From: a virus
IMG/VR virus record: IMGVR_UViG_3300028392_000088
Location: 1-50,728 of that record
DNA length: 50,728 bases
Direction: 5' to 3' (one strand)
Part shown: positions 1 to 50,728 of the stretch, piece by piece
Layout: every line of letters begins with the position of its first letter
Numbering within the stretch: position 1 is the first letter of the stretch
Notes under the pieces: model-generated
The model's input: only the letters and a program-made list of their open reading frames with translations
Told to the model about the DNA's origin: nothing
The model's database searches: none
Program-made: the position numbers and the translations under genes

Positions 1-1
1 T

Positions 2-109
2 CAGGGTCTACAAGGTACTACAGGTACTCAAGGTGTTCAGGGTCTACAAGGTACTACAGGTACTCAAGGTGTTCAGGGTCTACAAGGTACTACAGGTACT
101 CAAGGTGTT
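2..109 (+). repeat. Three perfect tandem copies of a 36-bp unit
   Basis: Units at 2-37, 38-73 and 74-109 are identical and encode the 12-residue block [12 protein letters not shown] of the collagen-like fibre. The array may continue to the left outside the window. Because the unit is a multiple of 3, gain or loss of copies keeps the frame and would only change rod length. Confidence 0.95.
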
Positions 110-337
110 CAGGGAACTCAGGGTCTATCTGTCCAAGGAACCCAAGGCCTACAAGGTTTTGGCTATGCTCAGTTGCAGGGTACTCAAGGTATACAAGGTA
201 TACAAGGTATACAAGGTATACAAGGTATACAAGGTATACAGAGCACTCAAGGTATTCAAGGCTTACAAGGTGATTCTGGTACCCAAGGAACCAATGGATT
301 TACCGATTATCAAACATATACATTCATTTATAGATAG
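2..337 (+). CDS. Collagen-like tail fibre protein, C-terminal part (5' end outside window)
   Basis: The frame is open from the first bases to a TAG at 335-337 and encodes Gly-X-Y triplets almost throughout ([12 protein letters not shown], then a run of GIQ), followed by a short non-collagenous tail ending in FIYR. Collagen-like triplet stretches are known from phage fibres, where they form trimeric rod segments. The next genes are also fibre or adhesin genes, which supports a receptor-binding role. Glutamine dominates the Y position and proline is absent, so any triple helix would not rely on hydroxyproline. The start codon lies outside the window. A second ORF over the same DNA in another frame is a repeat-driven shadow. 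The fibre role is inferred from composition and context. Confidence 0.8.
188..241 (+). repeat. Six tandem copies of a 9-bp unit in the collagen-like gene
   Basis: The unit GGTATACAA is repeated five times, and the sixth copy ends in CAG. It encodes six consecutive Gly-Ile-Gln triplets. A perfect in-frame minisatellite of this kind is prone to slippage. Confidence 0.95.
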
Positions 338-345
338 GAAACAAA

Positions 346-726
346 ATGGCAGCAACCCCTCAATTTGCAGCAACAGTTAGAACAGGTGCAGTATCCATTG
401 GTACTGCAGATACTAGCCGTACAGCACCTACTAACGTAGGTACTTTATTTAGTGCAGGTTCTAATCATTCTAGGGTAGACGAAATAGATATTGTTGCAAC
501 AGGTACTACTACCGCAGGTGTAGTGCGTATTTTTGTTTACAATGGATCAACCTATTACTTGCTTAGAGAAGTTCTTGTTTCTGCAATTACACCTTCAACA
601 ACCGTAGCGGTATTTAGCAACACAATTATTTTTAGCAACCTAGTAATTCCTTCAGGTTATTCAATCCGTGTAACAACTAACAACGCAGAAACATTTCATG
701 TAACAGCATTTGGTGGAGACTTTTAA
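346..726 (+). CDS. Small beta-rich virion-associated protein
   Basis: This 126-residue protein starts nine bases after the collagen-like gene, behind the AGGAAA-type ribosome binding site in ataggaaacaaaATG. The sequence alternates short hydrophobic strands with Thr/Ser/Asn-rich turns (for example VDEIDIVATGTTTAGVVRIF and LVIPSGYSIRVTT), as expected for a compact beta-sandwich. It has no catalytic motif, signal peptide or membrane segment. Its place between a fibre and three adhesin-like genes suggests a fibre-tip or fibre-joining role, but that is inference. I do not recognise a named family. Confidence 0.7.
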   Translation: MAATPQFAATVRTGAVSIGTADTSRTAPTNVGTLFSAGSNHSRVDEIDIVATGTTTAGVVRIFVYNGSTYYLLREVLVSAITPSTTVAVFSNTIIFSNLVIPSGYSIRVTTNNAETFHVTAFGGDF

Positions 727-728
727 AA

Positions 729-1595
729 ATGAATAAAGGTGCCTTACACGGTTATGGATTTAGCCCTACAGATGTAAGCCTTCAGCGTGTCATAACCTCT
801 ACAACCAGTTCTATAGGTATTCCAGCAGATGTAAAATTTGTGTACGCTGTTGTAGTTGGCGGCGGTGGAGCAGGTGGCGGTAACTCTGCTACACAAGGTG
901 GCTCTGGTGGTGGCGGAGCAGGGGCCGTAATCCAAGGTTGGACTTTAGCCGTAAACTCCGCTGTAATTGGTACTGGAGGAACTGCTACTTCAGCAGCAAA
1001 AGGCGGTACTGGTGGAACAACTACTTACAGTATTTTCACAGCACAAGGTGGTTCTGGAGGTGGCTATCCAGCTTCCACAGCAGGAGTGGCAGGAACAAAT
1101 GGTGCTGGAGCAGGTGCCCCTGGAGCAAGCACGACTACTGCTGGAGCAGCAACTGCTGGAGCTTTTCTTGGCTACAACTACGGCGGTGGAGGTGGAGTAG
1201 CAGCAATTTCTGCTGGAACTCCAGGTAACGGAGAAACAGGAGCATCAGGTGGAGGAGGCGGTCCAGTTACCGCAACCGCATCTGCCGCATTAGTCGGTGG
1301 AGCAGGAGGCTCTGGACTTGCTGGAGGTGGCGGAGGTGGAGCATACAACTCTACAAGTTCTACACTTACTGGAGGTGCTGGTGGTAACGGAATTTATCCA
1401 GGCGGTGCTGGAAGAGTTGTAACTGGTACAGGTGCTTCTGGAGGTGGGGGCGGCGGAGTTTATGGACCTGGAGTTTCACCAACTACAACTACAGGTGGTG
1501 CAGGAGGCATCGGTGGCGGTGGTGGCGGTGGAGTAGGAACTACTTCAACTGCTGGAGGAGCTGGAGGACAAGGTATCGTTCTCCTGTATTGGTAG
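729..1595 (+). CDS. Glycine-rich adhesin-like tail protein, paralogue 1 of 3
   Basis: The 288 residues comprise a short N-terminal region (MNKGALHGYGF, LQRVITS), the segment KFVYAVVVGGGGAGGG, a long glycine-rich body with many GGGG runs, and a C-terminal signature ending GIVLLYW. Polyglycine-rich domains of this type occur in phage adhesins such as the T-even gp38 family, where glycine loops form receptor-binding sandwiches; that parallel rests on composition only. The two following genes share the N-terminal and C-terminal signatures, so the three form a tandem paralogous family. Spacing is 2 bases from the gene before and 6 to the gene after, so they are probably co-transcribed. Confidence 0.8.
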   Translation: MNKGALHGYGFSPTDVSLQRVITSTTSSIGIPADVKFVYAVVVGGGGAGGGNSATQGGSGGGGAGAVIQGWTLAVNSAVIGTGGTATSAAKGGTGGTTTYSIFTAQGGSGGGYPASTAGVAGTNGAGAGAPGASTTTAGAATAGAFLGYNYGGGGGVAAISAGTPGNGETGASGGGGGPVTATASAALVGGAGGSGLAGGGGGGAYNSTSSTLTGGAGGNGIYPGGAGRVVTGTGASGGGGGGVYGPGVSPTTTTGGAGGIGGGGGGGVGTTSTAGGAGGQGIVLLYW

Positions 1596-1601
1596 GTAAT
1601 T

Positions 1602-2762
1602 ATGAATAAAGGCACATTAAATGGATTTAATAAATCCACAAATGATTTAAAACTCCAGCGTGTAATTTTAAATACAGGATATGTCGACATCCCATCAAAC
1701 ATTAACATCGTCTACGCAGTTGTTGTAGGTGGTGGAGGCGGCGGCGGCGGTATGGCTACTACCAACCTTGTAAGCGGCGGTGGAGGTGGCGGTGGATCAG
1801 TTATTCAAGGTTGGACTATTCCATTATCATATGCAGTAATCGGTGCTGGAGGAGCAGGTCAGGCTGCTAGAGGTAGTAGCGGTGGAGCCACAATATACGC
1901 AAATTTTTATGCTTCAGGTGGTGGTGGAGGGGCTGGAAGCGGTACTTACACAGGTATTGCTGGTAATGGTTCTGGTTCTGGAGGCTCTTCTAGTGGGGTG
2001 GCTACTCAAGGTGCTTCTATTACTGCAACATCGATGGGCATCACTTTAGGCGGTGCTGGCGGAGCGGGGAATGCAGGTAACATAAGTTCTATCTACGAGG
2101 GCTATAGTGGAGAGGCTGGCTCAGGTGGTGGCGGTGGAGGTGGAATCTACACTAATGATCAAACAGATATTGTAGGCGGAACTGGAGGATTTGGACTTAC
2201 TGGCGGGGGTGGTGGTTCTTGTTACTCAACAGGTGTGGCAGCAGTTCAAGGCGGTAACGGTGGAGACGGAATCTACCCTGGAGGTTTAGGACTTCCTTAT
2301 GTTTACGGAGATTTAATTATGGTTGCTGGGGGTGGAGGTGGAGGTGGAGTTGTCGGACCTGGAGGTTCTCCAAAAGATTTACAAAACCTAAGTTCAACAA
2401 CTTCATTATCAATTCCATCTACCGCATCGGCTAGAACATTTTATGTAAGCGACACTAAAGGATTTGTAACTAACTGTGCAGTTAAAATTAGCGTAGTTGG
2501 TGACCCTTTTAGTTATGTCGCAGGTCGGGCTACGGTAATTACTAATACTTATGTAAGCATTTCATCTTCAAACATGACTGACTTTAGCGGTCTTGGAACC
2601 TATAACAACTGGGTTATTGAGTATGATCCTTATGGTGACGGAGGTGTTAGCAAAAACGCTGGCGGTGTCGGAGGAATCGGTGGAGGCGGAGGTGGAGCTG
2701 GTAGCGGAACTAGCACTCCGGGGGGAAATGGAGGTCAAGGTGCAGTTCTGCTGTACTGGTAA
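1602..2762 (+). CDS. Glycine-rich adhesin-like tail protein, paralogue 2 of 3, with extra domain
   Basis: This 386-residue paralogue begins MNKGTLNGF, shares the LQRVIL, YVDIPSNI and VYAVVVGGGGGG segments with its neighbours, and ends GAVLLYW. Compared with paralogue 1 it carries about 100 additional, non-glycine-rich residues at roughly 260-355, just after a GPGGSP segment that matches GPGVSP in paralogue 1. The insert (starting near KDLQNLSS and ending near EYDPYGDGG) looks like a small beta domain with hydrophobic strands. Glycine-rich sequence resumes after it. The insert is the main reason for the size difference within the family. Receptor binding is inferred from family resemblance and position. 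Confidence 0.8.
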   Translation: MNKGTLNGFNKSTNDLKLQRVILNTGYVDIPSNINIVYAVVVGGGGGGGGMATTNLVSGGGGGGGSVIQGWTIPLSYAVIGAGGAGQAARGSSGGATIYANFYASGGGGGAGSGTYTGIAGNGSGSGGSSSGVATQGASITATSMGITLGGAGGAGNAGNISSIYEGYSGEAGSGGGGGGGIYTNDQTDIVGGTGGFGLTGGGGGSCYSTGVAAVQGGNGGDGIYPGGLGLPYVYGDLIMVAGGGGGGGVVGPGGSPKDLQNLSSTTSLSIPSTASARTFYVSDTKGFVTNCAVKISVVGDPFSYVAGRATVITNTYVSISSSNMTDFSGLGTYNNWVIEYDPYGDGGVSKNAGGVGGIGGGGGGAGSGTSTPGGNGGQGAVLLYW

Positions 2763-2767
2763 AAATT

Positions 2768-3604
2768 ATGATTGTTAATAAAAAATTTGGATTTGTTCCT
2801 TCTGGATTAACTTTACAAAGAACAATACTTTCTACTGGTTATGTTGATATTCCATCCAACATCACTCAAGTTTTTGCGGTAGTGGTTGGAGGTGGCGGTG
2901 GGAGTTCTCTTACCATAAATGGTTCCGCAGGGGGTGGCGGTGGTGGCGTGGCTTTTGGGTATGTAACTGCAAGAAACTACGCAATAGTAGGCGTTGGCGG
3001 AGCTCAAGACGAAGCAACATCTGAAGGCTTAAGTGGCGGTAGAAGTTCTTATGGCGGTTTATCTGCTAATGGCGGAGGTGGCGGTGGCGGGCTAATTGCT
3101 GGAAAAGCAGTCACTGGTGCTGGAGGTGGAGGCGGTGGAGTAAGTGCTGCTGTTCCATCCCCTCCATCCTCTCCATCCCCACAAGCAGGTGGAGTGTCTA
3201 CTGCCCTTTTTCTTTACAAAAGTGGTAGTGGTGGTGCAGGAGCATCAGGTAGCGAAGTAACCGCAACATCGGGGGGAAATGGCACTTCTGGCGGTGGAGG
3301 AGGTCTTGCTTACAGCAATGCTGCTGGAGACACATCTACAATTACTGGCGGAAACGGTGGAAACGGACTTACTGGAGGCGGTGGCGGAGAGGCTACAAGT
3401 GATAGTTCTCTCACTACTCTTCTCGGCGGTGACGGCGGTAACGGAGTTTACCCAGGACAACCAAGAGATGTAATAACTGGTTTTCCTGGTTCTGGAGGAG
3501 GAATTTTAGGGTCAGGTGACTCATTTGGAAGAGGCGGTCTTGGTGGGGGCGGTGGAGCAGGAGGCTCCGACGGAGGAGATGGTTGTATATTATTATTTTG
3601 GTAA
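2768..3604 (+). CDS. Glycine-rich adhesin-like tail protein, paralogue 3 of 3
   Basis: The 278-residue product shares LQRTIL, YVDIPSNI, FAVVVGGGGG and a C-terminal GCILLFW with the two upstream paralogues, but its first residues (MIVNKKFGFVP) differ. A short Ser/Pro-rich stretch near residues 136-145 (PSPPSSPSPQ) interrupts the glycine-rich body and could be a hinge. It follows paralogue 2 after five bases. The family probably arose by tandem duplication and then diverged in the glycine-rich centre while keeping the ends, as seen in interchangeable adhesins. Confidence 0.8.
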   Translation: MIVNKKFGFVPSGLTLQRTILSTGYVDIPSNITQVFAVVVGGGGGSSLTINGSAGGGGGGVAFGYVTARNYAIVGVGGAQDEATSEGLSGGRSSYGGLSANGGGGGGGLIAGKAVTGAGGGGGGVSAAVPSPPSSPSPQAGGVSTALFLYKSGSGGAGASGSEVTATSGGNGTSGGGGGLAYSNAAGDTSTITGGNGGNGLTGGGGGEATSDSSLTTLLGGDGGNGVYPGQPRDVITGFPGSGGGILGSGDSFGRGGLGGGGGAGGSDGGDGCILLFW

Positions 3605-3613
3605 GGAGAAAAA

Positions 3614-3796
3614 ATGCCTAATTATGCAGTAGTAAATCCACAAGGTGGAGTAGTGTCAAACATTGTAGTTGGCAATGATTTAGAGTCGGTCAAAGAAGTA
3701 ATCAGTGATGTCGTAGAGATTACTGAAGAAACTGGTGTAGCTGGTATTGGCTACACATGGAACCCTGCAACTGGTACTTTTAGTTTTGAAGAGTAG
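3614..3796 (+). CDS. Small fibre-associated protein
   Basis: This 60-residue protein begins MPNYAVVN and ends in a YTWNPATGTFSF segment before an acidic tail. Short proteins with this layout, an N-terminal strand of the type YAVV..GVV.NIVV and a C-terminal GYTW.PATGTF motif, commonly follow tail fibre genes in environmental phages; I know the pattern but no experimentally established function. A clear ribosome binding site (aaggagaaaaaATG) precedes it. The stop codon directly abuts the stop of the convergent methyltransferase gene, with no intergenic space. Confidence 0.7.
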   Translation: MPNYAVVNPQGGVVSNIVVGNDLESVKEVISDVVEITEETGVAGIGYTWNPATGTFSFEE

Positions 3797-5065
3797 TTAA
3801 ACAGTAACATTAAAAAATTCTTGATTACGAATTGCTAAATTTGGATTTACCCAAATTTGGTCTTGTATTCCAGAACCCCATTCGTAATAAATATCAACCA
3901 ATACAAATCCTTGATTTTTCATAAAAACAGTAATTTCAGCGGTAAGAATATGGTTGTCGTGAGTTGGATTAGTTTCAGTCTCAACATGCAATAATTTGAC
4001 ATGCTTCAGTCGATCACCAAATCCTTCAATAACTTGACCACTAAATCCCTCGGTATCAATTTTTACTACATCAATAATTCCATCAATACCGATGTTGCTT
4101 AAAAAAGTATCCATACGAGTTACGGGGACAATAACTTTGTCAATAATTCCAATAAAATCTTTTGGGTACATAGTATTTTCTTTACTAGCCATAGAAGAAC
4201 ATCCAGCAAGTTCTTTATTGTCTGAGTTTACTTGATAAAAAGTAGTCTCACCATCAAAATTTGAAATAGCAGTATATTCAACAATCATCCATGGATGTAA
4301 TTTTTTTGTAAGTTCTACAGCCTTAACGCTTGCATCTACTGCAATAACTGTAATTCCATTTAGTCGGTCAGATAAGTACTTAGCATCATCGCCATCACGA
4401 GTCCCAATATCAATAATAATAGGGGCATCAACACCAAAAAATTTACGATAGTTAGTGACTACTGGCTCAAGCGGATCTATCTCCTCTAAATTAATTCCTA
4501 TTTTACGAAGATTATTTTTAACCGCAATTTTATATTCTCTAACTAAATTTTGCTTTTCCAGTCTTAGTAGTATTTTTATGCTTTCATCTTTTCGACCAAT
4601 CCACCAAGCACTTATAGCAACTTGAAACTCTAAAGAATAGTCTCCGTGATACCCATCAATATCAATAGGAAGTCGAACCAAAGGATTGTCCAACATCATC
4701 AAACCAATTGTTGCGTAGGTATAGCACTCCTGCCAGTTTCCATCTTTTTCATAAAATCTTGACAAAAGAAAATATGCTTCAGGTCTTTTTGGTAAATGGG
4801 CAATTGCTTGAAGAATTACATTAGAGACAGTATTTCTCCTATCTTTCTGACCCTCAATGCAGATAGATATTCTAAGCAAAGAAGCATAGGCAATAAGAGG
4901 TTCAGTTTCATAGCCGTACTCAGCCGCACGCAAATAAAATCCAACAGCAGATGCCGTCTGACCTAATTTTTCATACTCAACGGCAATATCAAAGTTTTTC
5001 TTGGCATCGAGTGGGTCACTAAAAGCCTCAACAACAAGTCTTTCAATAATCTCATTAGAACTCAT
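3797..5065 (-). CDS. TPR-containing FkbM-family methyltransferase
   Basis: The 422-residue protein has two parts. Residues 1 to about 190 are helical with TPR-like spacing (for example AVEYEKLGQTASAVGFYLRA and EAYFLLSRFYEKDGNWQECY). Residues from about 205 form a class I SAM-dependent methyltransferase: motif I at 216-226 (IIIDIGTRDGD), an acidic end of strand 2 (VIAVDAS), and the FkbM hallmark KIDTEGFSGQVIEGF. FkbM enzymes O-methylate sugars or natural products. TPR modules fused to sugar-modifying enzymes occur in other environmental phages. The gene overlaps the start region of the upstream propeller gene by 11 bases, so both are probably translated from one message. Modification of virion or host-surface glycans is likely; the exact substrate is unknown. 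Confidence 0.85.
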   Translation of the reverse strand: MSSNEIIERLVVEAFSDPLDAKKNFDIAVEYEKLGQTASAVGFYLRAAEYGYETEPLIAYASLLRISICIEGQKDRRNTVSNVILQAIAHLPKRPEAYFLLSRFYEKDGNWQECYTYATIGLMMLDNPLVRLPIDIDGYHGDYSLEFQVAISAWWIGRKDESIKILLRLEKQNLVREYKIAVKNNLRKIGINLEEIDPLEPVVTNYRKFFGVDAPIIIDIGTRDGDDAKYLSDRLNGITVIAVDASVKAVELTKKLHPWMIVEYTAISNFDGETTFYQVNSDNKELAGCSSMASKENTMYPKDFIGIIDKVIVPVTRMDTFLSNIGIDGIIDVVKIDTEGFSGQVIEGFGDRLKHVKLLHVETETNPTHDNHILTAEITVFMKNQGFVLVDIYYEWGSGIQDQIWVNPNLAIRNQEFFNVTV

Positions 5066-6074
5066 AAGTCAATGCCTCCGAAATAAGTTCTTCAACAACA
5101 AGCTTAGGAGTTCTCAAAATAAAAGCAGCGTTGTCTTGGACACCAAAACTAATCAATAAATCGTCTCCATACTTAGCAGCACCAGCAACAAACTCCACCC
5201 TTGCTTCTAAGAATGTAAGCGGTCTAGGAGATAACCCAATTAGGTTGAACTGCTCATCCCAAATAACTAATCGATGTCTGTAGATACCATCTTTTTGATC
5301 AAGATAGTTTTTGAACAAATCAACTTCGTGAGTGATTGCAATGTACACATTTCCCCACCGAACAACTTGAGAACTACCACGTTGGTCTTTAAGTGGAGTA
5401 AGTCCTTGATTCAACATAACCTGCTCACATCTTGCTGGCAGCTCTGGATAAGTTCTAACAACTTCAGTCGGAGATGTCCACTTCACAAAATGAAACGGTT
5501 TGTCAAGAATCGGCATCCAGTTCTTTTCGCAGTAAGAATTGTTTGCTCCAGGAGCAGGAATGCGAATACGAGATATTTCTTTTACTTCCCAAGTCTCCTC
5601 ATTGATAGTAATCTCGCTAAGTTCCATACGACCCTCACCATGAGTTGTCGTATCTCTTCTAACTCCAATGATGTAGTATTTACCATCCCACTCAACGAGG
5701 CGACAATCTTCTTCACCAGTAAACTCCCATAAAGGTTGCACATCTAGTTCTGAAGTGTCAACCAGTCCGTGCCCAACCATAGACAAGTTTTCATCTAGCT
5801 TACAAATGTAGTTAGTTGTGCGAAGCGCTTGATCTTGCTCAGGGTGTAGGTAGGACATCGGCCCCCACCTGCTGTTGAACCGTTGATTGTTTTCCGAATG
5901 ATAAAGAGTGTAATTTACATGACGTAAATTTACAAAAATCTCATCTTTTGAATTAACAAAAACAGATGGATTCATAAGTCCAGTACCTGAAGTTAGTTCA
6001 TCTGATATAATAATAATAGGAGCAATCCTGCCCCCCTGAAAAATCGATCTTTGAACCAAATTATTTGAAGTCAT
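5055..6074 (-). CDS. Beta-propeller glycosidase-like protein
   Basis: The 339-residue protein shows the repeating strand pattern of five-bladed propeller glycoside hydrolase/phosphorylase-like proteins (GH43/GH130-like). Visible motifs are GLMNPSVFV near the N terminus, FTGEEDCRLVEWDGKYY near 118-134, a GVRRDT segment, EKNWMPI near 184-190, and SSQVVRWGN. EDCR and EKNW segments are typical of this fold family near the active-site funnel, but I cannot confirm the catalytic acid or base. The gene is co-directional and overlaps the FkbM methyltransferase, so a joint role in carbohydrate recognition, trimming or decoration is likely. It is the first gene of a minus-strand unit whose promoter must lie in 6075-6223. 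Confidence 0.65.
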   Translation of the reverse strand: MTSNNLVQRSIFQGGRIAPIIIISDELTSGTGLMNPSVFVNSKDEIFVNLRHVNYTLYHSENNQRFNSRWGPMSYLHPEQDQALRTTNYICKLDENLSMVGHGLVDTSELDVQPLWEFTGEEDCRLVEWDGKYYIIGVRRDTTTHGEGRMELSEITINEETWEVKEISRIRIPAPGANNSYCEKNWMPILDKPFHFVKWTSPTEVVRTYPELPARCEQVMLNQGLTPLKDQRGSSQVVRWGNVYIAITHEVDLFKNYLDQKDGIYRHRLVIWDEQFNLIGLSPRPLTFLEARVEFVAGAAKYGDDLLISFGVQDNAAFILRTPKLVVEELISEALTYEF

Positions 6075-6111
6075 TTATACCTACTCTTTAATGTGTTCAG
6101 TATATCAAAGT

Positions 6112-6137
6112 ATCATATTTATCCACTAAAATATGAT
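6112..6137. promoter_or_regulatory. Inverted repeat in divergent promoter region
   Basis: Arms ATCATATTT (6112-6120) and AAATATGAT (6129-6137) are perfect inverse complements separated by 8 bases. They lie in the 149-bp AT-rich gap between the minus-strand propeller gene and the plus-strand replication operon. The position suits an operator controlling both directions. No convincing -35/-10 pair of sigma-70 type stands out. The operator role is inferred. Confidence 0.4.
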
Positions 6138-6223
6138 TTAAATAGTAAAAATCAGATAAAATTAAGTACGATAGAATTATTTAGCAAGTAAAATAAATAC
6201 AAACTACAAACTAAGGAAGACAA

Positions 6224-6409
6224 ATGGCTGAACAAGACCAAATTGAACTAATCGGAAATGTACTAAACATTACCCGTGAACAACTAACTCGCTCTATGAA
6301 TCTAAACGCAGAACTTGAAGCCCTTCTTGGTGCCGAAAGATCTAAAGTTGCAGAACTAGAAAAGCAGCTAGCTGAACTCACTGGAAAAGAATCTAAAGAT
6401 AAAAAGTAA
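6224..6409 (+). CDS. Small coiled-coil protein
   Basis: This 61-residue, highly charged protein has heptad-like leucine spacing from about residue 17 to 53 (LTRSMNLNAELEALLGAE, VAELEKQLAEL) and a lysine-rich end. It is the first gene of the plus-strand early operon and has a good ribosome binding site (aaggaagacaaATG). No enzymatic motif is visible. A short dimerising coiled coil at the head of a replication operon could be an accessory or regulatory factor, but nothing in the sequence fixes its role. An ORF antisense to it is a codon shadow. Confidence 0.75.
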   Translation: MAEQDQIELIGNVLNITREQLTRSMNLNAELEALLGAERSKVAELEKQLAELTGKESKDKK

Positions 6410-6412
6410 CCC

Positions 6413-6889
6413 ATGAGCACTTTTGAAGTTAAAGATGGAGCTAGAACGCTTCAATTTAACGGCAAGCTGCTTGGAAAATCTAGCTCTTACAAACGTGGAT
6501 CCAATCGATGGATAGAGTTTGCACTCTATAAAACCGAGAGCGGATCTTACGTTTTGTCTAGAGTAGGTATCTCCTTAATCTTTCACGGTGCAGCATGTCC
6601 GTTAGTTAAAAGATATGATCTACATGAAATAGACTACAATCTTTTAACTAAATCATCTACTCCGTGTGAACAATGTAGACCAACTCAAGAAGCTGAATTA
6701 GTTTTTCCAGAAAAAGATCGTTTTTGGGCTCAAGTTAGTGCTGAAGCTAGTGCTATCCTAGATGCATTGTACAAATACGACGAGAATGGATCGAAGTACC
6801 TAACTTATGTTGCTCAGAATCTTCTTGAAAATGCTGGTAAAAACGACACAGGGATTGAAAAAATCTATAAATTTGAAATTATTCCATAA
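6413..6889 (+). CDS. Hypothetical protein with CxxC motif
   Basis: The 158-residue protein starts three bases after the coiled-coil gene. The N-terminal half is beta-like and basic (KLLGKSSSYKRGSNRWIEFALYKT). A cysteine pair CEQC lies near residues 83-86, and a further cysteine occurs near residue 62 (GAACPLVKR), so it could bind a metal if a fourth ligand is supplied by a histidine. The C-terminal half is helical. I do not recognise the family. Its position just before the DNA polymerase suggests an early DNA-metabolism or host-takeover role. Confidence 0.7.
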   Translation: MSTFEVKDGARTLQFNGKLLGKSSSYKRGSNRWIEFALYKTESGSYVLSRVGISLIFHGAACPLVKRYDLHEIDYNLLTKSSTPCEQCRPTQEAELVFPEKDRFWAQVSAEASAILDALYKYDENGSKYLTYVAQNLLENAGKNDTGIEKIYKFEIIP

Positions 6890-6899
6890 ATCTACTAGT

Positions 6900-7145
6900 A
6901 TGTCTGATATGGATAATAATCAGACTGAAGTTTTTTCAATACCCCACATGGACATGGTTGCTATAGAGCTCCACGAGATGTATCAATCTTTACAACGTGG
7001 AGGGTTTACTGAAAAAGAAGCAACTCATATAGTTGGAATGACTGTAGCTTTTGGAGCTATGCTTCCAAATAAAGATATGCGTGATTCCCCGGAAACTCCT
7101 CCAATGGATTTTGATGATCCAGATGATGGATTAGATCTAATTTAA
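6900..7145 (+). CDS. Hypothetical small acidic protein
   Basis: I chose the ATG at 6900 (MSDMDNNQTEV, 81 residues). The longer reading from 6807 runs 31 residues back inside the preceding gene and has the composition of out-of-frame sequence. The protein has a helical middle (HMDMVAIELHEMYQSLQRGGFTEKEATHIV) resembling a short helix-turn-helix-like or regulatory domain, and a very acidic C terminus (DFDDPDDGLDLI). No catalytic motif is visible. It lies 20 bases before the DNA polymerase gene. Confidence 0.65.
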   Translation: MSDMDNNQTEVFSIPHMDMVAIELHEMYQSLQRGGFTEKEATHIVGMTVAFGAMLPNKDMRDSPETPPMDFDDPDDGLDLI

Positions 7146-7165
7146 AAATAAATACAAGGACGAAA

Positions 7166-8989
7166 ATGACAAATGGATTAAATGATGTACAACTTCATCT
7201 AGTCGATAGCGTAGAATCTGCCGGTAAGTTTATTACTTGGCTAGGAGAACGTCGACCACACGATGCAATTGCTATTGATACTGAAACAGGCGAACGCGAA
7301 GGACGCCCACGATCAGATGCACTATCACCATGGCATGGAGATTTAAGATTAGTTCAAGTCGGCGATGGTATGACTGGATGGGCTATCCCATGGAATGAAT
7401 GGGGTGGCGTGTTCTACGAAGCAATGGATAGATTTGACGGTCAAATAGTTTGCCACAATATTGCCTTTGAAGCTAAATGGTTTGAGATCAGATCTCGTTG
7501 GAGTATGCCTTGGCATAGATCACACGACACAATGATTATGGCTCAACTTATTGATCCACTAGGTTCAGGTGCCTTAAAAAAACTTACGTCTCAGTATGTA
7601 GATTCAAAAGCTGCTGCACTGCAATCACATTTAGATGAAGAACTTCATAAGAATGGCTGGACCTGGGGAACAGTGCCAACTAACTTTCAACCCTACTGGT
7701 CTTATGGTGCCCTTGACACGGTGCTCACTATGCGTCTCTTTGAAAAATTTTGGGAGAAGTGCGGTCCTGGACAACCTTACTCACAGGCATACGAGCTTGA
7801 AATGGCTGCACGTAAGATCGTAACCCGCATGGAACTCAATGGTGCTCGTATTGACCTTGACTACTCACGTAGGAAATATGATGAATTAACTGCTTACTCC
7901 GAGTCTGTAAAAGACTGGGCTAAGGGTATGTATGGTGGAACTTCAATTGCAAGTAACGTGCAGCTAGTAAGACTTCTTGAGACCCTAGGTGCAGAGATCA
8001 CAGATTTTACTCCCTCCGGGCAGAAGTCTGCATCAGCAGATCAGCTTAAGAAACTAATTATTGACGGCAATCCTCAGGTTAGAGAGCTATCAGAGATCGT
8101 TCTTAAACAAAGGAAAGCTGACAAACTTGCTAGTACTTATTTTCTAAACTTTATTAATGACAACGTGAATGGTTTTGTACACCCGTCTGTAAAAACAATG
8201 GGTGCCCGTACTGGACGTATGTCAATCACAGCTCCGGCTCTTCAAACCTTGCCTAAGGGAGATGACACCGTACGTCGTGCATTTTTGCCTAAAGATGATG
8301 ACCATGTAATTATTACTTCGGATCTCGATCAGGTTGAATTCCGTATGTTTGCATCTCTATCTAAAGACCCAAACTTAATCAATCTATTTAATCTTGCTGA
8401 TGCAACTGGCTCTGACCCGTTCACCGAAATCGGCCGTGAGATCTACCAAGACCCATCAATGGTTAAGTCAGATAAGCGTCGTAACCTGATTAAGGGTGTA
8501 GTTTATGGTCGTCTCTACGGTGCAGGTGTAGCTAAACAAGCTCTTACCGCTGGTGTTCCAGAAGAGCAGATGCGTTCTGTATCAAATGCTTTTGATGATA
8601 GATTCCCCGGAATGATTTCGTTTCAAAAAGAAATTGAAGACATCGGTATGCGTAGACTTCGTGAAGAGGGTCAGGGATATGTTCACACATGGACTGGACG
8701 TCGCTTGCCTTGCGATGAAGACCGTGTATATACTTTGGTTAACTATCTGATCCAAGGTGGAGCAGCTGAAGTTTTCAAAGCTAATTTGATTAAACTTGAC
8801 AAAGCTGACTTAACCGACTATCTTATTGTTCCAGTACATGACGAAATCGTTCTCAATGCACCACGTGGTGAAGCTGAAGAAATTAAACAGCTAGTTCGTG
8901 AATGCATGACAACCCGAGACGGCTGGGCAGTCCCCCTAACTGCTGATGTAGATGGTCCACTAAACAACTGGGGAGAAAAATACAAATAA
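7166..8989 (+). CDS. Family A DNA polymerase with 3'-5' exonuclease domain
   Basis: This 607-residue replicative polymerase has a DnaQ-like exonuclease domain with Exo I AIDTETG (D38, E40) and later conserved motifs (HNIAFEAKWF; YGALDTVLTMRLF). The palm and fingers follow: motif A SDLDQVEFR (D386), motif B around 438-452 (RRNLIKGVVYGRLYGAG), and motif C HDE at 558-560. There is no 5' nuclease domain, and the length matches phage Pol I-type enzymes of the T7 and mycobacteriophage groups. The segment GARTGRMSITAPALQTLP is the usual primer-strand-binding signature. It is the core enzyme of the operon. Its TAA shares one base with the ATG of the RuvC-like gene, so the two are translationally coupled. 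A ribosome binding site (caaggacgaaaATG) precedes it. Confidence 0.97.
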   Translation: MTNGLNDVQLHLVDSVESAGKFITWLGERRPHDAIAIDTETGEREGRPRSDALSPWHGDLRLVQVGDGMTGWAIPWNEWGGVFYEAMDRFDGQIVCHNIAFEAKWFEIRSRWSMPWHRSHDTMIMAQLIDPLGSGALKKLTSQYVDSKAAALQSHLDEELHKNGWTWGTVPTNFQPYWSYGALDTVLTMRLFEKFWEKCGPGQPYSQAYELEMAARKIVTRMELNGARIDLDYSRRKYDELTAYSESVKDWAKGMYGGTSIASNVQLVRLLETLGAEITDFTPSGQKSASADQLKKLIIDGNPQVRELSEIVLKQRKADKLASTYFLNFINDNVNGFVHPSVKTMGARTGRMSITAPALQTLPKGDDTVRRAFLPKDDDHVIITSDLDQVEFRMFASLSKDPNLINLFNLADATGSDPFTEIGREIYQDPSMVKSDKRRNLIKGVVYGRLYGAGVAKQALTAGVPEEQMRSVSNAFDDRFPGMISFQKEIEDIGMRRLREEGQGYVHTWTGRRLPCDEDRVYTLVNYLIQGGAAEVFKANLIKLDKADLTDYLIVPVHDEIVLNAPRGEAEEIKQLVRECMTTRDGWAVPLTADVDGPLNNWGEKYK

Positions 8990-9456
8990 TGACAAGAGTA
9001 ATACTTTCAGTAGATCCAGGTAAAGCTAGCGGTATTGCTTTATTTGAAGTTAAACCTGATTCCGAGCCAGAACTACTTTGGTCTGGAGAGTACCAACAAC
9101 ATGAATATGCATTTCCTATCCGCAAAGCTTTTAACTATGCACAATCTAGAGAAACTAGGTTAGAAGTGGTATGTGAAAGATTTACAATCAATGCTCAGAC
9201 TGTGAAAAACTCTCAGGCTCCATATTCTTTGGAACAAATTGGAATTTTAAAGCAGGTTATGTTAGACTTTGGCCGTGACCCAGAGGATATCTATTTCCAA
9301 TCCCCAGCCGACGCTAAAGCTATGTTTAACAACGAAAAGATCAGAATCTTGGACTTTTGGCATCGAGGCGGGGAGGGACACGCCCTAGACGCAATACGAC
9401 ACGGATTGCTAAGATTAGCAAAAAGTGGCTGGATTCCAAGAAAATTACTAAAATAA
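8989..9456 (+). CDS. RuvC-like Holliday junction resolvase
   Basis: The 155-residue protein has the RNase H-like fold signature of RuvC enzymes: VDPGKASGIALFE with D9, the acidic residue in VVCERF (E63), and the C-terminal GHALDAIRHGL with H131 and D134. The length is close to bacterial RuvC. These enzymes cut four-way junctions symmetrically. In a phage they resolve recombination intermediates and branched DNA before packaging. The start overlaps the polymerase stop by one base. The gene ends before a small promoter-like gap, so it may be the last gene of a first early transcript. Confidence 0.88.
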   Translation: MTRVILSVDPGKASGIALFEVKPDSEPELLWSGEYQQHEYAFPIRKAFNYAQSRETRLEVVCERFTINAQTVKNSQAPYSLEQIGILKQVMLDFGRDPEDIYFQSPADAKAMFNNEKIRILDFWHRGGEGHALDAIRHGLLRLAKSGWIPRKLLK

Positions 9457-9460
9457 TCAG

Positions 9461-9510
9461 AGATACTATTGACTTTTTTAAATAAAGTTTTAAAATATCT
9501 GATAGTATCT
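9461..9510 (+). promoter_or_regulatory. Candidate promoter flanked by an inverted repeat
   Basis: A TTGACT box (9469-9474), a 16-base spacer and TAAAAT (9491-9496) resemble a sigma-70-type promoter reading toward the helicase gene at 9539. It is bracketed by perfect 9-base inverse complements AGATACTAT (9461-9469) and ATAGTATCT (9502-9510). Sites flanking a promoter symmetrically would suit a dimeric repressor, or the arms could pair in RNA. Function is inferred. Confidence 0.5.
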
Positions 9511-9538
9511 ATTTACATAACGACAGAAAGAAAGCTTA

Positions 9539-11353
9539 ATGCCTGTAACAGTTGAGTTAAATGAGACAGGATCTCATATCAACATCTTCGCCGATTGGCG
9601 ATTTAAAGAACTTTGCAAGAGTGTGCCAGGGTCTAGTTATGATGCAAAGACATCGACTTGGCGTGTCCAGGCTTCCTGGGCTACATGCCTAGCACTTCGC
9701 TCTACCTTTAAAAATGATCTAGTTATTGGAGAACGTTTACAAGCATGGGCCATTGAAGAACGTGCAAATAGAATTGACCCATCTAATGCTCTACGCGATT
9801 TAGAAGAACTTCCAGATGGTGAAGGGGACTTAGATCTATTTCCTCACCAGAGAGCTGGAGTTAAGTTTTTAACTACTGCACGTCGTGCACTTCTTGCTGA
9901 CGAGCCAGGTCTAGGTAAAACCGCTCAAGCTATTCGTGCCTTAAAAACTATGCAGGATCAAGGCCAGGATGTTTTTCCAGCTTTGATTGTTTGCCCAAAT
10001 ACTCTTAAAAAGAACTGGCAACGAGAATTTACTAAGTGGTGGCCTGAGGGTGGACCAGTTATACAAGTTATCAAAGGATCTGCGGCACAGCGTCGCAAGC
10101 AGTTTGAAGAGCCAGCAGATGTCTACATCATTAACTGGGAATCTTTACGTTCTCACTCACGCTTAGCTCCTTACGGATCTGTAGCACTTGCCCGTTGTGT
10201 GGCTTGCGGCGGACACGATGATCGTGTATCTGAAAACCGTTGCGAAGTGCACAAGCGTGATCTAAACTTGATTGACTTCAAAGCAGTCATTGCCGATGAA
10301 ATGCACCGCTCAAAGGAGCCTAAATCCAAGCAGACCCGTGCTTTATGGGCAGCTACCGGAGATGCTGACATTCGTTTCGCACTTACTGGTACACCAATTG
10401 CCAATAACGTTCTCGACATGTGGGCAATCCTGCACTGGATTTCCCCAGAAGAGTGGCCTAGCAAAACCAAGTGGATTGATCGCATGGTAGACACTATGAT
10501 CAATGCTTTTGGTGGAATGATGGTTCTTGGAGTAAAGCCTCATATGGCTGACGAGTTCCATGCAACCATCAACCCTCGTATGCGTCGTATGCTTAAGGCT
10601 CGTGTACTTCCTTGGCTACCAGAGATGATGTTTGAACGTCGTGACGTCGAGATGTCAGCTAAGCAAAAGAAAGCTTACGAGCAAATGCGTGACAACATGA
10701 TTGCTGAAGTAGAAAACGGTGATGCAGTAGTTGCACCTAGCGTATTAACCCAAGCAATAAGACTTTCTCAGTTTGCTAGTTCTTTTGCAGAAGTTGTTAT
10801 AGATGAAGCTACCGGAGAACCTAAGACAATTTTGGCAGAGCCATCCTGTAAAGTAGATGCTGTTATGGATGACATTAAAGAGGGCGACTTTGGAGATGAC
10901 TCAGTGGCAGTCTGCGCTGTGTCCCGCCAATTGATTGATCTTCTTAGTGCAAAAATGACTAAAGAAGGAATTGCACACGGTCTAATTACTGGTGCTCAAA
11001 ATGAAGATGAACGTCAAAAAGCTATTGATGATTTTCAAGCTGGACGTATTAAATGGATCTTGTTTACAGCTCAAGCCGGCGGTGTTGGTGTCACCTTGAC
11101 AGCAGCTCGCAGACTTGTTATGCTACAAAGACCATGGTCACTAGTTGATCACAAACAAGCTCTAGATCGTATTCACAGAATCGGTTCAGAGATCCACGAT
11201 TCAGTGGTTGTGATGGATTATGTTACTGAGGGATCAATCGAAGAGCGTGTCATCCAAGTTCTTGAAACTAAGGCTGATAACTTTGAACAGATTGTTCGAG
11301 ATAAAGACAAACTACTACAGTTGCTAAAAGACGACAAGGCAGGTAAGCTATAA
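9539..11353 (+). CDS. SNF2/SF2-family DNA helicase
   Basis: The 604-residue protein begins with about 90 residues resembling the small DNA-binding module that precedes phage SNF2 helicases (FKELCKSVPGSSYDAKTSTWRV). Two RecA-like domains follow: Q-like FPHQRAGVKFL, Walker A DEPGLGKT (121-128), motif II DEMH (253-256), motif III ALTGTPIANN, motif V TAQAGGVGVTLTAARR and motif VI QALDRIHRIGS. A cysteine and histidine cluster near 221-240 (CVACGG and CEVH) inserted between motifs Ia and II probably binds zinc. SF2 translocases of this type remodel forks, unwind R-loops or displace proteins during phage replication and recombination. The next gene follows after two bases. Confidence 0.93.
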   Translation: MPVTVELNETGSHINIFADWRFKELCKSVPGSSYDAKTSTWRVQASWATCLALRSTFKNDLVIGERLQAWAIEERANRIDPSNALRDLEELPDGEGDLDLFPHQRAGVKFLTTARRALLADEPGLGKTAQAIRALKTMQDQGQDVFPALIVCPNTLKKNWQREFTKWWPEGGPVIQVIKGSAAQRRKQFEEPADVYIINWESLRSHSRLAPYGSVALARCVACGGHDDRVSENRCEVHKRDLNLIDFKAVIADEMHRSKEPKSKQTRALWAATGDADIRFALTGTPIANNVLDMWAILHWISPEEWPSKTKWIDRMVDTMINAFGGMMVLGVKPHMADEFHATINPRMRRMLKARVLPWLPEMMFERRDVEMSAKQKKAYEQMRDNMIAEVENGDAVVAPSVLTQAIRLSQFASSFAEVVIDEATGEPKTILAEPSCKVDAVMDDIKEGDFGDDSVAVCAVSRQLIDLLSAKMTKEGIAHGLITGAQNEDERQKAIDDFQAGRIKWILFTAQAGGVGVTLTAARRLVMLQRPWSLVDHKQALDRIHRIGSEIHDSVVVMDYVTEGSIEERVIQVLETKADNFEQIVRDKDKLLQLLKDDKAGKL

Positions 11354-11355
11354 AA

Positions 11356-12318
11356 ATGAATGACGAAACTACACAAGAAGTAAAGCCATACCGTCTCTCT
11401 AACTCAGAGATTCAGGTATTCAAAGATTGCAGACGTAAGTGGTGGCTAAACTACTACAGACGTCTCATGCCAAAGAAAAGAGACTACACCGGTGCTTTAG
11501 CCCTTGGATCTCGTATCCACGAAGCTCTAGACCAGTATTACTCTTCTAACGGCACAGTGGACCTCCTAGAGGCTCATGCTGCCCTTGTAAAAAAGGATAT
11601 GGAAACTTTAGTCGCAGAATATCGCGACACCTCAGATCTTGAATCCGAGGCCGAACTAGGACGAATCATGCTTGAAGGATATCTTCAGTGGATGGATGAC
11701 GAGGGTATCGACGCTGAGCTAGAAATGATTTCTACTGAAGAGATTATTGAAATGCCAATGTTTGATGGAGAAGTTATTCTTCAAGGAAAGCTCGATATGC
11801 GTGTTCGTCGTAAGATCGATGGCGTTCGTATGTTCCGTGACTTCAAGACTGTTGGTGGATCTTTTGCAGATTTTGCAAACCAGGCTCAAATGAATGAGCA
11901 GATTCTTACTTACATGATGCTAGAACACGCTCAAAATAAATCACCGGAAGAACGTTCCGAGGGTGGTATCTTTACTATGCTTAAAAAAGTAAAACGTACA
12001 GCTAATGCTAAACCACCGTTTTACGAGCAAATTGAAGTTCGACACAACGTATTTACAATGCGTGCTTTTTGGCAACGTATTCATGGTACAGTTGCAGATC
12101 TAATGACTGTTAAGAAATCTCTTGATGCAGGTCAGGATCCTAATTTTGTCGCTTACCCACGTCCTACCAAGGACTGCAAGTGGAAGTGCCAGTTCTACAC
12201 TATCTGCCCAATGATTGATGATGGTTCATCAGCAGAAGCAGCTATTGAAGATATGTATGAGGTCTCCGACCCATACGGATATTACAAATCACAAGACGAA
12301 AAGAAAGGTAGTGACTAA
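11356..12318 (+). CDS. Cas4/RecB-like PD-(D/E)XK exonuclease with four-cysteine cluster
   Basis: The 320-residue nuclease begins with YRLSNSEIQVFKDCRRKWWL, the usual start of RecB/Cas4 domains with a first cysteine (C25). A histidine motif GSRIHEALDQYY (H55) follows, then an upstream acidic residue in GKLDMRV, and the core DFKTVG (D162, K164). The C terminus has CKWKCQFYTIC (C274, C278, C284). The one-plus-three cysteine pattern is that of 4Fe-4S-cluster nucleases such as Cas4 and AddB. No CRISPR genes are nearby and the gene sits between a helicase and a Sak4-like ATPase, so resection of DNA ends for recombination is the likely role. Confidence 0.92.
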   Translation: MNDETTQEVKPYRLSNSEIQVFKDCRRKWWLNYYRRLMPKKRDYTGALALGSRIHEALDQYYSSNGTVDLLEAHAALVKKDMETLVAEYRDTSDLESEAELGRIMLEGYLQWMDDEGIDAELEMISTEEIIEMPMFDGEVILQGKLDMRVRRKIDGVRMFRDFKTVGGSFADFANQAQMNEQILTYMMLEHAQNKSPEERSEGGIFTMLKKVKRTANAKPPFYEQIEVRHNVFTMRAFWQRIHGTVADLMTVKKSLDAGQDPNFVAYPRPTKDCKWKCQFYTICPMIDDGSSAEAAIEDMYEVSDPYGYYKSQDEKKGSD

Positions 12319-12320
12319 GC

Positions 12321-13079
12321 ATGTCAGATGTACAGCGTTCACTAACTATCATGGTCTATGGCGAATCAAAGGTTGGTAAATCAACTTTTGCAGTCACAGC
12401 ACCGTACCCTCGCCTTATGCTAGACGTTGAGGGTGGACACAGATTCCTCCCAATTAACGTAAAGTATTGGGACCCAATGCGCGAAGAGCCACCTGTGGCT
12501 GACGGCACCTGGGACACCGTAGTTGTCACTGTACGTGACTACGACGTAGTTCTAAAAGCTTTCCAGTGGTTACAAGCAGGTAAGCACCAGTTCAAGTCAT
12601 TGATCATTGACTCCATTTCGGAGCTTCAGGTTAAATGCATGGATAACATCGCCGGTACCGAGCAGATGAAGATGCAACAGTGGGGCGAACTACTTCGCCA
12701 CATGGGTGCTCTACTTCGTGACTTGCGTGACCTTACAATGCATCCAACTCAACCTCTCGAGGCTGTAGTCCTAACTGCAATGGCACGTGCTGATCAGAAT
12801 GGTCATATGAAGCCTTACTTGCAGGGTCAACTTGCAGTTCAAGCTCCGTACTTCTATGATGTATTAGGTGCTATTGCAATTGAAAATATTCCAAATCCAG
12901 ATCCTACTCAGCTGCCTTACAAGGCACGCCGTATGTACGTGGAACGTACGGACAAGTATGATGCTGGAGAGCGTGTTCAAGGCCGATTGGGTTCCATTGT
13001 GGAACAGCAAGATCTTGGTGTTGAACGTATGCTCGACATGATTTTCGGTCCACAGACCGAGAAAAAGAAGTCGGCTTAG
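12321..13079 (+). CDS. Sak4-like RecA-fold ATPase (ssDNA annealing/strand exchange)
   Basis: The 252-residue P-loop protein carries Walker A YGESKVGKST (K20), LMLDVEGGHRF, and a Walker B-like LIIDSISELQ near residue 95, the layout of the AAA_24/Sak4 family of compact phage recombinases related to RecA/Rad51 cores. Members work with an ssDNA-binding protein to pair single strands. Placement between a Cas4-like nuclease and an SSB-like gene matches known phage recombination modules. The C terminus is basic (TEKKKSA). It begins two bases after the nuclease stop. DnaB-like helicase is unlikely because the ring-helicase motifs are absent. Confidence 0.85.
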   Translation: MSDVQRSLTIMVYGESKVGKSTFAVTAPYPRLMLDVEGGHRFLPINVKYWDPMREEPPVADGTWDTVVVTVRDYDVVLKAFQWLQAGKHQFKSLIIDSISELQVKCMDNIAGTEQMKMQQWGELLRHMGALLRDLRDLTMHPTQPLEAVVLTAMARADQNGHMKPYLQGQLAVQAPYFYDVLGAIAIENIPNPDPTQLPYKARRMYVERTDKYDAGERVQGRLGSIVEQQDLGVERMLDMIFGPQTEKKKSA

Positions 13080-13126
13080 ATCCCTAGCCGATTAAACCCT
13101 AAATAATAACTATAGGAGTTATAAAT

Positions 13127-13666
13127 ATGAGTACTCTCAACTGGGGCGACCTAGTCAAAGATGCTGGCGAAACTGCAAGTGGCGGTAATTACGAACCACT
13201 TCCAGATGGCGACTATGACCTAAAGGTCATCGAAGCTTCCGCAACCACTTCACAGAGTGGCAAAACCATGTTCAAGATCACTACCGAAGTTCAGGGTGGC
13301 GCAAACAACAAGCGTCGCGTCTGGGATAACCTGGTGATCAGTCCGGAGAGCTCAAACGCTCTAGGCATCTTCTTCTCGAAGATGGCTGCTCTTGGGCTCC
13401 CTCGTGAGTTTTTCACGAACAACAACCCAACTAACGCACAGATTGAATCAGCCTTGATCGGCCGTACTTTCCGTGCTCAAATTGGATCACGTACTTGGAA
13501 CGGTAGCAAGCGTAACGAACTAAAGCGTTACTACGTTCAGCAGACTGCTGGAACTATTCCTGCTCAGGCAAGTACACCACCTGCTCCACCTGCTCCACCT
13601 GCTCCACCTGCTCCAAGCACTGCTGGAGTAGCAGTTCCACCGGCCCCACCTGCAGCTCCGTTCTAG
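13127..13666 (+). CDS. Probable ssDNA-binding protein with proline-rich tail
   Basis: Residues 1 to about 145 form a beta-rich domain beginning SGGNYEPLPDGDYDLKVIEASAT and containing GKTMFKITTEVQGG, RRVWDNLVIS and IGRTFRAQIG, the pattern of phage SSB-like/DUF669-type proteins. The last 33 residues are a flexible tail of Pro-Pro-Ala repeats ending PAAPF. The terminal Pro-Phe recalls the C-terminal tip of bacterial SSBs, but the usual acidic residues are missing. The gene lies behind a strong ribosome binding site (taggagttataaatATG) and is followed by a hairpin, which suggests high expression. Its place after the Sak4-like gene supports the assignment. Confidence 0.75.
   Translation: MSTLNWGDLVKDAGETASGGNYEPLPDGDYDLKVIEASATTSQSGKTMFKITTEVQGGANNKRRVWDNLVISPESSNALGIFFSKMAALGLPREFFTNNNPTNAQIESALIGRTFRAQIGSRTWNGSKRNELKRYYVQQTAGTIPAQASTPPAPPAPPAPPAPSTAGVAVPPAPPAAPF
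13580..13615 (+). repeat. Four 9-bp repeats encoding Pro-Ala-Pro
   Basis: The unit CCTGCTCCA is repeated four times without change in the tail of the SSB-like gene. In-frame copy-number change would lengthen or shorten the linker without disrupting the protein. Confidence 0.95.
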
Positions 13667-13680
13667 TCTGTAGTAATTGC

Positions 13681-13708
13681 GGGGGCATTAGGTAAAACTA
13701 GTGCCCCC
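13681..13708 (+). terminator. Strong hairpin after the SSB-like gene
   Basis: An 11-base-pair stem (gggggcattag with ctagtgccccc, one T-G wobble) encloses a 6-base loop and starts 14 bases after the stop codon. There is no long T tract after it (actaatt), so it may be an attenuating terminator or an mRNA-stabilising hairpin rather than a full stop. Confidence 0.6.
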
Positions 13709-13725
13709 ACTAATTAAAGGTTTAC

Positions 13726-14742
13726 ATGTCAAAAATTTTATTAACTGGTATGACTGCACCTCAGTCTTCTTTAAATGCCAATACAAGAAATTTAAGTTTT
13801 TCTTCAACTATTAACATGGCACTTCAAAATTCTGGCCATACCGTAGTTTGGGCAGATCCTAAGATCGACATAACAAAAGACGAATTAGATTCGTACGACT
13901 CCGTAATTGTAGGTATTGCACCGGTTACCAGCCTTAGTGCAAATAAAATATACGGAGCTTTAAATATAATCAATCTTCTCTGGAGCTCAGATAAACTTAA
14001 CCTACTTATAGATGCTCCAAACGTATCTCAAATAACAACTTCTTTAAGATCTGTAAAAAATAATCCAGACACTTTAACTAAAGATTTTTTCTCAAATAAA
14101 AAAGGCTATTCTTCTGTAGTAAATAATCAATTATTAAAGACAAGTATTTTAAAAGCTATAGATTTATTGCTGGAACAAGATTGGCCTACCACACTTGTAC
14201 CTGTATTACCTTGGAAACAGAACTATTCAGATAAAGAATTAAATCTTCCAAAATCAGCAAAGAAATCAATAACTTATTTAAATTTAGATTCCCATTTAAT
14301 TGAAGATCCAATTAATTCATTAGATAAAATATATAAGTGGTCCGCAGATCAACCAGAATCAACTTGGACTAAAAAGATCTCAAAGACTATAGAACTTCCA
14401 ATCTCTCCAGTAAAAATAAATAAAGGATCAACAGATAGAGATGCATTATCTCAAATCTCCAGATCTGTGGGGATACTACTATCTCCATATAAAAATGAAG
14501 GCACATGGTGGTCATATAGATATGTGCAGTCGATCAATAGTCTAACCCCCATAGCAACACTGTGGGAAGAGTCAGGATCTCTTGGATCAGAGTGGAATAT
14601 ACTTGCTGCAGCATTAGAATCTATGTCTGAAGAAAAAAGAACTCTAGTAGCAATAGCTCAAAGAGAGAGTTATATAGCTAAGATACCAAACAAAAAACAG
14701 TCAATAAAGATGCTTGAAAAAGCATTAAAACTAGTAGATTAA
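13726..14742 (+). CDS. Possible GT-B-type glycosyltransferase-like protein
   Basis: The 338-residue protein starts with a Rossmann-like strand-loop (MSKILLTGMTAPQSS) followed by FSSTINMALQNSGHTVVWAD and YDSVIVGIAPV, as in N-terminal domains of GT-B glycosyltransferases. The C-terminal part, with ILLSPYKNEGTWWSYRYVQSINSLTPIATLW and a helical end, resembles the donor-binding half. The overall order recalls phage DNA beta-glucosyltransferases, but I see no decisive catalytic residue and similarity is at fold-pattern level only. Codon use is more AT-rich than in the polymerase. It lies in the replication operon rather than the fibre region, which makes DNA a conceivable substrate. It could equally be a structural relative without that activity. 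Confidence 0.45.
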   Translation: MSKILLTGMTAPQSSLNANTRNLSFSSTINMALQNSGHTVVWADPKIDITKDELDSYDSVIVGIAPVTSLSANKIYGALNIINLLWSSDKLNLLIDAPNVSQITTSLRSVKNNPDTLTKDFFSNKKGYSSVVNNQLLKTSILKAIDLLLEQDWPTTLVPVLPWKQNYSDKELNLPKSAKKSITYLNLDSHLIEDPINSLDKIYKWSADQPESTWTKKISKTIELPISPVKINKGSTDRDALSQISRSVGILLSPYKNEGTWWSYRYVQSINSLTPIATLWEESGSLGSEWNILAAALESMSEEKRTLVAIAQRESYIAKIPNKKQSIKMLEKALKLVD

Positions 14743-14750
14743 GGATAAAT

Positions 14751-15170
14751 ATGAAGGTAAATATGGACTGGGTTAAATACCAGTTAGGAAATTTAAATGT
14801 TCGAATGGGTAACGGTAATGCTGTAATTCACCTATTAAATGCTTGGAAAGAACTTCCAGAGTTTAAGCGTGAGGATGCAGAACAAATAGCTAACTTATTT
14901 ATGCATCTTGCTTTAGAGCATTCATTAGTACCACCTCCAAAAGATGAAGTATATGTTCAAGCAGAACGAGGCTTTTTAAAAGTTAGAGACATTGTTAGAG
15001 TAAAGAATGATGCTTTTGCAGGAGATCTTGGGATGATCCATAATGGACGTCCAGGAGTTATTGTAGCTATCAGATCAGGAGACATCATTGTGGATCTTAC
15101 AGATCTAGAAAACCCTCCAATTAAATCAGCTCACTATCAACCAGAACACCTATTGAAAAGAGTTCAGTAA
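14751..15170 (+). CDS. Hypothetical protein with KOW/SH3-like C-terminal segment
   Basis: The 139-residue protein has a helical N-terminal half (WVKYQLGNLNVRMGNGNAVIHLLNAW) and a C-terminal half that looks like a small SH3-type barrel: VRDIVRVKNDAFAGDLGMI, followed by GRPGVIVAIRSGDIIVDLTD. The spacing of VKVxD, G-x-L-G and VxVxL resembles KOW-type nucleic-acid-binding loops found in transcription elongation and ribosomal proteins. That is a weak structural impression. Its last base overlaps the ATG of the next gene, indicating coupled translation. Confidence 0.65.
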   Translation: MKVNMDWVKYQLGNLNVRMGNGNAVIHLLNAWKELPEFKREDAEQIANLFMHLALEHSLVPPPKDEVYVQAERGFLKVRDIVRVKNDAFAGDLGMIHNGRPGVIVAIRSGDIIVDLTDLENPPIKSAHYQPEHLLKRVQ

Positions 15171-15388
15171 TGCGTACAACATTTGAACTAGAGTTTGAAG
15201 CCTCGGATCTGTACGAATCTCAAGCTGTAGCATTAAACCAGGCTGCAGACTTTTTAAAGATAGATGTCACTGAAGTGTCTGAAAAACTATCCATAGAGTT
15301 TAAAGTTAAAAACTCAGAAACTAAAGATAAGTTTAAAGTTACAGCTCATATTCAAGTAAAAATCGGAATATCTTTAAATTCATTATAA
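15170..15388 (+). CDS. Hypothetical small protein
   Basis: This 72-residue protein overlaps the previous gene by one base. It has an alternating strand and helix pattern (TTFELEFEASDLYESQAVALNQAADFLKID, then two beta strands), compatible with a small alpha/beta domain. There are no cysteines, membrane segments or catalytic motifs. I do not recognise it. Confidence 0.6.
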   Translation: MRTTFELEFEASDLYESQAVALNQAADFLKIDVTEVSEKLSIEFKVKNSETKDKFKVTAHIQVKIGISLNSL

Positions 15389-15470
15389 TAAAATAACTAT
15401 AAATAGACTGGCGTTTTCCACACATTTTATCTAAAATACTTGTACACTTATCTTGTGAAGTTGATTATTT

Positions 15471-15809
15471 ATGCGAGATAAACGTACCGGTGAATGCCTA
15501 TGGTTTGAATGGTCTGGAGATGGGTTTAATACCTCCAGACCTTCTTCAATCATATTTTTTACCTACGATCACGTAGATCTCGATATAGACCTAATTAAAC
15601 GAGCACTGGCCTCGGCTCTTCAAAGAGATGGAATTGTTATATCTCTTGGAGAGGGATACAAAGCTGTCGAGAGAGGTCATATTTCATTTGGATATGTCGG
15701 AGAAATAGATGAAGAGATATATCCAACCGTATGCACCGAACAAGGAGAAACTAAGTACGGAAACCTGGCAGCCAATCCAGAACCCGTTACTTGGGTTGAA
15801 ATAATATGA
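15471..15809 (+). CDS. Hypothetical protein
   Basis: The 112-residue protein lies between an 82-base gap and the WhiB gene, overlapping the latter by four bases (an ATGA-type junction). It contains FFTYDHVDLDIDLIKRALASALQRDG, which looks like a strand followed by a helix, and an acidic C-terminal half. The ribosome binding site is weak (gtgaagttgattatttATG), so translation may be low or the start uncertain. No family recognised. Confidence 0.6.
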   Translation: MRDKRTGECLWFEWSGDGFNTSRPSSIIFFTYDHVDLDIDLIKRALASALQRDGIVISLGEGYKAVERGHISFGYVGEIDEEIYPTVCTEQGETKYGNLAANPEPVTWVEII

Positions 15810-16351
15810 CAAACTGGAAACCTAGTAATGGATTTGACTGGCAAGAAGAAGCCGAATGCGCTAAAAAAATAAACAGAGACGTGGACTTCTTTTCTCATAA
15901 AAATGAAGATAGGATGAAAGCTAAAAATCTTTGCTTTATTTGTCCTGTTAGAAAGCAATGCGTAAAGTCAGCTTTAGAAAATATGGAAATTTGGGGGATC
16001 TGGGGAGGACATGATGAATATGAAATTAGACGAACTCTTTCAGTAAATATAGATAAAGCTGAAACCAGATACGATCGATTCCCAAAATGTTTATATTGCG
16101 GAGCTAAGACTAAGTTTCTTCGCCCATTAATTGCAGAAAATCCAGAAGGTGGACGTTGGGCCACAGTACGTTTAGTAAATTGTACAATGTGTGATTTTAC
16201 TTGGAGAAGTAGAACAAGCGTAAACGCAGTAAATGCTTACTTCAAACTCACAGCAGACAAGCAAGAAGAGTTTGACACTCAAGAAGAATTAAACGAAGAG
16301 CTTGAAGCAAGCGGAGTTGATCTTAACGAGTTGGAAGAAGATCTGGATTAA
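15806..16351 (+). CDS. WhiB-family iron-sulphur regulator with C-terminal zinc ribbon
   Basis: The 181-residue protein has the WhiB signature in its first 76 residues: C18, then C43-x2-C46-x5-C52, followed by the GIWGG turn (64-68) and a basic helix (EYEIRR). WhiB proteins hold a 4Fe-4S cluster and bind the sigma factor of Actinobacteria to alter promoter choice, so this gene marks the host phylum. A second metal site follows: CLYC (C95, C98) and CTMC (C126, C129), a zinc-ribbon layout, ending with WRSR and a long acidic tail (EELNEELEASGVDLNELEEDLD). Typical phage WhiB proteins are about 80-130 residues, so the ribbon and tail are additions. The 3' end overlaps the convergent metallophosphoesterase by 29 bases. 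Confidence 0.9.
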   Translation: MTNWKPSNGFDWQEEAECAKKINRDVDFFSHKNEDRMKAKNLCFICPVRKQCVKSALENMEIWGIWGGHDEYEIRRTLSVNIDKAETRYDRFPKCLYCGAKTKFLRPLIAENPEGGRWATVRLVNCTMCDFTWRSRTSVNAVNAYFKLTADKQEEFDTQEELNEELEASGVDLNELEEDLD

Positions 16352-17540
16352 CAGCTAGAACACTTATGTGCTCTCGAGGTTCGTAATCTCCACCCATAAC
16401 CAATGTCAACAAGCCAGGCTTAGATTCAAGACCGGCACGATCACGGAACCATTCAGATCCTGGATCAGTTGTAGGACACTGTAGCCACAAACGTTGACCA
16501 ATATCTACTGATTTAAAGTTGTGGAAGTGTCCAGAGATCCAAACGTCTGCTAGACCTAAAGCAGTTTGACCTGCTGCCTGTCCAGATAGATACTTCATAA
16601 TATCTCTTCCAGCCTGATGCCCATGGAATAAGCCAAGCATTGCTCCATTAATATCAATTGTTAAAGTTTGATGTCCAGAAGACGGGTATCTAAACTCAAC
16701 ATGTTGTAGTGCTGGATTTTCTGCACAAGCATCTTGAACTGCTGATGCAATTTCTACGTTCCAGCCATCAGCGGGATCGGCAGCTACCTGACGAGTTACC
16801 TCGTCGTGGTTTCCATTGATGACCGGAACAACTATACGCTCCGCATACGGAGCAAAAGCTTTAATCTGCGCCATAAGCAAACGACGTGCAACACGAACTT
16901 GTTCAGTAAGACCTAGGTCAGATGCTGCTTGACCTTGCAAACGTCCATTTTGACTTGTAAGACCTTCAACGTGATCTCCCGGAAGTGCTAGAACTATTGT
17001 TCCTAAGTTTAGTCCAATCTTTTTAAGATCTTTAAACCTACTTACCGATGCTTCAGTTAAATACAAAATACGATCGATTGACTGCTGGGTACCTTGACCA
17101 TTAGCTTTTTTACCAATCTGCTGATCGCTAGGGGCTACAACAAAAGCACCCTCACCGGTAGCAACTTTGATACCGCGTTCTGGACGCCATTTTTTAATTT
17201 CATCAATAAGAGCTTCGGCGTCTAGAGCATCAGCAATAGCTAATCCAGCTGGAGTAACGTTTACACGAACCGATTCCAACCATTCACCATGATACGTTTG
17301 CCAACGAGAACGACGTAAAGAGGTTACTGTCCAAGAGTTTGGGTCAAGATCAAAGTCCTTGAGCACGTCTGCTGTGTCAGGAATCTCACCGACCGGATGC
17401 GGCTTAGATACAACAAAACCACCCTTGGAGTCGTCAAGATCCAAACGTGGTCGCCAATCTTCTGGAGTGTTGAGTGTTTTAATATCTGAACCACTAACTC
17501 CAGGACTTGCTAGAGTTTCTAATTTATCTGAAATTCCCAT
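16323..17540 (-). CDS. Calcineurin-like metallophosphoesterase
   Basis: I chose the ATG at 17540 (MGISDKLETL, 405 residues) because it has a strong ribosome binding site (aggaaggtagcctaATG) and shares one base with the upstream stop; a longer reading exists from 17567. The metallophosphoesterase core starts near residue 130: VVAPSDQQIGK, LPGDHVEGL, VVPVINGNHDEV, GLFHGHQAG and ISGHFHN. The first motif reads D-Q-Q where the family normally has D-x-H. About 125 N-terminal residues precede the core and include a small domain around WTVTSLRRSRWQTYHGEWLESVRV. Such phage enzymes are often annotated as SbcD-like nucleases or phosphoesterases; nucleic acid or nucleotide processing is likely but unproven. 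Confidence 0.88.
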   Translation of the reverse strand: MGISDKLETLASPGVSGSDIKTLNTPEDWRPRLDLDDSKGGFVVSKPHPVGEIPDTADVLKDFDLDPNSWTVTSLRRSRWQTYHGEWLESVRVNVTPAGLAIADALDAEALIDEIKKWRPERGIKVATGEGAFVVAPSDQQIGKKANGQGTQQSIDRILYLTEASVSRFKDLKKIGLNLGTIVLALPGDHVEGLTSQNGRLQGQAASDLGLTEQVRVARRLLMAQIKAFAPYAERIVVPVINGNHDEVTRQVAADPADGWNVEIASAVQDACAENPALQHVEFRYPSSGHQTLTIDINGAMLGLFHGHQAGRDIMKYLSGQAAGQTALGLADVWISGHFHNFKSVDIGQRLWLQCPTTDPGSEWFRDRAGLESKPGLLTLVMGGDYEPREHISVLAVNPDLLPTR

Positions 17541-17803
17541 TAGGCTACCTTCCTGTAGCAACCGCAATCTTTGCGGCGATGACGATCAACTGAGCTGTCT
17601 GAAAGATCAAATCCTTCATCACGAAGAACTCTTCCTATATCCACATTAGATATTCTACGAGGATCTCCCTCGGGCACAGATAAAGCATCAATCAAATAAT
17701 TACGATCTTTTTCAGGCAAAACAGTTCCAGTAAGCAAAGCTCCTAGTTTACATTTAGATCCTGATTTTTTTGAAACTTCGGCTAGTTTATCCGATAGAGA
17801 CAT
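17540..17803 (-). CDS. Small helix-turn-helix-like DNA-binding protein
   Basis: The 87-residue protein has an N-terminal helix, then GALLTGTVLPEKDRNYLIDALS, and a predicted HTH in its second half (ISNVDIGRVLRDEGFDLSDSSVDRHRRKDCGC). The pattern, a first helix like VDIGRVLRDEG and a recognition helix like SDSSVDRHRR, is common in small actinophage DNA-binding proteins. The paired cysteines near the end (CGC) could add a metal or redox role. It overlaps the metallophosphoesterase by one base in the same direction, so the two are probably one unit. A good ribosome binding site (aggagtactatATG) precedes it. Confidence 0.65.
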   Translation of the reverse strand: MSLSDKLAEVSKKSGSKCKLGALLTGTVLPEKDRNYLIDALSVPEGDPRRISNVDIGRVLRDEGFDLSDSSVDRHRRKDCGCYRKVA

Positions 17804-17871
17804 ATAGTACTCCTTAGTGTGTCATGTATGTCTTTTTAATACTAGCGTCTTTTTACTATTTTTATAGCAAA

Positions 17872-18201
17872 TTAAACAACTTTTTTTAGTCTAGTTTTCT
17901 TAACAGGGGCAGACTTGGATGACGCGCCCAAAACAAAATCTTTAATTAATCCGACTTCAGCTTGAGTTTTTACAACATGAAGTTCAATAGTGTTGACCCT
18001 ATCAGCCAATGAACTACCACCATTTTCCCACAGCTGATGCTCTACCCGGTCCAGTCTTTCAGAAATTGTGCGCCCTTGAGAGTCTAAACCGATAGATTTT
18101 TGAATTTTGTGTGCTAATCTGTAGATAGCTGCAATTCCGCCGACAATGACGCCAACTGCTGCTACCACAGCTGATACAGTAAAAACTTGATCGATGATCA
18201 A
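17872..18201 (-). CDS. Small membrane protein, holin-like
   Basis: The 109-residue protein starts with TTG (18199-18201) behind TAAGG at a suitable distance. Residues about 6-29 form one hydrophobic segment (FTVSAVVAAVGVIVGGIAAIYRL). The rest is soluble, with a coiled-coil-like stretch (ISERLDRVEHQLW, LADRVNTIELHVV) and a basic C terminus (KKTRLKKVV). One-helix proteins with a coiled coil and basic tail are frequent in actinophages and are sometimes annotated as holins or DUF2746-type proteins. No endolysin lies nearby, so the lysis role is uncertain. Confidence 0.6.
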   Translation of the reverse strand: MIIDQVFTVSAVVAAVGVIVGGIAAIYRLAHKIQKSIGLDSQGRTISERLDRVEHQLWENGGSSLADRVNTIELHVVKTQAEVGLIKDFVLGASSKSAPVKKTRLKKVV

Positions 18202-18210
18202 AATAATGCC

Positions 18211-18240
18211 TTAATTGATGACGGATATTATGTGTATAAT
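18211..18240 (+). promoter_or_regulatory. Candidate distal promoter upstream of primase
   Basis: A perfect TATAAT lies at 18235-18240, with a weak TTAATT box 18 bases upstream (18211-18216). It reads toward the primase gene and begins about 200 bases ahead of it. The -35 match is poor, so the call rests mainly on the -10 box and context. Confidence 0.35.
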
Positions 18241-18299
18241 TGTACCCTACCCTTTAATTGGCGATTAGCCCTAGACGTGCTACGCTTTCTTCTCTAAAA

Positions 18300-18362
18300 G
18301 TAATTAAAATTACATTTCAACTTGAATTTTTCACGTCTTTGCTGTATCGTTTTTGATACAGC
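18300..18362 (+). promoter_or_regulatory. Two dyads and a candidate proximal promoter upstream of primase
   Basis: Dyad 1 is GTAATT-AA-AATTAC (18300-18313). Dyad 2 is GCTGTATC-GTTTTT-GATACAGC (18341-18362), a perfect 8-base-pair inverted repeat. A TTGAAT box (18322-18327), a 17-base spacer and TATCGT (18345-18350) put a possible -10 inside the left arm of dyad 2. A dimeric repressor bound to dyad 2 would block that promoter; alternatively, the arms form an RNA hairpin ahead of the leader ORF. Both readings are inference. Confidence 0.45.
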
Positions 18363-18381
18363 TCCTATTGAGAGGCTTTTT

Positions 18382-18411
18382 ATGCAACGACAATTTACGG
18401 CAGGTAACTAA
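18382..18411 (+). CDS. Nine-codon leader ORF upstream of primase
   Basis: ATG at 18382 encodes MQRQFTAGN and stops at 18409-18411, two bases before the ATG of the primase. A purine-rich AGAGG (18371-18375) lies 6 bases upstream, which is a better ribosome binding site than the one immediately before the primase start. Close coupling suggests translational control of the primase by a leader peptide, or the mini-ORF is fortuitous. Confidence 0.35.
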   Translation: MQRQFTAGN

Positions 18412-18413
18412 CT

Positions 18414-21014
18414 ATGACTCAACCTGAATCTACTCACATTGAGAAATTATCTAAAGCATCCGTCTGGTATGCCCAACAAGGCTGGAAGATCCTACCTTGC
18501 CACGGTATTGATGATGGAGGTCGCTGTACCTGTAACGGTATTCACGGTGAACCTAAAGATGTAGGTAAGCACCCAGCCATCGGTGAGTGGAACGCACGTG
18601 CTACCGATGATCAGCTAGTTATTCATAACTGGTGGAGCACTTCCCCTATCAACAACATTGGTGTGTTTTGCCAACCATCTGGATTTATAGTCATTGATAT
18701 TGACCCTAGATCCGGTGGTATTGAATCATTTGAGAAACTAGATGAACTTTTAGATGGTGCATTACCAAACACTGTAGAAGCACTTACTGGAAGATATACA
18801 TATAACGGTAAAGCTGAACGTGGACGTCACTTATTTTTTAAAGTAGATAATTCAGAACAGTTTGTAGGTAATTTAAAAGCTAGCGGTTTAAATGGTATTG
18901 ACATCAAGCACAATGGGTATGTGATGCTTGCACCTAGCCGCCACGGATCTGGAGTCAACTATGAATGGAAGCCAGGACATGCCCCATGGGAAATTGAAAT
19001 GGCAAATGCCCCGGAAGCTTTACTAGAGGTTATTCGTAAAAAGAATCGCAAGTCTGGATCGTCCCACGCTGATGGTGACTGGAGTTGGATGGGTGACCTT
19101 GACTATAAAGGTGATCGGGTTGATATTGCAAAAATTCTTGAAGAAGGAATTGATGAAGGATCACGTGCTGTAGATATCTACAAGCTTGCATGTGCACTAT
19201 CAAACAAGTATGGAGTAGAGACTCCCGAAAAGCGTTTGATGATCGAGACTTTGATGATCCGATTCAACTACGAAAAAGTACGTCCACCAATGGAACTCGA
19301 GGGCGTTAACTCACTTCTTATGCACGTTCGCCGTGCAATGGACTTTGTTGCTGAAAATCCTATTACAGAAAAGATTTGGCCTGGACTACAAGACTGGGCA
19401 AAAAAGTCTCAAGAAGAATCTAGATCTGCTAAATCAAAAACAGATTCTGAACCAAGTCCAACAGCCCAATCTCAATTTGGAACTGTAGGACACTCGATTT
19501 CTGAGGCGGCCCATAACGGTGTATCTATTTCAGATGCATTTAGTAGCGGTAACGTAGATGTCCCAAAGAACGTTGATGCTATCTCAGAAGCCGAGGGTGG
19601 AAAACCTGGAAGCAGATCTTTATCTGATATTGGTAACGGACGTCGACTAGTTGATTCATTTGGATCATCAGTTCGTTATACCCCAGGAATTGGTTGGTTT
19701 ATTTGGGACGGTCAGTATTGGAAACCAGATGCCGAAGATCTTGGAATGAAAGAACTAGCTAAACACTTACCAACTGTTATTACTACTGAAGTGGTTAATT
19801 ACACTGACGAAGATAAACGTGGGGAAGTAATTAAGTGGGCTAACCAAGTTAGATCAAACAGTAGATTAAATGCTGCCATTGAAAGTGCTAATTCTGACGC
19901 TAGAGTAATTACCTCCGTTGAATCCTGGGACGGCGATGAATATCTTCTTGGTGTACTGAATGGTGTAATTAACCTAAAAACAGGTGAGCTAATGAAAGGT
20001 CGTCCAGATCTCCATATTACTAAGCGTATTCCATTGTCTTACACTCCCGGAATGCGTAATATCCGTTGGGAGCAATTTATTGACTTTGCTACCGGTGCAG
20101 ATAAAGAACTTCAAGACTGGCTTCAGCGTGCAGTTGGTTACACACTAACTGGTTTAAATAATCAAGACCTTATGTTCCTGGTCTACGGTCCATCAGGATC
20201 TGGTAAAAACACATTTGTGGAAGCCATTGTTAAGGCTCTTGGTACCCAGCAATATGCATGGCCTTTAGACTCAAGCATTCTTGCCGATACAGGTGCTAGC
20301 ACTAGCAGTACAGATATGTACCACTGGGCTGAGTTGCGTGGTCGCAGAATGGTTTGGGTAGACGAGCTTCCAGAATCTGAACGTCTAAAAGAGAATGCTG
20401 TTAAGAAACTTACCGGTTCATCTGAAATCTCAGCACGTTCCCCCGGTGAAAAACCATTCACATTTAAAGCTCAAGCCAAGCTGTGGATTACAACTAATCA
20501 CCGCCCAATGATCAATGATGATGCTATGTGGCGTCGTATTAGACCTATTCCATGGAGTAACGTGCCTGAGTCCCCAGACCCAGACCTAAAAGCCTATCTA
20601 TTTGACCCTGAAGGCGGTCTACCGGCTGTTTTAGCCTGGGCTGTAGAGGGAGCTATAAAATACCTAGGATCGTCTGCTAGAGACCCTTTAGGGTGGTGTA
20701 CGGCCGTTTCTGAGGCAGCCGAGATCTATCGTAAGAATGAAGATCGCATTGGCATGTTTTTGAATGAAGAAACTCGTGAAAACGATGGTGCTTCAGTACT
20801 TGTAAAGCAGATGTATTCGATCTATCGTATGTGGTCAGATGAACGTGGTGAGCGTCCACTTACTCAGATCGCATTTCATAGAAAGCTTTCAGACAGAGGT
20901 CTACAGATTATAGGCCAAGGATCTAAAGCTGAAATTAAGAATAGAACTCTGGCTCCTAGAGCTGTAGAATCCAAAGAAATAGATTGGAATGTTGCGGTAC
21001 GTCTAGCCCATTAA
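18414..21014 (+). CDS. Prim-pol/D5-type primase-helicase
   Basis: The 866-residue protein combines two enzymes. The N terminus is a bifunctional primase/polymerase domain: WYAQQGWKILPC (18-29), a CTC insertion (38-40), KHP (52-54), NNIGVFCQPSGF and the catalytic DID at 95-97, with GRHLFFK further on. A linker rich in Ser, Glu and Lys spans about 310-390. The C-terminal half is a D5/P4-type superfamily 3 helicase: GNGRRLVDSFG, then Walker A YGPSGSGKNT (K598), the Walker B-like VWVDELPES, and sensor segment LWITTNHRPMINDDAMWRRIRPIPW. It supplies primers and fork unwinding for the family A polymerase. A good candidate for the origin region is the dyad-rich sequence just upstream. Confidence 0.93.
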   Translation: MTQPESTHIEKLSKASVWYAQQGWKILPCHGIDDGGRCTCNGIHGEPKDVGKHPAIGEWNARATDDQLVIHNWWSTSPINNIGVFCQPSGFIVIDIDPRSGGIESFEKLDELLDGALPNTVEALTGRYTYNGKAERGRHLFFKVDNSEQFVGNLKASGLNGIDIKHNGYVMLAPSRHGSGVNYEWKPGHAPWEIEMANAPEALLEVIRKKNRKSGSSHADGDWSWMGDLDYKGDRVDIAKILEEGIDEGSRAVDIYKLACALSNKYGVETPEKRLMIETLMIRFNYEKVRPPMELEGVNSLLMHVRRAMDFVAENPITEKIWPGLQDWAKKSQEESRSAKSKTDSEPSPTAQSQFGTVGHSISEAAHNGVSISDAFSSGNVDVPKNVDAISEAEGGKPGSRSLSDIGNGRRLVDSFGSSVRYTPGIGWFIWDGQYWKPDAEDLGMKELAKHLPTVITTEVVNYTDEDKRGEVIKWANQVRSNSRLNAAIESANSDARVITSVESWDGDEYLLGVLNGVINLKTGELMKGRPDLHITKRIPLSYTPGMRNIRWEQFIDFATGADKELQDWLQRAVGYTLTGLNNQDLMFLVYGPSGSGKNTFVEAIVKALGTQQYAWPLDSSILADTGASTSSTDMYHWAELRGRRMVWVDELPESERLKENAVKKLTGSSEISARSPGEKPFTFKAQAKLWITTNHRPMINDDAMWRRIRPIPWSNVPESPDPDLKAYLFDPEGGLPAVLAWAVEGAIKYLGSSARDPLGWCTAVSEAAEIYRKNEDRIGMFLNEETRENDGASVLVKQMYSIYRMWSDERGERPLTQIAFHRKLSDRGLQIIGQGSKAEIKNRTLAPRAVESKEIDWNVAVRLAH

Positions 21015-21064
21015 TGTGGTATAGGATGTAACTGTGTCTTGGGATCTATTCGGGAGAAGGACAT

Positions 21065-21090
21065 GGAAGGGGTCTAAAAAGACCCCTTCC
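21065..21090 (+). terminator. Perfect hairpin after the primase gene
   Basis: GGAAGGGGTCT and AGACCCCTTCC pair perfectly over 11 bases around an AAAA loop, 50 bases after the primase stop. The following sequence (tctaataatc) has no strong T tract, so termination may be partial, with the glycosyltransferase gene downstream expressed at lower level. Confidence 0.65.
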
Positions 21091-21110
21091 TCTAATAATC
21101 AAGGAGTTTT

Positions 21111-21839
21111 ATGTTAATTGCAATTGCTACCCCTATGTTTGGTGGTATGTGTCACGCTGGGTACATGCATAGTGTTCTACCGTTATCTTTTACACTTGCC
21201 GGCATGGGTGATTCTATGTTTTATCCGGTAATAATTAACGAAAGTATCATATGTAGAGGTAGAGATGCTTTAGTCCACGATATGCTTCAAAACAAAGAAG
21301 CCGACGGAATTTTATTTATTGATGCAGATACTGGCTTTGATCCTATTGCAGTTGCAGATATGGTACATTCAGGAAAAGATTTTATTGGAGCAATTTACCC
21401 TAAAAAAGCCATTAACTGGGATCAGGTAAGAGAAGCTGCATTAAATGGTGAAAAAAATCTTGAAAAATATACAGGATTTTTTACTGGAGCAGTTGCACCG
21501 AATACAGAAATAAAAATTAGCGAACCATTGGAAGTTAGCAGAATAGGAACTGGACTTGTCTACATTAGTAGAAAAGTTTTTGAAGAGCTAGCTCCAAGCT
21601 GTAGAACATATAAAGATGTCACTCAAATTAACGGTAAACAAGTTGAAAGAGAAGTTACTCAATTTTTTGATACGCAATTTGACGATGAAGGCCAACTTTT
21701 AGGTGAAGACTATTACTTTTGTGAGAGATGGAAATCTATCGGTGGAAAAATTTATGCTGCCCCGTGGGTAGATACTACTCATTATGGAACTTACGGATTC
21801 TCTGGAAGCTTTGCTCAAACGATTATGAAGAGAGATTAA
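21111..21839 (+). CDS. GT-A-type glycosyltransferase
   Basis: The 242-residue protein starts with LIAIATPMFGGMCH, has INESIICRGRDALVHDML near 42-59, and a DxD-type metal and nucleotide-sugar site in FIDADTGF (D71, D73), followed by a GAIYPKK segment. A later GTGLVYISRKVFEEL and the GEDYYFCERW segment (acidic catalytic region) match phage GT2-like enzymes that resemble mannosyl- and glucosyltransferases of virion or DNA modification. The gene has its own ribosome binding site (aaggagttttATG) and ends 4 bases into the convergent recombinase gene. The acceptor is unknown. Confidence 0.8.
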   Translation: MLIAIATPMFGGMCHAGYMHSVLPLSFTLAGMGDSMFYPVIINESIICRGRDALVHDMLQNKEADGILFIDADTGFDPIAVADMVHSGKDFIGAIYPKKAINWDQVREAALNGEKNLEKYTGFFTGAVAPNTEIKISEPLEVSRIGTGLVYISRKVFEELAPSCRTYKDVTQINGKQVEREVTQFFDTQFDDEGQLLGEDYYFCERWKSIGGKIYAAPWVDTTHYGTYGFSGSFAQTIMKRD

Positions 21840-22492
21840 TCTAAAGAGTCGTAAATATTTTTAACTGTAGTGGCGTACCATTTCCCTCCATTTTGGGTTG
21901 GTACGCCATTATTGTTTAATCGTCTAGCTATTTCGTGAAATGAAAGACCAGAATCTTTCTGTTTTCTAATTAGATCTTTTACTTCATTAGAAGTTTTATT
22001 TTTAGGTCCCATATCAACACCCCATTTAATACCTCGGGCCCGTCGATCTTTATGGACGTCCTTTTGACGCTCTGCAATAATTCCACGTTCCATCTCTGCC
22101 AGGGCAGACATAATTGTAACCACAAACCGTCCTTGATAGCTAGCTGTGTCTAGATTTAAATCAAGCATTACTAGACGCCATTTGTTAGCATTGGCTCGGT
22201 CTATGATGCTCAGGAAGTCCTTCGTAGAGCGGGCTAGGCGGTCGATACGCGTCACAAACAGGGCTGAAGCAGTCCCAGTATCCAAACGTTTTAAAGCGCC
22301 TGTAAGAGCCGGACGGCCCGTAATTGACTTACCTGAGCGACCCTCCTCACGGACAAGTTCAAACTCTGTGTACCCAGCTAGTTCAGCAGCTTGACGTAGC
22401 TGACGTTCTTGAACATCTAATGAAACTCCGTCACTTACCTGCAGTTGAGTAGATACACGAGCATACAAAAGAGCTATTCCTTGATCAGACAC
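21836..22492 (-). CDS. Serine recombinase (resolvase/invertase family)
   Basis: The 218-residue protein has the catalytic domain of serine recombinases: YARVST with nucleophile S14, LDVQERQLRQAAELAGY, the SGKSITGRPAL segment, VTRIDRLARS, and the long helix around MSALAEMERGIIAERQ. The C-terminal 50 residues (GLSFHEIARRLNNNGVPTQNGGKWYATTVKNIYD) form an HTH-type DNA-binding motif. The size fits small resolvases or invertases and not large phage integrases, which need a zinc and coiled-coil domain of another 200 residues. It overlaps the dNMP kinase by 19 bases in the same direction. Possible roles are resolution of multimers, DNA inversion in fibre genes or host integration; no att or inversion site was identified. 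Confidence 0.92.
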   Translation of the reverse strand: MSDQGIALLYARVSTQLQVSDGVSLDVQERQLRQAAELAGYTEFELVREEGRSGKSITGRPALTGALKRLDTGTASALFVTRIDRLARSTKDFLSIIDRANANKWRLVMLDLNLDTASYQGRFVVTIMSALAEMERGIIAERQKDVHKDRRARGIKWGVDMGPKNKTSNEVKDLIRKQKDSGLSFHEIARRLNNNGVPTQNGGKWYATTVKNIYDSLD

Positions 22493-23034
22493 TCAAGCTC
22501 CAAAAGTTTTTCAATTTTGTCATAGAAATTTTCTATAGTGCTGTCATTACTAAGAACAGCATTAAAATTATAATCATTCAATTCTTTTTCGGATATGTGA
22601 TTGTTTGGAGCAAGAAGTCCAGGTCTGTTTACTCTCCACATGGACCCCCCGTGAAACATCACAGCCTCCGCTTCATTAGTAAATCTGCAGTCTGAAAATA
22701 CAACCTTATCATGTTGCTCAGCTTTTTTAAAAGCTTGATCCACCCAAAAATCTTTACCAAAAATATTACGTCCCACTTCAGTACCCATTTTTTGGATAAG
22801 CTCTCTTACTTCAGGATTATCTTCTTTAGCTCTATCCCAACCACCAAGCCTGACCAATGTTGATAATTTTATGGAAGATATGCCAAACGCTACGCTTGGA
22901 TCTAATGCAAGTAGTGCTTCCCTCATTGGATCAGCAAAAGATACCCGCGTAAATCCATGATTTTTAACTAGATACTCAGCGGCAGTATCTTTTCCAGATC
23001 TAGCCAATCCAGATATTCCAATAAATTTAGTCAT
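22474..23034 (-). CDS. Deoxynucleoside monophosphate kinase
   Basis: The 186-residue P-loop enzyme starts IGISGLARSGKDTAAEYL (Walker A, residues 8-17), has SFADPMREAL, the lid-like GRNIFGKDFWVD region and VFSDCRFTNEAEAV, all as in phage dNMP kinases related to T4 gp1. It converts dNMPs to dNDPs for phage DNA synthesis. The T4 enzyme also phosphorylates 5-hydroxymethyl-dCMP, so it is compatible with, but not evidence for, modified bases here. A minus-strand start behind a ribosome binding site (ataggagacaaaATG) opens a two-gene unit with the recombinase. Confidence 0.9.
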   Translation of the reverse strand: MTKFIGISGLARSGKDTAAEYLVKNHGFTRVSFADPMREALLALDPSVAFGISSIKLSTLVRLGGWDRAKEDNPEVRELIQKMGTEVGRNIFGKDFWVDQAFKKAEQHDKVVFSDCRFTNEAEAVMFHGGSMWRVNRPGLLAPNNHISEKELNDYNFNAVLSNDSTIENFYDKIEKLLELECLIKE

Positions 23035-23140
23035 TTTGTCTCCTATCTATATAGTAACTTTATACAGAAATACTAACACAATGCAGTTTGACACACATGG
23101 GATAATAGATTAGTAGTAATTGCAGACCGTAAGGCCCCGA

Positions 23141-23290
23141 GTGAAACAGAATAACAAACAGGATCCATATCAGTGCAGTAAATGCAAACAAGTATTTGTT
23201 GTGATGAAATTGGCTAGATGTTGTGAATTAAAACATCAAGGTATTGTATTTGTTAGAGATCCTAGACAAGAACCTAGACCTAAAAATTAA
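23141..23290 (+). CDS. Tiny zinc-ribbon-like protein (GTG start)
   Basis: A 49-codon reading frame begins with GTG at 23141, six bases after AAGG. It encodes a basic peptide with CSKC (codons 12 and 15) and paired cysteines at codons 27-28 (RCCELKH), a spacing that resembles a minimal zinc finger or rubredoxin-like knuckle. The gene is on the opposite strand to both neighbours and is short enough to be missed by ATG-only searches. Upstream, TTGACA at 23088-23093 has no well-placed -10 box, so the promoter is unclear. Function unknown. Confidence 0.55.
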   Translation: MKQNNKQDPYQCSKCKQVFVVMKLARCCELKHQGIVFVRDPRQEPRPKN

Positions 23291-23292
23291 AT

Positions 23293-23421
23293 TTATCTAG
23301 ATAATAAATCTTGAAATGCTTCATTATAGGTCGAGTAGCAAGCAACTTCTAAATTAGTAAGTTTATTGTAGACAATAAATTCATCTATCTCATCAGTAGT
23401 TATTTTTAAAATTACAAACAT
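23293..23421 (-). CDS. Tiny hypothetical protein downstream of giant fibre gene
   Basis: A 42-residue ORF (MFVILKITTDEIDEFIVYN, ending QDLLSR) starts 16 bases after the giant fibre stop, with a purine-rich stretch (AGGATTGGAAA) in between as ribosome binding site. The composition is protein-like, acidic with regular hydrophobic spacing. Its position at the end of the late operon and convergent with the zinc-ribbon gene (2-base gap) supports a real gene. Function unknown. Confidence 0.45.
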   Translation of the reverse strand: MFVILKITTDEIDEFIVYNKLTNLEVACYSTYNEAFQDLLSR

Positions 23422-23437
23422 TATTTATTTTCCAATC

Positions 23438-26400
23438 CTAAGTAACAGCAGTATAATCTGTTCTACCATCATCATCTGCTAACGTCACATAACCAGCTGT
23501 AGTCATTGAACCAGTTGTACCAGCTGCATAGGTAAAACTGAATGCCCCACCCGAAGTTGGTCCATCAAAATAAGTTCCTAAAGTATCTACAGGTTCAATC
23601 AATACAGCATCAATATTCATTATTCCTCCACCAGTACCCTTAGATATCCAAAGTCTTATTTTATTAGTACCAGCTGGTGCAGTTGCAGCTCCAGTATTTA
23701 CTCTTGTCCAAGTAGCAGCAGGCATTACAAAAGTCTTTTGAACTGAGCCATTCAAAAGAGTATTTCCATTGTAGAAATCTATGTTAATAGTGACACCACA
23801 TGCTGAACCTGTATAGACATAAGCACTAGAAGTATATACTCCACCAGAATAATATTTACTTGAACTAGATTCAGTATAGTATGCTGTAAAGACAGTCCCA
23901 TCTGTACCTACAGTAAGGCTAGCTGGGGTCTGATAAAAACGAGTAGTGTCACGACCAGTAGAACCAGTTCCAGTCCAGTAAGTTGCGTTAGTTGTAAAAT
24001 TAGGATTTTCGCAGCGGTTGTATCGAATTGTTGAACTTGTAGATACAGTATAAGTTCCATTATAGCCAGTAGGTACTACACCAGCGATAGTGACTTTATC
24101 ACTAGTAGTAAATCCATGAGCAAGGGCAGTAGTAATTGTAACTAAAGAACCACTACCGCTTGTAGCAGTAATATCAATAGCTGATTTACTAGTTCTCTCC
24201 CCCTGAGTCGCTGTCCAGTAAGTAGTCGGAGCCTGACTAGTGACCATACTTGAACCAGTCCAACTTCTAATAATGGCTGTAAAACCTTGATAGTTCGGAT
24301 ATTCTTTTAAAGTAATTGAATGAATATAAGAAGTAGAGCTAGATATTGGAGTAAATGTTATATTTGGCACAACGCCTTTTGGAAAAGGAACATCAAAAGT
24401 TACAGTTGCTTCTCCGTCTGTACCGGTAGCCCAATCACTAGAAGCAATTCTTCCTGTTTTTACTTCAAATGGATTTGCATCATACCAACCAGGAGCATTT
24501 GCACCCGGAGCAGCATAACCACTCTTCAAAAGCTGCCCAGGCTGAGATGAAGCATTAGTATATGTAAGCCCTCTAGTAGCATTTGTATATGGAATTCTAT
24601 ATGTACCAGAAGTTGGAACAATTGCATTAGCAAGACCACCAGCTAAAGCAAATGTAAGGGAAGTAGTCCCCATTGTAACATCACCATTTACAATATTTGT
24701 AAAGGTTTTATCGGAGTAAGTGCTGCCATATTGAACATATATTCCATATCTTACAAAGTTTTCTGAAGCTAAATCAGAATCAAATGCTCTGGTAAATATG
24801 AACGGAGTAGTAGTGCCAACCGCGCCTATACCAGTCACTACATAAATACCGTTTTGTAGAGCAGCAGTTTGATTTTTAATAAGAACACGATCATTTATAG
24901 CAAGACTTTGACCATCAATAGTAGTTTCAGTCCAGTTAACAGATGGAGTTATTGTAAGAGTCGACCTAATAGTGCTTATAGTCCATGTAGTATAAGTACC
25001 ACTTCCAGAAGAAGCAGTTATAGTAACAGTCATACTTGATTGACTTATTAAAGTAATAGTTCCATCCATATAAGTGCTTGGAGTATCTGTAACGCTAATA
25101 CGCACACTTTGACCAATAGACAGGGCATGAGGTGAGCTAGCTAAAGTTAGAGCAAAAACAAGACTTCCACTAGAAGCAATAGTTTGATATGTTGATGATG
25201 TTATTCCAAAATATCCGGTACCATCAGTACTTGTAGTTCCTAAAGCATTAGAGTAGGTAGCAGTTATTGTCCCACCAAGAAGATTACCGAGAGAGTTACT
25301 ATCTGAAGCACCTAGTGCTGCAGTAGTTGCACACTTTACTTGTTCTCTCCAAATTAAATTAATAATTTGACTATCTAAATATGCTCTATTTACTAAACTA
25401 GTATCATATTTTACGCTTCCAACATCAGAACCGGTGACAGTCGGAATATCTCCTGTAAATACTGCGTTATTTATACCTCCACTAAATACATGCGTTGCTG
25501 CAGTATAAGTTAGTGTCCCCTGACCAGTAGTCCCCGTACCACCGGAAGCCTGAATACGAGAGTCGTAGTCAGTTGTTGTTGCTCCCGAGTGAAAATCAAT
25601 AAATGGTGTTGTTAATACTCCTAACTTACCAAGCTCTATCGAGCCGTTTGCATCTCCACCAAATAAAGCAACGCGAACAGCACCAGTTTGCACTTCAAAT
25701 TGCCCATTTACCGTCAGTCCTGTACTAGTTGCAGTTCCTGTAAATGCAGGATCAGTAAACATAGTTGCTTTAGATTCATTAGTTACGTTACCAAGGCCAA
25801 CCATTGTAGCTGTAATACCAGTTACATTTCCTGTAAATGCATGTGTTGCTGCATTGTAAGTTAATGTTCCTTGCCCTAATGTTCCATTACCTCCAGATGC
25901 AATAATGCGAGAGTCATAGTCAACTGCTGTAGCTCCCGAGTGAAAATCAATAAATGGTGTTGTTAATACTCCTAACTTACCAAGCTCTATCGAGCCGTTT
26001 GCATCTCCACCAAATAAAGCAACGCGAACAGCACCAGTTTGCACTTCAAATTGCCCATTTACCGTCAGTCCTGTGCTAGTTGCAGTTCCCGTAAATGCAG
26101 GATCAGTAAACATAGTTGCTTTAGATTCATTAGTTACGTTACCGAGTCCGACATCAGTTTTGGTGACAGTATCCCAAGCAGGAGCAGCCGAGTTAGTACC
26201 ATCACCAGTTTGACGTAGGAATTTCTTAGTACTAGTAGTATTTCCAAGTAATTTAGTAGCTGCTCCAGATGCTCCGCCGTAAATAATGTCGCCCAAAGCG
26301 GTCATTAGTGTAGAAGAAATATATGCGTTAGTTGCTGTAAACGCCGCACTTCCTAATGTTCCACCACCACCAATGTTAAGACCGCTATTGCTGTCATTAG

Positions 26401-29400
26401 TAGCACTTATTGCAATTGTGTTATTTACGCTAAGAGTCTTACTATTAGCAATTGTCAAAACACCTGTGCTAGTTGTAATTGTTAGGCCATTGTAAGTTTT
26501 ACCTGTAAGAGCTGATGCAATTTTTCCATCAGCAATTGCAGTGGCATTCCAAGTTCCTGTGCCAATTGACCCAACTGTAGTGATACTAGTAGAACCTCCC
26601 CATGTAGAGAGGGCAGTATTCTCTACGTTGCCAAGGCCAACCACAGATTTAGGAATGCTTGTAGTAGTCCCTAAAGTTCCATCAGCAGCATTAGTTACAT
26701 ATCCCGCTACAGTCAATTTTTTGATAAGTACGTCAGACGAAGTGCTTCCAATATTGACAGTTCCACCTAAATTATTTAGGCTTAGTGTACTAGGAGTATT
26801 AAATGTAAAAGCACCAATTTCATTAGAATCTATACGTAAGTTAGATGTTCCGCTAGTAGCTTCACCAATCTGGAAAGCATGAGCAGTTGAGGTAGTTGTA
26901 ACATCTGTAGTAGATGTAAGACGAATAGTGTCTCCAGTAAATCCTCCAGAAGATGTGTAGATATTTCCAGAAGATGTGTAGATATTTCCATTAAGAGTTC
27001 TAATATTTCCAGTGGATGTATAAATTGCACCACCAGCACTAACATGCCCGGCAGTATCAACATTTGCAAAAGATGTAGTGCCAGGAATAGAAACTGTAGA
27101 AGTTGAAGAGCCGATGGTGACATCCCCGCCAAGTGAGTTTACACCTATGGCAGATTTATTACTACCAGTACCACTATAAACTTGAATACTATTACGGTCC
27201 ATTTGTAGGTTTACATCGCCATTAGCCCCCAATTGAAACCCTTGAGTACCAGTGCCGACACCACTGGTAGCGGTAGCTCTTAGTCTTGCATATGTTCCAG
27301 TTCCAGCATAGCTAACTCCACCATCATAGACAGCGGCACCATTTACTTTCAAATCACCTACAACTGTAATAGTAGATGCACTATTTCCAATTGTTACGTC
27401 TCCACCAAAAGTATTTACATTTAGTGTTCCACTTGCGACGGGGCCAGATAACGCTTGAATTCCATTGTTATCCATACGAACGTTAGAACTATTGGTCATT
27501 CCAATTTGAAGTGGGTGGGTATTTGAATCTAAAGTGTATTGAGTAGTGGATGCAAGGTAAAGTCTCAAGGTATCAGGCATCTCTATACCGGATGCAGCAT
27601 TTATAGTTATGGTTTTATTATTAGTTGTTTCGGTAATAACCATTGGTAGGTTATTAAATTTAAAACCCTCAATATTAAAAACAACACGTTCTAAAGTTGT
27701 AATTTGGTCCGAGAATTCAGACCATACAAATTTAGTGCTAGCTATTCGAATGGTTGAAGGACTAACCGAGTCAGCAGCCTCATCAAAAATACCCGAAATT
27801 ACTGCTCCATACTGCGGAGTTATCTCACCATCTGTAGCATCAATATTTGATGCATTGGCAGATAGTTCAAACCCAGAAGCTCTATCGCCAGTAGTGAGTT
27901 TTAAAGTAGAACTTACATTCCTATAAGTATCTGTAATATATTTATATTGGTACTGCCCACTAGATAGAGTAGTTGTATCGCGATCAGCATCCGGGAAAGG
28001 CACATAAGTTTCTGTAGAGTCATACATCCCAAGCGATGGACGAGTTAGCATAGTTTTGCTAAAAGTATTATTTCTAAACCCAATGTTGTCAAAATAATCT
28101 AAGTGAGCAGACTGACTTGTTAGATTTATATCTAACCAAGTTTTAGTACCTTCGATTGACGCCTGAGCAGGATCATAACTGATAAGATCATCAGTGCTAC
28201 CATACCAACGATTAGTGGGTAGGTATGTGCCATAGAAAAAGTTAGATGCAGTAGACAGATAAGCATTATCAGCAATGTAACCAATTGAAACAGAATCAGT
28301 AAGTTTTGTAGCAGAAACTACACCATTACCGTCATGCTTTAATAGCCAACCCGGAATATCAAGATAGATATCGGCACTAGTTGCAAAGTTAGTAGGGTCT
28401 GCTGCTTCGTAAGCAGCTTTTATGCTTTCACCATCAATAATGATTAAATCTGTTTTATACATAGCTGGAATATCTACTCCAGTCTGTTCATTGTCTAGAT
28501 ATGCCAGCATATAAGTATTAGCATTACTTAGAAGGTATTTATTTATTCCAGCATCCCACTGAGCTTTTGTTGCAGTAGACAAAACATTAGATATAGCAGT
28601 AGTAGACCCATTACCGTATCTAAGTCTTATAGCAGATAAATCTAGTGCAGCTTCATATACTTTATATACGGAATTAGACCTAGCTTGATGAGAAGTTAGA
28701 GTTAAAACTTGATCCGCTGGAGTAGAAGTTCCATTAGCAGTTATATAAAAATAGTTAGTAGACGGTGCAGGGCTAGTTAAAACAGTAAAAGTATATCCGG
28801 ACGTGCCGTCTGCTATTGTATGAGGAGAGTGTGTAGTAGTGCTGTATGTTGCATCAACATCTAGAAATACTGTATCTCCAGCAGAAAATCCGTGTGATGT
28901 ACTATTTACTTTTAAGTAATACCCCCCGGTGGTATAACTTTCTATCGAAGTTATAGTTTTTGCCACTGGAACATAATAAGGGAATAGGCTTATACCAAAA
29001 TATAGACTTCTACCAATATCAAAAATTCCGTAGTCGTCACCCGCGGCATAGTCAATTGTTGCAGTCAAATATGTAGATAATCCACTGCTAGACCAAGTAA
29101 GTTTTCCACCATAAACACTATCACTTTGATAAGGAGTTGCTATATCTAAGGTAGCTAAAGTTAACCCAGTGCCAGCAGACCAAGAAGTTGTAGCGGTTTG
29201 TAGTACATCGTCAACATCTTTATACTCAAAGCTTGGATTTTCAATTATATTTATATCTTCTGCTGAAACATAAGTAACACCTTGATTAGAAAAATATCCA
29301 TAATCAAATTCAGACCTTGAGTAATCTCGAAGATAAAGACCGGCAATATCTTTTATAGCAAGAATAGAATAGCCAGAGATTTGATCAACCGTTACGTCAG

Positions 29401-30016
29401 ATCCGGCACTATAATATTTATAAGTTGTATCACTTACGTCTACAATTATTGAAGAGTTGGTGTTAAAACTAGAATCTTCAACAACCCTAACTTTAATGTA
29501 ATCCCCTACAGAATAATTGTGCGCCGCAACAGTTATTGTTGCAATTTCAGAATCTCTAGATGCAGACAGTACGCTAATTTGTTCATCTATATAAGATTTA
29601 AAAAGACCGACGTAAGTACCGGAGGTAACTCCGTCGTCTGTTAACCCTAGATCAGAACTTTCAAGAAGAGTTCCATAAATTACATAATCTCCAAAAGTTC
29701 TTTTGACTAAAGGTTGGCTAATATTCCAATAACCAATAGTGCCAGAGTAAGCATTAATATCCCCACGAACGTAGACGTTAGCAAACTCAGAGTTTCCGTA
29801 ACCATCAATTCTCCAACCAGATACTCCTGGAAGATAATTTAAACTGGAAATAGATTTATTATCTAAAATTACATCTTCACCAATTTCACTAGATCCAATA
29901 GCATTTGCGGCAATAGAAGTGACGTAGTTTCTATTATTTAATTTAGTAACATCTTCATTCATAGCTCTTAAATAATCAGAGAGCTCTTTACTCCTCTGTA
30001 TGCGTCTATTTGCCAA
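23438..30016 (-). CDS. Giant tail fibre/tip protein (2192 residues)
   Basis: Translation probably starts at TTG (30014-30016), 11 bases inside the upstream gene, behind GGAGGTGG. The N terminus has a helix and then GWRIDGYGNSEFANVYVRGDI with SGTIGYW (67-97), a signature of proteins attached to the tail tip. Later come FCCH-like repeats (HGFSAGDTVFLDV), many short Gly/Ser/Thr/Asn strands with TIGSSTSTVSI-type periodicity, three GLGNV motifs of the T4-like fibre type (near 1125, 1290 and 1405), an intramolecular duplication, and a C-terminal jelly-roll-like module (about 2000-2150) enclosed by a repeat unit. It is most likely the long receptor-binding fibre. A short acidic segment ends the protein. 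Confidence 0.88.
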   Translation of the reverse strand: MANRRIQRSKELSDYLRAMNEDVTKLNNRNYVTSIAANAIGSSEIGEDVILDNKSISSLNYLPGVSGWRIDGYGNSEFANVYVRGDINAYSGTIGYWNISQPLVKRTFGDYVIYGTLLESSDLGLTDDGVTSGTYVGLFKSYIDEQISVLSASRDSEIATITVAAHNYSVGDYIKVRVVEDSSFNTNSSIIVDVSDTTYKYYSAGSDVTVDQISGYSILAIKDIAGLYLRDYSRSEFDYGYFSNQGVTYVSAEDINIIENPSFEYKDVDDVLQTATTSWSAGTGLTLATLDIATPYQSDSVYGGKLTWSSSGLSTYLTATIDYAAGDDYGIFDIGRSLYFGISLFPYYVPVAKTITSIESYTTGGYYLKVNSTSHGFSAGDTVFLDVDATYSTTTHSPHTIADGTSGYTFTVLTSPAPSTNYFYITANGTSTPADQVLTLTSHQARSNSVYKVYEAALDLSAIRLRYGNGSTTAISNVLSTATKAQWDAGINKYLLSNANTYMLAYLDNEQTGVDIPAMYKTDLIIIDGESIKAAYEAADPTNFATSADIYLDIPGWLLKHDGNGVVSATKLTDSVSIGYIADNAYLSTASNFFYGTYLPTNRWYGSTDDLISYDPAQASIEGTKTWLDINLTSQSAHLDYFDNIGFRNNTFSKTMLTRPSLGMYDSTETYVPFPDADRDTTTLSSGQYQYKYITDTYRNVSSTLKLTTGDRASGFELSANASNIDATDGEITPQYGAVISGIFDEAADSVSPSTIRIASTKFVWSEFSDQITTLERVVFNIEGFKFNNLPMVITETTNNKTITINAASGIEMPDTLRLYLASTTQYTLDSNTHPLQIGMTNSSNVRMDNNGIQALSGPVASGTLNVNTFGGDVTIGNSASTITVVGDLKVNGAAVYDGGVSYAGTGTYARLRATATSGVGTGTQGFQLGANGDVNLQMDRNSIQVYSGTGSNKSAIGVNSLGGDVTIGSSTSTVSIPGTTSFANVDTAGHVSAGGAIYTSTGNIRTLNGNIYTSSGNIYTSSGGFTGDTIRLTSTTDVTTTSTAHAFQIGEATSGTSNLRIDSNEIGAFTFNTPSTLSLNNLGGTVNIGSTSSDVLIKKLTVAGYVTNAADGTLGTTTSIPKSVVGLGNVENTALSTWGGSTSITTVGSIGTGTWNATAIADGKIASALTGKTYNGLTITTSTGVLTIANSKTLSVNNTIAISATNDSNSGLNIGGGGTLGSAAFTATNAYISSTLMTALGDIIYGGASGAATKLLGNTTSTKKFLRQTGDGTNSAAPAWDTVTKTDVGLGNVTNESKATMFTDPAFTGTATSTGLTVNGQFEVQTGAVRVALFGGDANGSIELGKLGVLTTPFIDFHSGATAVDYDSRIIASGGNGTLGQGTLTYNAATHAFTGNVTGITATMVGLGNVTNESKATMFTDPAFTGTATSTGLTVNGQFEVQTGAVRVALFGGDANGSIELGKLGVLTTPFIDFHSGATTTDYDSRIQASGGTGTTGQGTLTYTAATHVFSGGINNAVFTGDIPTVTGSDVGSVKYDTSLVNRAYLDSQIINLIWREQVKCATTAALGASDSNSLGNLLGGTITATYSNALGTTSTDGTGYFGITSSTYQTIASSGSLVFALTLASSPHALSIGQSVRISVTDTPSTYMDGTITLISQSSMTVTITASSGSGTYTTWTISTIRSTLTITPSVNWTETTIDGQSLAINDRVLIKNQTAALQNGIYVVTGIGAVGTTTPFIFTRAFDSDLASENFVRYGIYVQYGSTYSDKTFTNIVNGDVTMGTTSLTFALAGGLANAIVPTSGTYRIPYTNATRGLTYTNASSQPGQLLKSGYAAPGANAPGWYDANPFEVKTGRIASSDWATGTDGEATVTFDVPFPKGVVPNITFTPISSSTSYIHSITLKEYPNYQGFTAIIRSWTGSSMVTSQAPTTYWTATQGERTSKSAIDITATSGSGSLVTITTALAHGFTTSDKVTIAGVVPTGYNGTYTVSTSSTIRYNRCENPNFTTNATYWTGTGSTGRDTTRFYQTPASLTVGTDGTVFTAYYTESSSSKYYSGGVYTSSAYVYTGSACGVTINIDFYNGNTLLNGSVQKTFVMPAATWTRVNTGAATAPAGTNKIRLWISKGTGGGIMNIDAVLIEPVDTLGTYFDGPTSGGAFSFTYAAGTTGSMTTAGYVTLADDDGRTDYTAVT
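25581..26143 (-). repeat. Two near-identical 212-bp direct repeats in the giant fibre gene
   Basis: Copies at 25581-25792 and 25932-26143 differ at very few positions (for example ctgtActagt versus ctgtGctagt) and are spaced 351 bp apart, 117 codons, so both are in frame. They encode the GLGNVTNES to DFHSGAT block twice (residues about 1291-1361 and 1408-1478). The sequence between copies is clearly diverged. The near-identity indicates recent duplication or ongoing gene conversion. Confidence 0.95.
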
Positions 30017-33000
30017 CTTTATCCACCTCCCAGTCTGTAACTAGGGTCAAATCAATTTCTTCCGGAAACGCAGGACTATTTGGAACTGAAACCTTGATAT
30101 TGTCAATCCTTCTAAGGATAACGTCTTTTCTAGGTTCTAGTACGCTAGCTAATCTACTATTAATGAATCCAGACTCGTCGTCAACTATAAGCTGACACCA
30201 GTCTCCAGGATTATAAGATCCAATAACTGGAGGCAAAGATCCATTAACTCTAATTATAAAGTCACCCTGAGGAGGCCTAGATTGATATAAAAATCTTTTA
30301 GCAGTTAGATAGAAATCTGCTTCTGAATCATAGTTACCCCAGTTATCTTTATTAACAGTTATAACTAAAGGATTATATTGAGTAGGCCAGTCAATTTTTT
30401 CAGCTCTATCTAGGATAGGCCAGCCAGCCTCAAGAAGACCACCATCCGCGGCTCCAGAAAATCGCGCCATAGAGTTTGGATCTCCGGCACCATTATTACC
30501 GGAAACAAACATTCTTGTAGCAGCGTTTTCAGCACTCTCACTCAAGCTAACATTCTCTACGTTTCCAGGATGCTCAAATGTAATTTTATCAGCACCAAAA
30601 GCATAAGGAGGAGCAACTTCACCTATAGGAAGAACGCCGTTTGCTTTTGTAGCTAAATACTCTTTAAGTGTTACAGGAGTTATAGGTATTAAAACAAATT
30701 TACGTTTAAAAGTACTTACACCGCTTGAAGCATCTAAAGTACAATCTATTCGATAATTAAAGCCATTTACTGAGTTGCTGTACTGCTCCATATGAGCATC
30801 AAGAGTGACCATATCGCTACCACGAACAATGGTGTTTGGGTAGAAATTACCGGTATAAGTAGTGCCATCAAAATCTAATCCACCAATATTTGCATTGTTG
30901 GGAAACTCTCCATAGCTTCTAGAAAATACAACTGGGGTTATAGATACATAAGGAGCATTTATTGCTGTACCGTTAGGACTCAAAGCTTGCATAGCAATAC
31001 CGCTTGAAGCTACGTAAGCAGAAGTTTCTGCACTTGAGATATCAAAATAACTATTAGTTCTAGCAGTTACAGTTGCAGCATTTAAATTATAAACTGCAGG
31101 GAGTACACCTTTTATAGTTATTCTATCATTTGTAGAAAAACTATTGGTAGCCATAAATCTTACAGTTCCGGAAGTTGGAAAAGTAATATTTGTAATAGTT
31201 CCAGATGTAGGAATGCTAGAGATAGCGTTAGCTACTGTATAACTAAAAGTATCAGCATCTATTTTTGTAATTAAAACTGGGGAACTGTCAGTTGGATAAT
31301 ATTTGGAGTATGCTGTACCTGGAAGTACAAGTTTTACTAAATCTTGATTAGAAAAACCATGCCCTGGAGAGTATAGAGTGATAGTTTTTGTACCAGAAAC
31401 AGCAGAAATACCGTAAACAGTCTGAGCGGTAATTGATTCAGAATAGTCTAGATAAGCATATGCATACAATCTAACGTAAGCAAATGGAGCCCCGGTTGAA
31501 GTGCTGGATGCGGTTGCCCCGTCTATATCAACTTTTACTTGACTATTTGATGCAACACTTATTTTACCTTTGTCATTTAATCTAGCAGCGTTTCCCCCGG
31601 TAAATCCAACAACGGTAAGCATTTGTCCTGTAGAAAAAGGTAAGCTAGTTCCATTGTAAGTTAGTTGAGTCGTAGTTGCAGATCCAGAAGTAAGAGCTTT
31701 AGCATCTGAAACCAGCATTGCAGTAGAAACTGCCTTACCATAGTTCGGGCTGCTCAAAGTTTGCACCCCTATGGTTGATGCATTAGTTAGACCTTCAACA
31801 TAAACTTCAAACCATTTAACAGTTGAACCTGGATTGCTAACTTCAGTAATAGTGTAAACATTGCTCCACGCAAGACTTTTAGCAAAAACATTACCGGCAT
31901 TAAGTTTTTTAATTTTTGTAACAGTAACTTTAGACCCAACTGTATAGTAATGCTCAGCAACTGTTGTAAATCTTATAGTTCCAGATTTCTTATTTGAAGT
32001 ATTTTTTGTAAACTGATATTTAGATATCTGAGCAACTCCTGATGTTGGTGCAGTAGTTACTCCAGTTCTAAAATTAGTAAGAGTATAAGTAAAACTATTA
32101 TTATCTACAGATTGAATAGTGGCTCTATACCCATTGTTGTCATAATCTTGAAAAGCCGTAGGAAATATTAAATCAATAGAATCTTCAACACTAAATTGAT
32201 GATTATCTTTTCTAACTGTAACCACATTGTTTTCACAGCTTACGCCAGAAATAGTTACCATGTATTTTAAACTTTGTTGATCTAACTGAGCACTAGTTCT
32301 TGTAACCGTTCCACTAGTAGTTTTATATTTTTCATCTCCAGCTGCATACTTAGCTGAATTAATTGCTAAAGCTCTATAGGTAAACGAGTCTCTTGTTGGA
32401 GAAATAGTTCCAACCTTGTGAGTACCATCAGCAGCAGTAACTCCAATAGCTACATATACAGAATCTCCAACGTTAAATTTAACTGGGACTTGAGTTTTTA
32501 TTCTTACTGTAGATCTTTTATCAGTTGCATCGGCGGCATACCCAAATACTTTGTAGTCAGTTACAGTGTAAACTCCGTCTGGCTCTCCTACAGGTCCATA
32601 TTCTGGAAGATCGTATCTAAATATATTCTGACCTTTAACTCTACCCGTTACACCAGCGGCTGTTGCTGTTTTAGCCCTAGTAATATTGTCATCTATGGAG
32701 TAAGTAACATAACTTGAACCATCTAAACGTCCTTGTATTGAATCAATTATTTTAAATGAACCATTTAAAAAAGTAAGTGAGCCAGTGAATCCGGCTACAG
32801 TAAGCATATTGTCATTAACAAAACTATTATTTTTACTAGTGTATAAAGTAGCTACTCCGGCAAGTGTAGAGTAGTGAGTAATTTTTGTACTAACTACGTT
32901 GGTATCAGGATCAGTATTAGAGACAGCACTTACTTTATGGAATCCGTTATAAAGTGGTTGGCTCCAACCAGCTCCGTCTACACCAGTAACATACACATAC

Positions 33001-34898
33001 ATATCAGTTCTAAGGGGAGTTTCCTCTGAGATACCTAACTCTATTTCAGTTAGTGCACTTGCATAATTTATGGTATTTGTGCCAGCTAGCGTAGTAAAAG
33101 TCGTTTGCTCTGCTAGATAAGTGGTACCATCTTCTTTTGTAGTAGACACCCCAGTAAGCTCATATGAAACAGTTTTTTTAGCGGCATCCACGGATGTGAG
33201 AACAACTCCTCCCCCATCTCCATTTGTTAAAGCAGTGTACATATAACTATCATTAACATCTTTTTTAGTGTCACCGGCAAGGCTAGTGGTTATAGTATCT
33301 CCTTTAACAAAAGGAAAAGTTCTACTCTTACTTAAAGATAATTGAAGAGTGACTATGAAAAGACTTTTATCAGCATTATAAGATCTCTTAGCCGAAGTCA
33401 CGCCATATGGTTTAGTAGTTTTTAAAGCCCTAGTAGCTACTTCATATTTATTGGTGTATATATTAGTAGATGCAATAGCTACCTGAGAAACAACTCCTGG
33501 AGATCCTGAAGCAGTGTTCACTCCCGCGTAAGCAGTAGCTGAGTTTGATTTATACCCACCGGCAATAACCGATCCATAAGGATTAGCCACTTTAAATGTA
33601 GTTCCGTTTGCAAACGTTACAATGCTATTTATTACGTTTAATTTATCCTTATTTGCATTTTTTACAGTTACATAATCTCCTTCAGAAAAAGTATTTGCTC
33701 CAGTGTATGTGATTAAAGAAGAAGTTGATGTGGCATTTGTAATAGTAACAGATCCACGAGGATTAGTTATTGCATAAGTAAATGTATTATTGTTAGTTAC
33801 GCTAAGTATTTTAACATTTGAAAAATTAAAATAGTTGTATCCACCAAAAGTTGGAACACCGGTAATAGTCACCCTACTACCCACTTTTAATTTAAATAAG
33901 CCATTTGTGTCTACTACGTCAACAACTACAGTTGCAGTAGTTGCACTAGCAGATACTTTAGTTATATTGTAGGCAGGAACAGTTACACTAAAAGTATTAC
34001 TGCTAGGAGTATCAAAAATTAAACGATTACCATCTACGCTCTCGTCTACATTTCGTATATCTACGTTTTGACCCGGCACCAAATCATGGTTAGTAGACGT
34101 AGTTAGGGTTACAACCCCCCCACTAGAAACTTTATTAGTAATTTCATATGGAATCTTAACTCCTGGAGTAATAATCTCATTAGCAAATTGAGTGTCAATA
34201 AAGTCTTGAGCAGCCTCCTTCATCAACTCTTTTAGATATTCGTAGGTATCAACTCGTACAGAAATACTCACGTCTGTATAAGTTCCAGACGGAATATTTG
34301 GAATAGTTATGGCAAATTTAGTTGTTGTTGGGGTAGTAGAAGAAGACAGCGGATAGTATCCGTTGTATTGAATCAAATCAGACCTAGTAAAGCTAACATA
34401 TACTCGATTTAGATTTCCATAGTCATCTAAAACTTTAATAGGAATTTTTAAGTTTATATTGCTAGTATTTTGCAAAGAAACTATAGCTGGAAGATCTTTT
34501 GTTTGTTTAAATACATTAGCCGTAAATTGATAAGAATATGTTTTCCAGATAATACGATGCTTTAGATAACTAGTAAACTCTGAAGCAGTGACGTTTAAAG
34601 ATCTCCCAAAAAGATCATAAGTTCTACCCCAAATAATGCCGCCCCACATACAGACGTCATCACGAACAACGTAAAGAGCAGACTTTCCCGGAAGTAAGGA
34701 GTTATATAAATCAAGATCTTTAGTCTGTTTATTGATAGAAATCTTTCCATCAAAACTTCCTGAACCTTTTAAAGTTCTTTCATAGACAACGTCTTCAAAA
34801 GGGATCTGAGCAAGAATTTTATTAGACACAATATCAACGGCATAGTAGGTGTACTTAGCTGCTGTAGCAGACGTACCTATTGGATATGCTTCTGTCAT
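30006..34898 (-). CDS. Gp37-like baseplate protein with a very large repeat insert (1630 residues)
   Basis: The ends look like one Siphovirus Gp37-like baseplate/tail protein (type: Rhodococcus phage ReqiPepy6 gp37). Residues 1-235 contain VDIVSNKILAQIPFEDVVYERTLKGSGSFDGKISI and GIIWGRTYDLFGRSLNVTASEF. Residues about 1328-1630 contain GLDFDGTTY, the conserved FVSGNNGAG and the final PAFPEEIDLTLVTDWEV. Between them lie about 1,100 residues of repeated beta units (around 60-90 residues each) with the pattern VTLTTSTNHDLVPGQNVDI and TFTYAITNPRGSV. In related phages the two halves are adjacent, so the repeats are a giant insertion. The repeats resemble those annotated as FCCH-domain units. Confidence 0.85.
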   Translation of the reverse strand: MTEAYPIGTSATAAKYTYYAVDIVSNKILAQIPFEDVVYERTLKGSGSFDGKISINKQTKDLDLYNSLLPGKSALYVVRDDVCMWGGIIWGRTYDLFGRSLNVTASEFTSYLKHRIIWKTYSYQFTANVFKQTKDLPAIVSLQNTSNINLKIPIKVLDDYGNLNRVYVSFTRSDLIQYNGYYPLSSSTTPTTTKFAITIPNIPSGTYTDVSISVRVDTYEYLKELMKEAAQDFIDTQFANEIITPGVKIPYEITNKVSSGGVVTLTTSTNHDLVPGQNVDIRNVDESVDGNRLIFDTPSSNTFSVTVPAYNITKVSASATTATVVVDVVDTNGLFKLKVGSRVTITGVPTFGGYNYFNFSNVKILSVTNNNTFTYAITNPRGSVTITNATSTSSLITYTGANTFSEGDYVTVKNANKDKLNVINSIVTFANGTTFKVANPYGSVIAGGYKSNSATAYAGVNTASGSPGVVSQVAIASTNIYTNKYEVATRALKTTKPYGVTSAKRSYNADKSLFIVTLQLSLSKSRTFPFVKGDTITTSLAGDTKKDVNDSYMYTALTNGDGGGVVLTSVDAAKKTVSYELTGVSTTKEDGTTYLAEQTTFTTLAGTNTINYASALTEIELGISEETPLRTDMYVYVTGVDGAGWSQPLYNGFHKVSAVSNTDPDTNVVSTKITHYSTLAGVATLYTSKNNSFVNDNMLTVAGFTGSLTFLNGSFKIIDSIQGRLDGSSYVTYSIDDNITRAKTATAAGVTGRVKGQNIFRYDLPEYGPVGEPDGVYTVTDYKVFGYAADATDKRSTVRIKTQVPVKFNVGDSVYVAIGVTAADGTHKVGTISPTRDSFTYRALAINSAKYAAGDEKYKTTSGTVTRTSAQLDQQSLKYMVTISGVSCENNVVTVRKDNHQFSVEDSIDLIFPTAFQDYDNNGYRATIQSVDNNSFTYTLTNFRTGVTTAPTSGVAQISKYQFTKNTSNKKSGTIRFTTVAEHYYTVGSKVTVTKIKKLNAGNVFAKSLAWSNVYTITEVSNPGSTVKWFEVYVEGLTNASTIGVQTLSSPNYGKAVSTAMLVSDAKALTSGSATTTQLTYNGTSLPFSTGQMLTVVGFTGGNAARLNDKGKISVASNSQVKVDIDGATASSTSTGAPFAYVRLYAYAYLDYSESITAQTVYGISAVSGTKTITLYSPGHGFSNQDLVKLVLPGTAYSKYYPTDSSPVLITKIDADTFSYTVANAISSIPTSGTITNITFPTSGTVRFMATNSFSTNDRITIKGVLPAVYNLNAATVTARTNSYFDISSAETSAYVASSGIAMQALSPNGTAINAPYVSITPVVFSRSYGEFPNNANIGGLDFDGTTYTGNFYPNTIVRGSDMVTLDAHMEQYSNSVNGFNYRIDCTLDASSGVSTFKRKFVLIPITPVTLKEYLATKANGVLPIGEVAPPYAFGADKITFEHPGNVENVSLSESAENAATRMFVSGNNGAGDPNSMARFSGAADGGLLEAGWPILDRAEKIDWPTQYNPLVITVNKDNWGNYDSEADFYLTAKRFLYQSRPPQGDFIIRVNGSLPPVIGSYNPGDWCQLIVDDESGFINSRLASVLEPRKDVILRRIDNIKVSVPNSPAFPEEIDLTLVTDWEVDKVGK

Positions 34899-34930
34899 CT
34901 AGACCTCACGTAATTGTCGTTGTATCTATT

Positions 34931-36886
34931 CTAACCGATCCAGCCGGAACGGTATTGGACTACTACTTTAGTTGGAGCAGTTGTAGATACTGAAGTGTCA
35001 CCAGTTTGAACTTGTATTGTATTAGCTCCTGGAACTAGCCTTAACCAATCTATATTTGCATCTAAAATAGAACGCCCGGCATCAGCTATATCTCGATATT
35101 TGACAGTCTGATTGTAAGTATCAATTACAGCAGTATCAGCATTTAATAGATTAGCCGTAGAGCTAGACACACTGGTAGCCGACAAATCAGCACCGGACGA
35201 TGCGTATGTAAAAGTATTTGTAGTAACTGAAGTAACAGTTGCTGAATTATAATCAAAAGATCCGTAACCGCTAATAGAAATGCTGACAGTATCTCCTACA
35301 AATAACCCGTGACCAGTTGAGTTTGAGGTAGTTAAAGTTGCCACATTGCTAAATCTAGATACATAGCTAATAGGCACAGAATAACCCGCCGCTCTTAACC
35401 GTTTAACTAACTTTATAGAAGTTGAATTAGTGAGATTTTTTATATAACTTCCACTAGCCATCGGGCCAGTTAAAGTTATAACTGTAGGTACAGAAGTGTT
35501 ACCTAAGTTAGTTATGCTTGCGCTTGAGTAAGCTAATTTTGCAGAACTACCCGTTCCAGAAACGTAAGCACCGGAATAGCTCCCGGCTACTTCAAACCAA
35601 GTACCACTTGGATCTACGTTAGTAACAGCTACTGGAGAAGTGGAAGTTGTATTATATCCTGATGGACTTACTCCTGAAATAGTCACATAATCTCCTGCTA
35701 CAAATGTATTTATAGCGGTGTATCTTCTAATTCCAGCTCCCTGGGAGACGTTTGATATAGACTCAGAAACTTTAAACTGAAAAGGAGTAGCTGAGTAATA
35801 GCCATCAGTTGCTTCATAGTTCCACCCATATTTAACTGGATCTCCAGCACGAAGTTGAATGCTGAAATCTATACGTCCACGAGCATTTTTAACATCCATG
35901 GTTGGCTGACCGACCATAAAGACTTTAGAGATCTTTACAGGTCCTTCATCTACAGCTAGAGTTCCACCTAGATAAACTAAAGGAGAAAGCGCAGATATTA
36001 GTTTAGATCTTGCAGCAGCTATATAGTCTGGATGTGGAGGAAGAATAGATCCTTCAAGAGTTATAACCCTAGCTTTCCAACGTCCACGAACGTCATATGA
36101 ACCATCGTCTAAACCACGTGCGATATCTGGAACGTCAGTATCAGGAAGAGTCCACCAACCTTTAATATCGGTGCAAACCCAAACAACGTTATTTTCATCA
36201 ATAGTGTTAAGAACAAGACCGTTAATGTTAATATCTGCGTTTAACTTAAGTCCGCTAATATACGGAGTAGGCATTTTACGTAGAGCTGCATTGACAATAT
36301 TATTTTCAAGTGCTTGTTTAGATGCAGCAAGAATTGTAGAATCTTTAGTTTCTACCTGACTTTGAATGGTGCTCGGAACTTGATCAAAGTTTTCATAAAA
36401 TTCTTCAATATACGAGTCTTGTTCAAAAAGAATAGCATCTAGGCTAAATTTAGTTATCGTGCTAGACGTTGTAGGGGTAAACTGAACTTTAGCTTTTACA
36501 GCAGTTCCAGGAATAGTTGCAGCAAGAACCGTGGCTCCGATTCTATACCAAACCCCGTCTGCTGGAACATTTAGAGCTGTAGTTGAAGATAAAACAGAAG
36601 AGTTACTTGAGTCATACCAAGTAGTAGTCATAGTAATAGATCCAGCAGTAGATCCAGAAGCTATTTTTAAATAAGCAGAAATAGAGTAGTCTTTGGATTC
36701 ATCTATAGTTACGTAGTCTGTAAGGATTACACCAGTTGACGTCGACGTTACGGAAGATACTTGTAAGCAAGAAGTTCCAATAAATCCATCAGTAGTGATT
36801 CTTGCAATAGATGCGGTGGATAGGGCTGACCAGCCGGTAGAATTTGTTCTAAACGAGGCATTAGGAATTAAATTTGTACGTGTCAT
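34931..36886 (-). CDS. Distal tail (Dit)-like protein with N-terminal jelly-roll and C-terminal repeats
   Basis: The 651-residue protein starts NLIPNASFRTNSTGWSALST, a carbohydrate-binding-module-like jelly roll (to about residue 160). Then comes a Dit/minor-tail core around 205-370: VVWVCTDIKGWWTLPD, GLDDGSYDVRGRWKARVITLEG and RGRIDFSIQLRAGDPVKYGW. The C-terminal 250 residues hold two or more repeat units (HGLFVGDTVSISI, TNTFTYASS). The gene follows the tape measure directly (1-base overlap) and precedes the Gp37-like gene, the canonical Dit position. It forms the ring joining the tail tube to the baseplate; the jelly roll could bind host sugars. Confidence 0.85.
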   Translation of the reverse strand: MTRTNLIPNASFRTNSTGWSALSTASIARITTDGFIGTSCLQVSSVTSTSTGVILTDYVTIDESKDYSISAYLKIASGSTAGSITMTTTWYDSSNSSVLSSTTALNVPADGVWYRIGATVLAATIPGTAVKAKVQFTPTTSSTITKFSLDAILFEQDSYIEEFYENFDQVPSTIQSQVETKDSTILAASKQALENNIVNAALRKMPTPYISGLKLNADININGLVLNTIDENNVVWVCTDIKGWWTLPDTDVPDIARGLDDGSYDVRGRWKARVITLEGSILPPHPDYIAAARSKLISALSPLVYLGGTLAVDEGPVKISKVFMVGQPTMDVKNARGRIDFSIQLRAGDPVKYGWNYEATDGYYSATPFQFKVSESISNVSQGAGIRRYTAINTFVAGDYVTISGVSPSGYNTTSTSPVAVTNVDPSGTWFEVAGSYSGAYVSGTGSSAKLAYSSASITNLGNTSVPTVITLTGPMASGSYIKNLTNSTSIKLVKRLRAAGYSVPISYVSRFSNVATLTTSNSTGHGLFVGDTVSISISGYGSFDYNSATVTSVTTNTFTYASSGADLSATSVSSSTANLLNADTAVIDTYNQTVKYRDIADAGRSILDANIDWLRLVPGANTIQVQTGDTSVSTTAPTKVVVQYRSGWIG

Positions 36887-39800
36887 TATTTGGTACTCAG
36901 CCCTAGTTTTTTAATTTCAGTCAGTATTAGATTATTTATTTTTCCAGTATCGCCAGCAGCTATTGCTTTCTTTCCTTCAGTGGAAGCAGCAATTACAGCA
37001 AACGCTATTGCTTTATTTGTCTCACCTTTAATAAGATCTCCATAGCCTTCAAATTTGGCAGCAGCCTTACCCCAATTTGCAGCACTAGTCTTCATCGTAT
37101 CACTGGCTGTCGTAAAAGTTTTTAATTGCTCTGAATCAGTTTTATTTGCCGCTTCAAGGATAGGATTTCCAGTTTTTCCGGTGCTAGTCAATTCTCCAAT
37201 TTTACCGATATTAACTAGGGTAGTAGTTCCAGCTAATGCATCAAAAGCATTTAGATCTTTTCCATTGATTTTAACTTTAATTGACTTTAAAGCACTATTA
37301 AATAATTCTGTTGAGAAAAACTTACCGGATACGTTATATCCCTCTTCTTGTTTAAACGCATTAGGATCTTTTTTTATAGCGTTGTATCTATTTGGATTTT
37401 TTGTTTTTAGTTTTTCTAACTCAGACGGACTATAAATATTTCCAGCATACTTATAATAACCCCTTGATTCATTAGTTATACTGCCTCTTCTTCCAGTAAG
37501 AGCATAAGATAAGTCAGAAATAGCATTTGTAACTTGATTCTGTCCTTCTTGAGTCTTAAAACCAGTGACATTTTTATTAGCATCTAGTTTAAAGAAGTTT
37601 TGAGTAGACAAATCTCCAATGGCGTTAGGCAATAGTCCTGAAGTATTTGGAGCTAATTTAAAGTTTCTAGCCGCTTGAGACTGAGCCGCAGTATACCCAT
37701 TTGTTCCATATATAGTTTTATAATCATAAATATTTGGATTAGGTTGAACTGACCCTAAAGGTATAAATTTATTTGGAGCAACTGCAGTAGGGAGACCACC
37801 AGGGGGAGGAGTTACTCCAGGCGTAGTAGGCGTAGATTTGTTAATATTTTTTATATCTGTTAAAAGTTTATTAAATGATTCATTAGTCAATACACCTTTA
37901 TCAGTATATCCAAGATCTTTTTTAAGATCTGTAAGATTACTTTTACCAACTAGTCCAGCACCAACTAATCCTTGTAGAACACTGTCCTTAGTATCTTTGG
38001 TTATGCCGGATAAAGACCCTAAAGCTCCTGCAATGTCAGTAGTACCTAAAGTACTATTTTGCGCAATACTTCCAACTGTATTTAAAATATTTTCTTGATT
38101 TGCATTTCTTAGAGATAGTTGAAAAGCTCTTTTATTAGTTAAAGAAAATGCTGCTAATGCCTCATCCATGGCTGCAGTTTGCTTAGTTGCATCTTTACTA
38201 TACGTTGCTCTAATTTCGTGGGTAGTGGCAGGAATAACCCTACTTGCAGTTGCATCAAACTTTGAAGCTAAAGCAGATCCTTCTGCTTTAGTTCCTACAT
38301 ATCCAGCAGCTACAGCTTTTTCAGCAAATCCTTGAACTTGATTTAAGCTTTCAACCGACATATTTGCAACGGCAATTCTAAATTCTTTAATACCTTTTTG
38401 ACGTTCAGCTTCCGCAGCTATAATTCCGTCAACAATAGTCCCACCGACAGATAATAAACCACCAACAACCATACCGCCAGGTCCAAACATGGAAGCAATT
38501 CCACCAATAGCCTGAGTAGCCATACCAACGGGACCCATGGTACCAGTACCCATGCCAACTAAACCGCTCACTGCCATGGCTCCCATACCTAAGCCACCAG
38601 CAACACCTCCACCGCCCATGCCGCTAAACAAACCTTTTATACCGGCTCCAGCAGCTTTAAATCCAGACTTACCTCCAGTAAGAACTAAATTAGGATTACC
38701 TCCTTTAGTACCAGGTTGACCATAGTAAGCAGCTTCATTTGCGTTTACAAATGGAGCTTTATATGCACCATTTGCAAGCTCGGTACCCCTAAGTAGCCCT
38801 TGATTGGTTATATTTTCTTGTCCAGCAAGTGTAATATTTTCTAACATTTGCGTATTTAATTTATCTAATGCAACGGAATCCATGCCCTGAGCTTTTGCAA
38901 GTTGTTCAATTCTTAAAGCCAACTCTAATGCTTGATTAGCATCCATCTCCATTAGGTTAGTGCTTTTTTGGGTGGTTTCATCAAATAGGGTTGCAGTTCT
39001 AGAGTTAGAAATCATTTGAAGTTCTAGCTGAGCTAAACGATCTTTAGCAAAACCAGCTTCTCTACCCATTGCCAAAAGCTTTTGATTATTAGCTGTTGCA
39101 GAAGCTCTTCTAAGTTTTTGCCAGAATGTCTCACCTGCTAGTCCAGCAAGTTTCATTTCTCTACCGAATGCTTGATGAGCTTGTTGGGCAGCCCTAGCCT
39201 TCATAGTGGTAGTTCCCATTATATTAGCAGCTTTAGCTAAATAACCTAGAAATATTTCAAGAGCTTTTTTACCTAATATAAAAACTGCACCGAGAGCAAG
39301 CATAGGCCCATGTAAAGCTCCAAGGAATCCTAATATTGTTTTTACAATAGGAGAGTTTACAAAGTTAGCAAATGCATCAAAAATTACTTTAAGAGAGTTG
39401 AAGAATGTAACAAGCGTACCTTGATCAGCAAAAGCAGCTAAAATCTTAGCCACGTCAACTAAAATACCTGCAATTTGCACACCTACTGCTTGACCGTTTT
39501 CAAGTATAGTTTTTACGTAAGGAATTGCTTGTTGTATAGTATCCCAAAATGCTTTTGTATCTTTACTTCCAGCTAGATCAACAAAAATACCAAGAAATTT
39601 ACCAATAGTAGTTAAAGCAGCTACAGCACCTTTAGTAGAATTTTCAAGCCACGAAGCAAATGATTTACTTCCAGTAAATTTTTCAAACCCCTGTGTTACC
39701 TTATCAATAAAATCAAGTAAAACTCCACCAGCACCACTCTTAGGGCCGCTAGGGAAAGTTGCTTTAATGATATTTTTTATTCCATCAAATACCGTGCTAA

Positions 39801-41112
39801 ATGCTTTTCCAAGACGTGCAGACACGTCTCCAGCAAGAGCAAACATTCTCTGAAGGCTACCGGTAAAACTACCTACTTTAACTTTTTTATCAAGACCTGC
39901 AAGGTATTTATCTACCCAATCAGCAAAACGTTTTGTAATAGGTTCAGCAGCATGAAGAAGAGTTATTAAAATACCAAATGAAGATTTAGTAGCACTTCCA
40001 AAACTATGAATAATTCCAGTAGAACTTTTAAAGAAACCAGCTAGTTGCTGTAGATTTTGAGGATTTTTAAATGCACTTGCAAAAGTCTTAGTTGCATCTC
40101 CCATTGCAGATGCAACCTGCTTTAATCCAGTTTTAAATATAGGAAAGCCATACTTCATAATAGTATTTATTGACTCTGTAAGTTTAGGTATAAAACCTGC
40201 AGCAACTTCTTTTTTAAGTGTTTGCATTTGCGGTCTAAGGGCAACTACAAACTTTACAAATTCTAGTTGTACATCAGACAAAGCTGCTAAAGGTTGATAC
40301 GCACTTGTAGCAGTAATACCCTTTTTAACGGCTCGGAAAGCTTCTTCACTTTTGTGCTTAGTTTCACGAAGATTTAATTCTGCATTTTTAAAAGCAAGTT
40401 CTGTTTGACGACGTAGTCGGTTATCTGGTGGGAGATCTTGAACACGTGCCAATGCTTCACGAGCAACTTCAAGTTTGAGTGCAGCATCTTCCTGGGATAA
40501 AGCGGCTTCTTCAGCAGCAAATTTTAATCCAATATATTCTTGAGTGGCAGCTCTAAATGTATCATTTAAAGCAGTTTGAGATTGCCAAACTGCACCAATA
40601 GCGTTTGACACACCTGACATAGCAACTTTGACGCCAACAAATCCAACTCCTACAGATGCCATAGCACCACCGAGTGCTACAGCTGCAGGAGCTGCGGCTC
40701 CAAGTACTCCTACAACAGATAAAAGACCTCCAGCTAGATCTCCAATGGTTCCGGCTATAGTTCCAAAAGCTGCTTGCATTTTAAGCCCAGTACGCTGCAG
40801 TTTCATAAAACGATCTGCTGCCATTTCAGCAGGACCTTTAATTTTTTGCAGAGAGGTGGCAGCAACGTTTATGGCTCGGTTAAGTTGATAAAACTGATTC
40901 TCGCCTTTTTTAACTCCACGAAGAACTCCTTGTTCAAAACCTTTTCTAAAGTTTTCAGAAAATTTTCTAGTTATGTCTTCTTTAAAAAGTTTGTCATAAC
41001 CACGACCAGTTTGCTCTAGCCTTTTTCTAAATCTCTCAATATCGATTTCAGCTTTTTTAGTATCAGCTCCTACAACAACATTGGCTTTACCAACTTCATT
41101 TATACCAGCCAT
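36886..41112 (-). CDS. Tape measure protein
   Basis: The 1408-residue protein is the longest in the tail operon apart from the fibre and Gp37-like genes and sits directly after the tail chaperones. The N terminus is helical with many charged residues (DIERFRKRLEQT). Hydrophobic segments lie at about 124-172 (FGTIAGTIGDLAGG, AAAPAAVALGGAMASVGVGF) and 820-895 (GGVAGGLGMGAMAVSGLVG), typical of tape measures that act on the host membrane. No peptidoglycan hydrolase motif is visible. A ribosome binding site (aaggaggtgag) lies 12 bases upstream of ATG. It sets tail length. Confidence 0.92.
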   Translation of the reverse strand: MAGINEVGKANVVVGADTKKAEIDIERFRKRLEQTGRGYDKLFKEDITRKFSENFRKGFEQGVLRGVKKGENQFYQLNRAINVAATSLQKIKGPAEMAADRFMKLQRTGLKMQAAFGTIAGTIGDLAGGLLSVVGVLGAAAPAAVALGGAMASVGVGFVGVKVAMSGVSNAIGAVWQSQTALNDTFRAATQEYIGLKFAAEEAALSQEDAALKLEVAREALARVQDLPPDNRLRRQTELAFKNAELNLRETKHKSEEAFRAVKKGITATSAYQPLAALSDVQLEFVKFVVALRPQMQTLKKEVAAGFIPKLTESINTIMKYGFPIFKTGLKQVASAMGDATKTFASAFKNPQNLQQLAGFFKSSTGIIHSFGSATKSSFGILITLLHAAEPITKRFADWVDKYLAGLDKKVKVGSFTGSLQRMFALAGDVSARLGKAFSTVFDGIKNIIKATFPSGPKSGAGGVLLDFIDKVTQGFEKFTGSKSFASWLENSTKGAVAALTTIGKFLGIFVDLAGSKDTKAFWDTIQQAIPYVKTILENGQAVGVQIAGILVDVAKILAAFADQGTLVTFFNSLKVIFDAFANFVNSPIVKTILGFLGALHGPMLALGAVFILGKKALEIFLGYLAKAANIMGTTTMKARAAQQAHQAFGREMKLAGLAGETFWQKLRRASATANNQKLLAMGREAGFAKDRLAQLELQMISNSRTATLFDETTQKSTNLMEMDANQALELALRIEQLAKAQGMDSVALDKLNTQMLENITLAGQENITNQGLLRGTELANGAYKAPFVNANEAAYYGQPGTKGGNPNLVLTGGKSGFKAAGAGIKGLFSGMGGGGVAGGLGMGAMAVSGLVGMGTGTMGPVGMATQAIGGIASMFGPGGMVVGGLLSVGGTIVDGIIAAEAERQKGIKEFRIAVANMSVESLNQVQGFAEKAVAAGYVGTKAEGSALASKFDATASRVIPATTHEIRATYSKDATKQTAAMDEALAAFSLTNKRAFQLSLRNANQENILNTVGSIAQNSTLGTTDIAGALGSLSGITKDTKDSVLQGLVGAGLVGKSNLTDLKKDLGYTDKGVLTNESFNKLLTDIKNINKSTPTTPGVTPPPGGLPTAVAPNKFIPLGSVQPNPNIYDYKTIYGTNGYTAAQSQAARNFKLAPNTSGLLPNAIGDLSTQNFFKLDANKNVTGFKTQEGQNQVTNAISDLSYALTGRRGSITNESRGYYKYAGNIYSPSELEKLKTKNPNRYNAIKKDPNAFKQEEGYNVSGKFFSTELFNSALKSIKVKINGKDLNAFDALAGTTTLVNIGKIGELTSTGKTGNPILEAANKTDSEQLKTFTTASDTMKTSAANWGKAAAKFEGYGDLIKGETNKAIAFAVIAASTEGKKAIAAGDTGKINNLILTEIKKLGLSTK

Positions 41113-41138
41113 GGGTATGACTCACCTCCTTCTTACAA

Positions 41139-41597
41139 TTAACCCATCGGTTGATCTAGAATGCCGCCAAAAGGAAGCATTCCATCAAAAACCGGGGTAG
41201 GTTCAATATATGGTTTTACTGAGGCCTGTCTTGGATTGAAAGGCTCAATAATCTCTTCGGGCTCTAGAGGTTCTTCTGGAGCTCCTAATGTACTTATGTC
41301 ATCGAAATCAGGACTAATTTCATCTTGACTTAGATACTTATACTCAGATCCATACAAAGAATCATAAATATTCTTTCTAAAGTTATCCTTGTAAATTGGC
41401 TCATATTCGCCAGAGTATCTGAAGTCTTCTTCGAGGAAATAGTGAAGGACGTCAAGCATGTCACATGCTTCCATACTTGCAAGTTGTAGACCGCTCACTA
41501 ATGCCTTTCCGTTGACGTACGGCCAGAGATCAATCCCCCAACTTAGGAGACTGATGGCCGCTCTGTAGGGCGGCTTGAATACTCCTCGATGAGCCAC
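41139..41597 (-). CDS. Tail assembly chaperone, downstream frame
   Basis: This frame can start at GTG (41595-41597) and gives 152 residues (MAHRGVFKPPYRAAISLLSWG). It overlaps the upstream chaperone by 55 bases in the -1 register, the arrangement of lambda G/GT-type chaperones, and ends just before the tape measure. The -1 frame is closed by TGA at 41619-41621, so a shift must happen downstream of it. No canonical X-XXY-YYZ heptamer is visible in the overlap, so frameshifting would use a non-standard site, or the GTG is used. Frameshift is inference from position. Confidence 0.65.
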   Translation of the reverse strand: MAHRGVFKPPYRAAISLLSWGIDLWPYVNGKALVSGLQLASMEACDMLDVLHYFLEEDFRYSGEYEPIYKDNFRKNIYDSLYGSEYKYLSQDEISPDFDDISTLGAPEEPLEPEEIIEPFNPRQASVKPYIEPTPVFDGMLPFGGILDQPMG

Positions 41598-41881
41598 GAA
41601 GTGATCTCGGATAGAGTTTCAACTGAAACAATTTTTTCTGGATCTTCTTGTAGAGCTACAAACTTTTCGTAGCTATCCTTCAAAAGAACTTTAGCGAAAA
41701 ATAAAGTAACCGCATCTGCATTTCGAGTAGCATCGTCAGAAGAGCTAGCCGAAATAAGCTCTAGCATGGTTTTACCTTGAATCTGCTTTACGCATTGAAA
41801 TTCTTGGCCGTGTAGTTTAAATGAGATTGGTTCAGCATTTGGGTCCTGATCACCAGTACCAAAGTCTTTAAATCGAGTCAT
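41543..41881 (-). CDS. Tail assembly chaperone, upstream frame
   Basis: The 112-residue protein (MTRFKDFGTGDQDPNAEPISFKLHG) is acidic and has the HGQEFQCVKQIQGKTMLELISA segment of gpG-like tail chaperones. Its position between the HK97-gp10/tail terminator genes and the tape measure is diagnostic. It helps fold or hold the tape measure during tail assembly. A -1 shift near its end would fuse it to the downstream frame and yield the longer chaperone form. Confidence 0.75.
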   Translation of the reverse strand: MTRFKDFGTGDQDPNAEPISFKLHGQEFQCVKQIQGKTMLELISASSSDDATRNADAVTLFFAKVLLKDSYEKFVALQEDPEKIVSVETLSEITSWLIEEYSSRPTERPSVS

Positions 41882-41926
41882 TTGTTATCCTTAGTTTGTA
41901 TTGAATACTTGCGTATTTATAGCTAT

Positions 41927-42325
41927 TTAGCTATAGAATAAGTATAAATTATCTGTTAAATACCTATTTGCCTTGGTACCAGGATGATTGACTTTTTTTC
42001 TATAAATAAAGACTGCTCCTTGTCTAAACTTCAAATAAGACTTTCTTTTTGGAGTAGTAGTATGTTTTCTAGTACCCTCATGGTGCATAAGAGCATAAGG
42101 AACAGACGATCCTATATACATGTGTTGACCGTTGGCAGTTCTGCTATGGCCGTAAACTCTTATAGAGTTTCTAAGCCTCCCAGTTCTAACTCCCACCTGC
42201 CTTTTAGCTGCAACTTGAACTTTTTTAGCCCTTCTTGAAAGTTCTCTGCCAACATCTCCCCTAGGAGAATTTAAAAGATTTTGTATTTTTTCGTGGTATA
42301 AAGTAATTTTTATTTTTGCAGCCAT
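41927..42325 (-). CDS. HK97-gp10-like tail completion protein
   Basis: The 132-residue basic protein has the family hallmarks: RAKKVQVAAKRQVGVRTGRLRNSI, YVPYALMHHEGTRKH (as SSVPYALMHHEGTRKH) and HPGTKANRYLTDNL. Members sit between the head-tail connector genes and the tail genes and are usually called HK97-gp10-like or minor capsid/tail completion proteins. Here it overlaps the tail terminator by one base and precedes the chaperones, in the usual order. Confidence 0.88.
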   Translation of the reverse strand: MAAKIKITLYHEKIQNLLNSPRGDVGRELSRRAKKVQVAAKRQVGVRTGRLRNSIRVYGHSRTANGQHMYIGSSVPYALMHHEGTRKHTTTPKRKSYLKFRQGAVFIYRKKVNHPGTKANRYLTDNLYLFYS

Positions 42326-42828
42326 TATGGAACCGCCAAAGTTAGCTCCATAGTTACAACTTGAAAGCCACCTTCCATATCGCCAGCTTCAACAGTTGCC
42401 ATAACTCCTAAACCAAATATGCCATCCCACATGTCAAAAGACTTCATAGAAGACATTAAAACCCAAGCATCTACGGCTGATAAAGCAGCTCCTTGTTGGA
42501 TTTTCTCCCCCGTTGGCGGGCGTCCATTCATTCCAACAGTAGGAATCTCACGGGCAATGCTGATATTAACAATAGCTGTGCGTGGAACATTACAACGCTG
42601 AGGAGTGCTTACCTGATCTCCTGGAGCTCCTAAGTACATTTGACTAAAAGAAACTACAACCTGATCACAGTCAATAGCTGGGGTACCCATTGTCCAATAC
42701 CTACGCTGAGGCAGAGGAACATTGTATGACTGAAAAACGGTTTCTACTTTTTCAAGTATTCCGTCCATCATATCCTTGAGGTTTAAAGCATCCTCAGAAA
42801 AGTCACCAATATTCCCCGCCACAGACAT
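42325..42828 (-). CDS. Tail terminator-like protein
   Basis: The 167-residue protein lies between the small acidic protein and the HK97-gp10-like gene, the usual slot for the terminator that caps the tail tube and joins the head. It has RRYWTMGTPAIDCDQVVVSF, a NVPRTAIVNISIAREIP strand pair, GRPPTGEKIQQGAALSAVDAWVLM and a FQVVTMELTLAV end, as in actinophage terminators. Its stop overlaps the next ATG by one base. The assignment rests on motif order and position; fold confirmation is needed. Confidence 0.7.
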   Translation of the reverse strand: MSVAGNIGDFSEDALNLKDMMDGILEKVETVFQSYNVPLPQRRYWTMGTPAIDCDQVVVSFSQMYLGAPGDQVSTPQRCNVPRTAIVNISIAREIPTVGMNGRPPTGEKIQQGAALSAVDAWVLMSSMKSFDMWDGIFGLGVMATVEAGDMEGGFQVVTMELTLAVP

Positions 42829-42830
42829 AA

Positions 42831-43073
42831 CTACTTAACCTCTGGGGTTTCTTCTGCAACAACTTCAACTACAGGTTCGACAACAATTTCAGGTTGAACT
42901 TCTTCAACCTTAGCTTCTACCTTCTTTGCAACTGGTTTTGCAGTAACTTTCTTTTCTTCTACTACTTCTACAACAGAATCTGAATCTGCAACAGTAGTTT
43001 TAGAAAGTAAAACACCGTCTTCACTATATACAGACATATCAGCAGCAGTGAAATTAGTTTGAGAAATATACAT
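42831..43073 (-). CDS. Small valine/glutamate-rich protein
   Basis: This 80-residue protein begins with MYISQTNFTAADMSVYSEDG and then becomes a low-complexity Val/Glu/Lys/Pro segment (VVEVVEEKKVTAKPVAKKVEAKVEEVQPE). It follows the head-tail adaptor and precedes the tail terminator in the late operon. Composition suggests an extended, flexible protein, perhaps an accessory virion or assembly factor. No catalytic motif is visible and I recognise no family. Confidence 0.65.
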   Translation of the reverse strand: MYISQTNFTAADMSVYSEDGVLLSKTTVADSDSVVEVVEEKKVTAKPVAKKVEAKVEEVQPEIVVEPVVEVVAEETPEVK

Positions 43074-43087
43074 AAGTACCTTCTTTC

Positions 43088-44200
43088 TTAGCTATTTAAC
43101 TTGATCTGGAGGTTTCCAGTTTCAAGCTCAGATACGGTCGTAATACCGGATACGGTCTTAGTTGCGTACAGAGTCCATGTTCCTGGGTCAACAAACCCCA
43201 GCACTGATTTTGCATCGTTATATGTAATTGTAAAAGATACAGAACTATTTGTATTATTTACAACTATATTGCTAGCTGCAATATCTAAACTTTTGGTAGA
43301 CCCACCGCTGCGTATAGTGACTACTGGAGTCCAACCACCACCACTAAAAAACACCGATACATCTGCTCCAGTTTTTCCAACAGATGTCCAAGTAGCTGGA
43401 GTATTCTGAACTACAGCAATATCAAAGTTAGTGTTTGCAGTTAAAACAGCTTCCTTAGGAGTGTAGCGTCTAGCTCTAGGAGCATCTGGACTGAATACAC
43501 GAGCACGAGCACGAGCTTTATCTGGGTTTACAGATTTTAAAAATAGGTCAATGACGTACACACCGGTACGAAGATCGTCAATAAAGTCTTGCGAGTCTAG
43601 AAGTGTATAAGAAACACCTTGACGAGAGATAGATGTAATACGCTGTGGAAGCATACAGTCATCGTCTCCAGCCCAAAGTTTAGCAAACTCCATAGCTAAA
43701 GTACGAGCAGCCATTTTACCGGCCATAGGAATTGGTGAGCCATAGGTATAGGTTACTTCAACGTTACAAGGAGTCCACGGAATACCAGCGGCTGCTTGGA
43801 TTGTAGAGTGATCTACAAGATAGTAAAGATCTGGGCTAATTATGTCACCATTCATGTTCCTAATGGTGTGAATTTTAGTTACAGGACGTCCGCGTAGTTT
43901 AATTCTTGATTCGGGAGAAAGACCGTCGGATACAAGCTCTGTATATTCATCAAAATCAGCTACAGGAATATTGTAGAGCTGACCGCTAATTAAAGTTCCA
44001 TAATAGTTTCTAGAAGATGGGCCAAGGCGATAAGCTCGTTTAGCACAAACGTAACGCTCAGTTACAGTTGTTTCACCAGTAAACTTACGGCCAGACATAG
44101 TCCACATTAGGTATGACGCAGTTTGGCAAGCCTCCTGAGCGAACTCAGTGTTTGCATATGATCCAAGCTCTTCTGGTTGGACCCATAGTGAAGTTCCCAT
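43088..44200 (-). CDS. Head-tail adaptor with C-terminal Ig-like domain
   Basis: The 370-residue protein starts TSLWVQPEELGSYANTEFAQEACQTASYLMWTMSGRKFTG, the first helix pair of gp6-like/HK97-type head-tail adaptors, with a variable loop region containing ERYVCAKRAYRL and KMAARTLAMEFAKLWAG. About 120 residues after position 250 form an Ig-like beta domain (VRSGGSTKSLDI, WTLYATKTVSGITT), an addition beyond the usual adaptor length. It lies downstream of the tail tube gene and a hairpin, an unusual order because adaptors generally come directly after the capsid gene. Confidence 0.75.
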   Translation of the reverse strand: MGTSLWVQPEELGSYANTEFAQEACQTASYLMWTMSGRKFTGETTVTERYVCAKRAYRLGPSSRNYYGTLISGQLYNIPVADFDEYTELVSDGLSPESRIKLRGRPVTKIHTIRNMNGDIISPDLYYLVDHSTIQAAAGIPWTPCNVEVTYTYGSPIPMAGKMAARTLAMEFAKLWAGDDDCMLPQRITSISRQGVSYTLLDSQDFIDDLRTGVYVIDLFLKSVNPDKARARARVFSPDAPRARRYTPKEAVLTANTNFDIAVVQNTPATWTSVGKTGADVSVFFSGGGWTPVVTIRSGGSTKSLDIAASNIVVNNTNSSVSFTITYNDAKSVLGFVDPGTWTLYATKTVSGITTVSELETGNLQIKLNS

Positions 44201-44225
44201 AGTATATCTCCTAGATATGAATTAA

Positions 44226-44264
44226 GCGGCGTGCTGGCATGTCTCGCACACCAAGGCACGCCGC
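44226..44264 (-). terminator. GC-rich hairpin after the major tail protein
   Basis: GCGGCGTGC (44226-44234) and GCACGCCGC (44256-44264) are perfect 9-base-pair complements separated by 21 bases, between the tail tube and adaptor genes. In transcription direction the stem is followed by TTAATTC, only a weak T tract, so it may attenuate or protect the abundant tail tube message. Confidence 0.6.
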
Positions 44265-44283
44265 CTTCATCATTTAGTGGTTA

Positions 44284-46173
44284 TTAAGAGGTTGGGTCCT
44301 CGTTTGACTTGATTACGCGGTCGACTGGCTGATCAGCGTTGAACGCTAGGTTACCAGGAACGTTGTATCCACTTGTGGATGCAGTACCTGCAACAGCTGA
44401 TGAAGCAGAAGCACCTGAGGTAGTAGAGACGTTGGTAGTAGTGAGTGCAGTACCGGTACTAAGACCACGGGTTACCTTAGCACGACCATTAGTCCAGCTA
44501 CCACCTGAAACAGTACCTGCTGTAACAGTCTCGGTTTGTAGGCTAGTAAGTGTAACGTTACCAGTTGCTACTCTAAAGTTGTTAGCGTCTATAACGCTTA
44601 CTGGTACTGCACTAGTAAAGTTAAATCCAGCTGTAGAGAATCCAGCAATAGCCACTGCCTGACCATCAACTAAACCATGTGCGGTAGCGGTATATTTTAC
44701 AATAGCAGGAAGAGTTGTAACAGCACCACTTTGGGAAGTTGCAATAGTTACTGGAACCGCTTTTTCGTAGACAATTGCAGAACCTGTAGTACCTGTAAGA
44801 GCAGTATAAGAACCGTTAAAGATAGCTCTAGTTACTACAGCAGAAGGACTATTTACAGCTACAGAGGATACTGTAGTAGCAGTAGCCTTAAAGTACTTAA
44901 TAGTAGTTCCTGTAGTGTTCTGTTCTGCGGCATACGTACCATCAAATGCAGGATCATTAATTGAAACAATAATCTTGTCTCCTCTAACAATAAGATGAGA
45001 TGCACTGGTAGTAAGAGTAACAATAGAGTTAGTTATAGTTCCATCTGTGATAGTACCGAGGTCCTTACCAGTTATAAATGTAAGAGAAGTTGTTCCAGAT
45101 GAAGCAGTCGCTACCCAGGTACCGTTGTACGCTGTATTGCTAGAACCGCTAATCGTAAACCTATCACCATCAACAAGACCGTGGTTTGCAGTAGTAGTAA
45201 GAGTTGTAATACCGGTTCCAGTTCCGTATACCACAGCCGTGCTGCTTGACGCAGTGGTAGTAGTCACGGCAATCGCCTTGTTTGTAACTGAATACGTTAG
45301 ATCCGTATTTGCAACTGTAATAGAGTCACCAACGCTATAAGTGTGGCTTGCTGTAGTGTTAGCTGATGCAGATCCAGTGTTTAGAGTGATTGCACCTGCA
45401 CCTGTAATTGCAAAGTCTTTAATTGTGTAGTTAAGACCATCAAGTGAGTTAACAGCTGCGTACTCTGGAGTACCAAGTTCTGAAGCACCTTCACCAGTGT
45501 AGTTCCAGGTGTAGAAACCGTTTAGACCAACTGGAGCCCAAGTAGCACGTGAGTAAGCATATGGACGTTCAGCAGCGGTTGGGAATTCCCAACGACCATC
45601 AATACCAGACTGGAAGTTAGTGTTTCCTAGACCGTAACCCTGGAATGTGTTAGCAAGAACACCATTTTCAATTACACGGTCACCTGACTGACGTAGCTTA
45701 ACGAATGGGAATACCCAGTGGAAGTAAGGACGTGTACCAGCACGCTTACCATCCTTGACAGCCCATGACCAAGCTTCGATAGCAACACCAAAACCAGCTG
45801 GGTCATCGCCAACTGCAGGTGAAGCCCAACCTACTGATAGGTTGGTAGCTGAAGCAAAGGTTCCTACGTTCTTGCGAAGCAATAGACCACCTGAAAGAAG
45901 TGCAGAAAGTTCAGGGTCTGGCTCACAAATTGCAAGTTCCATGGTGATACGCTTCAAAGTGTCTGGAGACTTAAAAGTCACACAAACAGCTCCGTTAGCA
46001 CCCTTTTCGGTGATCTCGTCGCCTTCTTCGTATTCTGGGGTAAATGACAGACGCATGAAAGCTGACGTAGTGTAGCTATCACCCGGACCTGTTTGTAGCT
46101 TGCCAGCGGCGTCCAAGCGAGTGACACGGATCGACACACCTTGGATGCTGGCTGCATATTCTTGAGTAGCCAT
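44284..46173 (-). CDS. Major tail protein with C-terminal repeat extension
   Basis: The 629-residue protein begins ATQEYAASIQGVSIRVTRLDAAGKLQTGPG, followed by RLSFTPEYEEGDEITEKGANGAVCVTF and ITMELAICEPDPELSALLSGG, the signature of actinophage tail tube proteins. The tube core ends near residue 245. Residues about 250-590 consist of beta repeats (LTTTANHGLVDGDRFTISG, FNGSYTALTG, TATAHGLVDGQAVAIAG) of the same kind as in the Dit-like and Gp37-like proteins. About 20 residues (GNLAFNADQPVDRVIK) close the protein. Repeats would project from the tube surface. A ribosome binding site (taaggagaatagctaATG) precedes it. Confidence 0.85.
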   Translation of the reverse strand: MATQEYAASIQGVSIRVTRLDAAGKLQTGPGDSYTTSAFMRLSFTPEYEEGDEITEKGANGAVCVTFKSPDTLKRITMELAICEPDPELSALLSGGLLLRKNVGTFASATNLSVGWASPAVGDDPAGFGVAIEAWSWAVKDGKRAGTRPYFHWVFPFVKLRQSGDRVIENGVLANTFQGYGLGNTNFQSGIDGRWEFPTAAERPYAYSRATWAPVGLNGFYTWNYTGEGASELGTPEYAAVNSLDGLNYTIKDFAITGAGAITLNTGSASANTTASHTYSVGDSITVANTDLTYSVTNKAIAVTTTTASSSTAVVYGTGTGITTLTTTANHGLVDGDRFTISGSSNTAYNGTWVATASSGTTSLTFITGKDLGTITDGTITNSIVTLTTSASHLIVRGDKIIVSINDPAFDGTYAAEQNTTGTTIKYFKATATTVSSVAVNSPSAVVTRAIFNGSYTALTGTTGSAIVYEKAVPVTIATSQSGAVTTLPAIVKYTATAHGLVDGQAVAIAGFSTAGFNFTSAVPVSVIDANNFRVATGNVTLTSLQTETVTAGTVSGGSWTNGRAKVTRGLSTGTALTTTNVSTTSGASASSAVAGTASTSGYNVPGNLAFNADQPVDRVIKSNEDPTS

Positions 46174-46189
46174 TAGCTATTCTCCTTAG

Positions 46190-47347
46190 TTAGTTAGTTA
46201 GAGTCAAGTCAACCTTGACACCTAGGTGGATGGATGTATCAAAGTAAACCGCAGCAGGGCGGGTAGCCTTGATTCTCATGTCATTTTGGTTTGAGCTGAC
46301 AGAAAGGCCTTGACCTAAACTATCATTTACAAGATCAGAGTCGCCGAGATAGACTCGTACTTCACCTGACGCGTAAATCCATTTGTAGCGGGTATCCGCT
46401 TTCATTTGAGCAGTTGCTCCAGTAGGGTTGCTTGTCGCAATGTCTGCGTTAGTGACAGTATATTTGATAGTTTTATCCGCAGTGTTAGCTAGGGCTTTCC
46501 AAGTTCCATCAAAAGGTGCACCTAGACCAGTGACAATTACAGAATCGTCTTGAGCAATTCCGTGGCTGTTAGAAGTAGTTAGAGTAACTGTGTTGCTAGC
46601 TAGGACTCTGGTTGCTATGTTTACAACTGGTCCGTTACCTGAATAGCCAGAACCGACTACTAGCGGAGTTCCACCAAAAGTTTGTAGGTGTTGGCGAGAA
46701 TTTTTATTAGGGTCATAGTAGTCAACCACCATTTGATTATATGAGCTAAGAATAGCGGCAGTGTCGCGAGTCATGTGAATCCAACCCTGCTCACCGGCAG
46801 AAGAGTACTGACCGATTTGGTACTCAAGAACAGATACTCCGTGTTTAACTGAAATTGCACCGCCAGTTGCAGAAGTGTCTACCACCGAGCCATCTGATGA
46901 CTTACGTCCTGGAAGAATAGTTACGCTAGAACCTTTTGAGAGGTAAGGATTTACAAGGTCTGTGCCTGTCCCTTGCAAAGTAACGGATCCGTCCCAAAGC
47001 TCAAGTTCACAGGCTTTTTGAGAACAGCCCTCTAGCTGACGTAGAACACGAGCCATACGTTCTTCACCAAGGAGACCTAGAGTAGATCTATCATCTTGAA
47101 CTTCAATAAAGAATGGGATATGGTGGCTATATAGAGCTACATTAGGGTTAGAGTCTACTGTAGCAACTGTATATGATGTGTAGTTAGCGTCTAGTACTCT
47201 GACGTAACTAGGAGTGGTGTCCCACCACTGGTCAAATCCTCTAACCCATTTTTCTCCTGAAGTAGGGTTAGTTGGGGGGAATATAGAAAATAGGCCGAAC
47301 GCAGAGGGTACAATAGCGGGGGCCCCGAAAGCTCCATCAAAAGCCAT
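46190..47347 (-). CDS. Virion structural protein with an inserted repeat unit
   Basis: The 385-residue protein resembles a class of actinophage capsid-associated structural proteins. It has AFGLFSIFPPTNPTSGEKWVRGFDQW, LLGEERMARVLRQLEGCSQKACELELWDG, GWIHMTRDTAAILSSY, the conserved LQTFGGTPLVVGSGYSGNGP and a KWIYASGEVRVYLGD end. Between GYSGNGP and KWIYASG, at residues about 244-316, sits one complete repeat unit (VTLTTSNSHGIAQDDSVIVTG...FDGTWKALA) matching those in the tail proteins. It lies between the capsid and tail tube genes. The exact structural role is not established from sequence. Confidence 0.65.
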   Translation of the reverse strand: MAFDGAFGAPAIVPSAFGLFSIFPPTNPTSGEKWVRGFDQWWDTTPSYVRVLDANYTSYTVATVDSNPNVALYSHHIPFFIEVQDDRSTLGLLGEERMARVLRQLEGCSQKACELELWDGSVTLQGTGTDLVNPYLSKGSSVTILPGRKSSDGSVVDTSATGGAISVKHGVSVLEYQIGQYSSAGEQGWIHMTRDTAAILSSYNQMVVDYYDPNKNSRQHLQTFGGTPLVVGSGYSGNGPVVNIATRVLASNTVTLTTSNSHGIAQDDSVIVTGLGAPFDGTWKALANTADKTIKYTVTNADIATSNPTGATAQMKADTRYKWIYASGEVRVYLGDSDLVNDSLGQGLSVSSNQNDMRIKATRPAAVYFDTSIHLGVKVDLTLTN

Positions 47348-47385
47348 TTATTTTCCTTAAAGTCTATAAGTTTTTAGTTGGAGTA

Positions 47386-47405
47386 CCCGGGGCCGAAGCC
47401 CCGGG
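47386..47405 (-). terminator. Strong TTCG-loop hairpin after the capsid gene
   Basis: CCCGGGGC and GCCCCGGG form a perfect 8-base-pair GC stem. On the transcribed minus strand the loop reads TTCG closed by C-G, the exceptionally stable tetraloop, 14 bases after the capsid stop. There is no adjacent T tract, so it may stabilise the capsid mRNA or partly terminate. Confidence 0.7.
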
Positions 47406-47418
47406 CACACCAGGATTT

Positions 47419-49467
47419 TTAGTACTCGATTGTTGCAGCAGTAACGCCACCAAGGACGTCACGTAGAGCTGCAGCAGCACCGTTGACGTTGATGGTAGAG
47501 GTGATCTTGAGAGACTCAATACCAACCTTTGCAACGTTCTCAAATGTTTCTAGGAACATGATGTAGTCGTTTGTACCGACAAGGGTGCTGTCACGAACGA
47601 TACCTAGATCTAGAGTACCGCCATCAAGGAAGATAAATGTACCTTCAGCGAATAGGTACCAAACTAGAGTGTTTGGGAATCCGGATAGAGCAGCATCCTT
47701 AGTCTGAGTTGTGATCAGAGTGGCTCCAGATGTGTCTGAATCCATGTAAGGAACGATTGTTACGTTGATGTGTGATAAGTAGCCATCAATCTCAGCTTTC
47801 GAGATGTCCAAACTGCCATCGCCTGGCATTGCTAGAGTCAAGTCAGCTGCCATTGCATCATAGAACCAGACAGGAACAACAGCATTTAACTGAGCATCTG
47901 AAGCAATGCGGTGACGCTGACGATAAGCAACAGCTGCACGACGAACCTGAACTAGGAAGTCACGGCCAAAGCCTAGCAAGCTAGTAGTGGTTACAGAAGT
48001 AGACTCTGCTGCAATACCTGCAACAAGGTTCTGCTCAGCTTCACGAGCGTGCTGTACTAGAGCAAGTTCGTTGTGACGAGCAATCAACTCTGGGTAAGCA
48101 CGAGACATCAAGTTACCGAACTTCAACTGTAGAGTTTGAGCATATGTAGCTACTGTGTTCTCATAAGATGAAGTGATCTGCAAGCTAGTCTTTGTTGAAG
48201 TGCTAGGAGTTAGATCGGTAGCAGCAGTCCACTGTCCTACAGCATTGTCGTAGGCTAGTCTAGATGTAGCAATTGTAGTGTTGTTGCTAAAACCTAGAGC
48301 TAGGCTCGGTGGAGTGATGAAACGGATACCACCACGGTCAGCCTGGAAACGTGGCAAAGAGTCACGAACTGGACGCATATTGGTTGAACCGATTGAGTAG
48401 ATGTCATACTTTACTTCGAATGGAGCAGCGTGACCACCAGAAGCAACAAGGGCTTGTGGGCCCGCAACAGCTGCAATTTTAAGTGAGTTTTCTTCTGCGT
48501 TCGATGTTAGAGTACGTGACTCTGGGAAAGAGGTTGAAAAAGATGCAACGATGTGCTGCTCTCCATCTCCTCCGTTAACACGACGAAGAGAGTGTAGTCT
48601 CTTCTCCATAGCTACTGCTACCTCGTGCATATCTTTAATTTCGCTGCCGGCTGTGTAGCCAGGAATGTCAGCACCAGCGGTAATCGCTACCGGTGCTGGC
48701 TCTGAAACCTGAACTACAGGCTGACGGTCAGCTGGGGCCTCGAAAGGCTGTTCTGCTGTGGCGGTCACTGGGGCCTGCCCTTCCTGCTCTTCTGGAGCAA
48801 TAGTGTTTGTTTGTGGTTCTTCAGTAGAAAACGCTGTGTATTCTGCTGGGACTTCTGCTGGGACGTCTTCGACGACCTCAACTGGAGCCTCTTCTGGTTC
48901 TTGTGCTGGGACGTCTTCGACGACCTCAACGGTTGGATTTTCATCGGTTGAAAGTTCAGAACCTTCTACCGCACTAGCAGACGCATCGACAGATTCGGTG
49001 GAGTAAGTAGATTCAGTTGCCTTCTTCTTCTTCTCGTCATCCTCTTCCTCAGGAGTCTCGCCCTTTTCTTCTTCAGGAGTACCTTCAACAGGTTCTCCCT
49101 CTACGGGGGCTTCTTCTGGAGCTGCTGGAACTTCCTCTGCAGGAACTTCCTCAACTGGCATATCCTCTACAGGCATATCCTCAGCTGGCATTGCACCATC
49201 CATATTCTCCTCGTCACTACCCTTAACGCGCATAGCAGCCTCGGCAGCTTGCTGTGCAAGCTCCTGGGCGGCCATCTCGCGACGCTTTGATTCGCCTCTG
49301 CAGGCATCAAGCATATCGGCAAGTGACGTCATAGCGTCAACTGATTCAGCGGTAGGCTCTTGGCCTTCGACCGTCTCAAATTCACCAATGATCTGATCCT
49401 GAAGAGCTGATAGTTGTTCATTATCTAGCTCTGACAGGCGATCTACCTGTGATTTAATGTGGTCCAC
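47419..49467 (-). CDS. Major capsid protein with a long acidic N-terminal extension
   Basis: Starts at GTG (49465-49467) behind GGAGGA. The 682-residue protein has a helical first 85 residues (LSELDNEQLSALQDQI), about 200 residues rich in Glu, Pro and Val (PVEDMPVEEVPAEE, with VEVVEDVP repeated), and a HK97-fold core from about residue 300 (RPVRDSLPRFQADRGGIRFITPPS; YTTLQLKFGNLMSRAYPELIARHNELALV region; NAAAAALRDVLGG). The N-terminal part is likely a scaffold-like segment, perhaps removed or retained in the shell. HK97-type capsid proteins have a helical delta domain of about 100 residues, so 280 residues is long. No protease gene is visible. Confidence 0.85.
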   Translation of the reverse strand: MDHIKSQVDRLSELDNEQLSALQDQIIGEFETVEGQEPTAESVDAMTSLADMLDACRGESKRREMAAQELAQQAAEAAMRVKGSDEENMDGAMPAEDMPVEDMPVEEVPAEEVPAAPEEAPVEGEPVEGTPEEEKGETPEEEDDEKKKKATESTYSTESVDASASAVEGSELSTDENPTVEVVEDVPAQEPEEAPVEVVEDVPAEVPAEYTAFSTEEPQTNTIAPEEQEGQAPVTATAEQPFEAPADRQPVVQVSEPAPVAITAGADIPGYTAGSEIKDMHEVAVAMEKRLHSLRRVNGGDGEQHIVASFSTSFPESRTLTSNAEENSLKIAAVAGPQALVASGGHAAPFEVKYDIYSIGSTNMRPVRDSLPRFQADRGGIRFITPPSLALGFSNNTTIATSRLAYDNAVGQWTAATDLTPSTSTKTSLQITSSYENTVATYAQTLQLKFGNLMSRAYPELIARHNELALVQHAREAEQNLVAGIAAESTSVTTTSLLGFGRDFLVQVRRAAVAYRQRHRIASDAQLNAVVPVWFYDAMAADLTLAMPGDGSLDISKAEIDGYLSHINVTIVPYMDSDTSGATLITTQTKDAALSGFPNTLVWYLFAEGTFIFLDGGTLDLGIVRDSTLVGTNDYIMFLETFENVAKVGIESLKITSTINVNGAAAALRDVLGGVTAATIEY

Positions 49468-49610
49468 TGTTCCTCCTTAATAGGACAGTTGATGATGTCA
49501 TATTTTGAGCATCATGCTAATCGGTTCAAGGTAAAGGGACTATCACGCATAGAAACGTGAAGGCACTCCACCTAGTTATTATTTTACATTAGTTTTTACT
49601 TGTTTATTAT
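49468..49610. other. Noncoding region between two head genes
   Basis: This 143-base gap between the DUF6582-type protein and the capsid gene carries no convincing ORF. On the minus strand a TTGAAC box with a loosely matching downstream AT-rich box could be a capsid promoter, but the match is poor. A 5-base-pair inverted repeat (TCACG around CGTGA) is present and is too short to weigh. The capsid ribosome binding site (aaggaggaacaGTG) lies at its left end. Confidence 0.5.
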
Positions 49611-50726
49611 TTAAGTTAGTAGTCTGAGCATTCTAGCCATGACAGACGAGATATCTGCCTGACTAAACAAGTCTCCACCACGCATAAATTCTGCAATGTC
49701 AGAGGTAGCTTGCTTGCCATCTTTTTCACCTAATTTTTTACCTACTCTATCGACCATATTTGTCATAAGGTTTTTTAGGGCAGGAGGTAAGTCGCTAAAC
49801 CTAAGTTTGGCGTTTTCGTCTCCAAAAGGAAGAGGTAGATTTCCAATAACCTCTCCCAATTCCTTTGACGCTGCACGAACATTCTCTAAAGAAGGTCCGG
49901 TCAGAGATTTACTATCAATTCGATCAAGCAAGTCTAGAAGACCCTGACCAGCTTTAGCTGCTTCAGAGTAATCTCCAGTCTTATATACTTTTTCTACTTT
50001 GCTTACTTCGTTAACTACATTTTGAAGACCGGATGTTCCAAGATCTAGTTTTAGTCGAGCTAGAACGTCTTGAAATCGTCCAGTGTAGTCACGCGGCTGA
50101 TTGATTCCAGGTGTGAACTTAAAACCCTCTTCTTCAGGATTTCCAATAATTTCCTTGCTGCCTTCAGTTGGCACAGGTACGTTATCTTCACTTACTGGGG
50201 CTGGAGCTTCCTCCGGCACAGATCCATCAGCCGCTAATGCTTTTCCCAGGCTCTCCTTAATAGCAAGTACACGAGACTGTAGCTCGTTAGCACTGGCTAG
50301 AAGAGTCTTAGCGGCAATTCGATTACGTAGCTCATCTGCGCTAGCAGTTACTGCGTCTTCTGATTGATGCTTCCAGTTTTCTGGAATAAGGTGACGAACG
50401 TTTAGCTTTCCAGCCATTTTGGTAATGTGCTTGCGGACATCAGACTTGTGGCTGTCTTTTGCACGACCATAAGCGTGGATTGCAGCACGAAGATCTTCTA
50501 CGTTCTGAATAGGAAACGAGCCATCTTTAAGAGCTTTACCTTCTTTAGCTAATTTTTGACGTTCATCACGAGGAATATAAGTTAGTTCACCATCACGTAC
50601 TCTTGCGGATAGCTCTGCAATTTTTGCTACAAAGTCTTCATTAGAAGTAGATGCTGGTTTATTTGATTGAATAAAGTTTAGGTTCTGTAGTCTCTCAATG
50701 CGAGCACTAAGGTCAGCGGTTGGATC
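49611..50726 (-). CDS. Head protein with DUF6582-type domain (5' end outside window)
   Basis: The frame continues without a stop from the right edge, so the ATG at 50417 (MAGKLNVRHLIPENW) is an internal methionine and not the start. The edge portion contains FPIQNVEDLRAAIHAYGRAKDSHKSDVRKHITK, a motif common in actinophage head proteins (DUF6582), usually at the C-terminal end of a maturation protease or portal-associated protein. The downstream 260 residues here have Glu/Pro-rich and helical segments (RFQDVLARLKLDLG, FSDLPPALKNLMTNMVDRVG). At least 371 residues are visible. It precedes the capsid gene, so it may be a protease, scaffold or head accessory protein. Confidence 0.75.
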   Translation of the reverse strand, partial: DPTADLSARIERLQNLNFIQSNKPASTSNEDFVAKIAELSARVRDGELTYIPRDERQKLAKEGKALKDGSFPIQNVEDLRAAIHAYGRAKDSHKSDVRKHITKMAGKLNVRHLIPENWKHQSEDAVTASADELRNRIAAKTLLASANELQSRVLAIKESLGKALAADGSVPEEAPAPVSEDNVPVPTEGSKEIIGNPEEEGFKFTPGINQPRDYTGRFQDVLARLKLDLGTSGLQNVVNEVSKVEKVYKTGDYSEAAKAGQGLLDLLDRIDSKSLTGPSLENVRAASKELGEVIGNLPLPFGDENAKLRFSDLPPALKNLMTNMVDRVGKKLGEKDGKQATSDIAEFMRGGDLFSQADISSVMARMLRLLT

Positions 50727-50728
50727 TG

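Follow-up and report, generated by a model that had tools for sequence, protein, structure and literature searches.

Near the start of an uncultivated virus record, three adjacent genes encode glycine-rich proteins that resemble each other at their ends. This locus raises the question of what function the proteins have and how the differences between them arise. The record, a stretch of 50,728 bp that was analysed at its full length and is called the window here, starts within a collagen-like tail-fibre gene. Its DNA polymerase shows 78% identity to that of Actinomycetia phage DSL-LC01 and 56-58% to those of Microbacterium phages. DSL-LC01, a lake-water assembly, has a predicted actinobacterial host (PMC10611076), and therefore an actinobacterial host is likely for the window phage.

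Organisation of the fibre cassette

From the window start, the end of the collagen-like gene is followed by a 126-aa gene, the three glycine-rich genes (copies 1 to 3), a 60-aa gene and two genes on the minus strand (Table 1). The full collagen-like gene, encoding 242 aa, is present in the related record L086 (L086:4008-4736). Spacers within the cassette measure 2-9 nt, and those between the three glycine-rich genes 5-6 nt. Because of these short spacers, and because no promoter-like site was found on the plus strand of the array region, the cassette genes are likely to be on one transcript. A small gene usually lies upstream of the array in relatives, and homologues of the 126-aa gene were found at this place in L088, L090, L102 and L104. 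Fold matches of the 126-aa protein were disregarded, since all had E values of at least 0.01 and were obtained with a poor model built without an alignment.

Table 1. Features of the fibre cassette and of the adjoining region in the window
Feature	Position	Strand	Remarks
Collagen-like (Gly-X-Y) tail-fibre gene, 3' end, truncated by record start	2..337	+	Pfam Collagen 2.5e-14; PHROG tail fibre 1e-20
126-aa small beta-rich protein, directly upstream of array	346..726	+	low-confidence all-beta model
Glycine-rich adhesin-like paralogue 1, 288 aa	729..1595	+	
Glycine-rich adhesin-like paralogue 2, 386 aa	1602..2762	+	
Insert in paralogue 2, 89 aa, non-glycine-rich (residues 258-346)	2373..2639	+	
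Glycine-rich adhesin-like paralogue 3, 278 aa, last-position type	2768..3604	+	N-terminus MxxNKKFGFVPSGL
60-aa protein (p60), phrog_14370, end of cassette	3614..3796	+	
Edge of perfect identity with L086	6772..7022	no strand	recombination or assembly junction

Sequence relationships of the three paralogues

The earlier note had described three adjacent glycine-rich genes with common ends, and this description holds. The genes are co-directional open reading frames whose products contain 29-35% glycine and share 47-55% amino acid identity (55, 47 and 48% in the three pairwise alignments, with 60, 54 and 52% at the nucleotide level). The motifs LQRxI and AVVVGGGG occur in all three proteins, which terminate in LLYW, LLYW and LLFW, respectively. 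VDIPSNI, which had been listed as a further shared motif, is present in copies 2 and 3 only; at its position, copy 1 has SIGIPADV. Between copies, 13-21% of the glycines are changed, compared to 63-69% of the other residues (P about 1e-14 to 1e-17). The likeness of the paralogues is therefore due to a conserved glycine scaffold and goes beyond mere composition. In the orthologues of L088, 1-4% of the glycines and 11-19% of the other residues differ from the window, with a dN/dS of 0.20-0.30, and these values point to purifying selection overall, with the scaffold conserved and the loops more variable. In a phylogenetic tree, the first, second and third genes (g1, g2 and g3) form supported groups that span phages, and the three genes keep their order and orthology in the window, L088 and L089, as do g2 and g3 in L087 and, in part, the genes of L090. 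The copies thus appear to be old duplications that now are separate lineages inherited in order.

As had been noted, copy 2 carries an insert that is missing from copies 1 and 3, although with 89 aa it is slightly shorter than the estimated 100 residues. It is located between two late glycine-rich strands, is modelled with low confidence as beta-rich, and is also present in copy 2 of L087, L088 and L089 and missing from copy 2 of L090. No further copy was found elsewhere in the fetched loci. The insert has no match in Pfam or PHROG, and a likeness to a module common in phage fibres was not borne out. Copy 3 of L139 (L139:7418-8998) and copy 3 of L157 (L157:5369-6961) carry an insert of about 220 aa after the first glycine run. 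This insert is longer, lies near the start and differs from that of the window in position and sequence; extra domains have therefore entered these glycine-rich proteins more than once.

Fold and comparison with known adhesins

To assign the proteins to a family, the Pfam model Gly_rich_2 (PF21722; curated cut-off 24.3 bits) was used. Copies 1 and 2 score above the cut-off (31.2 and 40.6 bits). Copy 3 scores below it (14.4 bits), although it aligns with copies 1 and 2 throughout and is homologous to them. The model matches 8 of 19 family members. The structure of copy 2 was modelled with AlphaFold2 from an alignment of these 19 members (pLDDT 70). The glycine core is well predicted, the N-terminus, some loops and the insert are of low confidence, and the model contains no helix of at least 4 residues. 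In a Foldseek search, two PDB entries matched with E <= 0.001, namely the Pam3 fibre (7ypx, 3e-4) and the Bxb1 tail tip (9d93, 8.5e-4). Against solved structures, the model reaches TM-scores of only 0.25-0.31 (by query), and therefore the match is likely to be local, with only the glycine-rich domain shared with the Pam3 and Bxb1 proteins. In addition, 151 viral models matched with E <= 0.001, many of which are named glycine-rich domain proteins, including one of Halorubrum phage HF2. A sequence search found no phage adhesin in the PDB; a match to VP6 spans the glycine-rich end only and was disregarded as compositional. The family match, the fold likeness and the pattern of conserved glycines and variable loops support the earlier description of the genes as glycine-rich adhesin paralogues, and it is plausible that the three proteins are glycine-rich tail-tip adhesins. 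To our knowledge, many Gly_rich_2 proteins are without a tested role, and domains of this glycine-rich type are also found in proteins with other roles.

Pam3 gp24, the best PDB fold match, has a glycine-rich domain like the array proteins, and the Pam3 fibre likewise adjoins an accessory gene (PMC9608196). This fibre has a conserved glycine stem and a variable tip that was proposed to bind receptors (PMC9608196). However, gp24 is a homotrimer encoded by a single gene and has N-terminal helical docking and TNF-like domains, which are absent from the copies, where about 42 residues precede the first glycine run. The Pam3 chaperone gp25 comprises 162 aa, and p60 has no detectable match to it. 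The Bxb1 tail-tip protein (9d93, chains Qa/Qb), the second-best PDB fold match, is also small and free-standing and comes from an actinobacterial phage, whereas its sequence is unrelated at the level searched. In the array proteins, alignment and change rates show glycine-rich motifs alternating with hypervariable segments, as in T-even gp38 and the PGII-sandwich adhesins of S16 and PP01 (PMC12892980). In contrast to the array, there is one such adhesin per fibre, which caps gp37 and has a beta-helix domain. S16 gp38 (6F45) gave no sequence match and is absent among the 50 fold matches listed. In hafunaviruses, the type of glycine-rich adhesin tracks host range (PMC8651126). The adhesin of Halorubrum HF2 resembles the array proteins in its fold match, its GGGG...GIVI layout, its hypervariable locus and a small adjoining gene, but there is one adhesin gene, and the p60 profile finds no match in the adjoining 122-aa protein.

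Copy number in related phages

A scan with an N-terminal profile found 37 loci. The expectation of differing paralogue numbers in related phages was borne out, with 1-4 copies in arrays of uncultivated phages. One copy is present in L142 and L150, two in L104, L140, L143, L147, L158 and L159, three in the window, L088, L089, L102, L139 and L151, and four in L154, L157 and L160; the arrays of L087 and L090 are truncated by contig ends. Annotated phages were searched at the DNA level and with tblastn, using copy 2, an L090 homologue and the insert as queries, and gave no matches. For the glycine-rich queries this does not imply absence, since BLAST masks glycine-rich sequence. No confirmed relatives emerged from a viral scan based on the alignment of copy 1 or from a contig scan based on that of the N-terminus.

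Comparing phages of two groups, the N-terminus of the last gene shows an identity of 0.74-0.75, versus about 0.5 in other comparisons, and its body one of 0.58-0.60. This conserved N-terminus next to a diverged body suggests that it is a position-specific attachment end. A p60-like gene of about 60 aa lies 3' of many arrays, except in L102, L142, L146, L147 and L149. The aligned p60-like proteins all match phrog_14370, but as they were picked for resemblance, these matches are not independent. No significant match of p60 to the PDB was found, and we propose that the protein may act as an accessory or assembly factor.

Exchange between phages

Sequence comparisons indicate that exchange runs between phages, at the scale of the whole cassette, of the single gene and of the centre that follows a conserved N-terminus. 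L005, L006 and L007 have polymerases that are 96-99% identical to that of the window, and they carry unrelated fibre cassettes without any member of the array; DNA homology to the window restarts at 6195 (L005, L006) or 5071 (L007). By eye, the replacement cassette of L007 (L007:1788-3379) encodes sulfotransferase-like and nucleotide-kinase-like proteins instead of the glycine-rich array. L086 is 100% identical to the window over positions 1-6771 and 80-88% identical after about 7022. This 6.77-kb identity looks like a recent cassette transfer. Both records come from metagenome assembly, and contig L085 stops at 6871, near the join, so the junction could also be an assembly chimera. At the level of single genes, copy 1 of L089 is 92% identical to that of the window, and copies 2 and 3 only 61% and 64%. 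Over the N-terminal 30-40 codons of the two genes, L158 and L159 share 93-100% nucleotide identity, which falls to about 40-80% in the centres; replacement of the bodies with the conserved end retained would give this pattern. Another mosaic segment was observed at window positions 11400-12400, with 99.6% DNA identity to L006 versus 84-93% in several neighbouring stretches.

Discussion

Assuming that the tandem copies serve as a recombination reservoir, as the earlier note had proposed, their conserved ends would allow the centres to swap or convert within one genome and thereby switch host range. Conserved ends and divergent centres are consistent with such a reservoir. Moreover, copies 1 and 2 of L139 share an exact run of 38 nt and their identity alternates between 0.9 and 0.5; this pair has the mosaic look of a more recent duplication. 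Among the 47 within-array pairs from 18 arrays, clusters of codon agreement were found in three others (L088 copies 2/3, L154 copies 1/2 and L160 copies 3/4; P 0.007-0.02), but at P<0.02 this number is close to chance and amounts to weak hints at the level of multiple testing. Within the window genome, recombination among the copies was not borne out. The DNA alignment contains no conversion tracts and no tracts of raised identity between copies, synonymous sites included. Exact aligned runs reach 12 nt at most, and identical residues use the same codon at a fraction of 0.35-0.45, without significant clusters (P 0.94, 0.82 and 0.06). In 20-codon windows, 0 of about 60 per comparison placed a copy nearer to a paralogue than to its orthologue. 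We consider a reservoir of this kind quite improbable. A dedicated mutator or switch, such as a diversity-generating retroelement or an invertible segment, could draw on the serine recombinase domain encoded at 22031-22471 on the minus strand (PF00239, E 1e-33), but this gene is about 18 kb from the array. The sole inverted repeat is weak (24 nt, 75%) with both arms within copy 1, and a reverse transcriptase (PF00078) was not found in the window or in eight related records, several of them fragments. With no reverse transcriptase in the records scanned, one weak repeat and a distant recombinase, both forms of this highly improbable explanation were rejected. The serine recombinase is also present in the records of L006, L007 and L031.

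The paralogues might also build one hetero-oligomeric tip with a different subunit from each gene, so that the copies would be kept as a set and not as alternatives. The order and orthology conserved in the window, L087, L088, L089 and partly L090, as well as the distinctive N-terminus of the last gene, argue for such a tip, and mycobacteriophage Mysterious provides a precedent with its gp35/36/37 heterotrimer (PMC13252515). Like the array, this system comprises three consecutively numbered gene products, which form one baseplate fibre unit; unlike the array proteins, they have a beta-sandwich fold and are not glycine-rich, and gp36 is reported to resemble gp35 in its architecture. However, the range of 1-4 copies rules out a fixed heterotrimer as a general rule, L104 has two copies in an otherwise complete cassette, and the structural match, Pam3 gp24, is a homotrimer. 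Overall, a hetero-oligomeric tip appears rather doubtful. As the adhesin function is derived from homology only, the proteins could instead be structural glycine-rich spacers or decoration proteins without a receptor role. This is unlikely, as residues other than glycine carry most of the variation, close relatives differ by replacement of the cassette as a whole and the locus has genes of the tail-fibre type, all of which favours host contact.

With moderate confidence, we explain the locus as a whole as a cassette of glycine-rich tail-tip adhesins whose copies arose by old duplications and are diversified by exchange between phages and by gain and loss of copies. In these proteins, the conserved stem would consist of a lattice of glycine strands, and receptor contact would be likely at the variable loops that lie between the strands. 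The adhesins are encoded head to tail, probably on one transcript, and all copies would probably be made together and not switched. We infer a virion location for the proteins and an anchoring role for their N-terminus. Diversity would stem mainly from other phages, with further diversity added as copies are gained or lost.

More tentatively, the locus may represent a modular multi-adhesin array, by which phages of lake bacteria display 1-4 distinct glycine-rich adhesins encoded in a single cassette. Each N-terminal anchor would fit one position, bodies would be taken from other phages behind this anchor, and phrog_14370 could be a shared assembly or capping factor. The parts are of known kinds, the whole being an array of gp38/Pam3-type adhesins; as far as a limited literature search shows, a tandem, position-specific arrangement has not been described for this fold. 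T-even phages owe their host range to glycine-rich tip adhesins, and in haloarchaeal viruses such adhesins track it; the described cases have one gene per fibre. If the array is as proposed, some uncultivated lake phages bear several adhesins together that are renewed by exchange between phages, and phrog_14370 gains a concrete candidate role.

At window positions 3797-6074 (minus strand), the array is adjoined by two genes, one for an FkbM-type methyltransferase with TPR repeats and one for a 339-aa protein of unknown family. L007, L088 and L104 also have, within their fibre cassettes, relatives of the latter gene and variants of the former.
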